From NCBI RefSeq assembly GCF_001463765.1, contig NZ_BBWK01000077.1:1-42382 (forward strand): 42,382 nucleotides of DNA, read 5' to 3'. Below the pieces are notes generated by a model that was not told the DNA's origin, searched no databases, and worked only from the letters and a program-made list of their open reading frames with translations. Below, piece after piece: positions 1-42,382 of this stretch. The DNA is from Aureimonas sp. AU4 (GTDB lineage: Bacteria; Pseudomonadota; Alphaproteobacteria; Rhizobiales; Rhizobiaceae). The stretch's first letter is position 1, and each line of letters starts with the position of its first letter. The position numbers and the translations under genes were made by a program.

Positions 1-201
1 TGGATGGATCCTCCCGAAGGCTGCGGGCCGGCGATCCGACCTCGTCCGCCCATATGGCGGATCGCGCCCCTTCGTCACGGGTGCATCCTCTCGACGAACC
101 GCCGGCCCACGATTGCGGGCAATTACTTATCGTCGTTATTTTTGTTGAAAGATGCAAACCGATGCCTCTAAGGAGCGCGTCAGGATACCGGGAGCGCGAG
201 C

Positions 202-369
202 ATGTCGTATCAGTTCGGGACTGGACGTGTCCGGGTTGGGCCTGACGGAGCCAAGCCTGACTTGCGTTCGTCCACGCCGCCCGCCGTTTCGTCGACGGCC
301 TTGGCCAACGGACTTCTCGCTTCGTCGGCCCTCTGGCTCCTTTTCCTGGTGCTCTGGCTGGGCTGCTAG
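202..369 (+). CDS. Small putative membrane protein (55 aa)
   Basis: Short open frame with ATG at 202 and TAG at 367-369. A GGGAG ribosome-binding site at 190-194 sits 7 bases before the ATG. The product has a polar N-terminal half (starts MSYQFGTGRVRV) and one hydrophobic C-terminal segment, roughly residues 33-55, rich in Leu, Trp, Ala and Val (contains WLLFLVLWLGC), so it could be a single-pass inner-membrane protein. No family is recognised. It lies 92 bases upstream of the exported SDR gene on the same strand. The good RBS and well-formed membrane segment argue for a real gene, but chance cannot be excluded at this size. Confidence 0.45.
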   Translation: MSYQFGTGRVRVGPDGAKPDLRSSTPPAVSSTALANGLLASSALWLLFLVLWLGC

Positions 370-461
370 CGACGCCGCTCTCGGCGGCGAGGCGTCGTGT
401 CGCGCCAGGAACCATCGCGCGGTGCGCGGACTTGGATGAGCTTCCAAGAAGGAGTTCATCC

Positions 462-1460
462 ATGACCGAGACGAGCCGCCGCACCTTTCTGGCGGGTGCC
501 GCCCTCAGCGCCGGCGCGGCGGTCGCCGCCGGCACGGCCACGCGGGCGGTCGCCCAGGAGAAGCACAAGCCGGGCGCGCCGACCGCGCCCCAGGCGGCCA
601 ACTATCCCAAGCCTCCCTACCCCACCGACATGCAGCCCTGGCCGGGCCTCGCCTCGAAGATGAACCCGCGCCCCGACCACGGCGAGACGAGCTACAAGGG
701 TTCGGGCAAGCTCACGGGCAAGCGGGCGCTGATCACGGGCGGCGACTCCGGCATCGGCCGCGCAGCGGCCATCGCCTATGCGCGCGAGGGCGCGGACGTC
801 GCGATCAACTACCTGCCGCAGGAGGAGCCCGACGCGCGCGAGGTCGTGGCCCTGATCGAGGCGGAAGGGCGCAAGGCGGTCGCGATCCCCGGCGACCTGC
901 GCACGGAGGAGTTCTGCCGCCGCCTGGTTGAGGAGGCCGCCACGCAGCTCGGCGGCCTCGACATCCTCGTCAACAACGCCGCGCTTCAGCAGACCCGTCC
1001 CTCGATCGCGGAGATCTCGTCGGAACTTTTCGACGACACGATGAAGACCAACGTCTACGCACCCTTCTGGCTCACTAAGGCGGCGCTGGAGCGGATGAAG
1101 GAGGGCGCGGTGATCGTGAACACCTCGTCCGAGCAGGCCGGCAACCCGTCGGCCGAGATCATGCACTACGCCATGACGCGCGCGGCCGTCCTCAACTTCA
1201 CCAAGGGCCTCGCCAAGCAGCTCGCCCCGCGCGGCATCCGCGTCAACGCGGTGGCGCCCGGTCCGTTCTGGACGCCGCTCCAGGTGGCGGGCGGAGCGAC
1301 CGAGGAGAAGCTTCGCGAGTTCGGCTCCGACACGCCGCTCGGCCGGGCCGGCCAGCCGGCCGAGATCGCGCCGCTCTATGTGGCGGCGGCCGACCCGCTT
1401 CTCAGCTTCTCGACGGGCCAGATCTTCGGCTCGACGGGCGGCAACGGCCAGCCGGCCTGA
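462..1460 (+). CDS. Tat-exported SDR family oxidoreductase
   Basis: Classical short-chain dehydrogenase/reductase of the YghA/general-stress-protein-39 type, 332 aa. The start at 462 is chosen because AAGGAG (449-454) lies 7 bases before it and the protein then opens with a twin-arginine signal (RRTFLAG, residues 6-12) and a hydrophobic stretch ending near AVAQ (about residue 32). The Rossmann motif GGDSGIG is at about 93-99, the NNA motif at 171-173 and the catalytic Ser in NTSSEQ near 222. The expected YxxxK reads YAMTR (Tyr236, Arg240), so the usual active-site Lys is replaced by Arg. The pre-domain tail matches this subfamily. An NAD(P)-dependent oxidoreductase in the periplasm would be unusual because the cofactor is normally cytoplasmic. 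Substrate unknown. A hairpin follows the stop codon. Confidence 0.85.
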   Translation: MTETSRRTFLAGAALSAGAAVAAGTATRAVAQEKHKPGAPTAPQAANYPKPPYPTDMQPWPGLASKMNPRPDHGETSYKGSGKLTGKRALITGGDSGIGRAAAIAYAREGADVAINYLPQEEPDAREVVALIEAEGRKAVAIPGDLRTEEFCRRLVEEAATQLGGLDILVNNAALQQTRPSIAEISSELFDDTMKTNVYAPFWLTKAALERMKEGAVIVNTSSEQAGNPSAEIMHYAMTRAAVLNFTKGLAKQLAPRGIRVNAVAPGPFWTPLQVAGGATEEKLREFGSDTPLGRAGQPAEIAPLYVAAADPLLSFSTGQIFGSTGGNGQPA

Positions 1461-1468
1461 TGACGCGT

Positions 1469-1499
1469 CCGGGGCGCCGCCGCGCAGGCAGCGCCCCGG
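1469..1499. terminator. Hairpin between convergent genes
   Basis: Perfect 9-bp stem CCGGGGCGC / GCGCCCCGG (1469-1477 and 1491-1499) with a 13-base loop, in the 42-base gap between the convergent SDR and MFS stop codons. There is no T-run on either side, so it may act as a bidirectional stem-loop end rather than a canonical intrinsic terminator. Confidence 0.5.
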
Positions 1500-1502
1500 G
1501 CT

Positions 1503-2723
1503 TCATGCGAGAACCGCTCGGCGGCGCTCCGAAGCGCGGCCCGCAACGAGAATGACGAGCCCGCCCAGCACCACGGCCGCAGCCGCGTAGACGATCACTC
1601 CGGTCGGGCCCATCCCGTCGATCAGGAGGCCGCCGATCACCGCGCCGCTCGCGATGGCGACCTGGAAGGCCGAGGACAGGAGCGCGCCCGCGCTTTCGGC
1701 GAGGTCCGGTGCGGCCCGCGCGTTCCAGATCGAGGTCGAGACCGGAAACCCGCCGAAGGCGAAGCCCCAGACGGCGGTCGCCGCAAAGGCCACGGCGGGC
1801 GAGGTACCCGCGATCGCCAGTGCGATCGCCGCCGCGCCGATCAGGAGCGAGGCCGAGCCCACCGCCCAGGCGGGGCTTCGCGCCGCGACGGCGCCCGCCG
1901 CGATGTTGCCGAGGAAGCCGCCGAGGCCGAAGGCGAGGAGCGCAAGCGAGATGGTCGAGACCTCGAGGCGCGGCACCTCTTCCAGGAAGGGCCGGATGAA
2001 GGTGAAGCCGGCGAAATGGCCGGAGACGACGATCACCACCGTCAGAAGGCCGATCGCAACCGCCGGACGCAAGAGTGCCGCGCGAAACAGCTTGATGCTC
2101 GGCGGAGCGGTGGGCGGCAGCGCGGGCAGGACCGCGAACTGCACCGCAAGCGACGCCAGCCCGAGCCCGGCCGCCGACAGGAAGGTAGCCCGCCAGCCGA
2201 TCCATTCGCCCAGCGCTGCACCCAGAGGCGCGGCGACCACGGTGGCGAGCGACACGCCCATGACGATGACCGACATCGCGCGCGGCACCTCGGCCGAGGG
2301 CACGAGGCGCAGGGCCAGCGCCGTCATCATCGCCCAGAAGCCGCCGAGCGCGAAGCCGAGCAGTGCGCGCGCCAGGAGAAGCATGCCGACGCTGTTCGCC
2401 GTGGCCGCGAGGAGGCTCGACAGGACAAGCAGTCCCATCAGGACCCAGACGATCAGGCGCCGGTCGAGACGGCCCGACAGAAGCACGAGAAGCGGCCCGG
2501 CGATCGCCGCCACCACCGCCGTCGCGGTGATGGCCTGACCGACCGTCCCATTGCTGACCCCAAGTTCGGCCGCCATGGGCGTGAGCAGGCTGACGGGCAG
2601 GAACTCGGCCGTCACGAGGCCGAAGACCCCGAACGACAGGGAAAGGACCGCGGGCCAGGCGGCGCGGGGCTCGTCGATTTCGGACACAAGCCCCGGGGAG
2701 GCGACGGGTTGGGCGAAATCCAT
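1503..2723 (-). CDS. MFS transporter (DHA1/AraJ-type exporter)
   Basis: Major facilitator protein of 406 aa with about 12 hydrophobic helices. After a short cytoplasmic N-terminus (starts MDFAQPVASPGL), helix 1 begins near AWPAVLSLSFGVFGL. The loop between helices 2 and 3 carries SGRLDRRLIV, in place of the usual MFS motif A, and the sixth helix region is followed by a cytoplasmic loop with LFRAALLRPAVAIG, typical of the DHA1 sugar/drug efflux group. The start at 2723 is preferred over longer frames because AAGGAG (2734-2739, minus strand) lies 10 bases upstream. It is divergent from an AraC-type regulator 74 bases away, which probably controls it. Substrate unknown. Confidence 0.85.
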   Translation of the reverse strand: MDFAQPVASPGLVSEIDEPRAAWPAVLSLSFGVFGLVTAEFLPVSLLTPMAAELGVSNGTVGQAITATAVVAAIAGPLLVLLSGRLDRRLIVWVLMGLLVLSSLLAATANSVGMLLLARALLGFALGGFWAMMTALALRLVPSAEVPRAMSVIVMGVSLATVVAAPLGAALGEWIGWRATFLSAAGLGLASLAVQFAVLPALPPTAPPSIKLFRAALLRPAVAIGLLTVVIVVSGHFAGFTFIRPFLEEVPRLEVSTISLALLAFGLGGFLGNIAAGAVAARSPAWAVGSASLLIGAAAIALAIAGTSPAVAFAATAVWGFAFGGFPVSTSIWNARAAPDLAESAGALLSSAFQVAIASGAVIGGLLIDGMGPTGVIVYAAAAVVLGGLVILVAGRASERRRAVLA

Positions 2724-2797
2724 GAGGGGACCGCTCCTTGCATGATGCTGCGTTGCAGCAGCGTCTACGCTCGTCCGGCTGGCGTTTCCATGCCAGA

Positions 2798-3778
2798 ATG
2801 ACTGAGATGCTTGACCGATCCGCCAAATCCCACTCGCCCGGCTCCGCCGATCCTCTAACCGAAATGCTGCGCGGCCTGCGCCTCGACGGCGTGGAATACG
2901 GTCGCTGCCGCATGGCCGGGGACTGGTGCTTCCGCTATCCCGCCCAGGCTCACGCACATTTTCACTTCGTGGCCGGGCGCGGGTGCTGGCTGCAGGAGCC
3001 GGACGGCACTTGGAGCGAGCTGGCGGCGGGCGATGCCGTGCTCGTGCCGCGCGGCGCCGCCCACACGCTGGCGAGCGCACCGGGCCTCGAGCCACGCCCC
3101 TTTCCGCGCCGCGACTGCCTCGCCATCTGCGAAAGCGTCTACGACTACGACGGCGGCAACGCGCCCGAGGACGAGGGCTGCGTTCTCTTCTGCGGCACGA
3201 TGCGCTTCAACCTCGACGGCCTCCATCCCCTCCTGCAGGTCATGCCGGACGTGATGCGGGCGAAGGAGCTGATGGTGGAGGAGCCGACCATTCCCCACCT
3301 TCTCGACGCCATGGTGGCCGAGTGCGGGCTGAACCGGGTGGGGGCGAGCGGCATCCTCGCGCGGCTGGCCGACGTCATGGCCGCGCAGATCATCCGCTCC
3401 TGGGTGGAGCATGGATGCGGCGACTCGGCGGGCTGGATCGCGGCGGTGCGCGATCCGCAGGTCGGCCGCGTGATCGCGGCGATCCATGCCGAACCCGAGC
3501 GGGACTGGGCGGTGGCCAGCCTCGCCGCGATCATGGGCGCCTCGCGCTCGGGCTTCGCGGCCAAGTTCACCGCGACCGTCGGCATGACGCCTGCGCGCTA
3601 CGTGACCGAGGTGCGCATGCACCGGGCGCGGCAGTGGATCGGGCGCGACCGGATGCGGGTCGGAGAGGTCGCGCACCGGCTCGGCTACGATTCCGAGGCC
3701 GCCTTCAGCCGTGCCTTCAAGCGCGTCGTGGGAACGGCACCGGGCCGGCTGCGCACGGGCGTCATGGCGGACGCCTGA
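2798..3778 (+). CDS. AraC family transcriptional regulator with cupin domain
   Basis: DNA-binding regulator of about 326 aa. The N-terminal half is an AraC-type cupin (cupin_6) sensor: GDWCFRYPAQAHAHFHFV and GDAVLVPRGAAHTL are the typical beta-barrel strands with a His-rich pocket. The C-terminal 95 residues hold two helix-turn-helix units, the first around ASLAAIMGASRSGFAAKF and the second around VGEVAHRLGYDSEAAFSRAF, ending GTAPGRLR. The start is uncertain: ATG at 2798 is used because it begins just before conserved sequence, but 2738 and 2807 are possible and no strong RBS is visible. It is divergent from the MFS exporter gene, the usual arrangement for an AraC regulator of an efflux pump. 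Confidence 0.85.
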   Translation: MTEMLDRSAKSHSPGSADPLTEMLRGLRLDGVEYGRCRMAGDWCFRYPAQAHAHFHFVAGRGCWLQEPDGTWSELAAGDAVLVPRGAAHTLASAPGLEPRPFPRRDCLAICESVYDYDGGNAPEDEGCVLFCGTMRFNLDGLHPLLQVMPDVMRAKELMVEEPTIPHLLDAMVAECGLNRVGASGILARLADVMAAQIIRSWVEHGCGDSAGWIAAVRDPQVGRVIAAIHAEPERDWAVASLAAIMGASRSGFAAKFTATVGMTPARYVTEVRMHRARQWIGRDRMRVGEVAHRLGYDSEAAFSRAFKRVVGTAPGRLRTGVMADA

Positions 3779-3827
3779 GAAAGGCGCGCGGCGGGACCCC
3801 GCATCGGACCCGTCAGCACCATGGCCG

Positions 3828-5024
3828 TCAGTCGAAGAAGCCCTCGTCGCCCTCCGCCAGATAGCGCCGGGCGCGTTCGGGCACGAGTTCCACGCCCATG
3901 CCGGGGCGATCGGGCACCTCGACCATCCCGTTCACGACGATCGGGTCGGGCAGTCCGTCCACGATCTCGTTCCACCAGGGCGGATCGCCCGTCGTGTACT
4001 CGAAGGCGATGAAGTTGTCGGGGAGCGTGGCCGAAACCTGAATCAGCGCGCCGAGGCCGAGAAGCCCGTTGGCCGTGCCATGCGGGGCCATGGTGATGCC
4101 GTGAAGGTCGGCATGCTCGGCGATCCACTTCAGCTCCGCGAGCCCGCCGACATCGGCGGGATCGGGTCCCACCACATGGACCGCGTTGGTCTCGATCAGC
4201 TCCTTGAAGTTGCGCCGAAGGTAGATCTGCTCGCCCGTATGGATGGGCGTGGCGGAGGTCCGCGTCAGCTCGCGATAGCTGCCGGCATCCACCCAAGGGG
4301 TGTAGTCGCCCGATAGGAGATCCTCGACCCAGAGGAGGTTGTAGGGCTCGAGCATCCGGACGAGGCGGATCGCATCGCCCAGCATCCAGCCCGGCCCGCA
4401 GTCGAGCGCCAGGCCGATCCGGTCGCCCGCGACCTCCTTCATCGCCGCCACGCAGCTGACCAGATGGCGCAGGCCCCGCTCGGTCACCGGCCCCCGGTCC
4501 AGCGCGCCATGGAAGGGCCCCGCGCCCAGCTCGCCGTAGGTGAAGTCCGGCACCTCGCGCTTCATGGGCGAGTGGAAACCGATCGGCTGCTTGATGATCG
4601 TGAAGCCCTCCGGCGAAGCCATCATGCGCGCGAGGTCGTCGGCGTAGTCCTCCGGCCGATGCCCGGCGAGCGGAAAGCGCACCGAGCCGTTGTAGACGCG
4701 CACGCGGTCGCGCACCTTGCCGCCGAGCAGGCGGTGGACCGGCAGGCCGGCGGCCTTGCCGGCCAGGTCCCACAAGGCCATCTCGACGACGCTGACGGCG
4801 CTGCCCCACGGCTTGAAGCCGCCGCGCTGGCGGATCTTGCGCATGGTGCGCTCGACCAGCGTCGGGTCCTCGCCGATCAGCGCCTCGCGCAGGGCGAGGA
4901 TGTGGGGCTTCAGATAGGGCTTCCACGTCTCGGCCTGGGCATAGCCCGACACGCCCTCGTCGGTCACGATGCGCACCACGGGGCTGCGGCCGATCACGGC
5001 GCATCGGAGGTCGGTGATCTTCAT
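3828..5024 (-). CDS. Enolase-superfamily (mandelate racemase/muconate lactonizing-like) enzyme
   Basis: Member of the enolase superfamily, 398 aa, the full family length. The N-terminal capping domain (residues 1 to about 125) is followed by the TIM barrel. Candidate Mg ligands are Asp208 (in LALDCGPGW), Glu234 (WVEDLL) and Glu265 (HTGEQIY); His315 in MAPHGTANG is the likely general base and Lys145 (IIKQPIG) sits on the opposite face. These enzymes abstract the alpha-proton of a carboxylate, so a sugar-acid dehydratase or a racemase is expected. It overlaps the IclR gene upstream by 4 bases (ATGA), so the two are translationally coupled. Its ligand spacing differs from the second enolase-family enzyme in the locus, so the two probably act on different substrates or epimers. 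Confidence 0.85.
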   Translation of the reverse strand: MKITDLRCAVIGRSPVVRIVTDEGVSGYAQAETWKPYLKPHILALREALIGEDPTLVERTMRKIRQRGGFKPWGSAVSVVEMALWDLAGKAAGLPVHRLLGGKVRDRVRVYNGSVRFPLAGHRPEDYADDLARMMASPEGFTIIKQPIGFHSPMKREVPDFTYGELGAGPFHGALDRGPVTERGLRHLVSCVAAMKEVAGDRIGLALDCGPGWMLGDAIRLVRMLEPYNLLWVEDLLSGDYTPWVDAGSYRELTRTSATPIHTGEQIYLRRNFKELIETNAVHVVGPDPADVGGLAELKWIAEHADLHGITMAPHGTANGLLGLGALIQVSATLPDNFIAFEYTTGDPPWWNEIVDGLPDPIVVNGMVEVPDRPGMGVELVPERARRYLAEGDEGFFD

Positions 5025-5824
5025 GCGGCGCGGCTCGTCCTGGGGTCCTTGAGGGTGCGGGATACGGCGGCGGCTGTCTCGATCGCGGCCAGCCGGATCG
5101 CCTCCATGCGCGCCGCCTCGGTTCCGGCGAGAAAGGGAACGCTGAGGGCGGCGACCATCGCGCCATCGGGACCATGAACCGGGGCGGCGAAGGCCTGAAT
5201 GCTCGGCGCGTTCTCGCCCTTGTCCTGCGCCCAGCCGAGGCGGCGGATGCGCGCGAGCTCGGCCCTCAAGCGGCGCGGGTCGGTGACGGTGCGCGGCGTG
5301 AAGGCGACGAGAGGGCGAGCCAACCAGCGGTCGAGCTCGGCCGCGTCGAGATGGGCGAGCAGCATCTTGCTCGCCGCGCCCGCATGGATCGGCATGCGCT
5401 GGCCGGGCGCGACCGTCAGGGCGTATTCGCGCCGCCCCTGCGCGGTGGCGAGCACAAGGACGCCCTCGCCGTCGAGGACGCTGAGCTTCACGCCCTCGCC
5501 GAGTTCGGCGGCGAGCCGATCGAGATGGGGCTGGCTCGCGGCCTGAAGGTCGATCTCGCTTGCCTGCGAGGCGACATGGGCAGCGAGCGTCAGAAGGCGC
5601 CGGCCCAGGAGATAGTGACCCGCCTCGCTGCGGCGGACCATGTCGTGGCGCTGCAGCGTGTTGAGGATGCGGTAGACGCTGGTGCGCGGCAGGTCGAGCC
5701 GCGCCGTGAGGTCGCTGATCGAGAGCCCCTCGGCACGCTGCTCGAGCGCAGCCAGAAGTTCCATCATGCGGTCGATGGCGGGGATGGTGTGGCGGCTCGC
5801 GCCCGCCTCCTCGGCGATGTCCAT
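5021..5824 (-). CDS. IclR family transcriptional regulator
   Basis: 267-aa IclR-type regulator. A winged helix-turn-helix fills about residues 12-80 (ISDLTARLDLPRTSVYRILN, then HDMVRRSEAGHYLLG as the wing). The rest is the effector-binding domain with GEGVLVLATAQG, HAGAASKMLLAHL and the conserved late segment WAQDKGENAPSIQAFAAPV. It is the first gene of a minus-strand pair with the enolase-family enzyme and faces the VOC - dehydratase - amidohydrolase operon. The intergenic DNA contains a TGAAC/GTTCA operator array that is repeated before the ABC-transporter operon at 8.9 kb, so this protein most likely represses or activates both operons and itself. The effector is probably a sugar acid or pathway intermediate (inference). 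Confidence 0.9.
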   Translation of the reverse strand: MDIAEEAGASRHTIPAIDRMMELLAALEQRAEGLSISDLTARLDLPRTSVYRILNTLQRHDMVRRSEAGHYLLGRRLLTLAAHVASQASEIDLQAASQPHLDRLAAELGEGVKLSVLDGEGVLVLATAQGRREYALTVAPGQRMPIHAGAASKMLLAHLDAAELDRWLARPLVAFTPRTVTDPRRLRAELARIRRLGWAQDKGENAPSIQAFAAPVHGPDGAMVAALSVPFLAGTEAARMEAIRLAAIETAAAVSRTLKDPRTSRAA

Positions 5825-5843
5825 GCGCCTACCCTCTCGGCGG

Positions 5844-5871
5844 TTGACAGGAAGACGGGAGAGCGTAGCAT
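5844..5871 (+). promoter_or_regulatory. Sigma-70-type promoter for the VOC/dehydratase operon
   Basis: TTGACA at 5844-5849 and TAGCAT at 5866-5871, separated by 16 bases. The predicted transcription start, near 5878, falls at the left edge of the operator array, the geometry expected for IclR repression. Promoter strength and start site are inferred. Confidence 0.5.
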
Positions 5872-5878
5872 CAAATCA

Positions 5879-5904
5879 TGAACTATTGAAGTTCATATTT
5901 GAAC
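5879..5904. promoter_or_regulatory. Putative IclR operator, copy 1
   Basis: 26-bp element with three half-sites: TGAAC (5879-5883), GTTCA (5891-5895) and TGAAC (5900-5904), giving two overlapping inverted repeats. Its last 16 bases (AAGTTCATATTTGAAC) recur exactly at 8866-8881, and 22 of 26 positions agree overall. It lies between the divergent IclR and VOC genes, just downstream of a TTGACA promoter. Confidence 0.7.
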
Positions 5905-5944
5905 GACGCGGAACAAGCGTCGGCATCTCGGGGAGGACCGCCGC

Positions 5945-6379
5945 ATGTTGACCGTCTCGGCCATCGCTCACGTCGCCATCCGCATCAAGGACATCGACCG
6001 GACGATGCGCTTCTACGAGCAGGGGCTGGGCTTTCGCGAGATGCTGCGGCTCGACCGCGACGGACGCCTGTGGCTCGTCTACCTGCGCGTGACCGACCAG
6101 CAGTTCCTGGAGATCTTTCCCGAAGGCACGGGCGAGCGCGCCGCCGAGCGCGAGGCGGTGGGCTACAATCATCTCTGCCTTGAGGTGCCCTCGATCGACG
6201 GCGCGCTCGCCGAGCTGGCGGCGGCCGGCATCGAGCCGATCCGCCCGAAGGTGCTCGGCGCCGACGGCAACTGGCAGGCCTGGATCGAGGACCCCGACGG
6301 CCACCGCATCGAGCTCATGGAGATGGCGGCGAATTCCATGCAGGCGCAGGCGATCGAACGCCTGCGGCAGGGAGGCTGA
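5945..6379 (+). CDS. VOC (glyoxalase/dioxygenase fold) family protein
   Basis: 144-aa protein made of two beta-alpha-beta-beta-beta modules of the vicinal oxygen chelate fold. Probable metal ligands are His9 (IAHVAIRI), Glu56 (FLEIFP), His76 (YNHLCLEV) and Glu123 (HRIELME), the glyoxalase I pattern. The end of the second module reads WIEDPDGHRIELMEM, typical of lactoylglutathione lyase-like proteins. GGGAGG (5931-5936) precedes the ATG by 8 bases. It is the first gene of the operon controlled from the IclR operator and is followed by the galactonate-dehydratase-type enzyme. A role in isomerising or detoxifying a keto-aldehyde intermediate fits the context but is not proved. Confidence 0.85.
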   Translation: MLTVSAIAHVAIRIKDIDRTMRFYEQGLGFREMLRLDRDGRLWLVYLRVTDQQFLEIFPEGTGERAAEREAVGYNHLCLEVPSIDGALAELAAAGIEPIRPKVLGADGNWQAWIEDPDGHRIELMEMAANSMQAQAIERLRQGG

Positions 6380-6436
6380 GGCGATGCGCGCGGAAGGAAA
6401 CGATGCGGCGCGAGGCGACATGCGGGACAGCGGGCG

Positions 6437-7597
6437 ATGAAGATCACGGGCCTCAAGACCTTCGTCGCCAACGTGTCGCGAACCAACTTCGTGTTCGTGA
6501 AGATCTATACCGACGACGGGATCGACGGCGTCGGCGAGGCGACGCTGGAGTGGAAGACGCGCACGGTCGTGGCCGCGATCGAGGAGCTGGAGCGCGTTCT
6601 CGTCGGACGCGACCCGTTCGCGGTGGACGCGCTCATTGAGCAACTGCATCGCGACAGCTACTGGCGCACGGGCGCCGTGTTCCGCACCGCGCTCGGCGGC
6701 ATCGAGGCCGCCCTTCTCGACATCAAGGGCAAGGCGCTCGGCGTTCCCGTCTTCGAGCTTCTTGGCGGCAAGTATCGCGAGCGCGTCGCCTGCTATGCCA
6801 ATCATTGGTTCTTCGGCGCGGTGACGCCCGAGGACCACGCCGAAAAGGCGAAGGCCGCGGTCGCCATGGGCTACCGGGCGCTCAAGTGGGACCCGTTCGA
6901 TGCGGCCGACCTCCAGATGGACCGGCGCCAGCGCCACGCCACGATCGCGATCGTGGAAGCGGTGCGCGCGGCGGTCGGGCCCGACATCGACCTGATGCTC
7001 GACGTCCACGGACGGCTCGACGTGCCGACCGCGATCGCGATGTGCCGCGCGCTCGCGCCCTTCGACCTTACCTGGATCGAGGAGCCGACGCCGCCCGAGA
7101 GCATCGACGCGCTGGCCGAGGTGCGCGCGCACAGCCCGGTGCCGATCGCAGCCGGCGAGCGCTTCTTCGAGCCCGCGCGCTTCCAGGAGGCTCTGGCCAA
7201 GCGCGCGGTCGACATCCTCCAGCCCGACGTCTCGCATGTGGGTGGGCTCGGCGAGACCAAGCGCATCGCCCACAATGCCCACACCCACCTCATCCCGGTC
7301 GCGCCGCACAACCCGGTCGGCCCGGTGATGAACGCAATGACGCTCCACGCCTCCGTGGCGATCCCCAACATGCTGGTCTTCGAGACCGTGTCGGTGGACG
7401 TGCCGTGGCGGCGCGAGCTCGTGCGTGAGACGCTGCGCTTCGAGGACGGCCATCTTCTGGCGCCGACCGCGCCGGGGCTCGGCGTCGAGCTGATCGAGGA
7501 GGCCTGCGCGCGCTTCCCCTACGAGGCGACCAACGTGCCGCTGTTCGACGGCTCGATGAACACGACCGGCGTGTCGACCGGCGAGAAGACCTTCTAG
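6437..7597 (+). CDS. Galactonate dehydratase-type enolase-superfamily enzyme
   Basis: 386-aa enolase-superfamily protein of the D-galactonate dehydratase subgroup. Metal ligands Asp189 (LDVHGRL), Glu215 (WIEEPTPP) and Glu241 (AAGERF) and catalytic His191 and His291 (VAPHNP) have the same spacing (2, 26, 52, 102) as E. coli D-galactonate dehydratase Asp183/His185/Glu209/Glu235/His285, as I recall those numbers. Lys150 lies in ALKWDPF. The family syn- or anti-eliminates water from an aldonate to give a 2-keto-3-deoxy acid. The second gene after the IclR operator, it sits between the VOC protein and the amidohydrolase, 57 bases after the former. The exact aldonate epimer cannot be read from sequence. 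Confidence 0.85.
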   Translation: MKITGLKTFVANVSRTNFVFVKIYTDDGIDGVGEATLEWKTRTVVAAIEELERVLVGRDPFAVDALIEQLHRDSYWRTGAVFRTALGGIEAALLDIKGKALGVPVFELLGGKYRERVACYANHWFFGAVTPEDHAEKAKAAVAMGYRALKWDPFDAADLQMDRRQRHATIAIVEAVRAAVGPDIDLMLDVHGRLDVPTAIAMCRALAPFDLTWIEEPTPPESIDALAEVRAHSPVPIAAGERFFEPARFQEALAKRAVDILQPDVSHVGGLGETKRIAHNAHTHLIPVAPHNPVGPVMNAMTLHASVAIPNMLVFETVSVDVPWRRELVRETLRFEDGHLLAPTAPGLGVELIEEACARFPYEATNVPLFDGSMNTTGVSTGEKTF

Positions 7598-7606
7598 CGA
7601 GACAGG

Positions 7607-8788
7607 ATGACGTCCTCCCTCCTCATTCGCGGCGGGCGCGTGATCGATCCGGCCTCCGGCCTCGACGCGGTGGCGGACGTCCTGGTGCGGGACGGCAGGA
7701 TCGCGGCCATCGCGCCCGGCCTTTCGCCGGAGGGATCTGCGGACCACCGCGTGATCGAGGCCGCCGGCGCCCTCGTCGTGCCGGGCCTCGTCGACCTCCA
7801 CACCCACGCCTACTGGGGCGGCACGCTGCTCGGCGTCAACGCCGACAAGATCGGGCCGCGCACCGGCGTCACCACCTGGGTGGACTGCGGCAGCAGCGGC
7901 GCGGCGACGCTGGAGGGCTTCCTCTGGCACGTCGTTCGGCCGAGCCGTGTGCGCATCCTGCCCATGGTCAACCTGTCCTATATCGGCCTCACCGCCGCCG
8001 GCCACCTGTCGATGGATGTCGGCGAGCTGCACGACTGGCGCTTTGCGGACCTCAGCGAGATCGATCGGGTGGGGGAAGCGTTCGGTCCCGAGATCCACGG
8101 CGTGAAGCTGCGTGCCAGCAACAACGCCTGCGGCGCGAACGGCCCCGTCGTCCTGCCGCTCGCGCGCGAGGCGGCCGACAGGCTCGGCGTCCCCCTCATG
8201 ATCCATGTCGGCACCGCACCGCCGACCATCGACGAGGTGCTGCCCTTCCTGCGCGAGGGCGACATCCTCGCCCACGTCTACAATGCCAGCGCCGGCGGCT
8301 CGGTGCTCGACGCCTCGGGGCGCCTGCGCCCGGCGGTGCGCGAGGCGATAGGGCGCGGCGTGCGCATGGATGTCGGCCACGGCGGCTCGAGCTTCTCGTT
8401 CCGCATCGCCGAACGCGCCATGGACCAAGGGCTCCTGCCCGACGCCATCAGCTCCGACCTTCATGCCTACAACATCGACGGCCCGGCCGGCAGCCTGCCG
8501 GAGGTGATGGCGAAGTTCCTGGCGCTCGGGCTCCCGCTGGCCGACGTCCTGCGCCTCGCCACCGCCTCGCCGGCCACTGTCATCCGCCGCCCCGACCTCG
8601 GTCGGCTCCAGGTCGGCGGCGAGGCCGATCTGGCGGTGTTCCGCCTGGAGAAGCGGGGCGTCGATCTGGTGGACTGCGAGGGCGCCGTGCGGCGCGGCAC
8701 ATCGAGCCTTCACAACATTCTCACCGTGTGCCGCGGCCGGGTGCTGGAAAGCTTCGAGGACGGCCGCAACGAGGGACGTCGCTACTGA
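7607..8788 (+). CDS. Amidohydrolase/deacetylase family metallohydrolase
   Basis: 393-aa amidohydrolase-superfamily enzyme of the dihydroorotase-like branch that includes the Agrobacterium Atu3266/Enterococcus EF0837 deacetylases. The metal site is readable: His65 and His67 ([10 protein letters not shown]), Lys167 (GVKLRAS) as the probable carboxylated lysine, His200 (MIHVGT), His223 (LAHVYNAS) and Asp284 (SSDLHAYN). Residues 1-60 and the last 60 form the small beta-sandwich around the barrel. It begins 9 bases after the dehydratase stop. Atu3266 was reported to hydrolyse O-acetyl alpha-hydroxy acids, so an ester, acetyl or lactone-type substrate feeding the sugar-acid route is plausible here (inference). 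Confidence 0.82.
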
Positions 8789-8818
8789 TGCTTGAAGAAC
8801 CGGCTCGGGACTTGACCG

Positions 8819-8848
8819 TTGACAAGCCGATCCTCCCCACGCCAAAGT
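8819..8848 (+). promoter_or_regulatory. Possible promoter for the sugar ABC operon
   Basis: A TTGACA hexamer (8819-8824) lies 37 bases before the second operator copy, almost the same distance as the TTGACA before copy 1 (35 bases). The -10 region is weak; CAAAGT at 8843-8848 with an 18-base spacer is the best candidate. Confidence 0.35.
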
Positions 8849-8855
8849 GCATTAT

Positions 8856-8881
8856 AGAACTACGCAAGTTCATATTTGAAC
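8856..8881. promoter_or_regulatory. Putative IclR operator, copy 2
   Basis: Half-sites AGAAC (8856-8860), GTTCA (8868-8872) and TGAAC (8877-8881). Positions 8866-8881 are identical to 5889-5904. It lies 165 bases before the sugar-binding protein gene, so the transport operon and the dehydratase operon probably form one IclR regulon. Confidence 0.7.
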
Positions 8882-9045
8882 TTTACTGAAGGACCCACGA
8901 TCGCCGGAAGAAGCGACGGGGTCACGCCTTCGCCGGACGCCAAGGCGCCGGGCCCGGTCGCGGCAGCACAGTGCCGCCGCCGGGCATCGACGGATGATCG
9001 GCTCATCGCCGCAACCGCGACGAAACCGTCGCAACGGGAGGAAGC

Positions 9046-10257
9046 ATGCGGAAATCCCTGATCCGTGCCGGGCTGGCGGGCATCCTGTCCGCGCTGACGC
9101 TCGGCGGCACGGCCCTTGCGGGCGAGGTCGTCTGGTGGACGCCCAACTTCAACGAGGCGCGCGCCCGCGAGCTCGTCGCAAAGTTCCAGGAGAGCCACCC
9201 CGGCATCACCGTCAACCTGCAGATCACCACCACCGACGGCCTGCCGCAGCGCGTCCTCACCGCGCTCCAGTCGGGCGCCGCGCCCGACATCATCGACGTG
9301 CAGCACGGCTGGGTCACCGGCTACGCGCAGAACGACCTCGTGCTGCCGCTCGACGACGTCCTCAAGGACCGCACGGACTACGTTCCCGCCAGCCTCGACT
9401 ACGTGACCTACGACAACAAGCTGTGGGGCATGCCCTACCGCATCGAGTCGCTGGCGGTGCTCTACAACCGGAAGCACTTCACCGAGGCCGGTCTCGATCC
9501 GGCCAAGCCGCCGCAGACTTGGGAGGAGCTTCAGGCCGCCGCCAAGGCGCTGACGCGCGACGGGCGCTCGGGCTTTGCGATCACCGGCGGCGGCGAGGTC
9601 GGCAACACGATCTTCCGCTCCATGCCCTTCATGTGGATGAACGGCGGCGGCATCCTCTCGCAGGACGGCACAAAGGTGCTCGTGAACAGCCCGGAAACCG
9701 TGGCCGCGGTCCAGTTCTACACGGACTTCTACAAGAACAAGCTCTCGCCCGCCTCGACGCTGGAAAACGACGGTACGGCCAACCGCCGCCTGTTCATCGC
9801 CGAGAAGGTCTCGATGTACCAGGCCGGCCAGTTCGACGTGAAGTCGATCCAGACCGAGAACCCGAACATCGACATCGGCGTGATGATCATGCCTCATCCG
9901 GCGGGCAAGGATACCGCCGCCGTGCTCGGCGGCTGGAGCTTCGTCGTTCCGAAGGATGCGAAGAACCCCGACGAGGCCAAGGTGCTGGTCGGCTTCCTGT
10001 CGGAGGCGGCCAACCAGGGCTTCCTGACCGACACCTTCCCCGCCCGTCTCAGCGCGATGGATCTGCCGCGCTTCGGCGACCCGATCCTCCAGGTCTACAA
10101 GCAGATGCTGCCCTTCGGCCGCCCGGTCCCCAACCAGCGCAACTGGGTGCAGATCAGCCAGGCCTATTTCGACGGCATCCAGCGCATCCTGCTCGGCGAC
10201 GAGGACGCCCAGACGGCGATGGACGAGGCGGCCGAGGAGATCGAGGGTCTGCTCTAA
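9046..10257 (+). CDS. Sugar ABC transporter substrate-binding protein (CUT1)
   Basis: 403-aa periplasmic binding protein of the family-1 extracellular solute-binding group. A Sec signal peptide (starts MRKSLIRAGLAGIL) ends at about residue 25 (GGTALA), giving mature GEVVWWTPNFNEARA. Typical features are the early hinge segment KFQESHPGITVNLQ, the SGAAPDIIDVQHG strand, the LWGMPYRIESLAVLYN segment and the GGWSFVVPKDAKN motif that ends lobe 2. GGGAGG upstream is a good RBS. It heads the transporter operon downstream of the second IclR operator, and a strong hairpin follows its stop codon. Such proteins bind mono- or oligosaccharides or glycosides; the ligand is unknown. Confidence 0.92.
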   Translation: MRKSLIRAGLAGILSALTLGGTALAGEVVWWTPNFNEARARELVAKFQESHPGITVNLQITTTDGLPQRVLTALQSGAAPDIIDVQHGWVTGYAQNDLVLPLDDVLKDRTDYVPASLDYVTYDNKLWGMPYRIESLAVLYNRKHFTEAGLDPAKPPQTWEELQAAAKALTRDGRSGFAITGGGEVGNTIFRSMPFMWMNGGGILSQDGTKVLVNSPETVAAVQFYTDFYKNKLSPASTLENDGTANRRLFIAEKVSMYQAGQFDVKSIQTENPNIDIGVMIMPHPAGKDTAAVLGGWSFVVPKDAKNPDEAKVLVGFLSEAANQGFLTDTFPARLSAMDLPRFGDPILQVYKQMLPFGRPVPNQRNWVQISQAYFDGIQRILLGDEDAQTAMDEAAEEIEGLL

Positions 10258-10276
10258 GGGTCCTCCCTGCCTTTTA

Positions 10277-10303
10277 CGCGGCGGCCGCTCGAGCGCCGCC
10301 GCG
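10277..10303 (+). other. Intercistronic stem-loop after the binding-protein gene
   Basis: Perfect 9-bp stem CGCGGCGGC / GCCGCCGCG (10277-10285 and 10295-10303) whose loop contains the palindrome GCTCGAGC. It is in the 54-base gap between the binding-protein and permease genes. Hairpins at this place in ABC operons commonly protect the upstream mRNA and lower downstream expression, giving excess binding protein. Confidence 0.55.
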
Positions 10304-10311
10304 CCCCTTCC

Positions 10312-11193
10312 ATGATGCGACCGACGATCGGTGCCGCCATGCAATCCCAGTCCACGGGCTATCTCTTCATTCTGCCGGCGCTTCTCGTGCTGGCGATGCT
10401 GATCGCCTATCCCGTCGCCTATACCGGCCTTCTCAGCGTCACCGACAGCCGGGGCGCCTTTGTCGGGCTCGACAACTTCCGCCGCATCCTCGGCGCGCGC
10501 GCCACGGCAACCGCGCTTCTCAACACGCTCTGGTGGGTGGCGGGCTCGATCGTCTTCCAGGTCGTGCTCGGCGTCCTGACCGCGATCCTCCTCAACCAGA
10601 GCTTTCGCGGCCGGGCGGTGGTGCGCTCGATCACGCTGATCCCCTGGGTCGTTCCGGGCATCGTCGCGGCCACGACCTGGGCCTGGATGCTGCACACCGA
10701 GTTCGGCATCGTGAACTACATGCTGACCGGGCCGGGCCTTCTCGAGCATCCCGTCGGCTGGCTCACCAACGGCGACACCGTGCTGCCGGTGATGATCGCG
10801 ATCAACGTCTGGAAGATGTTTCCCTTCGTCGCGATCATGGTTCTGGCCGGGCTCCAATCCATCCCGAACGACCTCTACGAGGCCGCGCGCATCGACGGCG
10901 CGCGCTACTGGGAGGAGGTCTGGTACGTGATGCTGCCCCAGGTGCGCCCGGTGATCGTGGCCGTCACGCTGCTTCTCGTGATCTGGGCGCTCAACCACAT
11001 CACCATCATCTACGCCATCACGCGCGGCGGCCCGGCCAACCGCACGCTGATCACCCCGATCCAGATCTTCCGCACCGCCTTCGAGAGCACGCAGTTCAAC
11101 ACGGCCGCCGCCCTGTCGGTGATGTTCTTCGCGGTCGCGATCCTGGTGGTGTTCGCCTATATCCGCCTGCTCGCGGCGGGAGCGGCCCGATGA
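10312..11193 (+). CDS. Sugar ABC transporter permease (MalF/UgpA-type)
   Basis: 293-aa inner-membrane permease with about six transmembrane helices; the first is YLFILPALLVLAMLIAYPVA. The cytoplasmic EAA loop, which docks to the ATPase, reads EAARIDGARYWEEVWYVMLP, with the conserved Gly. The C-terminal periplasmic segment ITRGGPANRT is typical of the MalF/UgpA side of CUT1 transporters. The start is uncertain: ATG at 10312 is used, but ATG at 10339 also gives a full protein and neither has a clear RBS. It overlaps the next permease gene by 4 bases (ATGA). Confidence 0.9.
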   Translation: MMRPTIGAAMQSQSTGYLFILPALLVLAMLIAYPVAYTGLLSVTDSRGAFVGLDNFRRILGARATATALLNTLWWVAGSIVFQVVLGVLTAILLNQSFRGRAVVRSITLIPWVVPGIVAATTWAWMLHTEFGIVNYMLTGPGLLEHPVGWLTNGDTVLPVMIAINVWKMFPFVAIMVLAGLQSIPNDLYEAARIDGARYWEEVWYVMLPQVRPVIVAVTLLLVIWALNHITIIYAITRGGPANRTLITPIQIFRTAFESTQFNTAAALSVMFFAVAILVVFAYIRLLAAGAAR

Positions 11194-12038
11194 GCGCGGG
11201 CGCCGCGCCCAAGCGCCCCGGCCTGCCGCTGCCCCTGATCTGGCTCGGCTCGCTGGTCCTCGTCCTCGTCTGCCTGTTTCCGTTCTGGTGGATGGGCCTG
11301 TCGTCGATCAAGACCCTGCGCGAGCTCTACACCGTGCCGCCCATCTGGTGGCCGGAGGTGCCGAGCCTCGAGAACTACCGCAAGGTTCTCTTTGAATCGA
11401 ACATCCCGCGATACTTCCTGAACAGCCTCGTCGTCTCGATCGGCTCGACGGGTCTGGCGCTGATCCTTGCGATCTTCGCGTCCTACGGCTTCGCCCGCTT
11501 CGACTTTCGCGGCAAGCCGCTCCTCCAGTCCTTCGTGCTGATCGGCCAGCTGCTGCCGACCGCCGCGATCATCGTGCCGCTCTTCATCACGCTGCGCGTG
11601 CTCGGCCTCGTGAACACCTACTGGGGCCTCATCCTCGTCTACATGATCCTGACCCTGCCACTCTCGGTCTGGATGCTGACGAGCTACTTCCGCGCCATTC
11701 CCGTGGAGCTGGAGGAGGCCGCGATCATCGACGGGGCGAGCCGTCTCGGCTGCCTGTTCCGCATCGTCCTGCCGCTGTCCGTGCCCGGCATCGTGTCGGT
11801 CCTGGTCTACGCCTTCGTGACCACCTGGAACGAGTTCATCTTCGCCTTATGCTTCGCCACCGACGCCTCGGTGAAGACGCTGCCGATCGGGCTCGCCGAG
11901 TTCTCCACCGAGTTCAACACGGACTGGGGCGCCGTGATGGCGGCCTCGGTCATCATGACCCTCCCGATCGCCCTTCTGTTCCTGTCCATGCAGCGCCTGT
12001 TCGTGGGCGGCATGACGGCGGGGGCGACCAAGGGATGA
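11190..12038 (+). CDS. Sugar ABC transporter permease (MalG/UgpE-type)
   Basis: 282-aa second permease of the CUT1 transporter. It opens with a helix around LPLIWLGSLVLVLVCLFPFW, followed by the periplasmic segment SLENYRKVLFESNIPRYFLNS characteristic of the MalG side. The EAA loop reads EEAAIIDGASRLGCLFRIVL and the following WNEFIFALCF is the usual motif after it. Its ATG (11190) overlaps the TGA of the upstream permease, and its own TGA overlaps an alternative ATG of the aldo/keto reductase gene, so the operon is tightly packed. It should form a heterodimer with the upstream permease. Confidence 0.92.
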   Translation: MSAGAAPKRPGLPLPLIWLGSLVLVLVCLFPFWWMGLSSIKTLRELYTVPPIWWPEVPSLENYRKVLFESNIPRYFLNSLVVSIGSTGLALILAIFASYGFARFDFRGKPLLQSFVLIGQLLPTAAIIVPLFITLRVLGLVNTYWGLILVYMILTLPLSVWMLTSYFRAIPVELEEAAIIDGASRLGCLFRIVLPLSVPGIVSVLVYAFVTTWNEFIFALCFATDASVKTLPIGLAEFSTEFNTDWGAVMAASVIMTLPIALLFLSMQRLFVGGMTAGATKG

Positions 12039-12067
12039 CGCGTACGAGCCTTCCGGAAGGATATGCC

Positions 12068-12877
12068 ATGACCACGACCATTCCCGCGCTCGGCCTCGGC
12101 ACCTACGGGCGCACCGGCGAGGAGGGCCTGGCCGCGCTTCTCGCCGCGCTGGAGCTCGGCTACCGCCATCTCGACACGGCGCAGAGCTACGGCACCGAGG
12201 GAAATGTCGGCGAGGCCGTCCGCCGCTCGGGGCTTCCCCGCGACGAGGTCTTCGTCACCACCAAGGTCGCCGACACGAACCTCTCGCGCGCCGACTTCGC
12301 CCCCAGCGTCCAGCGCAGCCTCGACACGCTGGGGCTCGACCGCGTCGACCTTCTCCTGATCCACTGGCCCTCGGAACGCGACCAGGTGCCCTTCGAGGAC
12401 TACATGACCGCTCTTGGCCAAGCGAAGGCGGCGGGCCACACGCGCCTGATCGGCGTCTCGAACTTTCCGATCGAGCATCTGAAGCAGGCCCGCGCGCTGC
12501 TGGGCGAGGATGCGCTGGCGACCAATCAGGTCGAGATCCACCCCTTCCTCCAGTCGCCCACCTTACGCGACTTCGCGCGCTCGATCGAGCTGCCGCTGAC
12601 CGCCTACCAGCCGCTCGCCAAGGGCCAAGTCGGCGAGAACGAGACCCTCCGCGAGATCGCGGCGAAGCACGGCGTCACGCCGGCGGCGGTGGCGCTCGCC
12701 TTCCTGATGGCGGAGGGACACATCGTGATCCCCGCCTCCGGAAGCCGCGCCAACCTCGAGGCGAACCTTCGGGCGCGCGACCTCAAGCTCCGGCCCGAGG
12801 AGATCGACGCCGTCCGGCGCCTCGACCGGGGCGAGCGCGGCATCGATCCGGAGAAGTCCCCTCGCTGGGACGACTGA
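12068..12877 (+). CDS. Aldo/keto reductase
   Basis: 269-aa NADPH-dependent aldo/keto reductase of the 2,5-diketo-gluconate reductase type. The catalytic tetrad is complete: Asp36 (YRHLDTAQ), Tyr41 (SYGTE), Lys66 (TTKVAD) and His99 (LLIHWP). Later barrel motifs are [20 protein letters not shown] and the C-terminal [15 protein letters not shown] that holds the cofactor phosphate. The start at 12068 has GGAAGG 7 bases upstream (12055-12060); an earlier ATG at 12035 overlaps the permease stop but lacks a good RBS. Lying between the permeases and the ATPase, it likely reduces, or in reverse oxidises, a sugar or keto-sugar-acid intermediate of the imported compound. Confidence 0.9.
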
Positions 12878-12893
12878 GAGGGAGGGACGCATC

Positions 12894-13961
12894 ATGGGTT
12901 CGGTATCGATCCGCGAGGCGCGCAAGAGCTACGGGGCGCTGGAGGTGCTGCACGGCGTCTCGGTGGAGATCGCCGACGGCGAGTTCGTCGTTCTGGTCGG
13001 CCCGTCCGGCTGCGGGAAGTCGACGCTTCTGCGCATGCTCGCCGGGCTCGAGTCGATCTCGGCCGGCGAGATCGCGATCGACGGGCGCGTCGTCAACGCG
13101 CTGGCGCCGAAAGAGCGCGACATCGCCATGGTGTTCCAGTCCTACGCGCTCTACCCGCACATGACGGTGGCGGAAAACATGGGCTTTTCGCTCAAGCTCG
13201 GCCGCCGGCCGCGCGAGGAGATCCAGGATCGCGTCGGCACGGCCGCGCGCACGCTCAGCCTCGACGCGCTGCTCGACCGCCAGCCGCGCCAGCTGTCGGG
13301 CGGCCAGCGCCAGCGCGTCGCCATGGGCCGCGCCATGGTGCGCGCGCCCGCCGTGTTCCTGTTCGACGAGCCTTTGTCGAACTTGGATGCCAAGCTCCGC
13401 GTCCAGATGCGCGCCGAGATCAAGCAGAACCATCAGCGCCTGCGCACCACGACCGTCTACGTCACGCACGACCAGATCGAGGCCATGACCATGGCCGACC
13501 GCATCGTCGTCATGAACGGCGGGCGCGTCGAACAGATCGGAACGCCGCTCGAGCTCTACGAGCGACCGGCCAACCTCTTCGTCGCCGGCTTCATCGGCTC
13601 GCCCGCCATGAACCTCCTGCCCGGGCGGATCGCCGAGGGTGCGCTGACCGCCGAGGACGGCACGCGCATCCCGCTCGGTGGCGCGGCTTCGGCGCAAGGG
13701 AGCGCCGCGATCCTCGGCGCACGGCCCGAGCATATCGTGATCGATCCCGCCGGCGTGCCGGCCGAGGTACTGGTGGTCGAGCCGACGGGCGCCGACACGC
13801 ATGTCACGCTGCGCCTCGCCGGCCAGCCCGTCGTCGGCACGTTCCGCGAGCGCATCACGGCGCAACCCGGCGAGCGGCTGCCCGTGCGGCTCGACCCTCA
13901 GCGTCTCCACCTCTTCGACGCCGAAACGGGCCGCCGCCTCGAACAGGGAGGCCGAGCCTAG
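12894..13961 (+). CDS. Sugar ABC transporter ATP-binding protein (UgpC/MsmK-type)
   Basis: 355-aa ATPase of the CUT1 transporter. Walker [10 protein letters not shown] is at 36-44, the Q-loop at [10 protein letters not shown], the signature LSGGQ at 134-138, Walker [10 protein letters not shown] around 155-163 and the switch His in [13 protein letters not shown]. After about residue 235 a regulatory beta-barrel domain (MalK/TOBE type) follows, including GARPEHIVI and [11 protein letters not shown]. The GGAGGG before the start is a strong RBS. It has its own ATPase within the operon rather than relying on a shared one. The gene ends 2 bases before the SDR start codon. Confidence 0.93.
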
Positions 13962-13963
13962 CC

Positions 13964-14722
13964 ATGACCGCCATCTACCCCGATCTTCGCGATCGCACCG
14001 TTCTCGTCACCGGCGGGGCGTCCGGCATCGGCGAGGCCATCGTGCGGGCCTTCGCAGCCCAAGGCTCACGCGTCGGCTTCGTCGATCTGGATAAATCGGC
14101 GGGAGAGCGGCTGGCGGCCGAGCTTTCGACAGGCGACGGCCAGATCCGTTTTGCCGCCTGCGACCTTCGCGACATCGCGGCGCTGCAGGCGGCGGTCGGC
14201 GAGATCCGCGACGCGCTCGGCCCCGTCACCGTGCTCGTCAACAACGCCGCCAACGACGAGCGCCATCCCACCCCGACCGTCACGCCGGACTATTTCGACG
14301 ACCGGATCGCGGTGAACCTGCGCCACCAGTTCTTCGCGGCCCAGGCCGTCCTGCCCGACATGGAGCGGGCGGGCGGCGGCTCGATCGTCTGCATGAGCTC
14401 GATCTCGTGGATGGCGGGTTTCGGCGGCATGGCGCTCTACACCGCCTCGAAATCCGCCGTTCTCGGCCTCGTGCGCTCGCTCGCCCGCGACTACGGGCCG
14501 GCGGGCGTGCGCGTCAACGCCGTCTCGCCGGGCTGGATCATGACCGAACGCCAGCTCGCGCTCTGGCTGACGCCCGAGGCCGACGCCATGCGCGAGGAGC
14601 GCCAGGCGCTGAAACGCCGGCTCGTGCCCGACGACATCGCCCGCCTCGTCCTGTTTCTCGCCTCCGAGGAGGCCGGCGCCATCACCGCGCAGAACCACGT
14701 CGCCGACGGCGGCTGGGTCTGA
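13964..14722 (+). CDS. SDR family oxidoreductase
   Basis: 252-aa classical short-chain dehydrogenase. TGGASGIG near residue 17-24 binds the cofactor, VNNAAN is the central strand motif, Ser in CMSSIS and Tyr-Lys in LYTASKSA complete the active site, and VSPGWIMTE follows. An Asp after the second strand (FVDLDKSAG) favours NAD over NADP. GGAGG before the start is a good RBS and the start codon is almost adjacent to the ATPase stop. In this operon it likely oxidises a sugar, lactone or sugar acid hydroxyl before dehydration or aldol cleavage. The substrate is inferred only from context. Confidence 0.92.
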   Translation: MTAIYPDLRDRTVLVTGGASGIGEAIVRAFAAQGSRVGFVDLDKSAGERLAAELSTGDGQIRFAACDLRDIAALQAAVGEIRDALGPVTVLVNNAANDERHPTPTVTPDYFDDRIAVNLRHQFFAAQAVLPDMERAGGGSIVCMSSISWMAGFGGMALYTASKSAVLGLVRSLARDYGPAGVRVNAVSPGWIMTERQLALWLTPEADAMREERQALKRRLVPDDIARLVLFLASEEAGAITAQNHVADGGWV

Positions 14723-14761
14723 CGCCCGTTTCCCTTTTCGCCTGCCTTCGAGGTGCCTTTT

Positions 14762-15508
14762 ATGCAGTCCCCTTCCGACATCCAGCCGATCACCCGCCCG
14801 CCCCGCGCCTGGTGCGACGCGCTCGCCGCGATCGGCACCGCCACGTGCAGCAGCGAGCTCAGCCTGATGGGCATCCGCGATGCGCAGATCCACGGGCCGC
14901 GACCGCTCAAACTCGGCCGCTCGGTGGCCGGTCCCGCGCTGACCCTCCAGATGATGCCCAAGCGCGAGGACCTCTACGGCTCGAACGAGTACGAGAACCC
15001 CGAGGTCCAGCTCCATCGCCACGTTCTCTACCCCGCCGAGGCCGGCGACATGGTGGTGGTGGACGCGCGCGGCGACATGGCAAGCGGCATCTTCGGCGAG
15101 ATGATGCTGACCTTCCTCGCGGGTCGCGGCGGGTCGGGTGTGGTGGTGGACGGCTGCATCCGCGATTCCGCCAAGGCGCGCGAGCTCGACCTCGGCGTCT
15201 GGGTGAAGGGCGTGACGCCCAACTACCACGCGCAGACCAACCTCATCCCCTTCGCCGTCAACGTGCCGGTCGCCTGCGGCGGCGCCCTCGTCATGCCGGG
15301 CGACATCATCGTGGCCGACGACGACGGCGTGGTGGTGGTGCCCGTCGCCATGGCGGAGCGGCTGATCGAGGGCGCGAGCCAGCATGTCGAGTGGGAGGAG
15401 TTCGCGCGCCTGCGCCTGTCGCAGGGCGGAGACCTTCGCAAATACTATCCCCTCACCGACGCGGTGCAGGACGAGTATCTCGCCTGGCGCGCGGCCAACC
15501 AGGGCTGA
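14762..15508 (+). CDS. RraA/HMG-aldolase family protein
   Basis: 248-aa protein of the RraA-like family, which includes class II pyruvate aldolases (4-hydroxy-4-methyl-2-oxoglutarate aldolase) and the RNase E inhibitor RraA. The key segment GVVVDGCIRDS (about 126-136) keeps the Arg134-Asp135 pair that positions the substrate and metal in the aldolases, and GDMVVVDARGD precedes it. Length, and a catabolic operon setting, favour an aldolase over an RNase regulator. It would cleave a keto-acid to pyruvate plus an aldehyde, a fitting last step after a dehydratase. The start at 14762 has GAGG 8 bases upstream; a GTG at 14753 is less likely. A 30-base gap separates it from the SDR. Confidence 0.85.
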   Translation: MQSPSDIQPITRPPRAWCDALAAIGTATCSSELSLMGIRDAQIHGPRPLKLGRSVAGPALTLQMMPKREDLYGSNEYENPEVQLHRHVLYPAEAGDMVVVDARGDMASGIFGEMMLTFLAGRGGSGVVVDGCIRDSAKARELDLGVWVKGVTPNYHAQTNLIPFAVNVPVACGGALVMPGDIIVADDDGVVVVPVAMAERLIEGASQHVEWEEFARLRLSQGGDLRKYYPLTDAVQDEYLAWRAANQG

Positions 15509-15584
15509 CGCTCCCCTTGTGCTCCCGTCCAGGACAGGAGACGGGAGCGTTTCTCCCCGCGCCGGCCCAATGACAAGGACGATC

Positions 15585-16061
15585 ATGACGCCGACCCTCG
15601 AAGACCTGAAGCGCGAAGCGAAGGAACTCGATCTGCCCCACTTCGACTACGCGATCGCGTGGGAACTCGGGCTCCGACTGCGCGAGCGCGCGGCGGAACA
15701 GGCGCTGCCGGTCGGCATCGAGGTGTTCCATGGGACCGCACCGGTCTTCCTGTCGCTCCTGCCGGGTTCCTCGCCCGACAATGTGGAGTGGCTGCGGCGC
15801 AAGCGGGCCGTGGCGTTGCGCTTCCACCAGAGTTCGCTCGCCATGCGGCGGCTGTGCGAGGCGAAGGGCGTCGAGTTCGCCGCTCGCTACCACCTGCCCT
15901 CAAGCGAGTTCGTCGCAAGCGGCGGCGCGGTGCCGATCGTGATGCGCGGCACCGGCGTGGTGGGCGTCGCGACCGTGAGCGGCCTGCCCGACACGGAAGA
16001 CCACGCCTTGGTCGTCTCCGCCTTGCGGGAACTGCGCCGGGCGCAAGGCATCGGCGACTAA
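15585..16061 (+). CDS. UPF0303 (HbpS/DUF336-like, 'haem-degrading domain') protein
   Basis: 158-aa protein matching the UPF0303 branch of the DUF336/HbpS-like family in length and in its motifs VEVFH-like GIEVFHGTAPVF, WLRRKRAVALRFHQSS, the conserved SGGAVPIVMRGTGVVG and VSGLPDTEDHALVV. The family is annotated as haem-degrading, but no experimental role is known to me for this branch, and it commonly sits in catabolic operons. The start at 15585 has AAGGA about 6 bases upstream; ATG at 15570 would add five residues. It is the last gene of the transporter operon and is followed by a 76-base gap. A role as a small metabolite-binding or processing subunit is possible. Confidence 0.82.
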   Translation: MTPTLEDLKREAKELDLPHFDYAIAWELGLRLRERAAEQALPVGIEVFHGTAPVFLSLLPGSSPDNVEWLRRKRAVALRFHQSSLAMRRLCEAKGVEFAARYHLPSSEFVASGGAVPIVMRGTGVVGVATVSGLPDTEDHALVVSALRELRRAQGIGD

Positions 16062-16137
16062 CGATCAGGTGACCTGACGATCCGCGTCAGCCGTGGCAAC
16101 ATGGCGGCCGGACATCGTTCGCTGGGGAGGAAACGGA

Positions 16138-17718
16138 ATGCGTCGGATGATCTGGGCCGCGACGATGGCTTTAGCGGCGGGTGTCGCGCAGGCGCAGGAC
16201 AAGCCCGTGGTGAACGCGGGCACGCGCGCGCCGGACTGCACCGCCCGTGTGAACTACGACCGCAACGCCGACCTGCCGGGCTACCTGGACGGCGACGGCA
16301 TCTGCCAACCCTTCCTGCCGCTGAACCAGCTCATCCCGGCCGGGCGTGACGCCAGCTTCTACACAGACGACTTCACGGACGCCGCGATCCGCACACGCTG
16401 GCAGAGCTGCAAGGCCGACGAGGCGTGTGCGGCCGCCGCCCGCAAGGGGGCGCAGGGCTTCGCCCGCGTCGAGACGCGCGAGACCGGGACGGTGGGCGCG
16501 ACGGGCCGGATCGACCCCGAGGGCGACGTCGATCTCGCTGCGATCCGCCGGCCCGCCTTCTTCGGGCAGGAGCCCTATCGCGAGCCGATCGCGGCCAGCG
16601 ACGCAAGCGCCCATACGGTCGAGTTCACCGCGCCGCGCGACGCTCTCGAGCGCACCAAGCTCGGCAAGACCGGCGAGATCAAGCTGCGCGGCTGGTATAT
16701 CCGGGGCGACGGCATCAGCAGTGAGGACGGCACCCGTCAGCGCGCGCTCGTCGTCATGAACAACGGCGGCGGCAACGAGATCACCGCGATCGACGATCCG
16801 CGCTCCGAGCTCGTCACGCGCGACGCGGCCAGCGGTAAGTTCACGCTCTCCGACAAGCCCGACGGCCTGACCGAGGAAGCGGGCATGCGCCACTGGCGGG
16901 GCTTTGCCGCCGCCTTCCATGCGGCCGGCTTCGACGTCCTCGTCACCGACCGGCGCGGCAACGGCATCTCGGGCGGCGGGAACGGCTTCAACACGGCCGA
17001 GCAGGCGAATGACATAATGCGCGAGTTCGACCAGCTCGGCACCGGCGAGGGCCTGCGGGCGATGGGAGCCAAGGGCGGCACGCTGACGGGCAAGGCGGCG
17101 GCCGACGCCGTGCTGCAGGGCGCGGACATCGCGGCGATGCCGATCGTCCTCATGGGCTACTCGCGCGGCTCCTATGCGGTCGCCTACGCCATGCAGAAGA
17201 ACTTCGTCACCGACTGCAACCGCGATGTTCCGGGTGGCACCTGCGCGCCGGCCCTCGCCCGCGCCAACATCCGGGGCGCGATCCTCTATGGCCCGAACTC
17301 GGGCGGTCTCGGCACGCGGGTCGCCGGCCACGACATGATCGAGGCGGCACTGCGCGAGGAGTTCGCGACCACCTACTATCCCGACGGCGAGGTGGCGGCC
17401 GGCGTCGCGCGCTGGCCGGCGCTGCAGATCGTGAAGGGCACCTGGGACTACGTCGAGGGGATGGAGGGCGCGTTCGCGAGCTACAACCGGGCGACGGGCC
17501 TGAAGGACATGTTCGTGTTCCACGGCCCCCATGGGCTCGCCATGCAGTCCGACGGCAACATGGCGCTGGCGGGCGAACGCATGGCGCGCTTCGCCCGCGC
17601 CGCCGCGTTCGGACAAAGCCGCCTGGAGGGCACCACGCCGCCGGCCGACCTGCGCGAACTGGTTCTGTCCGCCCCGGCGATCTGGGACACCAACACGGAC
17701 CCGACCGGTCCGCGATAG
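16138..17718 (+). CDS. Secreted alpha/beta hydrolase
   Basis: 526-aa exported protein. GGGGAGG (16124-16130) precedes the ATG by 7 bases, and the first 20 residues (MRRMIWAATMALAAGVAQAQ) form a clear Sec signal peptide. The C-terminal two thirds have an alpha/beta hydrolase core: strand LVVMNNGGGNE, then FDVLVTDRRGNGISGG, the nucleophile elbow GYSRGS (Ser342), an acid candidate Asp437 in KGTWDYVEG and the His candidates in FHGPHG (462, 465). Residues 25-165 form an N-terminal region with six cysteines overall that may pair in the periplasm. It stands alone after the sugar operon and converges with the next operon. Substrate unknown; an esterase or peptidase role is equally possible. Confidence 0.75.
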   Translation: MRRMIWAATMALAAGVAQAQDKPVVNAGTRAPDCTARVNYDRNADLPGYLDGDGICQPFLPLNQLIPAGRDASFYTDDFTDAAIRTRWQSCKADEACAAAARKGAQGFARVETRETGTVGATGRIDPEGDVDLAAIRRPAFFGQEPYREPIAASDASAHTVEFTAPRDALERTKLGKTGEIKLRGWYIRGDGISSEDGTRQRALVVMNNGGGNEITAIDDPRSELVTRDAASGKFTLSDKPDGLTEEAGMRHWRGFAAAFHAAGFDVLVTDRRGNGISGGGNGFNTAEQANDIMREFDQLGTGEGLRAMGAKGGTLTGKAAADAVLQGADIAAMPIVLMGYSRGSYAVAYAMQKNFVTDCNRDVPGGTCAPALARANIRGAILYGPNSGGLGTRVAGHDMIEAALREEFATTYYPDGEVAAGVARWPALQIVKGTWDYVEGMEGAFASYNRATGLKDMFVFHGPHGLAMQSDGNMALAGERMARFARAAAFGQSRLEGTTPPADLRELVLSAPAIWDTNTDPTGPR

Positions 17719-17719
17719 G

Positions 17720-17744
17720 AAGCGTTCCGGCAGGGAACCGCTCA
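17720..17744. terminator. Imperfect hairpin between convergent genes
   Basis: AGCGTTCC (17720-17727) can pair with GGAACCGCT (17734-17742), with one bulged C. It covers the short gap between the hydrolase and FAD-dehydrogenase stop codons. No T-run, so termination here is uncertain. Confidence 0.3.
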
Positions 17745-19118
17745 GATGACCTTGCCGGGGTTCAGCGTGCCGCGTGGGTCGAGCGCGGTCTTGAGGAGAC
17801 GCATGGTCGCGATCTCGGCGGGGCTGCGCGAGTGGTGGAGATAGTCGCGCTTCAGGACGCCGATGCCGTGCTCCGCCGAGATCGACCCGTGGTAACGGGC
17901 GATCAGGGAGTAGACGACTTCCTTCAGCGCCCCGATGCGCTCGGGCGTCGGCAGTCCCGTGGTCAGGTGCAGGTTGCCGTCCGCCAGATGCCCGAAGACG
18001 TGTAGCCCGAGGACATCGGGGACTTCGCGCCGGAGCGTGGCCTCCACCTCGGTCGCGAACGCCTCCATCGCGCCGAGCGGCAGCGAGACGTCGAAGTCGA
18101 CCGGCACCGTGAACAGGCGCTGTTCCGCCTCGAAATCCTCGCGGATCCTCCACAGCTCGTCGCGCTGGCGCGAGGATTGCGCAACGACGGCGTCCTCGAT
18201 GTCCCCTGCCTCGAGCGCTGCTCCGACCACCGCTTCGAAGAGAGCCGGGTCGCCGTCCGGCTCGAAGCCTTCGGCCTCGCACAGGCCGTAGACGGCGGCT
18301 CCGGGCACGACAGGGCGCCGCGCGCCGCAAAGGGCCTCGACGTTGCGCTCGAAGAACTCCGGCCACATGATCTCGAAGCTCGACAGCGTGCCGCGCAGGT
18401 CGCGCTGGAGGCGCGCGAGCGTGCGGACCGCCGCGTCGAAGCTCGGGAAAGCCAGAAGCGCGGTGGCCACGGTAGCCGGCGCCGGATGCAGTCTCAGGAC
18501 GGCACGGGTGATGATCCCGAGCGTTCCCTCCGAGCCGATGAAGAGCTGCTTCAGATCGTAGCCCGTGTTGTCCTTGCGGTAGGGGCTGAGATGCGAGAGG
18601 ACCGTGCCGTCGGCCAGCACGCACTCGAGGCCGAGAACCTGGTCGCGCGCCACGCCGTAGCGCAGCGCCTGGAAGCCGCCGGCATTGGTGGCCAGCGCCC
18701 CGCCCAGCGTCGCGGTGCCGCGCGCGCCGAAGTCGAGGCCGAAGCGCAGACCGCTCGCCGCGCAGCGCTCCTGGATCGTCTGGATGACGGCGCCCGCTCC
18801 GGCCTCGACGGTCAGTGCGGCCTCGTCCGGCGCGTCGACGGCGTTCATGCGCTCGAGCGAAACGAGGATGCTGGCCCCATCCGCCCGCGTCGCCTGGTTG
18901 AGATTGGTGCGTCCGCCTTCGGGCACCACCGCGATGCCCTCGCGATCGCAAAGGGCGAGCACCTTCGAGACCTCTTCGGTCGAGCCCGGCTTCACCAGCG
19001 CCCTCGCGAGCGTCGGCTCGTTCGTCCAGAAATCCATCGGCCTCGAGCGCAACTCGTCGCCCGGGACGACATGCCGCTCGCCCGTGATCGCGGCGAGCGC
19101 CCCGATGATGTCTCCCAT
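17742..19118 (-). CDS. FAD-linked 2-hydroxyacid dehydrogenase (GlcD/D-lactate dehydrogenase type)
   Basis: 458-aa FAD-binding oxidoreductase of the PCMH fold. The N-terminal half carries VVPEGGRTNLNQ for the pyrophosphate, GLDFGARGTATLGGALATNAGG and the diagnostic FIGSEGTLGIITRAVLRL. The C-terminal domain has GHLADGNLHL and SAEHGIGVLKRDYL, typical of D-2-hydroxyglutarate/D-lactate dehydrogenases, and ends LDPRGTLNPGKVI. GGAAGG stands 7 bases before the start. It is the last gene of the ABC-transporter/ureohydrolase operon and starts one base after the nitrilase stop. It would oxidise a D-2-hydroxy acid and pass electrons to the respiratory chain. The specific acid is unknown. Confidence 0.88.
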   Translation of the reverse strand: MGDIIGALAAITGERHVVPGDELRSRPMDFWTNEPTLARALVKPGSTEEVSKVLALCDREGIAVVPEGGRTNLNQATRADGASILVSLERMNAVDAPDEAALTVEAGAGAVIQTIQERCAASGLRFGLDFGARGTATLGGALATNAGGFQALRYGVARDQVLGLECVLADGTVLSHLSPYRKDNTGYDLKQLFIGSEGTLGIITRAVLRLHPAPATVATALLAFPSFDAAVRTLARLQRDLRGTLSSFEIMWPEFFERNVEALCGARRPVVPGAAVYGLCEAEGFEPDGDPALFEAVVGAALEAGDIEDAVVAQSSRQRDELWRIREDFEAEQRLFTVPVDFDVSLPLGAMEAFATEVEATLRREVPDVLGLHVFGHLADGNLHLTTGLPTPERIGALKEVVYSLIARYHGSISAEHGIGVLKRDYLHHSRSPAEIATMRLLKTALDPRGTLNPGKVI

Positions 19119-19119
19119 C

Positions 19120-19899
19120 TCAGCGCCTTCCGGATCGTGCGCGCAGTTCGCCGAGATAGTCGTTGGCCGCCCGGGTGGCCTCGAAGCCGGCCGGGTCGAG
19201 ATCGGCGAGGAGCATGTCCGGTTCGGCTTCGCCGGCCTGGGCCAGCGCCCTGCCGTCGGGAGCCGCTATGACCGAGAGCCCTTGGTAGCGGAACGCGGCG
19301 TCCGATCCGCACCAGTCGGCGTAGGAGACGAAGACGCCGTTCTCGAAGGCCCGCGTCGGAACGAGGCTGCGGGCGATGAAGCGCGCGCCGTCGCCAAACG
19401 GCAGGGCGGTGGGCACCAGGACGAGATCCGCGCCGGCCGTGGCGAGCTCGCGCACGGTCTCGGGAAACTCGACGTCGAAGCAGACGAGAAGACCGATCCG
19501 AAGCCCCGCGAGCTCGACGAGGGGCGAGACCGCTTCGCCCGGCGAGAAGGCGTCTCGCTCGTAGTCGCCGTAGAGGAAGCGCTTGGCGTAGCTGGCGGGC
19601 GCCTTGCCCGGCTGCAGGAAGACGGCGGCGTTGCGCACTTGGCCGTCCTCGACGACCGGGAGGCCCAGCGCGAGCGCGACGCCCGTGCGGGCGACGAGCT
19701 CGGCAAGGCGGGCGATCGTGTCCGGCGCCTGTTCGGCCGATGCCCGCAGCGTCGCCGCGCCCGCGCCGTAGCCGGGCAGCGCGAGTTCGGGCATGTGCGC
19801 GAGATCGGCGCCGGCAGCGCGCGCGCTCGCGAGCATGTCACCGACCTCGGGAAGGCCGAGGGGCTTGCCGGCGTCAAGCTGAAAGAGGGCGAGGCGCAT
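19120..19899 (-). CDS. Carbon-nitrogen hydrolase (nitrilase superfamily amidase)
   Basis: 259-aa nitrilase-superfamily enzyme with the complete catalytic triad: Glu38 (MPELALPGY), Lys106 (YAKRFLYGD) and Cys140 (LLVCFDVEFPE). It ends with YLGELRARSGRR rather than a second domain, so it is a free-standing amidase such as an aliphatic or omega-amidase. The start ATG shares a base with the permease stop (TGATG), so it is translationally coupled to the transporter. In this operon an amide intermediate is expected: for example 4-guanidinobutyramide hydrolysed to 4-guanidinobutyrate, which the upstream ureohydrolase could then split. That assignment is inference. Confidence 0.88.
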   Translation of the reverse strand: MRLALFQLDAGKPLGLPEVGDMLASARAAGADLAHMPELALPGYGAGAATLRASAEQAPDTIARLAELVARTGVALALGLPVVEDGQVRNAAVFLQPGKAPASYAKRFLYGDYERDAFSPGEAVSPLVELAGLRIGLLVCFDVEFPETVRELATAGADLVLVPTALPFGDGARFIARSLVPTRAFENGVFVSYADWCGSDAAFRYQGLSVIAAPDGRALAQAGEAEPDMLLADLDPAGFEATRAANDYLGELRARSGRR

Positions 19900-20681
19900 C
19901 AGCGGCGTTCCCACGCGCCCAGCAACTTCGGCAGGTCGCCGAAGCGCGCGACGAGACCGAAGACCAGCGCGGCGAGCGCCACGAACAAAACCGAGATCGA
20001 GGCCATCACCGGCGTGTAGCCGTAGCGCAGCGCGTTGAAGATCTTGATCGGCACGGTCTCCATCGTGAAGCCGACCGTCATGTAGGCGATGATGTATTCG
20101 TTGAGCGACAGGACGAAGGCGAAGGCGAAGCCCGACACGAGGTAGGGCCGGATCATCGGCAGGACGATCGTGCGGCGCACCGCCGCCTCGCTCGCGCCCA
20201 TGGTGCGCGCCGCTTCCACGATCTCGCGGTCGATCGAGGAGAAGCCGAGGGTGAGCGTCACGAGTGGCAGGCTGGTGAAGAAGATCGCGTGGCTGACGAC
20301 CACCGTGAAGGCCGAGCCGTAGAAGCCCGCCGTCGACCAGAAGGCGAGCGCGCCGAGCGCGGTGATCACGGGCGGCAGCACGAAGGGCGAGACGCCGAGG
20401 AGCTGCACCATGCGCCCGATGAGCGTCGTGCGCCGCCACAGGGCGTAGGCGATCGGCAGCGCGATCAGGACCGCGAGGGCCGCCGCCAGGAGCGCGATCG
20501 ACACCGAGGTGAGAAGCGCCCCGCGCCAGTCGGGATCGGTGAAGATCGCGCCGTACCAGCGCAGCGACAGGCCCTTGGGCGGAAAGACGAGGCTTTGCTG
20601 GGCGTTCAGCGACACGCCCGCGATGATCGCGACGGGCGCGGCGAGAAACAGGCCGACGAGGGCGAAGAGCAGGCGGCTCAT
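19899..20681 (-). CDS. ABC transporter permease (PotC-type)
   Basis: 260-aa inner-membrane permease of the spermidine/putrescine family. It has about six helices, starting LLFALVGLFLAAPVAIIAGVS, a periplasmic LSLRWYGAIFTDPDWRGALL segment diagnostic of PotC-like proteins, and the EAA loop EAARTMGASEAAVRRTIVLP. Its start overlaps the previous permease stop by 4 bases (ATGA), and its stop shares a base with the nitrilase start. It pairs with the PotB-type permease to form the channel. These transporters carry polyamines, opines or other cationic or amide compounds. Confidence 0.9.
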   Translation of the reverse strand: MSRLLFALVGLFLAAPVAIIAGVSLNAQQSLVFPPKGLSLRWYGAIFTDPDWRGALLTSVSIALLAAALAVLIALPIAYALWRRTTLIGRMVQLLGVSPFVLPPVITALGALAFWSTAGFYGSAFTVVVSHAIFFTSLPLVTLTLGFSSIDREIVEAARTMGASEAAVRRTIVLPMIRPYLVSGFAFAFVLSLNEYIIAYMTVGFTMETVPIKIFNALRYGYTPVMASISVLFVALAALVFGLVARFGDLPKLLGAWERR

Positions 20682-21538
20682 GCCGTGCCCCCCACCCGAC
20701 GCGCGCCGAACAGGGCGGTGAGCGAGACGAGGAGAATGCTCGCCAGCACCAGGAACACGGCCATCGCGGCGGCGAACGGCATGTTGGACTGGTAGATCGC
20801 CTGATCGGTGATCAGCACCGAAAGCGTCCAGTGCTGGGGGCGTCCAAGGAGCTGCGGCAGGAGGTAGGAGCCGAGCGCGAAGACGAAGACCACGACGAAG
20901 GTCGCGGCCAGCGCGCCGCGCAGCGCCGGCAGGATCACGGTGAGAAAGGCACGCACAGGCGAGGCGCCGAGCGTCTCGGCCGCCTCGCCGAGCGCGGGGT
21001 CGAGACGCGAGAACGAGGGGTAGAGCACCAGCACGCAATAGGGCAGCGCCTGGTAGGACATGCCGAGAAGCACGGCCGCGAAGCTTGGCGTGAAGGCCGC
21101 CGGCGACGTCATCAGGCCGAGGGCGACGAGGAGGTTGGAGACGCCGGCCGTGCGCGACAGGAGCGTGGACCAGGAGAAGCCGATGATCACCTCGGACAGG
21201 GACAGGACGGCGAGAAGCGCGACCAGCCAGGGCACCTGCGCGCGGCGCGGCAGGCGCGACAGGAGGTAGGTGAAGGGCGCGCCGACCACGAGGCAGACCA
21301 GGGCGACGAGGGCGGAAAGACCGAGCGAGAACAGAAGGATCTCGCCGAAGAAGACCGACAGGAAGCGCGCATAGTTGGCCGTGGTCAGGATCGGCTCGTA
21401 GAAGCCGCCCTGCACGCGCTGGAAGAAGGATACGGCGATCATCAGGCCGAAGGGCACGACGAAGAAGGCGCCGAGCATCAACGCGGGAAAGACCAGCGCC
21501 GCCTGCCCGCTCGGCGTCCGCGAACCGGCCGTGCTCAT
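20678..21538 (-). CDS. ABC transporter permease (PotB-type)
   Basis: 286-aa permease with about six helices. After a short N-terminus, helix 1 is ALVFPALMLGAFFVVPFGLM, followed by the typical TTANYARFLSVFFGEILLFS. The EAA-type loop reads GEAAETLGASPVRAFLTVIL, and LLPQLLGRPQHWTLSVLI is the usual segment after it. Start at 21538 overlaps the ATPase stop by 4 bases. It is the larger of the two permeases of this transporter. Confidence 0.9.
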   Translation of the reverse strand: MSTAGSRTPSGQAALVFPALMLGAFFVVPFGLMIAVSFFQRVQGGFYEPILTTANYARFLSVFFGEILLFSLGLSALVALVCLVVGAPFTYLLSRLPRRAQVPWLVALLAVLSLSEVIIGFSWSTLLSRTAGVSNLLVALGLMTSPAAFTPSFAAVLLGMSYQALPYCVLVLYPSFSRLDPALGEAAETLGASPVRAFLTVILPALRGALAATFVVVFVFALGSYLLPQLLGRPQHWTLSVLITDQAIYQSNMPFAAAMAVFLVLASILLVSLTALFGARRVGGTA

Positions 21539-22572
21539 GCCGCCTCGGCCGGAAAGACGGTGGCCGCGCCCGGCTTGAGCGCGAGCGACACGCGCGAGCC
21601 GGCGGGCGCGACGGGGGCGCCGGCCTCGCGATGGGCGATGATCCGCGTCTCGCCCGCGCGCAGGTAGATCTCGATCGCCGAGCCCATGTCGCGCACGAAC
21701 TCGACCGTCGCCGCGATCGGCCCCTCGCCTTCCGGCAGGAGGATCACGTCCTCCGGGCGCACCGACAGGAGGGCCGTCGCGCCCGGCAAGGCGACGCCCG
21801 GCAGAAGGCCACCCGAGGCGAGCCGGGCGCCGCCGCTCTCGCGGCGTGCCTCGATCAGGTTGGTCTGGCCGAGGAAGTCGGCGACGAACGGGGTCGCGGG
21901 CCGGCGATACACCTCGATCGGCCGGTCCATCTGCAGCACCCGGCCGTTCTGCATGACCACGACCTGGTCGGCCATGGTCATCGCTTCGCGCTGGTCGTGC
22001 GTGACGACGATCGTGGTGATGCCGAGCCGCTGCTGAAGAAGGCGCAGCTCCACCTGCATCGCCTCGCGCAGCTTGGCGTCGAGCGCCGACAGCGGCTCGT
22101 CGAGGAGGAAGAGGCGCGGCGCGACCGCGAGCGCGCGGGCGATCGCCACGCGCTGGCGCTGGCCGCCGGACAGCTGCGTGATGGCCCGCCCCTCGACGCC
22201 CGGCAGGCGCACGAGGTCGAGAAGCTCGCGCACCCGCGCCTCGGCCTCGCCCCGGCTTGCCCCCCGCAGGCGCAGGGGATAGGCGATGTTGTCGCCGACC
22301 CTCAGGTGCGGGAACAGGGCCAGCGACTGGAACACCATGCCGAAGCCCCGCTTGTGGACGGGAACGCGGGTGATCGTCTCGGCGCCGAAGCGGATATCGC
22401 CGCTGGTGGGCGTCTCCAGCCCCGCGACCATGCGCATGAGCGTGGTCTTGCCGCAGCCCGACGGCCCCAGAAGGCACACGAAGGTGCCCTCCGGGATCGC
22501 GAGGTCGACGGCGTCCACGGCCGCGGTCGCGCCGTAGCGCTTCGTGACGCCCGCGAGCACGAGTTCGGTCAT
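21535..22572 (-). CDS. ABC transporter ATP-binding protein (PotA-type)
   Basis: 345-aa ATPase. Walker A GPSGCGKTT, Q-loop FQSLALFPHL, signature LSGGQRQRV, Walker B FLLDEPLSALD and the switch VVTHDQREAMTM are all intact. A C-terminal TOBE domain follows (SVRPEDVIL, then EIYLRAGETRIIAH), as in spermidine/putrescine importers. The gene lies between the binding-protein gene (42-base gap) and the permeases (4-base overlap). It should energise import through the downstream permease pair. Confidence 0.93.
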   Translation of the reverse strand: MTELVLAGVTKRYGATAAVDAVDLAIPEGTFVCLLGPSGCGKTTLMRMVAGLETPTSGDIRFGAETITRVPVHKRGFGMVFQSLALFPHLRVGDNIAYPLRLRGASRGEAEARVRELLDLVRLPGVEGRAITQLSGGQRQRVAIARALAVAPRLFLLDEPLSALDAKLREAMQVELRLLQQRLGITTIVVTHDQREAMTMADQVVVMQNGRVLQMDRPIEVYRRPATPFVADFLGQTNLIEARRESGGARLASGGLLPGVALPGATALLSVRPEDVILLPEGEGPIAATVEFVRDMGSAIEIYLRAGETRIIAHREAGAPVAPAGSRVSLALKPGAATVFPAEAA

Positions 22573-22614
22573 GGGCGAAGGACTCCTGGTGGACGGATCG
22601 AACGGGACGCCGGA

Positions 22615-23700
22615 TCAGCCGACGATCAGCTCGGTCCACTTCTGGTTCAGCCAGTCGGCCTTCGAGACGTAGAGGTCGTAGCGCGGCACGATCGGCTCGG
22701 CGGTGGACGAGACGGCGGCGAACTCGGCATCCGTCAGGTCGAGAAGCGAGCGCTGGATCACCGGGGCGGTGCCGACCTTGCGGGCGAGCAGCGCCTGGGT
22801 CTCGGGCTGCGTCATGTAGTCGATGAATTCGTGCGCGACGTCGAGCTTGGTGGACGCCTTGCTGACGGCCCAGCAGCCCGAATCCGAGATGCCGCCCTCC
22901 TTCGGGAAGGTCGATCGCACCGGCGCGCCTTTGGACGCGGCCAGGCCCGTCACGTCGTGGTAGTACTGGCCCATCGGGATCTCGCCGGACTTCAACGCCG
23001 CCTCGAACTGCGCCTCGTCGCGATACCAGAGCTGCACGTTGGGCTTCACCTCGGCCAGCTTGTCCATGACCTTGAGGATGCCCTCCTCCGTGTCGAGGAT
23101 CCCGGTGCCGCCGAAGAAGGTCTTGGCCGTCACCTCGAGCAGGAACGAGTTCGAGACGAGCGCGAGCAGCCCGAGCTTGCCTTCGTTCGCCGGGTCCCAG
23201 AACGCGGCCCAGCTGTCGGGCGCGGTCGGATAGGCCTCGGTGTTGGTGACGAGATTGATGTACCAAGCGACGGCGCCCACACCCGCCACGCGCTCGTCGG
23301 GATACTTCACCAGGAAGGGCGGCAGGATGTCGGCGGCGTGCTTGATGCGTTTCAGGTCGAGCGGCGCCCAGAGCTCGGTGGTCAGGCCCTTGCGCATGGC
23401 CACCTGGCTGATCATCGACACGTCGGCCGGCGCGACGTTGGCGCGTGCCGCCTGCTCGAGCTGAACGAGCCAGGCCTCGCCGGTCGGCTCGGCGACGCCC
23501 TCCACCGCGATGCCCGTCGCCTTGGTGAAGGCGGGAAAGATGTTCCCGTCGAACGAATCCTTGAAGTAGCCGCCGTAGACGCCGACCTTGAGCGAGCGGT
23601 CCTGCGCGCGCAGGACGCCGGGCATGGCGAGCGCGGCGGCGCCGGCGGCGGCCCCGACGAGCACCGAGCGGCGGGTCGGATGGGCGATGGATGTCGTCAT
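22615..23700 (-). CDS. Spermidine/putrescine-type ABC substrate-binding protein
   Basis: 361-aa exported binding protein. The N-terminus has a twin-arginine-like signal (TRRSVLVGAAAGAAALAM, Arg10-Arg11) with cleavage near VLRAQ at residue 33. Mature protein begins DRSLKVGVYGGYFKDSF, and motifs GVGAVAWYINLVTNTEAY, WAAFWDPANEGKLGLL and AHEFIDYMTQPETQ are those of PotD-like proteins. It lies 22 bases after the ureohydrolase gene. The tandem Tat-like Arg pair may indicate Tat export, though many such signals are used by Sec. The ligand is probably a cationic amino or guanidino compound, judged from neighbours. Confidence 0.9.
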   Translation of the reverse strand: MTTSIAHPTRRSVLVGAAAGAAALAMPGVLRAQDRSLKVGVYGGYFKDSFDGNIFPAFTKATGIAVEGVAEPTGEAWLVQLEQAARANVAPADVSMISQVAMRKGLTTELWAPLDLKRIKHAADILPPFLVKYPDERVAGVGAVAWYINLVTNTEAYPTAPDSWAAFWDPANEGKLGLLALVSNSFLLEVTAKTFFGGTGILDTEEGILKVMDKLAEVKPNVQLWYRDEAQFEAALKSGEIPMGQYYHDVTGLAASKGAPVRSTFPKEGGISDSGCWAVSKASTKLDVAHEFIDYMTQPETQALLARKVGTAPVIQRSLLDLTDAEFAAVSSTAEPIVPRYDLYVSKADWLNQKWTELIVG

Positions 23701-23722
23701 GTCGCGTGTCTCCGTTCGTGGT

Positions 23723-24772
23723 TCAGGGCTTGGGGCTGCGGCTGGGCGAGAAGGGCACGAGGCTCAGGATCTCGAACAGCATCTGCGCGCCGGCATGGGC
23801 GGTGTTGGTGGTGGCGTCGTATTGCGGGGCGACCTCGACCACGTCGCCGCCGACGATGCGGATGCCCGCCAGCCCGCGCAGGAGCGCTTGCGCCTCGCGC
23901 GTCGACAGGCCGCCGATCTCGGGCGTTCCGGTGCCGGGCGCGAAGGCCGGGTCGAGGCTGTCGATGTCGAAGGAAAGGTAGACCGGCGCGTCGCCGACCG
24001 TCTGCTTCGCCATCTCGATGATGCGGGGAATGCCGAGCTCCGCGATCTCCTCCGCGTGGATCACGGTCATGCCGGACTCGGTGGAGAACTCCCACAGATA
24101 GTCCGACGAGCCCCGGATGCCGATCTGGATGGTGCGCGTGGGGTCGAGCACCCCGTCGAGCACCGCCTGGCGGAAGGGGCCGCCGTGGTGGAACTTGCAG
24201 CCCTCGTAGGGGCCGCTCGTGTCGCAATGGGCGTCGATGTGGATCATCGCGAGCGGCCGGTCGCGGCCCAGCGCGCGCAGGATCGGATGCGAGATCGAGT
24301 GGTCGCCGCCGACCGAGAGAGGAATGACGCCGGCGGCCGCGATGGCGGCCAGCGTCGCCTCGATGTCCTCGTGCGAGCTTGCAAGGTCGAAGCGCGAGCG
24401 GAAGGGCACGTCGCCGATGTCGGCGATCGAGAGGTCCATCACCGGCATGGTCTTCAGGACGTGGTTGTAGGGCCCGACGCGCTCGATCGTGCGCAGCGCC
24501 CTCGGGCCGAAGCGGCAGCCGTTGCGGTTGGTGACGCCCAGATCCATGGGCACGCCGAGAAGCGCGACGTCGAGTCCCGAGAAGTCGGGCGCCGACCAGT
24601 CCATCGGCCGATACGGCACGTCGAGCAGCGTCGGCACCCCGGCAAAGGGCGCGACGCGCGTGCCCTTGGCGTTGAAGATGCGCGAGGCGACACGGGCAAA
24701 GCCCTCGTCGTAGATCAGGCGCCCGTTGTCGCCGCCGAACCGGGCGCGAAGGGCTTCGAGATCGAGCGTCAT
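23723..24772 (-). CDS. Agmatinase-type ureohydrolase
   Basis: 349-aa member of the arginase/agmatinase family. All six manganese ligands are present: His158 (GGDHS), Asp180, His182 and Asp184 (IDAHCDT), and Asp269 and Asp271 (SFDIDSLDP, followed by AFAPGTGTPEIGG). The family removes urea from a guanidino group: agmatine, 4-guanidinobutyrate, guanidinopropionate or arginine. The N-terminal 60 residues, with VPTLLDVPYRPMD, resemble guanidino-acid hydrolases, so guanidinobutyrase is as likely as agmatinase. Its start overlaps the aminotransferase stop by 4 bases, so the two enzymes are co-translated. Product would be an amine or GABA-like acid plus urea. Confidence 0.9.
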   Translation of the reverse strand: MTLDLEALRARFGGDNGRLIYDEGFARVASRIFNAKGTRVAPFAGVPTLLDVPYRPMDWSAPDFSGLDVALLGVPMDLGVTNRNGCRFGPRALRTIERVGPYNHVLKTMPVMDLSIADIGDVPFRSRFDLASSHEDIEATLAAIAAAGVIPLSVGGDHSISHPILRALGRDRPLAMIHIDAHCDTSGPYEGCKFHHGGPFRQAVLDGVLDPTRTIQIGIRGSSDYLWEFSTESGMTVIHAEEIAELGIPRIIEMAKQTVGDAPVYLSFDIDSLDPAFAPGTGTPEIGGLSTREAQALLRGLAGIRIVGGDVVEVAPQYDATTNTAHAGAQMLFEILSLVPFSPSRSPKP

Positions 24773-25950
24773 GCGAAGGCCTCCAGCCGGGCGGGGACGA
24801 GGGCGAGGCGGCGCGCGATCTCGTGGATCGAGGGCGCCTCGACATTGGCGAAGGCGATGCGCAGGAACCGGTCCTGGCCGGGACCGAAGAAGGAGCCCGG
24901 CAGGGTGACCACGCCGAACTCGCGCGCGAGCCGCTCGGCGACGCTTTCCGAAGGCGTGCCGGCGAACGGGTGTTCCACGAAGGCGAAATAGGCGCCGATC
25001 TGGCGGATGCGCCAGTTTGGCAGCGCGGAGAAGGCGTCCCGGAACGCGTCCGCGCGCCGGGCGATCTCGGCCGCGCTCGCGCGCCGGAAGTCGCCCAGCG
25101 CCTCGATGGCCCAGGGCAGCGCGGCCTGGGCCGGGCGGGGCGCGCAGATCTGGATGCAGTCGACGACCTTCTCGATATCCGCCATCAGCGCGGCGCCGGC
25201 GATCAGCGCGCCGACGCGGTGGCCGGGGATCGCGTAGGACTTCGAGAAGGAATACAGGGCGACGAGATGGTCCTCGGCGTCCGCCCGGCCGAACAGCGAA
25301 TGCGGTCGCTCCTCGGCCGTGAGGAAGTCGCGATAGGTCTCGTCGAGAACGAGGGTGACGCCGCGCCGGGCGCAGAGGGCGAGGATCTCGCACAGGAGCG
25401 CGTCCGGATACACGGCGCCGGTCGGATTGTTGGGCGACACCAGCACCACGGCGCGCGTGCGCGCGTCGATCAGCGCCTCGAGGGCGGCGGGATCGGGCAG
25501 GAAGCCGCCGGCGGCGTCGAGCGGCAGCGGACGCGGCTCGATGCCGAGCATGTCCAGCGTCATCTGGTGGTTGAAGTACCACGGCGTCGGCAGGATCACG
25601 GCGTCGCCCGCCCCCGCCAGCGCGATCATCGCGGCGAAGAAGGCCTGGTTGCAGCCGCTGGTGATCGCCACCTGCCCCGGTGAAACCGGCGTGCCGTAGC
25701 GCTGCGAGACGTGCGCCGCATAAGCCGCGCGCAGGGCGGCGTCGCCCAGGATGTCGCCGTAGCGCGCCGCCGCCGGCTCTGCGCCCGCGCGGGCGAGGCG
25801 CTCGGCGAGTTCGGGCGGCGGCGGCCGGTTGGGAACGGCCTGACTGCAATCCACGAGCGGGCCGTGACGACCGTCGTACGAGGCCGCCCAGCGCGCCGCC
25901 TGCGCGATGGGCGGCACCGAGACATGGTTCAGACGCGCGGTGCGGCTCAT
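24769..25950 (-). CDS. Class I/II PLP-dependent aminotransferase
   Basis: 393-aa fold-type I aminotransferase. Pyridoxal-phosphate Lys is in YSFSKSYAIPGHRVG, with TSGCNQAFFAAMIAL for the phosphate region, SPNNPTG and LVLDETYRDF for ring stacking and Asp, and RIAFANVEAP with the carboxylate-binding Arg near the end. The start is placed at 25950 (MSRTARLNHVSV), because the upstream ATG at 26061 would run through the shared promoter region; no strong RBS helps. It is the first gene of the operon and faces the LysR gene. It probably moves an amino group to or from a guanidino or amino acid before or after ureohydrolase action. Confidence 0.88.
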   Translation of the reverse strand: MSRTARLNHVSVPPIAQAARWAASYDGRHGPLVDCSQAVPNRPPPPELAERLARAGAEPAAARYGDILGDAALRAAYAAHVSQRYGTPVSPGQVAITSGCNQAFFAAMIALAGAGDAVILPTPWYFNHQMTLDMLGIEPRPLPLDAAGGFLPDPAALEALIDARTRAVVLVSPNNPTGAVYPDALLCEILALCARRGVTLVLDETYRDFLTAEERPHSLFGRADAEDHLVALYSFSKSYAIPGHRVGALIAGAALMADIEKVVDCIQICAPRPAQAALPWAIEALGDFRRASAAEIARRADAFRDAFSALPNWRIRQIGAYFAFVEHPFAGTPSESVAERLAREFGVVTLPGSFFGPGQDRFLRIAFANVEAPSIHEIARRLALVPARLEAFA

Positions 25951-26059
25951 CGGGACGGCCGGCCGTCGAAGCGGGAAGGGAAAACCGTATGCATGCGGAA
26001 TGACCACATCTGGCGGATGGCGTGATGTTGACCATAGAGATCGCATCGACGTCCCAGCC

Positions 26060-26086
26060 ATAGAGTTCTATCAAGGTTCACCTTGA
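26060..26086. promoter_or_regulatory. Two abutting palindromes between aminotransferase and LysR genes
   Basis: ATAGA-GT-TCTAT (26060-26071) is immediately followed, sharing one T, by TCAAGGT-TC-ACCTTGA (26071-26086). Both have perfect arms. LysR regulators usually bind such dyads in the divergent promoter. The second lies 3 bases before the chosen LysR ATG, suggesting autorepression. Confidence 0.5.
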
Positions 26087-26088
26087 CG

Positions 26089-27024
26089 ATGATCCATGTG
26101 ACGGCGGCTTCGATGCGTGTCTCGGGAAGTGATCTGCGGCTCCTTCAGGTCTTCGACGCCGTGGTGCGCGGTGGCGGCTATGCCGGGGCCGAGGCGGAGC
26201 TCAACATCGGCCAGTCCACCATCAGCAATCACATGACGGCGCTGGAGGAGCGCCTGGGCTTCACGCTGTGCCAGCGCGGTCGCGGCGGCTTCCGCCTGAC
26301 GGAACGGGGACAGGCGGTTCACGAGGCGTCGCGGCGCCTGGGTCAGGCGCTCGGTGATTTTGCGGCCGACATCGCGGCCCTGAAGGGCGAGTTGCGCGGC
26401 GAGCTGCGCGTCGCGATCCTCGACTCGGTGGCGAGCGATCCGTCGAGCCGCATCGCCGAGGTCGTCGCCGCCTTCGGCCGCATCGCCCCGGACGTCCGGC
26501 TCGTCCTGGTGCAGGAAAGGCCGCAGGACATCCAGCCCAAGATCCTCGAAGGGCTCTACCATTGCGGCATCGGCAGCCACCGTTCGCGCGTCGAGGGCAT
26601 CGACTACCGGCCGCTCTACGAGGAAAGCCACGGGCTCTACTGCGGCGCGGACCATCCCTTCTTCGGGCTGCCCGACGACGAGCTGAGCGACGAGGTCCTC
26701 GCGCAGGTGCCCTACGTGCGGCGCGGCTACTGGCGCGAGGAGGACGGGATGCGCCGCATCCGCTGGCGCGTCGAGGCGACGGTGCAGCAGATCGAGCCCG
26801 AACTCCTCCTGATCCGCTCCGGGCGGTTCATCGGCTTCCTGCCCCATCATGCCGCCGAAGCCGACGTCGCGGCCAAGCGGGTCCGACGCATCCGGCCGCA
26901 CGACGTCGGCTATGTCTGCCTGTTCGAGCTCTACACGCCGCGGGCGCGACGGGGGAGCGACGTCCTGTCGGCGTTCCTGGCGAGCATGGACGCCGTCTCG
27001 ACGGTCTATCCCGTTCCGGCCTGA
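26089..27024 (+). CDS. LysR family transcriptional regulator
   Basis: About 311 aa. The N-terminal winged helix-turn-helix spans roughly the first 70 residues (DLRLLQVFDAVVRGGGYAG, then LNIGQSTISNHMTALEERLG), followed by the linker helix and the effector-binding domain with GELRVAILDSVASDP, then a long second lobe. The start is uncertain: ATG 26089 is used, but TTG 26083, GTG 26098 and ATG 26113 are also in frame. It is divergent from the aminotransferase-led operon and probably controls it. The effector could be a guanidino compound or a product of the pathway (inference). Confidence 0.88.
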   Translation: MIHVTAASMRVSGSDLRLLQVFDAVVRGGGYAGAEAELNIGQSTISNHMTALEERLGFTLCQRGRGGFRLTERGQAVHEASRRLGQALGDFAADIAALKGELRGELRVAILDSVASDPSSRIAEVVAAFGRIAPDVRLVLVQERPQDIQPKILEGLYHCGIGSHRSRVEGIDYRPLYEESHGLYCGADHPFFGLPDDELSDEVLAQVPYVRRGYWREEDGMRRIRWRVEATVQQIEPELLLIRSGRFIGFLPHHAAEADVAAKRVRRIRPHDVGYVCLFELYTPRARRGSDVLSAFLASMDAVSTVYPVPA

Positions 27025-27041
27025 CGACCGGAACGAGGGCG

Positions 27042-27716
27042 ATGCTTGCAGCCTTCCCGCCCGAACTTCGTTGCGCCCCGATGCCGGACGAAAACGAAGC
27101 CCGCGAGACCGACCTCGTCGCCGAATGGCCCTTCCCGGTCGCCGCGACGCTCGGCTCGGCCGTGCGCGCCAAGGGGATCGAGCAGGAGCTGCGCGCCCGC
27201 CTGCCCTTTCCCCGGCGCGGCGACCTCGCGGTCGAGGCGGGCCGCATCACGTTGCGCCTGTCCCATGAGAAGGCGCTCCAGTTCGAGGCGGCGCGGGCCA
27301 TCGTCGACAAGACCCTGGAGGGCATCGCCGCCCTTCCCGTCCTGCCGCGCGAGATCGAGGACATCCTGACGGTCACCGGGCACGAGCGCCTGAAATGGAC
27401 CCGCGACGGCCGCCTCCGGAGCGCGGGCACGCGCACGGTGAAGCTGCGCGGCCGCGCCAAGGCGGTGACGTTCCACGTCTTCGACCCGCGCCAAGTCGAG
27501 GATCTCCTGGACCGGGACCTCGTCGCCATCTGGCGCGAGGAGGACCGGCAGACGGTCGCCGAGAACCGCCGCCGCGCCGCCGGAAAGGCGGCGCTGACGC
27601 GCGCCGGCAAGGGCGCGCCCAAGACCGCCCCTCGCGGGGGCGCACGCCGGGACAAGACGGCCAAGCCCTCGCTGGCCGAGTGGGACGCCTTTGCATCCGA
27701 CGGCCTGCTGCGCTGA
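27042..27716 (+). CDS. Conserved-looking protein of unknown function
   Basis: About 224 aa from ATG 27042 (GAGGG is only 2 bases upstream); ATG 27081 would give 211 aa. I recognise no family. The middle section reads like a small folded domain (residues near LPREIEDILTVTGHERLKWT, then TRTVKLRGRAKAVTFHVFDP), followed by a basic, Lys/Arg-rich tail (AGKGAPKTAPRGGARRDKTA) and a final acidic-aromatic end LAEWDAFASDGLLR. The basic tail may contact nucleic acid. It starts 18 bases after the LysR stop and is followed by an SDR gene. Third-position GC and length support a real gene. Confidence 0.65.
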   Translation: MLAAFPPELRCAPMPDENEARETDLVAEWPFPVAATLGSAVRAKGIEQELRARLPFPRRGDLAVEAGRITLRLSHEKALQFEAARAIVDKTLEGIAALPVLPREIEDILTVTGHERLKWTRDGRLRSAGTRTVKLRGRAKAVTFHVFDPRQVEDLLDRDLVAIWREEDRQTVAENRRRAAGKAALTRAGKGAPKTAPRGGARRDKTAKPSLAEWDAFASDGLLR

Positions 27717-27755
27717 AACTGGGCCGGGCGAATCGCCCGCCGGGAGAAGAAAGCC

Positions 27756-28457
27756 ATGACCGATCGCGTCGCCATCGTCACCGCCGGGGGCAGCGGCATG
27801 GGAGCGGCCGTCGCGCGGCGCCTGGCCGCCGACAGGTACCGGATCGCCGTCCTGTCCTCGTCGGGCAAGGGCGAGGCCCTGGCGGCCGAACTCGGCGGCT
27901 TCGGCGTGACGGGCTCGAACCAGCGGGAAGCCGACCTGCGACGTCTCGTGGACGGCGCGCTGGAGCGCTGGGGCCGGATCGACGTCCTCGTCAACAGCGC
28001 GGGCCATGGACCGCGCGCGCCGATCGCCGAGATCACCGACGAGCAATGGCATGCCGGGCTCGACGTCTATCTTCTCAACGTCGTGCGCGCGGTGCGCCTC
28101 GTGGCGCCCGCCATGCAGGCGCAGGGCAGCGGCTCGATCGTCAACATCTCCACGGCCTGGGCCTTCGAGCCGAGCCCGATGTTTCCGACCTCGGCGGTGT
28201 TTCGCGTGGGGCTTGCCGCATACGCGAAGATCTTCGCCGACGGCTACGCGCCGCACGGCGTGCGCATGAACAACGTCCTGCCCGGCTGGATCGACAGCCT
28301 TCCCGCGACCGAGGAACGGCGCGACAGCGTGCCCATGGGTCGCTACGGCCGGGCCGAGGAGATCGCCGCGACCGTTGCCTTTCTCGCATCCGAGGGTGCG
28401 GGCTACATCACCGGCCAGAACATCCGCGTCGATGGCGGCCTGACGCGGTCGGTGTGA
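27756..28457 (+). CDS. SDR family protein lacking YxxxK
   Basis: 233-aa short-chain dehydrogenase fold: TAGGSGMG for the cofactor, VNSAGHGP after strand 4, VNISTAWAFEP, then VLPGWIDSLP and the C-terminal GYITGQNIRVDGGL. The catalytic Tyr-x-x-x-Lys is not present; the aligned segment reads SAVFRVG, with Arg at the Lys position and Ser at the Tyr position. The protein may therefore be a non-canonical reductase or a binding protein. GGAGAAG precedes the ATG. The upstream gene is unrecognised, and the downstream small ORF has its own RBS. Confidence 0.85.
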   Translation: MTDRVAIVTAGGSGMGAAVARRLAADRYRIAVLSSSGKGEALAAELGGFGVTGSNQREADLRRLVDGALERWGRIDVLVNSAGHGPRAPIAEITDEQWHAGLDVYLLNVVRAVRLVAPAMQAQGSGSIVNISTAWAFEPSPMFPTSAVFRVGLAAYAKIFADGYAPHGVRMNNVLPGWIDSLPATEERRDSVPMGRYGRAEEIAATVAFLASEGAGYITGQNIRVDGGLTRSV

Positions 28458-28534
28458 ACCGGCGGCCCGGCGGTAAACCTCCCGTTCACCATATCGGCGC
28501 ATCCTCCGTCCCAGTGCAGCGAAGGAGACCGTCC

Positions 28535-28699
28535 ATGACCGACCTCGCGACGATTGTAACCAACCCCGTCCTCCAGTCCCGCATCCGCGAAGCCTTGCAC
28601 CGCTCCCCCGTCCACCGGCTGGAGGAGCGGGTGCCCGGCCGCATCACGCGCCTTCTGGCCGAGCTCGACCAGGTGGAGGCGCGCCAGCCGCTTCATTGA
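28535..28699 (+). CDS. Small protein of unknown function (54 aa)
   Basis: ATG at 28535 is preceded by AAGGAG at an ideal distance, and the frame ends in TGA at 28697-28699, just before a strong hairpin. The product (starts MTDLATIVTNPVLQSRIREA) is predicted to be mostly helical, basic, and without a signal or membrane segment. The RBS and following hairpin support a real gene. No family is recognised. Confidence 0.6.
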   Translation: MTDLATIVTNPVLQSRIREALHRSPVHRLEERVPGRITRLLAELDQVEARQPLH

Positions 28700-28705
28700 A
28701 TCAGG

Positions 28706-28737
28706 CGCCCGGCGGCGGATCGCTCCCCCGCCGGGCG
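28706..28737. terminator. Hairpin between convergent genes
   Basis: Perfect 10-bp stem CGCCCGGCGG / CCGCCGGGCG (28706-28715, 28728-28737) with a 12-base loop. It starts 7 bases after the small ORF stop, and the convergent MocR gene ends at 28778. No T-run. Confidence 0.5.
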
Positions 28738-28777
28738 TCGGAACGTCCGGGAGGTCGCCGCCGCGTCCGGGCGGCAC

Positions 28778-30190
28778 TCAGTTTCCCGACCTGAACAGGA
28801 CCTGCCTCAAACGGTCGAGGACCGCCGGGTCGGCCATCTGCGCCACGTTGAAGCGCATCCATTCCCCCACCGTCTGCGACAGGCTGAAGACGTTGCCGGG
28901 CGCCAGCACCATGCCTTCCTTCCACGCCCGGCGCGTCAGGTCGGCGGCGTCGCGCCCATCGGGCAGACGGCACCACAGCGTGAACCCGCCGCGCGGATCG
29001 ATCCAGGGCCGGATGCCGAGAGCCGCGAGCGAGACCGTCGCCTCCCGCCGCCTCCGCGCGAGCCGGGAGCGCAGGTTCACGAGGTGCTTGCGATAGTCGC
29101 CGTCGGCCAAAACGCCCTGGACGATGCCGGCCGCGATGGGGCTGGGCCCTCCGAAGTTCGTCGCCACCTGGAGATCGATCAGGCCCTCGATCCAGTCGGG
29201 CCGCGCCGCCACGTAGCCGCAGCGGATCGACGCCGACAGCGTCTTGGAGAAGCTGCCGATCCGGATGACGCGCCGGAGGCCGTCGAGGACGGCGAGACGG
29301 GGCGAGGGTTCTGGCTCGAAGTCTGCGAAGATGTCGTCCTCGACGATCGTGACGTCGTGGGCGGCCGCCAGCGTCAGGACGCGATGGGCCGCCTGCGGCG
29401 AGAGCGACGCGCCCGTCGGATTGTGGACGGCCGAGTTCGTGACGTAGAGGCGCGGACGATGGGCCTCGAGCGCCTGCGCGAAGGCGGCAAGATCCGGTCC
29501 GCCCGGCGTCATGGGCACGCCCACGGCCTTCACGCGGTGCGCGCGCAGCAGGGCTTGGAAGTTGAAATAGCAGGGATCGTCGAGAAGCACGGCGTCGCCC
29601 GGCTGCAGGAGGAAGCGGCACACGAGGTCGATCGCCTGCGTGCCCGAGCCGGTCAGGAGGATCTGCTCGGGGCCGGCCTCCAGACCCTCGATCGCGAACT
29701 GACGCGCGAGAAGTCCCCGCAGGGCCAGTTGGCCGCGCGTCGCGCCGTAGTCGGACAGAAGAGCGTCGTCGGCGCGCGCCAGCGCCGGCATCGCCCGCCG
29801 GATCGGCGCGTTCGGCATCCAGCTTGCCGGAAGCCAGCCGCATCCGGGCCGCAACATCTCCGGGCCGCCGTCGAGCGACTGGCGGGAGACCCAGAACGGG
29901 TCCACCGCGCGGTCGGCCCGAGGTTCGACCTCGGAAAGGGCTAGCGGCAGGCTCCCGGCGACAAAGAAGCCGGAGCCGGGCCGCGACCGGATCAGACCTT
30001 CGGCGCCCAGCCTGTCGTAGGCCTCGACGACCGTGGACGGTGAAACCCGCATGGACCGGGCCAGCCCCCGGATCGAGGGAAGCTTTTCGCCCGGCGCGAT
30101 CTCGCGCGTCGAGATGCGTCGGCGGATCGCCTCCATGACGGCGCCCGTGCGCGTCGACCCGTTCCCCGTCCCGTCCACCCGCTCCCCCAA
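28778..30190 (-). CDS. MocR-type regulator (GntR HTH fused to aminotransferase fold)
   Basis: About 470 aa. The N-terminal GntR winged helix (IRRRISTREIAPGEKLPSIR, then VSPSTVVEAYDRLGAEGLI and GSGFFVAG) is followed by a fold-type I aminotransferase domain with the PLP-binding Lys in IGSFSKTLSASIRCGY and NPTGASL. MocR proteins use PLP as a sensor of amino-acid or vitamin B6-related signals. The longest frame starts at TTG 30190; GTG at 30178 or ATG at 30136 are alternatives, though the last would drop the start of the helix-turn-helix. It is divergent from a DMT exporter gene, the usual target of such regulators. Confidence 0.9.
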   Translation of the reverse strand: MGERVDGTGNGSTRTGAVMEAIRRRISTREIAPGEKLPSIRGLARSMRVSPSTVVEAYDRLGAEGLIRSRPGSGFFVAGSLPLALSEVEPRADRAVDPFWVSRQSLDGGPEMLRPGCGWLPASWMPNAPIRRAMPALARADDALLSDYGATRGQLALRGLLARQFAIEGLEAGPEQILLTGSGTQAIDLVCRFLLQPGDAVLLDDPCYFNFQALLRAHRVKAVGVPMTPGGPDLAAFAQALEAHRPRLYVTNSAVHNPTGASLSPQAAHRVLTLAAAHDVTIVEDDIFADFEPEPSPRLAVLDGLRRVIRIGSFSKTLSASIRCGYVAARPDWIEGLIDLQVATNFGGPSPIAAGIVQGVLADGDYRKHLVNLRSRLARRRREATVSLAALGIRPWIDPRGGFTLWCRLPDGRDAADLTRRAWKEGMVLAPGNVFSLSQTVGEWMRFNVAQMADPAVLDRLRQVLFRSGN

Positions 30191-30302
30191 CCGTTCGGCC
30201 GAGCCGGCCCATACAGTTCGACCTCAGCGTACGGCACCGTTCCTGTCGCGAACAGCCTCGGTCGCGCTATCGAACCCGGCGGCATGGCAGCGGGAGGCGA
30301 CG

Positions 30303-31166
30303 ATGGAGCGCAGCACGGCGGGATGGGGCAGCGGCCTTCTGGGCGTCCTGATCTTCAGCGGATCGCTCCCCGCCACGCGGGTCGCCGTCGGCGGCTTCTC
30401 GCCCCTGTTCCTGACCTCGGCGCGCGCGGTGATCGCCGCGACGCTCGGGGCCGCGCTCCTGCTGGTCCTGCGCCAGCGCCGGCCGCGAGCGGGCGACCTT
30501 CCCTCGCTCGCCATCGTGTCGCTCGGCGTCGTGGTCGGCTTCCCGCTTCTCACCGCGCTCGCGCTCCGGCACGTCACCTCGGCGCATTCTGTCGTCTTCA
30601 TCGGTCTTCTGCCCCTCGCCACGGCGCTGTTCGGCGTCGTGCGCGGCGGCGAGCGGCCCCGGCCCGCCTTCTGGCTGTTCTCGGTATCGGGAGCCCTGGC
30701 CGTCGCAGGCTTCGCCCTGGCGCAAGGCGGCGCGACATCGCTTGCGGGCGACGGGCTGATGGTGGCCGCGATCGTCCTGTGCGGTCTGGGCTACGCCGAG
30801 GGCGCGGCCCTGTCGCGCAGGCTCGGCGGCTGGCAGGTCATTTCGTGGTCGCTTCTTCTGGCCATGCCCGTCATGGCGGTGGTCGCGCTTGCGACCCTTC
30901 CCGGCACCTTCGGCGCCGTCACGATGCCGGAATGGCTCGGCCTCGCCTACGTGTCGGTGTTCTCGATGCTGGTGGGATTCGTGTTCTGGTATCGTGGCCT
31001 GGCGCTCGGCGGCATCGCGGGCGTCGGTCAGCTCCAGCTTCTCCAGCCGTTCTTCGGCCTCGCGCTGGCCGGGCTGCTCCTGGCGGAGCCCGTCGCCCCG
31101 TCAATGATCCTGGTCACGGCCCTGGTCGTCGCCTGCGTCGTCGGAGCGCGGCGGTTCGCGCGGTAG
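30303..31166 (+). CDS. EamA/DMT family exporter
   Basis: 287-aa membrane protein with about ten helices in two EamA repeats. The first repeat starts GLLGVLIFSGSLPATRVAVGG, and the second closes with VFWYRGLALGGIAGVGQLQL and PFFGLALAGLLLAEPV, the hallmark end of EamA proteins. GGGAGG (30292-30297) lies 5 bases before the ATG. Drug/metabolite transporters of this kind export amino acids or related compounds. The divergent MocR regulator probably controls it. Confidence 0.9.
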   Translation: MERSTAGWGSGLLGVLIFSGSLPATRVAVGGFSPLFLTSARAVIAATLGAALLLVLRQRRPRAGDLPSLAIVSLGVVVGFPLLTALALRHVTSAHSVVFIGLLPLATALFGVVRGGERPRPAFWLFSVSGALAVAGFALAQGGATSLAGDGLMVAAIVLCGLGYAEGAALSRRLGGWQVISWSLLLAMPVMAVVALATLPGTFGAVTMPEWLGLAYVSVFSMLVGFVFWYRGLALGGIAGVGQLQLLQPFFGLALAGLLLAEPVAPSMILVTALVVACVVGARRFAR

Positions 31167-31281
31167 GGGAGGACGGCCGAGGCCGCACGGGGACGCGGCG
31201 AGCGGCTGCGGTCAACCCCGGTCACGCCGGCCGAAACGGCCCGCCGCTGGCCGGATTCCCGCGTCTCGCCGGTCGGCGGCT

Positions 31282-31576
31282 TGGTGTCTGCGGCGGGATT
31301 CGAACCCACGACCCCAGGATTCATACCGCTTCGGCTTTCGCCGCCGCCCTGCGGGCGTTCGCGGTCTGGACTGTCCCTTCACCCTAGGCCACGGCCCTTA
31401 GGTGCTGCCCTACCAGTCTCTACACCTTCCGGATCGCTCCGGCTTGGCTCGGGATCGGCACCTCGCGAGAGCGAGAAGCGTTCCCCGAATTTGAGCAGAT
31501 CCGACGCGCCCTTTCGGTACGCGCCGCCCAATTTCACTCAGGAATCCTGTGCTCTATCCTGCTGAGCTACGCAGAC
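31282..31576 (-). tRNA. tRNA-Arg(CCU), split by a group I intron, CCA encoded
   Basis: Two exons of 37 bases each fold into a complete tRNA. 5' exon 31576-31540: acceptor GTCTGCG, D-stem GCTC/GAGC, anticodon-stem 5' arm CAGGA, loop start TTCCT. 3' exon 31321-31285: loop end AA, stem TCCTG, variable GGGTC, T-stem GTGGG/CCCGC with loop TTCGAAT, acceptor CGCAGAC plus discriminator A, followed by CCA (31284-31282). The spliced anticodon loop is TTCCTAA, anticodon CCT, so it decodes AGG as arginine. All stems pair. The interruption is 218 bases with group I core motifs, the location known in Agrobacterium tRNA-Arg(CCU). Confidence 0.92.
31322..31539 (-). ncRNA. Group I intron in tRNA-Arg(CCU) anticodon loop
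   Basis: 218-base intervening sequence. It follows a U at the 5' splice site and ends in G (TATG), the group I rule. In transcript order the conserved core is readable: GGTGTAGAGACTGG (within 31413-31428), CACCTAAGG (within 31393-31405) and GGTGAAGGGACAGTCCAG (within 31363-31384), closely resembling the Azoarcus tRNA-Ile intron. A GAAA tetraloop hairpin (CGGCGAAAGCCG, 31332-31343) lies near the 3' end, as P9 does there. No open frame for a homing endonuclease fits. It is presumably self-splicing. Confidence 0.9.
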
Positions 31577-31586
31577 AACGGGAGGC

Positions 31587-31616
31587 ATCATCGCCCGCCG
31601 GGGGTTGCGCTGTCCA
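31587..31616 (-). promoter_or_regulatory. Possible promoter of the split tRNA gene
   Basis: TGGACA (31616-31611) and GATGAT (31592-31587) on the minus strand with an 18-base spacer. A start a few bases before the mature tRNA end at 31576 would follow. Four of six -10 bases match consensus; inferred. Confidence 0.35.
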
Positions 31617-31662
31617 GCCCAAAACGCGCCGCTCGGGGCCATGACGGCCGGAGCCGCGCGCG

Positions 31663-32307
31663 TCAGCGTGCGCTCTCGTCCTCCTGGAGGAGCACCAGGG
31701 CGCGGCCGCTCCGGCACCCGATCTCCACCGGGCCCGTCGCCTCGTTGGACTGGGTGAGCAGCGAGCCGAAGGGAAGCGCGACGTCGTGGAGCGGGAAGCG
31801 CGCGCCCCGGATCGTCAGCCCCTCGACGTCCGAGAAGCGCAGAACCGAGAACTGCGTGCCGTTGGCTGCATCGAGGCGCACCGGCTCGGGGCCGAGCGGC
31901 ACGCAGCGCTCGCGCCCGTCGCTCATCTCGACCCGCAGGCCCCGCTCGTGCTCGCGCAGGAGAAGCACGAGATGGCTGAAGGCGTGGTCGCTCCGCCCGC
32001 CCATGGCGCCCACGAGCAGGACGTCTCGCGCGCCCCGCGCCCGCGCCTCGACAAGCGCCACCTCGCCGTCGGTCTCGGCCTTGTCGCGCGGCAGCCTCAA
32101 GCGCTCGACGTCCGGCCAGCCGGCAAGGTCGGCGGGCGCGGCGGAATCGAAGTCGCCGACCCAGAGTTCGGGCGAGAGCCCGAGCGCCCGCGCATGGCGG
32201 ATGCCCCCGTCGGCGGCGACCGCGCGCCGGCCCCTCACCGCCTCCCGCAGGCGTCCGTTCGCATGGATCGGCCCGGCCATGAGGATGACGAAGCGGGTCG
32301 GGTCCAT
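31663..32307 (-). CDS. thiN: Thiamine pyrophosphokinase
   Basis: 214-aa thiamine diphosphokinase, which transfers pyrophosphate from ATP to thiamine to give the active cofactor. The N-terminal catalytic domain shows AVAADGGIRHAR, ELWVGDFDS, PRDKAETDGEVAL and GAMGGRSDHAFSHL, all family hallmarks. The C-terminal beta domain carries NGTQFSVLRFSDVEGLTIRG. It is divergent from the TPP-riboswitch-controlled thiamine importer, so uptake and activation are encoded side by side. A stop at 31663 is 87 bases before the split tRNA gene on the same strand. Confidence 0.93.
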   Translation of the reverse strand: MDPTRFVILMAGPIHANGRLREAVRGRRAVAADGGIRHARALGLSPELWVGDFDSAAPADLAGWPDVERLRLPRDKAETDGEVALVEARARGARDVLLVGAMGGRSDHAFSHLVLLLREHERGLRVEMSDGRERCVPLGPEPVRLDAANGTQFSVLRFSDVEGLTIRGARFPLHDVALPFGSLLTQSNEATGPVEIGCRSGRALVLLQEDESAR

Positions 32308-32338
32308 GGGTGAGCCTTTCAGGGTCGGGTTTCGCGTC

Positions 32339-32368
32339 TTGCCGTGTCCCGTTCCCCTCCGCTAGAGG
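32339..32368 (+). promoter_or_regulatory. Possible promoter for thiBPQ
   Basis: TTGCCG (32339-32344) and TAGAGG (32363-32368) with an 18-base spacer, ending just before the TPP riboswitch. The -10 is poor, so this is only the best local candidate. Confidence 0.3.
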
Positions 32369-32374
32369 TGAAGC

Positions 32375-32464
32375 GTCCACACGGGGTGCCCATCCGGGCT
32401 GAGAGGCGGCTGTCCGCCAACCCGCCGAACCTGATCCGGATCGTACCGGCGGAGGGATGGGGGC
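32375..32464 (+). promoter_or_regulatory. TPP riboswitch (thi element)
   Basis: Classic thi-box layout: ACGGGGTGCC (32381-32390), GGGCTGAGA (32396-32404) and CCGAACCTGATCCGGATCGT (from 32425) running to ACCGGCGGAGGGATGGGG. These are the conserved pyrimidine- and pyrophosphate-sensing segments that bind thiamine pyrophosphate. It precedes thiBPQ, so excess TPP should switch off import. Confidence 0.95.
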
Positions 32465-32494
32465 CATCGCGACACCCGTCCCGACCCGGCGCCT

Positions 32495-32514
32495 CTCCTC
32501 TGCCCCTGGAGGAG
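32495..32514 (+). promoter_or_regulatory. Shine-Dalgarno-sequestering hairpin of thiB
   Basis: CTCCTC (32495-32500) pairs perfectly with GAGGAG (32509-32514), which overlaps the thiB ribosome-binding site, across an 8-base loop. There is no T-run, so the riboswitch output is probably translational: with TPP bound the hairpin would form and hide the RBS. Inferred from sequence. Confidence 0.5.
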
Positions 32515-32519
32515 TGCCG

Positions 32520-33530
32520 ATGGCCCGTCGCCTTGCCGCCCTTGCCGCTGCCCTGTCGCTTCTTGCCGCGCTGCCGGCGCGGGCCGAGGACAAGCCGGTG
32601 CTCACCGTCTACACCTACGAGAGCTTCACGCCCGACTGGGGTCCCGGCCCCAGGATCGAGGCGGCCTTCGAGCGGACCTGCGGCTGCGACCTGCGCTTCG
32701 TCGGGCTGGAGGACGGAGTCTCGATCCTCAACCGCCTGAAGCTCGAGGGCCCCTCCACGAAGGCCGACGTCGCGCTCGGCCTCACCGCCGAACTCGTCCC
32801 GGAGGCCAAGGCGACCGGGCTCCTCGCTCCCTCGGGCGTCGACCTCTCGGCGCTGAGCCTGCCGGGCGGCTTCGGCGACGACACGTTCGTGCCCTTCGAC
32901 CGGCTCGACCTCGCCTTCGTCTACGACTCCGAAGCCGTGAAGGATCCCGCCGCGTCGCTCGATGCGCTGGTGAACGGCAACCCGGACGAGAAGATCGCAA
33001 TCCAGGACCCGCGCACCTCGACGCCGGGCCTCGCCCTTCTTCTCTGGGTGAAGTCGGTCTACGGCGACCGGGCGGAGGCGGCGTGGGCGAAGCTCTCGAA
33101 GCGCATCCTCACCGTCACGCCCGGCTGGAGCGAGAGCTACGGCCTCTTCACCAAGGGCGAGGTACCGATCGTCCTCTCCTACACGACCTCGCCGACCTAT
33201 CACGAGATCGAGGAGCGAACCGACCGCTACAAGGCGATGCGCTTTTCCGAGGGCCATTACCGGCAGGTCGAACTCGCCGCCCGCCTGAAGGGGTCGCAGC
33301 ATCCCGATCTCGCGCAGAGCTTCCTGCGCTTCCTCCTGTCGCCCGAGGTCCAGTCGATCCTGCCCGTCACCAACTGGGCGCTGCCGGTCGCCCCGACCGC
33401 CGAGCCGCTGCCGGCCGCCTTCAGCGACGTCGTCCAGCCGCCCAAGCCCCTGGAGATCCCGGCCGAGGAGGTGGCGCGCCGGCGCGCGGCCTGGACCGAG
33501 GAATGGTTGCGGGCGATGGCGCAGCGGTAA
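32520..33530 (+). CDS. thiB: Thiamine ABC transporter substrate-binding protein
   Basis: 336-aa periplasmic thiamine/TPP-binding protein. Start at 32520 has GGAGGAG (32508-32514) upstream and opens with a signal peptide ending ALPARA (about residue 24). The mature N-terminus LTVYTYESFTPDWGPGPRIE and GCDLRFVGLEDGVSILNRL are ThiB hallmarks. Later come AFVYDSEAV, TPGWSESYGLFTKGEVPIVL and the TSPTYHEIEE segment. It is the first gene of thiBPQ, directly under the TPP riboswitch. Confidence 0.95.
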   Translation: MARRLAALAAALSLLAALPARAEDKPVLTVYTYESFTPDWGPGPRIEAAFERTCGCDLRFVGLEDGVSILNRLKLEGPSTKADVALGLTAELVPEAKATGLLAPSGVDLSALSLPGGFGDDTFVPFDRLDLAFVYDSEAVKDPAASLDALVNGNPDEKIAIQDPRTSTPGLALLLWVKSVYGDRAEAAWAKLSKRILTVTPGWSESYGLFTKGEVPIVLSYTTSPTYHEIEERTDRYKAMRFSEGHYRQVELAARLKGSQHPDLAQSFLRFLLSPEVQSILPVTNWALPVAPTAEPLPAAFSDVVQPPKPLEIPAEEVARRRAAWTEEWLRAMAQR

Positions 33531-33538
33531 GACGGCCC

Positions 33539-35143
33539 ATGCTCGGACCCGCCGACCGGCGTCTGCGGCGCGCGCTGGGCCTTGGGGCCGCCGCGGCCGC
33601 CTTCGGCTTTCTCGCCGCCGCGCTTCTCGCCGTGCCGGCGGTCACGGGCCTGTGGCCGGCCTCGCCGCTCACGCTGCTTCGGGACCCGTATCTGAGGAGC
33701 ATCGTCGGCTTCACCCTGCTGCAGGCCGTGCTCTCCGCGCTCCTCTCGCTCGCGCTGGGCATCCCGCTCGGGCTCGCGCTCCATCGCACGCGCCTGCCCG
33801 GCCGCGCCCTTGCGCTGCGCCTCTTTCTCGTGCCCCAGGCCCTGCCGCCGCTGGTCGGCGCTCTCGGCCTTCTCGCCGTGTTCGGGCGCGGCGGATGGGT
33901 GGGAGACGCGCTCGCGCTCGCGGGCCTGCCCCGCCCCTCGATCTACGGGCTCGCCGGCATCCTTCTTGCCCACGTCTTCTTCAACGCGCCGCTCGTCGCG
34001 CGGCTCGTCTACGGCGTGCTCGGCTCGGTGCCGCGCGAGAGCTGGCGCATCGCCGGGCAACTCGGCCTTTCGCCGCTCGCCGTGTGGCGCCATGTCGAGG
34101 GGCCCGCCGTCCGGCGCGCCCTGCCCCAGGCCGCCTCGCTCGTCTTCGCGCTCTGCGTGACGAGCTTCACGCTGGTGCTCGTTCTGGGCGGCGGGCCGGG
34201 GGCGACCACCGTGGAGGTCGCCGTCTATCAGGCGCTGCGCTACGACTTCGACCCCGGCCGCGCGCTCACCCTGTCGCTCCTCCAGGTCGCCATGGTCGCG
34301 CTGTCGCTGGCACCGCTCCTCCTGATCGGCGGGAGCACGGCGGATCTCGGTCTCGGGCGCGCGGGCTTGGCGCGGCGCTTCGACCGGCCGAGCCGCCCCC
34401 GCGCGCTGGTCGACGCGCTCGCGCTCGCGCTCGGGCTTGCGCTTCTCCTCCTACCGCTCGCAGCCCTCGTGGCCGATGGGCTCGCCGCCGATCTCGGCCG
34501 TCTCGTCCGCGATCCGGCGGTCGAGCGCGCCGCGCTCACCAGCCTTCTCGTGGCGGTGCCGGCGGCGGTTCTCGGTTTATCCCTGTCGTTCGCCCTCGCG
34601 CTCGCGGCAGCCGGCGGGGGCCCGCTCGCGCGCCTTGCGGCGAGCGGCGCCTCGTCGCTCGTTCTCGTGGTGCCGCCGATCGTGGTGGGCGCCGGCTGGT
34701 TCCTTCTCCTGCGCGGCACGGGCGACGTCGCACGCCTCGCGCCCTTCGTCGTGGTGCTGGCGCAGTCCGTGCTGATCCTGCCCTACGGCGTGCGCCTCCT
34801 TCTGCCCGCGATCGCGGAGGCCGACCGGCGGCACGGGCGCCTCGCGCTCGGCCTCGGGCTCACCGGCTGGGCGCGCCTGCGCCATCTGGAGGGGCCGGCG
34901 CTCCTGCGGCCGCTGCGGCTGGCGCTCGGCCTCGCGCTGGCGGTGTCGCTCGGCGATCTCGGCACGGTCGCCCTGTTCGGGTCGGGCGACTTCACGACCC
35001 TGCCCCTCCTTCTTCTCCAGCGCATGGGCTCCTACCGCTCGGCGGATGCGGCGGGCCTGGCGCTGCTTCTGGGGCTCGGCGTGCTCCTGGTTCTCCTTCT
35101 CGCCGAGATCGGCGGACGACGAGGCGCGGAGGAGCCGGCATGA
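33539..35143 (+). CDS. thiP: Thiamine ABC transporter permease
   Basis: 534-aa fused permease with two repeats of about six helices, as in ThiP. The first half starts AAAAFGFLAAALLAVPAVTG and has an EAA-like loop ESWRIAGQLGLSPLAVWRHV; the second half has the loop RRHGRLALGLGLTGWARLRH. C-terminal DLGTVALFGSGDFTTLPLLL matches ThiP. Starts 8 bases after thiB, and its TGA overlaps the thiQ start by 4 bases. The region is very rich in Leu and Ala codons, so open frames appear on the opposite strand, but only this frame reads as a permease. Confidence 0.93.
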   Translation: MLGPADRRLRRALGLGAAAAAFGFLAAALLAVPAVTGLWPASPLTLLRDPYLRSIVGFTLLQAVLSALLSLALGIPLGLALHRTRLPGRALALRLFLVPQALPPLVGALGLLAVFGRGGWVGDALALAGLPRPSIYGLAGILLAHVFFNAPLVARLVYGVLGSVPRESWRIAGQLGLSPLAVWRHVEGPAVRRALPQAASLVFALCVTSFTLVLVLGGGPGATTVEVAVYQALRYDFDPGRALTLSLLQVAMVALSLAPLLLIGGSTADLGLGRAGLARRFDRPSRPRALVDALALALGLALLLLPLAALVADGLAADLGRLVRDPAVERAALTSLLVAVPAAVLGLSLSFALALAAAGGGPLARLAASGASSLVLVVPPIVVGAGWFLLLRGTGDVARLAPFVVVLAQSVLILPYGVRLLLPAIAEADRRHGRLALGLGLTGWARLRHLEGPALLRPLRLALGLALAVSLGDLGTVALFGSGDFTTLPLLLLQRMGSYRSADAAGLALLLGLGVLLVLLLAEIGGRRGAEEPA

Positions 35144-35877
35144 GCGGCCTCGTGCTCGACGGCGTCGTGTTCCACCACGACCGGACGCCCTTCCGCTTCG
35201 ACCTCGACGTGCGCCGCGGCGAGTGGATGGCGCTGATCGGCCCGTCCGGCGCCGGCAAGTCGACGCTCCTGGACCTGGCCGCCGGCTTCATTCCGCCGGC
35301 CGCCGGTCGCATCGTGATGGAGGGCCGCGACGTGACCGATCTCGGCCCCGCCGAGCGGCCGCTCTCGATGGTGTTCCAGGACGACAACCTCTTTCCCCAC
35401 CTCACCGCCGAGGAAAACGTGGCGATCGGCATCGCCCCGCGTTTCCGTCTCGGCCGCCGGGCGCGCGAGCGGGCGCGGCAGGCCCTCGATGAGGTCGGCA
35501 TCGGGGCGCTCGCTGGGCGCCGTCCCGCCGCCATGTCGGGCGGCGAGCGCCAGCGCGTCGGTCTTGCGCGCGCCTTCCTGCGCGAGCGCCCCGTCCTGCT
35601 TCTCGACGAGCCCTTCGCGGCCCTCGGCCCCGCGCTCCGGCGCGAGATGCTGGAGCTTCTCAGGGCGGCCCGCGCGCGCCGGTCCGACCCGCCGACCGTT
35701 CTCATGGTGACCCATCACCCCGAGGACGCGCGCGGCTTCTGCGACCGCGTGGCCTTTCTGGAGGACGGCTCGGTGCGGGCCGTCGGCGAAACGGAGGCGA
35801 TGCTGGGCGGGTCGGCGCCGGAGGCCGTGCGCCGCTATCTCGGCGCGCTGCCGCAAGGTGCGAAGCCGGCACCGTAA
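35140..35877 (+). CDS. thiQ: Thiamine ABC transporter ATP-binding protein
   Basis: 245-aa ATPase of the thiamine importer. Walker A GPSGAGKST, Q-loop FQDDNLFPHL (the ThiQ-type segment), signature MSGGERQRV, Walker B LLLDEPFAALGP and the switch MVTHHPEDA are present. GGAGG (35128-35132) precedes the ATG, which overlaps the thiP stop. There is no long regulatory C-terminal domain, as expected for ThiQ. It completes thiBPQ. Confidence 0.94.
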   Translation: MSGLVLDGVVFHHDRTPFRFDLDVRRGEWMALIGPSGAGKSTLLDLAAGFIPPAAGRIVMEGRDVTDLGPAERPLSMVFQDDNLFPHLTAEENVAIGIAPRFRLGRRARERARQALDEVGIGALAGRRPAAMSGGERQRVGLARAFLRERPVLLLDEPFAALGPALRREMLELLRAARARRSDPPTVLMVTHHPEDARGFCDRVAFLEDGSVRAVGETEAMLGGSAPEAVRRYLGALPQGAKPAP

Positions 35878-36049
35878 TTTCGGCGGCTTTGCGCAGCATG
35901 GGACGCGCGCCAAGGGGGAAAGGACGGATCGTCCGGGCGTCTTTCCATTTTTCCGGCCCTGTGTTCGCGTCGCCCTTTCGCGTCCGAGCCGGGGCGATTA
36001 CATGAGAACGGACCCGCAACGGACGGGCGCTTCCGGGGGATCGAGGGGC

Positions 36050-37567
36050 ATGGCGGAGAGGCTGGGCGCAGGGCTGGACGGAGCGGGTCGTCGTTGGGGC
36101 GCGATCGCCTTGACGCTCGTCGCGCTGTCGGGCTGCACCTCGCTCGGGCGCGGCCTCGAAGAAACCGGCGGCGAACTCCAGACCGGCTACCTGCCGGGCC
36201 AGAGCCGGACGCCCGTTTCCTTCGAGGGCGTGCAGGAGAACGATCCGCAGTCGCCGATCGGCCGCTCGCAGCACCCCAAGATCCTGGCGGCCTACGGCGG
36301 CGCCTATTCCGACCCCAAGCTCGAGCTGATGCTGGCCGGCATCGTCGGCAAGCTCGGCGCCGTGTCGGACGATCCGGGCCGGGCCTACCGCATCACCGTC
36401 CTCAACTCGCCCAACATCAACGCCTTCGCCCTGCCGGGCGGCTATCTCTACGTGACGCGCGGCCTGCTTGCGCTCGCCAACGACTCGGCCGAGGTCGCGG
36501 CCGTGCTCGCGCACGAGATGGGCCACGTGAAGGCCAATCACGGCATCGAGCGCCAGCAGCGCGAGGAGGCGGCCGAGCTCGCCGGCCGCGTCGTGCACGA
36601 GGTACTGTCCAGCGACACGGCCGCCCGCGCGGCCCTGGCGCGCGGGCGGCTGAACCTGGCCTCCTTCTCGCGCAACCAGGAGCTCCAGGCCGACGCCATG
36701 GGCATCAAGCAGACCGGCGAGGCAGGCTACGACGCCTATGCCGCGGCCCGCTTCCTGCGCACGATGGACCAGTTCTCCTCGTTCCGGAACGCCTTCCAGG
36801 CCTCCAACCCCGACCTCGACTTCCTCGCCTCGCACCCGGCCGCGCCCCAGCGCGTCGAGCTGGCCCGCAAGCATGCCAGCGTCTTCGGGCCGGAAGGTTC
36901 GGGCGCGACCGATCGCGACCGGTACCTGTCGGGCATCGACGGCATGCTCTTCGGCGACACGGCCTCGGAAGGCTACGTGCGCGGCCGCGCCTTCTTCCAT
37001 CCGGGCCTCGGCATCACCTTCCAGGTGCCCGAGGGCTTCGTGATCGACAACACGGCCGAGGCCGTGCTCGCCACGGGCCCCGGCGACACGGCGGTGCGCT
37101 TCGACGGCATCGCCATTCCGCAGACGACCTCGCTCACCGACTATATCCAGAGCGGCTGGGTCGGCGGTCTCGACCGCAACTCGATCCGCCCCTTCCGCAT
37201 CGGCGAGCTCGAGGCGGTCTCGGCCCAGGCCGCCGGCGGCTCCTACGTCTTCAACGTGACCGTGGTGCGGGTCGGCGGACAGGTCTACCGCTTCCTGACC
37301 GCCCTTCCCGCCGACGCGGCCGAGCGCCTGCCCCCGATCGCCCAGAGCATCGCCAGCTCGTTCCGGCTCCTCGGACCGGCCGAGCGCGAGCAGCTGAAGC
37401 CGCTGCGCGTGCGCATCATCACCGCGCGGCCGGGCGACACCGAGGCGTCGCTTGCCTCGCGCATCCAGGGCGTCGAGCGCAAGGTCGAGATGTTCCGCCT
37501 CCTCAACGACATGGAGGACCTCGGTCCCGTGAAGGTCGGCACGCGCTACAAGATCATCGCCGAGTAG
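36050..37567 (+). CDS. Lipoprotein M48 family metalloprotease
   Basis: About 505 aa. A lipobox LSGC with Cys29 follows a short basic n-region (RR) and hydrophobic core, so it is probably anchored to the outer membrane by lipid. The zinc site is LAHEMGHVKANHG (His155, Glu156, His159), with Glu211 in NQELQADAMG as third ligand. Residues beyond about 310 form a second domain (FFHPGLGITFQVPEGF), and the C-terminus (RPGDTEASLASRIQGV ... VKVGTRYKIIAE) resembles a LysM-like module. Family members, such as BepA, police outer-membrane protein assembly. The start may instead be ATG 36002, giving 521 aa. Confidence 0.88.
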   Translation: MAERLGAGLDGAGRRWGAIALTLVALSGCTSLGRGLEETGGELQTGYLPGQSRTPVSFEGVQENDPQSPIGRSQHPKILAAYGGAYSDPKLELMLAGIVGKLGAVSDDPGRAYRITVLNSPNINAFALPGGYLYVTRGLLALANDSAEVAAVLAHEMGHVKANHGIERQQREEAAELAGRVVHEVLSSDTAARAALARGRLNLASFSRNQELQADAMGIKQTGEAGYDAYAAARFLRTMDQFSSFRNAFQASNPDLDFLASHPAAPQRVELARKHASVFGPEGSGATDRDRYLSGIDGMLFGDTASEGYVRGRAFFHPGLGITFQVPEGFVIDNTAEAVLATGPGDTAVRFDGIAIPQTTSLTDYIQSGWVGGLDRNSIRPFRIGELEAVSAQAAGGSYVFNVTVVRVGGQVYRFLTALPADAAERLPPIAQSIASSFRLLGPAEREQLKPLRVRIITARPGDTEASLASRIQGVERKVEMFRLLNDMEDLGPVKVGTRYKIIAE

Positions 37568-37571
37568 CGGC

Positions 37572-37591
37572 GGTCCGGCATGAGCCGGACC
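37572..37591 (+). terminator. Hairpin after the M48 protease gene
   Basis: GGTCCGGC (37572-37579) and GCCGGACC (37584-37591) form a perfect 8-bp stem with loop ATGA, 4 bases after the protease stop. It is nested in larger inverted repeats (see findings). No T-run. Confidence 0.45.
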
Positions 37592-37639
37592 CATGCGGAA
37601 CCGGCAGCGGCCCGCATGGACCGCCGCCACATCGATTGC

Positions 37640-37867
37640 TCAGGCCGCGTGCGCCCGGCGCATGCTCCCCGCCCCAGCCTCGAAGCGTGCGCGCTCGGCC
37701 GCGCAGGCCGCCAGGACCCGCCGTTCCTGCCGGATGAAGGCCAGCGCGGCCTCGCGCGTGGCGAACAGGCCGCCCGAGCGGCCCGCCCGGTCCCTGACCG
37801 CCCAGCCGCCGGCCGGGTCGGGAGACAGTTCGAAGCCGAACGGATCAAGAATGGCGGACGTGTTCAC
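37640..37867 (-). CDS. Small protein of unknown function (75 aa), coupled to DapA-like gene
   Basis: GTG start at 37867 overlaps the TGA of the DapA-like gene by 4 bases (GTGA), and GGGAG lies 8 bases upstream, a typical coupled gene. The product begins NTSAILDPFGFELSPDPAGG, has FATREAALAFIRQE, resembling small DUF2188-like folds in which a strand is followed by a helix, and ends in a basic, Ala-rich helix (RRVLAACAAERARFEAG). No certain family assignment. An ATG-start frame extending further upstream in this frame only reads through the DapA-like gene and is not used. Confidence 0.6.
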   Translation of the reverse strand: MNTSAILDPFGFELSPDPAGGWAVRDRAGRSGGLFATREAALAFIRQERRVLAACAAERARFEAGAGSMRRAHAA

Positions 37868-38823
37868 GACGCGCGCTCCCAGACCGGCGCGTGACGCACC
37901 ATGCGGGAGGGCGGGGGGCAGCCGATCGTCTCGAGATCCACCGCGATGCGCGCCGCCGCCTGCCGGGCGGACCGGCACAGGGCGTGGAGCGGCAGGCGCA
38001 CCGTCGTCTCGCAGCCGAGCGCGTCCTGCGCCAGATCCTTGAGGGCCGGCACGCCCTCCGCCTCGACCAGCTGAAACAAGGGCGTCAGCCGCTCCTGCAG
38101 CCGCCGTGCTCCCGCGCCGTCTCCGTCGGCGACGGCCTGCCACAACGCGACCACCAGATGCGGCGCGACATTGGCCGCCGCGCTGCTGACGCCGTGCGCC
38201 CCCATCAGGCCGCAGGCCGCCATTGCCGGTTCGTGTCCCGCCAGGAAGCAGGTATCCGGCCTTGCCCGGCTGAGGCATTCGAGGTGGAGCGGATTGGGCG
38301 AATGGTCCACAAGTCCCGCCACCCCCGCGACGCGGATCATCTCCGCCATCTCGCAGACGGTCAGATGCGTCTTGGTGCGCGCCTCGTCGAACTCGACGAG
38401 GATCGGCAGGCCGGCGGCCGCATCCGCCACAGCCGCGATGTGGGCGAGGATGCCGCGTGCCGTCGGCTTGTTGTAGGGCGGCGTCGCGAGAACCAGCCCG
38501 TCGGCTCCCGCCCCGCGCGCGTCCCGGGCCATCTCGACGGCGCGCGCCGTGTCGGGAGTGCCGATATGGGCGAGCACCTGCATGCGGCCCTTCACGGGCC
38601 CGGCGGCCTTGACCAGCGCGACGCGCTCGTCACGCGTCAGGGTCGGTCCCTCGCCGATTGGGGAGCCGAGGATCACGGCCGAAACGCCCGAGCGCGCCTG
38701 CCAGCGCACCAGCGCGGCGAGGCGAAACGTGTCGATCTCGGACCCGGAACCGGGATCCGGCTCGGACGAGGACAGGAAAGGGGTGATCAGCGGCGTGACG
38801 ACCCCGGAGAAGGCGACGCTCAT
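37864..38823 (-). CDS. DapA/NanA-like aldolase-fold protein without Schiff-base Lys
   Basis: 319-aa protein of the dihydrodipicolinate synthase/N-acetylneuraminate lyase fold. It keeps VVTPLITPF at the N-terminus, LTRDERVALVKAA, HIGTPDTARAVEMARDARGAG, ATPPYNKPTARG (Tyr117 at the catalytic Tyr position) and a C-terminal helical region. The Schiff-base Lys, normally in GIKEA, is replaced: the aligned segment reads GLVDHS (Val172), and the substrate-binding GTTGES loop reads GSPIGEG. True DapA chemistry is therefore unlikely. It may be a regulator or a different enzyme. The start has GGAG about 9 bases upstream. It overlaps a small downstream ORF. Confidence 0.85.
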   Translation of the reverse strand: MSVAFSGVVTPLITPFLSSSEPDPGSGSEIDTFRLAALVRWQARSGVSAVILGSPIGEGPTLTRDERVALVKAAGPVKGRMQVLAHIGTPDTARAVEMARDARGAGADGLVLATPPYNKPTARGILAHIAAVADAAAGLPILVEFDEARTKTHLTVCEMAEMIRVAGVAGLVDHSPNPLHLECLSRARPDTCFLAGHEPAMAACGLMGAHGVSSAAANVAPHLVVALWQAVADGDGAGARRLQERLTPLFQLVEAEGVPALKDLAQDALGCETTVRLPLHALCRSARQAAARIAVDLETIGCPPPSRMVRHAPVWERAS

Positions 38824-38944
38824 CTGCGAGGCGCTCCCGTTGTTGCGATACGGGGGAAGATCGTCACTCGCGCATAAGGGATCGATGCGGAATTGCCCGG
38901 CGGGGGATCAGGCGGGCGTATGATTCTGCCCGCGCCTTGCACGC

Positions 38945-38973
38945 AAAAAGGCCGCTCCGAGGAGCGGCCCTTT
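38945..38973 (-). terminator. Intrinsic terminator of rpoH
   Basis: On the minus strand GGCCGCTCC-TC-GGAGCGGCC (38969-38950) is followed by TTTTT (38949-38945): a 9-bp GC-rich stem with a U-run, 22 bases after the rpoH stop. A canonical Rho-independent terminator. Confidence 0.92.
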
Positions 38974-38995
38974 GGGGAACGAAGCTTCTCTGGGA

Positions 38996-39862
38996 TCAGG
39001 CGACGAAAGCGGCCTCGTCGGGGTTCGCCTGGAGAAGCGCCACGCGCAGCTTCTCCAGCGCGCGGGTCTCGATCTGGCGCACGCGCTCCTTGGAGATGCC
39101 GAGCTTGGAGCCCAGCGCCTCCAGCGTGGCGCCGTCGTCCTGCAGGCGGCGCTCGCGGATGATTTTCAGCTCGCGCTCCGACAGGACGCCGAGCGCCGAG
39201 CGCAGCCACACGACGCGGCGCTCGTCGTCGATCGAGGCCGAGACCATCTCGTCGGGCAGCGGATCGTTGCAGACCAGGAAGTCCTGGCGGTCGGCCGAGC
39301 CGGAATCGTCTTCCATGAGCGGAGCGTTGAGCGAGGAGTCGGGACCCGACAGACGCGAGTCCATGAGCGCGACGTCGCTCTCCGACACCTTCAGCGCGGT
39401 CGCGATCTCGCGATACATCTCGGTGCCCGAAAGGCTCTCGGACCCTTGGCTGAGTCGGGCGCGCAGGCGGCGCAGGTTGAAGAACAGCGCCTTCTGGGCT
39501 GACGAGGTGCCGCCGCGAACGATCGACCAGTTGCGCAGGATGTAGTCCTGGATCGAAGCGCGGATCCACCATGTGGCGTAGGTGGAGAAGCGCACCTCGC
39601 GCTCGGGCTCGAAGCGGGCCGCCGCTTCCAGAAGGCCGACATGCCCTTCCTGGATCAGGTCGTTCATGGCGAGGCCGAAGTGACGAAACTTCGAGGCCAT
39701 GGAGATGACGAGGCGCATGTGGGCGGAGGTGATGCGGTGCAGCGCCTCCTGGTCCTGATGCTCCTTCCACCGGACCGCCAGCTCGTACTCCTCTTCCCGC
39801 TGAAGATAGGGGGCGGCCATCGCGGCCTGGATGAGGTGACGGCGGGTGGACTGAGACTTCAT
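38996..39862 (-). CDS. rpoH: RNA polymerase sigma-32 (RpoH-type) factor
   Basis: 288-aa heat-shock-type sigma factor. Region 2 reads HMRLVISMASKFRHFG, NDLIQEGHVGLLEAAARF and STYATWWIRASIQDYILRN, the -10 recognition helix and melting region. It is followed by NWSIVR and the RpoH box QKALFFNLRRLRARL, which separates RpoH from housekeeping sigma. Region 4 ends with LEALGSKLGISKERVRQIE for the -35 contact. The ATG at 39862 has GGAAGG 9 bases upstream (39877-39872), better than the in-frame TTG at 39880. Alphaproteobacteria often carry several RpoH paralogues; which one this is cannot be decided. Confidence 0.93.
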   Translation of the reverse strand: MKSQSTRRHLIQAAMAAPYLQREEEYELAVRWKEHQDQEALHRITSAHMRLVISMASKFRHFGLAMNDLIQEGHVGLLEAAARFEPEREVRFSTYATWWIRASIQDYILRNWSIVRGGTSSAQKALFFNLRRLRARLSQGSESLSGTEMYREIATALKVSESDVALMDSRLSGPDSSLNAPLMEDDSGSADRQDFLVCNDPLPDEMVSASIDDERRVVWLRSALGVLSERELKIIRERRLQDDGATLEALGSKLGISKERVRQIETRALEKLRVALLQANPDEAAFVA

Positions 39863-39990
39863 TGGTTCGGACCTTCCCAACGGAAAACGCGTGGATCCGA
39901 ACGCCGCAGAAACGGGACCGAAACCCGGCGCTCTACCTCATTAACAAGGGCGGAGAAGGAAGGTTCCCAAAGGGGTAAACTTTTTTCGGC

Positions 39991-40018
39991 GAAATAGCGC
40001 AGCGTAAAAAAGTTCAAG
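39991..40018 (-). promoter_or_regulatory. Possible heat-shock-type promoter of rpoH
   Basis: Minus-strand CTTGAA (40018-40013) is followed about 15 bases later by CTATTT (39997-39992), resembling alphaproteobacterial sigma-32 promoters (CTTG, then a CYTATNT-like -10). That would make rpoH partly autoregulated. The match is imperfect. Confidence 0.35.
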
Positions 40019-40082
40019 GGGAAGAAGGAGATGGGCGCAGCTCGCGCCGCCCTCCGACACTTGGCGTATCATTTCATCGCGC

Positions 40083-40110
40083 AAAAGAAAAGCCGCCCCG
40101 AAGGGCGGCT
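40083..40110 (-). terminator. Intrinsic terminator of carD
   Basis: On the minus strand GCCGCCC-TTCG-GGGCGGC (40109-40092; plus-strand loop CGAA at 40099-40102) is followed by TTTTCTTTT. A 7-bp stem with a stable UUCG loop, starting 30 bases after the carD stop. Confidence 0.9.
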
Positions 40111-40139
40111 CATCTGGGAAAGAGGACGGCGCGGAAGGC

Positions 40140-40745
40140 TCAGGCCGCCTCGTCCTGCTCGCCTGTCTCGGTCTCGGCCTCGTTGCCGTCGTCGGCCTCG
40201 TCCTCGTCCAGAACCTTGGCGGTGCGCTTGGGTCCCTTGTTGAGGTTCAGCTCGATGAGGCGGACGGCCTCGGTCTCGGACACCTCGTTCACGGCGGCGA
40301 GCTCGCGCGCCATGCGGCCGAGAGCCGCCTCGTAGAGCTGGCGCTCGGAATAGCTCTGCTCGGGCTGCGACTCGGCGCGATAGAGATCGCGCACGACCTC
40401 GGCGATCGAGATCAGGTCGCCGGAGTTGATCTTGGCGTCGTATTCCTGCGCGCGGCGGCTCCACATGGTGCGCTTCACGCGAGCCCGGCCCTGGACCACC
40501 TTGAGGGCGCGTTCCACGAAGTCGGTCTCGGACAGCTTGCGCATGCCCACGCTCTCGGCCTTGGCCACGGGGACCTTCAGCCGCATCTTGTCCTTCTCGA
40601 AGTCGATCACGAACAGCTCGAGCGTCATGCCCGCCACGACCTGCTCCTCGATCGCCACGATCTGCCCGACGCCGTGCGCGGGGTAGACGATGCTCTCGCC
40701 GGTCTTGAAGCCCTGACGCTGGGAGACCTTCTTCTGAATGCTCAT
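40140..40745 (-). CDS. carD: CarD family transcription factor
   Basis: 201-aa CarD/CdnL-type global regulator that binds the RNA polymerase beta subunit and stabilises open promoter complexes. The N-terminal RNA-polymerase interaction domain reads FKTGESIVYPAHGVGQIVAI and then DKMRLKVPVAKAESVGMRKL. The C-terminal helical DNA-contacting part contains VKRTMWSRRAQEYDAKINSGD and LYEAALGRMARELAAV. The tail is acidic (DEDEADDGNEAETETG). The gene stands alone between rpoH and fdxA with its own promoter and terminator. In rhizobia and relatives this order next to fdxA is common. Confidence 0.95.
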   Translation of the reverse strand: MSIQKKVSQRQGFKTGESIVYPAHGVGQIVAIEEQVVAGMTLELFVIDFEKDKMRLKVPVAKAESVGMRKLSETDFVERALKVVQGRARVKRTMWSRRAQEYDAKINSGDLISIAEVVRDLYRAESQPEQSYSERQLYEAALGRMARELAAVNEVSETEAVRLIELNLNKGPKRTAKVLDEDEADDGNEAETETGEQDEAA

Positions 40746-41139
40746 AACGCTAGCTGAACTCCCTGTTGTGCAGAGCCGCCGGGGCCGCTATGCACGGGGC
40801 GACCTCGAAGGGGGTCGCGGGTTGAGCAGGCCGGACGGTCCGAGCGACCGGCGGCGGCAGCCTGACCCGATCCGGGCACACCGGTTCCGCCACGACGCAA
40901 GCGATCCGGCTCCGGATGGAGGCGGACGAGCGATCGGAAGGCGGAAGGGGCGAACCTTTCAAGAGGCCGTGACCGCCGGGTCAAGGGTGCGTTGTGATGT
41001 CCGGCGCTCGACTGTTGCAGAAATAATACCCTATCGAGGCGCAAAATTCAACCCAAATCGCCCGCGCCACCTTGAGGCGACGCGGGCCGTCCACGACGAA
41101 TCGTGGCGCAGGGGATGGGAAGCGCGGGTTCGGGAGCCC
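40746..41139. other. Gap between fdxA and carD
   Basis: 394 bases without a convincing gene. It holds the carD promoter at 41023-41051 and a leader of about 270 bases that contains no clear riboswitch or terminator. Open frames on either strand here lack RBS and recognisable motifs. Confidence 0.6.
41023..41051 (-). promoter_or_regulatory. Sigma-70-type promoter of carD
   Basis: Minus-strand TTGAAT (41051-41046) and TATTAT (41028-41023) with an exact 17-base spacer, in an AT-rich island. Predicted start about 41016, giving carD a leader of roughly 270 bases. Confidence 0.65.
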
Positions 41140-41478
41140 TCAGTCGCCCTGGCCGGGCTCGGGCGAGAAGAACTTCTCGAGCTTGCCCTCCACGCCGTCC
41201 ATCGCCTTGGCGTCGGCGGGCGCCTCGCGCTTCACGGTGATGTTGGGCCACTTCTCGGCATAGTCGGCATTCAGCTTGAGCCACGTGTCGAGCGCGGGCT
41301 CGGTATCGGGCTTGATCGCCTCGGCCGGGCACTCGGGCTCGCACACGCCGCAGTCGATGCACTCGTCGGGATGGATGACGAGCATGTTCTCGCCCTCATA
41401 GAAGCAGTCCACCGGACAGACCTCGACGCAGTCCATGTACTTGCAGCGGATGCAGTTGTCGGTGACGACATAGGTCAT
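41140..41478 (-). CDS. fdxA: Seven-iron ferredoxin
   Basis: 112-aa ferredoxin carrying one [3Fe-4S] and one [4Fe-4S] cluster. Cysteines at 9, 12, 17, 21, 25 and 40, 43, 46, 50 follow the FdxA layout: [18 protein letters not shown] and [12 protein letters not shown]. The C-terminal extension after residue 60 ([20 protein letters not shown]) is the conserved helical cap of FdxA. A GGGAA-type RBS precedes the ATG. It transfers electrons in the cytoplasm; partner not evident here. It lies between the S4 gene (226 bases away) and carD, in the conserved alphaproteobacterial order. Confidence 0.95.
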
Positions 41479-41703
41479 GGCGGCATTCCCGGCAGAAGGC
41501 CACCCGCGAAGCCGGCGGGCGGGAGAAGGCCGGCGGCGGGCGTCAGGAGAGGAAGGATGGGCTGGCGCGCCGAGCGGGCGCCCCGAGGTCCGATAGCGGG
41601 GACGTAGCGGCTTCGGTTGGGGCTGACAAGGGTCGCGCGTTGCGTGGAACGGACGCGGCGGGAAACGTTCGTCCGCGCCGCTGGGCGAGGCATTGGCGGA
41701 CGC

Positions 41704-42087
41704 TCAGCCCTCCTCGCTCCAGGCCTCCTTGTAGCGTCGCGCTTCCTCGCGCTCGCGACGCGTCGGCCGCTCGCCGGGCTCGACCTGAGGCTCCGGTGCG
41801 GAAGCCGCGCGTGGCTCCGGCGGCGGCGTCAGGTCCTCGAAGAGAAGCGCGGCCTCCGGCGCGGGACCGCGCCGCGTCCCGGCCTCGAGCACCTTGAGGA
41901 CGCGGATGCGATCCGCGACCGAGATCGTCAGGACGTCGCCGGGACGAACGAGGCGCGCCGAGTGCGTGATCTTCTCGCGGTTGACGCGGACCGCCCCCGA
42001 GAGGGTCAGCTTCTGGGCGAGCGAGCGCGACTTGCAGACGCGCGCGAAGAACAGCCACTTGTCGATGCGCTGCTCGCCTGCCGCCAT
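41704..42087 (-). CDS. S4-domain RNA-binding protein (Hsp15-like)
   Basis: 127-aa protein. The S4 RNA-binding fold occupies about residues 6-55 (RIDKWLFFARVCKSRSLAQK, then SGAVRVNREKITHSARLVRP and GDVLTISV), as in the heat-shock protein Hsp15 that recycles stalled 50S subunits. The rest is a charged, low-complexity tail (PPPEPRAASAPEPQVEPG and RREREEARRYKEAW). It starts 21 bases after the stop of the helicase-like gene, so the two probably share an operon, an arrangement widespread in Rhizobiales. Confidence 0.9.
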   Translation of the reverse strand: MAAGEQRIDKWLFFARVCKSRSLAQKLTLSGAVRVNREKITHSARLVRPGDVLTISVADRIRVLKVLEAGTRRGPAPEAALLFEDLTPPPEPRAASAPEPQVEPGERPTRREREEARRYKEAWSEEG

Positions 42088-42108
42088 GCCCGCTCCCGTG
42101 CCGGATCC

Positions 42109-42382
42109 CTACTTGAGCTTGTCCTTGAGCGCGGCGAGCTTGGCGAAGGGCGAGTCGGGATCGATCGCTCGCGGCTTCTCGAAGCGACGCTCCTCGAAGC
42201 GGCGCTCGCCGCCGCCCCCCTTCTCGCGGTCCTTGCCGAAGGCACGGTCCTTGCCGCCTTGGCGCTCGCCGAAGTCGCGGCCCTTGCCGCCGCCCCGGCC
42301 CGGTGCGCCGCCGCCGCGATCCTCACGCGCCTGCGCGGGCCGCTCGTCGCGGCGCTCGCCGCGCGGCGGGCCACCCTGCGTG
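42109..42382 (-). CDS. C-terminal fragment of a helicase-like protein (RGG-rich tail), partial
   Basis: Minus-strand frame running off the window end. It translates to about 91 residues of Gly/Arg/Glu/Asp-rich sequence (RGERRDERPAQAREDRGGG, GRGGGKGRDFGERQGGKDRA, RRFEERRFEKPRAID) that ends DPDSPFAKLAALKDKLK and TAG (42109-42111). The end motif PDSPFAKLAALK is, to my knowledge, the conserved C-terminus of the large DEAD/DEAH-box-type helicase encoded before the S4 gene in Rhizobiales. The helicase domains themselves lie outside the window, so the identification rests on the tail and context only. Confidence 0.7.
   Translation of the reverse strand, partial: TQGGPPRGERRDERPAQAREDRGGGAPGRGGGKGRDFGERQGGKDRAFGKDREKGGGGERRFEERRFEKPRAIDPDSPFAKLAALKDKLK

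Follow-up and report, generated by a model that had tools for sequence, protein, structure and literature searches.

A group I intron in the tRNA-Arg(CCU) gene of Aureimonas sp. AU4 and its patchy occurrence in the genus

The tRNA-Arg(CCU) gene of Aureimonas sp. AU4 is interrupted between tRNA positions 36 and 37 by an insert of 218 nt (31322..31539, minus strand). These coordinates refer to the window, the whole stretch of 42,382 bases of contig NZ_BBWK01000077.1 that was analysed. ARAGORN, covariation and a held-out covariance model all point to a group I intron, and we put at about 95% the probability that the insert belongs to the group I intron family of alphaproteobacterial tRNAs and, as we infer from sequence comparison, is spliced as such. 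Group I introns in alphaproteobacterial tRNA-Arg(CCU) have already been published, and the window intron is an additional member. Less ordinary than the intron itself is its setting, which suggests that an intron-bearing gene replaced an intronless one at the same site.

The interrupted gene and its detection

With introns allowed (-i300), ARAGORN reported a tRNA-Arg(cct) in the window at c[31282,31576] and placed in it, from nt 38 onwards, an intron of 218 nt; this reproduces to the single base the gene, strand, coordinates and intron length of the original prediction. The 5' exon of 37 nt (31540..31576, minus strand) ends in U36, the last base of the anticodon, and the 3' exon of 40 nt (31282..31321, minus strand) has the encoded CCA inside it. 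Once 31322-31539 are removed, the joined exons form the full tRNA that had been foreseen: a 77-nt cloverleaf with the CCA encoded and every stem paired, including an acceptor stem of 7 bp and an anticodon stem of 5 bp (CAGGA/UCCUG) around the loop UUCCUAA, with a single G-U pair, in the T stem. It also holds in the sequence, as stated earlier, that moving the boundary by one base gives the anticodon CCG and breaks the U/G splice-site rule.

The expectation that ordinary scanning would overlook the gene was borne out. Default ARAGORN, without introns, found nothing in the window; the Rfam tRNA model, whose cutoff is 29 bits, yielded only two partial matches at the locus, of 16.7 and 15.9 bits; and none of its 43 genome-wide matches (RF00005) fell on the contig with the window gene. 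An Rfam YrlA match overlapping the tRNA-like part (18.2 bits) lay below its cutoff of 69. Of the 43 matches to RF00005, 42 proved to have other anticodons and one received no ARAGORN call. The genome gave one intron match, and an exact-pattern search revealed no intronless copy, so that no tRNA-Arg(CCU) besides the interrupted one was detected; the other arginine tRNAs have the anticodons CCG, UCU and ACG. The codon AGG makes up 14 of the 305 arginine codons in nine ORFs of the window; the gene need not be essential, since wobble pairing could let tRNA-Arg(UCU) read this codon as well.

To classify the insert we used a covariance model (R2) built from 14 alphaproteobacterial tRNA-Leu(UAA) introns, none of them from Aureimonas and none in tRNA-Arg. 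This held-out model matched 31549-31317 on the minus strand with 152.7 bits (rough E 3.8e-49), its single match up to E 10 across the 42,382 bases. Along with covariation over 31 introns, the match upheld the group I class originally proposed for the insert; the subgroup may be IC3. Both traits of the tRNA-Arg(CCU) intron family are present, namely insertion after U36 and the guide GGG. The R2 match also bears on a quite different reading, in which two unrelated tRNA fragments, left for example as the attachment scar of an island, complement each other by chance. The two weak partial matches of the Rfam tRNA model would suit such fragments, as would the position of the tRNA next to a segment missing from another Aureimonas genome (G007, see below). 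However, the held-out model recognises the spacer as an intron at a rough E of 3.8e-49 and the boundaries obey both splice-site rules; we regard this reading as already refuted by the model match and give it practically no weight.

A covariance match to the Rfam group I model had been set beforehand as a check whose failure would count against the prediction, and in the window the match was absent: Intron_gpI (RF00028) gave no match up to E 10 and none at its gathering score. We read the miss as a false negative that marks a detection limit of the model, and not as a defining feature of the intron, because related tRNA-Arg introns are missed too and R2 finds the window intron. RF00028 gave no match at E 5 to the four other Aureimonas tRNA-Arg introns (L003-L006), and two Agrobacterium introns in tRNA-Arg scored below its cutoff, L051 of A. 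tumefaciens UMA610 with 24.2 bits and L162 of A. bohemicum with 31.5 bits. A tRNA-Leu intron of another Aureimonas genome (G006) scored 29.8 bits, and among 17 further related loci 13 matched at E 1 and 5 reached the cutoff of 50 bits. Default ARAGORN and the Rfam models for tRNAs and for group I introns all overlook the only detected tRNA-Arg(CCU) of this genome, and similar genomes would therefore seem to be without one.

Comparative structure of the intron and its proposed splicing

The minimum-energy fold of the single sequence was no better than those of shuffled sequences (z -0.61, with 58 of 200 shuffles reaching an equally good fold), so that the case for the structure rests on comparison. 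For this an alignment (A1) of 31 introns was used, comprising 23 from tRNA-Arg, the window intron included, and 8 from tRNA-Leu. It leaves out L005, which a contig end cuts, L007, which ARAGORN did not call as Leu, L047 and L048, which coincide with L005 and L001, and L053, which received no call. Over the 60 pairs of P1 to P9, including the P3/P7 pseudoknot, 93.3% of cells were paired and double changes occurred in 34 pairs; the covariation score was 0.288 versus 0.121 in shuffles, and none of 500 shuffles reached any of the five structure measures. Sliding the partners by 1-3 columns reduced the pairing to 28-45%, a control in which the drawn structure is favoured by having been fitted to the window sequence and to RNAalifold output.

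From the 5' end of the intron, on the minus strand, the structure begins with P1 (31527..31542), in which exon CCU pairs with the internal guide GGG (31529-31527) and leaves a U-G wobble at the 5' splice site. P2 (31502..31526) is capped by a GAAA tetraloop (31515-31512) and shows double changes in 6 of its 7 main and both of its upper pairs. The 5' strand of P3 (31493..31498) pairs with 31410-31405, its 3' strand (31405..31410), in 100% of cells, with double changes in three of the six pairs and three invariant. In the P4-P5 domain (31449..31488) P4 is invariant and one P5 pair goes from G-C to C-G in 7 sequences; P5a is weak, with 25-63% of lettered cells paired, depending on the pair. P6-P6a (31425..31447) follows, with P6 invariant, and then the 5' strand of the guanosine-binding helix P7 (31414..31418). 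Its partner is 31373-31369 (the 3' strand, 31369..31373), with 100% pairing, four of five pairs invariant and one changed from G-C to A-U in 7 sequences. P4, P6 and these four P7 pairs, which do not vary in the 31 introns, provide pairing only and no covariation signal. P8 (31380..31404) has double changes in 3 of 4 basal and 3 of 3 upper pairs. The P9 region (31325..31365) bears the GAAA tetraloop L9 (31339-31336), and the intron closes with its terminal guanosine, omega-G (31322).

This bears out the group I core motifs and the GAAA-capped P9-like hairpin that had been recognised in the intron beforehand, with the P3/P7 core covarying. The L9 GAAA is present in 27 of the 31 introns; that of L2 stands at fixed columns in 20, and the remaining 11 are offset in the alignment. 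Docking of the GNRA loops L2 and L9 into P8 and P5 is the criterion for subgroup IC3. A U at position -1 of the 5' splice site and a terminal G are universal (31/31 each). P1 varies with the host tRNA, being CCU/GGG in all 23 tRNA-Arg introns, CUU/GAG in 7 of the 8 tRNA-Leu introns and CUU/GGG in the eighth, and the P10 pairing AUU/AAU is kept in 23 of 23 tRNA-Arg introns.

On these grounds splicing may be envisaged as follows. The pre-tRNA would fold first, upon which the intron guide GGG and exon CCU would pair and set the U-G 5' splice site. Guanosine held in P7 would cut there, and the freed exon would attack after the terminal G, with AAU of the 3' exon held by the guide AUU in P10; a mature tRNA reading AGG would then be released. 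Apart from being removed, the intron probably serves no function in the cell. That it might instead have decayed and ceased to splice, leaving the gene a tRNA pseudogene, is in our view very improbable. Such a reading could lean on the deduced status of splicing in the window copy and on the possibility that tRNA(UCU) covers AGG, but the exon stems and the intron core are all intact, and in P9 the window has a G-C pair where 28 of 31 introns have A-U. It is further opposed by the use of AGG in the window ORFs and by the failure to find any other CCU tRNA in the genome.

Alleles at the thiN-linked site in Aureimonas

The intron is present in 5 of 21 Aureimonas genomes (that of the window and four others), and in the remaining 16 the tRNA-Arg(CCU) gene is uninterrupted. 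Four of the intron-bearing genes are complete, the fifth being cut at a contig end, and these four share one exon set with a single variant base pair, in the acceptor stem; they start with GTCTGCG or GTCCGCG and have the anticodon stem CAGGA. The 16 intronless genes have acceptor and T-arm sequences unlike these exons: 15 start with GGTCCCA or GGTCTCA, with the stem CCAGA, and one starts with GTCCCGG. ThiN lies next to the tRNA in 15 of the 16 genomes with the intronless allele and in 4 of the 5 with the intron-bearing one, the contig end again cutting off the fifth. On an rpoB tree of 29 of the 30 genomes, from which G192 was omitted because of its fragmented gene, those with the intron lie scattered, with at least four changes among the 21 Aureimonas.

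The rpoB sister of the window genome (G000) is G007, and the flanks of the two are 87-88% identical. Window positions 28700-31654 correspond in G007 to 191 bp that hold its intronless tRNA. Homology ends 78 nt before the tRNA and returns 2.6 kb beyond it, and the only match inside the non-homologous stretch is one of 31 nt within the 5' exon. Outside the genus, the Antarcticirhabdus gene has identical exons and is 89% identical over its whole length. Besides the intron-bearing tRNA, the segment absent from G007 (28700-31654) contains genes for a MocR-like regulator and an EamA transporter; in the nine best other Aureimonas matches this pair lies on another contig than tRNA-Arg(CCU) or, in G013, 1.5 Mb away from it. 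On the other side of the tRNA, a thiamine pyrophosphokinase gene (31663-32307, minus strand) adjoins a TPP riboswitch (32372-32474, plus strand, 69.2 bits) at the start of thiB (ORF 32457-33530).

Patchy alleles, different exons and the same thiN-linked site together suggest that whole genes were exchanged: the intron-bearing gene would have arrived with its exons, and recombination would have replaced the intronless tRNA-Arg(CCU) next to thiN. We consider this the simplest reading and give it roughly even odds, noting that a single marker gene, rpoB, is thin support for it. The intron could also have been gained or lost in situ by homing or reverse splicing, with no need to replace the gene. 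This is the standard route of group I introns, and within the same family an empty-site pair illustrates it, as the intronless exons of G092 are identical to the intron-bearing exons of G125 and G196. The intron-type anticodon stem CAGGA/TCCTG occurs without an intron in G028, G038, G092 and G120 (loci L224, L221, L222 and L223, intronless tRNA-Arg(CCU) genes), and one related tRNA-Leu intron holds an HNH-like ORF. Against this, the exon set of the Aureimonas intron-bearing genes differs in acceptor and T-arm from all 16 intronless genes, the break in homology between G000 and G007 surrounds the whole tRNA, bar 31 nt, and Antarcticirhabdus shares both the exons and 89% identity across the gene. 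For Aureimonas we regard gain or loss in situ as unlikely and prefer whole-gene replacement, a reading that should not be generalised, because G092 versus G125 and G196 shows plain gain or loss within the family. With its patchy alleles, Aureimonas lends itself to the question of whether small introns move together with the tRNA gene that hosts them.

The wider intron family and comparison with known systems

A second model, R1, which includes the window intron, detected introns in 38 of 199 family genomes and in 49 of 385 class genomes, under stricter filters in which weak matches are lost; 8 matches of the family search fall outside the locus set. The pattern for an intronless tRNA-Arg(CCU) was found in 91 of the 199 family genomes, a count that takes in at least three intron-bearing genes (G023, G046 and G145), as the start of their intron mimics the pattern. 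Across the class, 42 of the 55 loci besides the window were given a host tRNA by ARAGORN and in-silico splicing: about 9 tRNA-Arg(CCU), 17 tRNA-Leu(UAA), 11 tRNA-Lys and 5 tRNA-Thr(GGU). Hosts were chosen by tRNA sense and guide, and many loci have equal-scoring alternatives despite filters on the anticodon stem and loop.

A fitting guide (GAG, GGAG or GCC) lies near the intron start in all 11 tRNA-Lys and all 5 tRNA-Thr(GGU) rows. Taken singly, however, 13 of these 16 guides of 3-4 bases do not exceed chance (20-73% of 2000 shuffles as good), and better values were reached by L127 (3.7%), L117 (6%) and L130 (8%). For Lys and Thr the guides are no more than suggestive evidence, because the short single matches are mostly equalled by shuffles. 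Related introns thus appear to reside in tRNA-Leu and, by weaker and suggestive evidence, in tRNA-Lys and tRNA-Thr. For the tRNA-Thr(CGU) and tRNA-Leu(CAA) candidates no convincing guide was found. The putative tRNA-Lys introns (L115, L126, L127, L130, L131, L132, L139, L140, L143, L150 and L151) lie in UUU or CUU anticodon loops with the guide GGAG or GAG, nine being read at 35/36 and two at 34/35. In the tRNA-Thr(GGU) loci (L117, L128, L129, L135 and L138) the intron follows U36 and GCC fits exon GGU; the guide of L117 is weakly better than shuffles and the other four, singly, are not. ARAGORN further gave longer inserts of about 310-430 nt at L133, L139, L143, L144 and L145, which are candidate introns. 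The locus L148 holds a 693-nt intron (1895-2587) in tRNA-Leu(UAA), with an ORF of 154 aa on the opposite strand (1990-2454, minus) that resembles HNH endonucleases (Pfam HNH_3, E 0.00052, 20 bits, under the cutoff of 24.8); it is possibly a homing enzyme for the intron family.

An intron-core tree was built from 80 of the 82 rows of the intron set, itself a selection of loci, after removal of the duplicates L152 and L153 and with exons and P1 omitted. In it the window intron falls in a 34-row Arg clade (100/100, the bootstrap not having settled) nested among Leu introns, with L096, L108 and L112 outside. When the Thr, Lys and Leu(CAA) rows and one unassigned row were omitted, the resulting Arg/Leu tree of 62 rows placed only L112 apart, and monophyly of all Arg introns was not rejected (AU p 0.216). 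Aureimonas G006 has an intronless tRNA-Arg(CCU) and a 221-nt group I intron in tRNA-Leu(UAA) at site 34/35 (L007/L125), presumably the site known from cyanobacteria; in the window genome the tRNA-Leu(UAA) gene (L274) is uninterrupted. An initial idea, that the G006 intron stems from a jump out of tRNA-Arg inside Aureimonas, was dropped, because a single clade of Aureimonas Arg and Leu introns, a group chosen after seeing the intron-core tree, was rejected (AU p 0.0105). Taken together, these data are compatible with an intron that spreads in Aureimonas along with its tRNA, by repeated replacement at thiN, and a family that has been retargeted to Leu, Lys and Thr hosts through a few guide bases; we hold this combined picture tentatively, at somewhat under even odds, an estimate lowered slightly in view of the guide shuffles, which also made gain or loss in situ a little more likely to us. 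As guide sequences vary with the host tRNA, retargeting is testable in vitro.

Among known systems, the Azoarcus tRNA-Ile(CAU) intron, which we take to be an IC3 intron, seems to be alike in its small size and in the GAAA loops L2 and L9, and has another host tRNA. The tRNA-Leu(UAA) introns of bacteria and plastids share the core, such that a model from 14 alphaproteobacterial ones finds the window intron, but they occupy site 34/35 with the guide GAG, whereas the window intron occupies 36/37 with GGG. Group I introns in tRNAs of cyanobacteria and of alpha- and beta-proteobacteria are listed in PMC4033280. For the tRNA-Arg(CCU) intron of Bartonella bacilliformis (BbgpI), PMC7717549 describes splicing both in vivo and in vitro and reports self-splicing. 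By this description BbgpI, from a genus other than Aureimonas, is like the window intron in its tRNA-Arg(CCU) host, in the CCT at its borders and in that the gene was unannotated. For the Agrobacterium tRNA-Arg(CCU) intron the same source refers to Reinhold-Hurek and Shub 1992 and to Paquin et al. 1999, the latter with a title that claims horizontal transmission and transposition. It confirms as published the earlier statement that Agrobacterium carries introns at this site of tRNA-Arg(CCU), and host tRNA and site are as in the window. The A. tumefaciens UMA610 locus (L051/L153) is 77% identical to the window gene, and its intron of 240 nt, compared with 218 nt in the window, differs in the P1 loop, P6a and P9.
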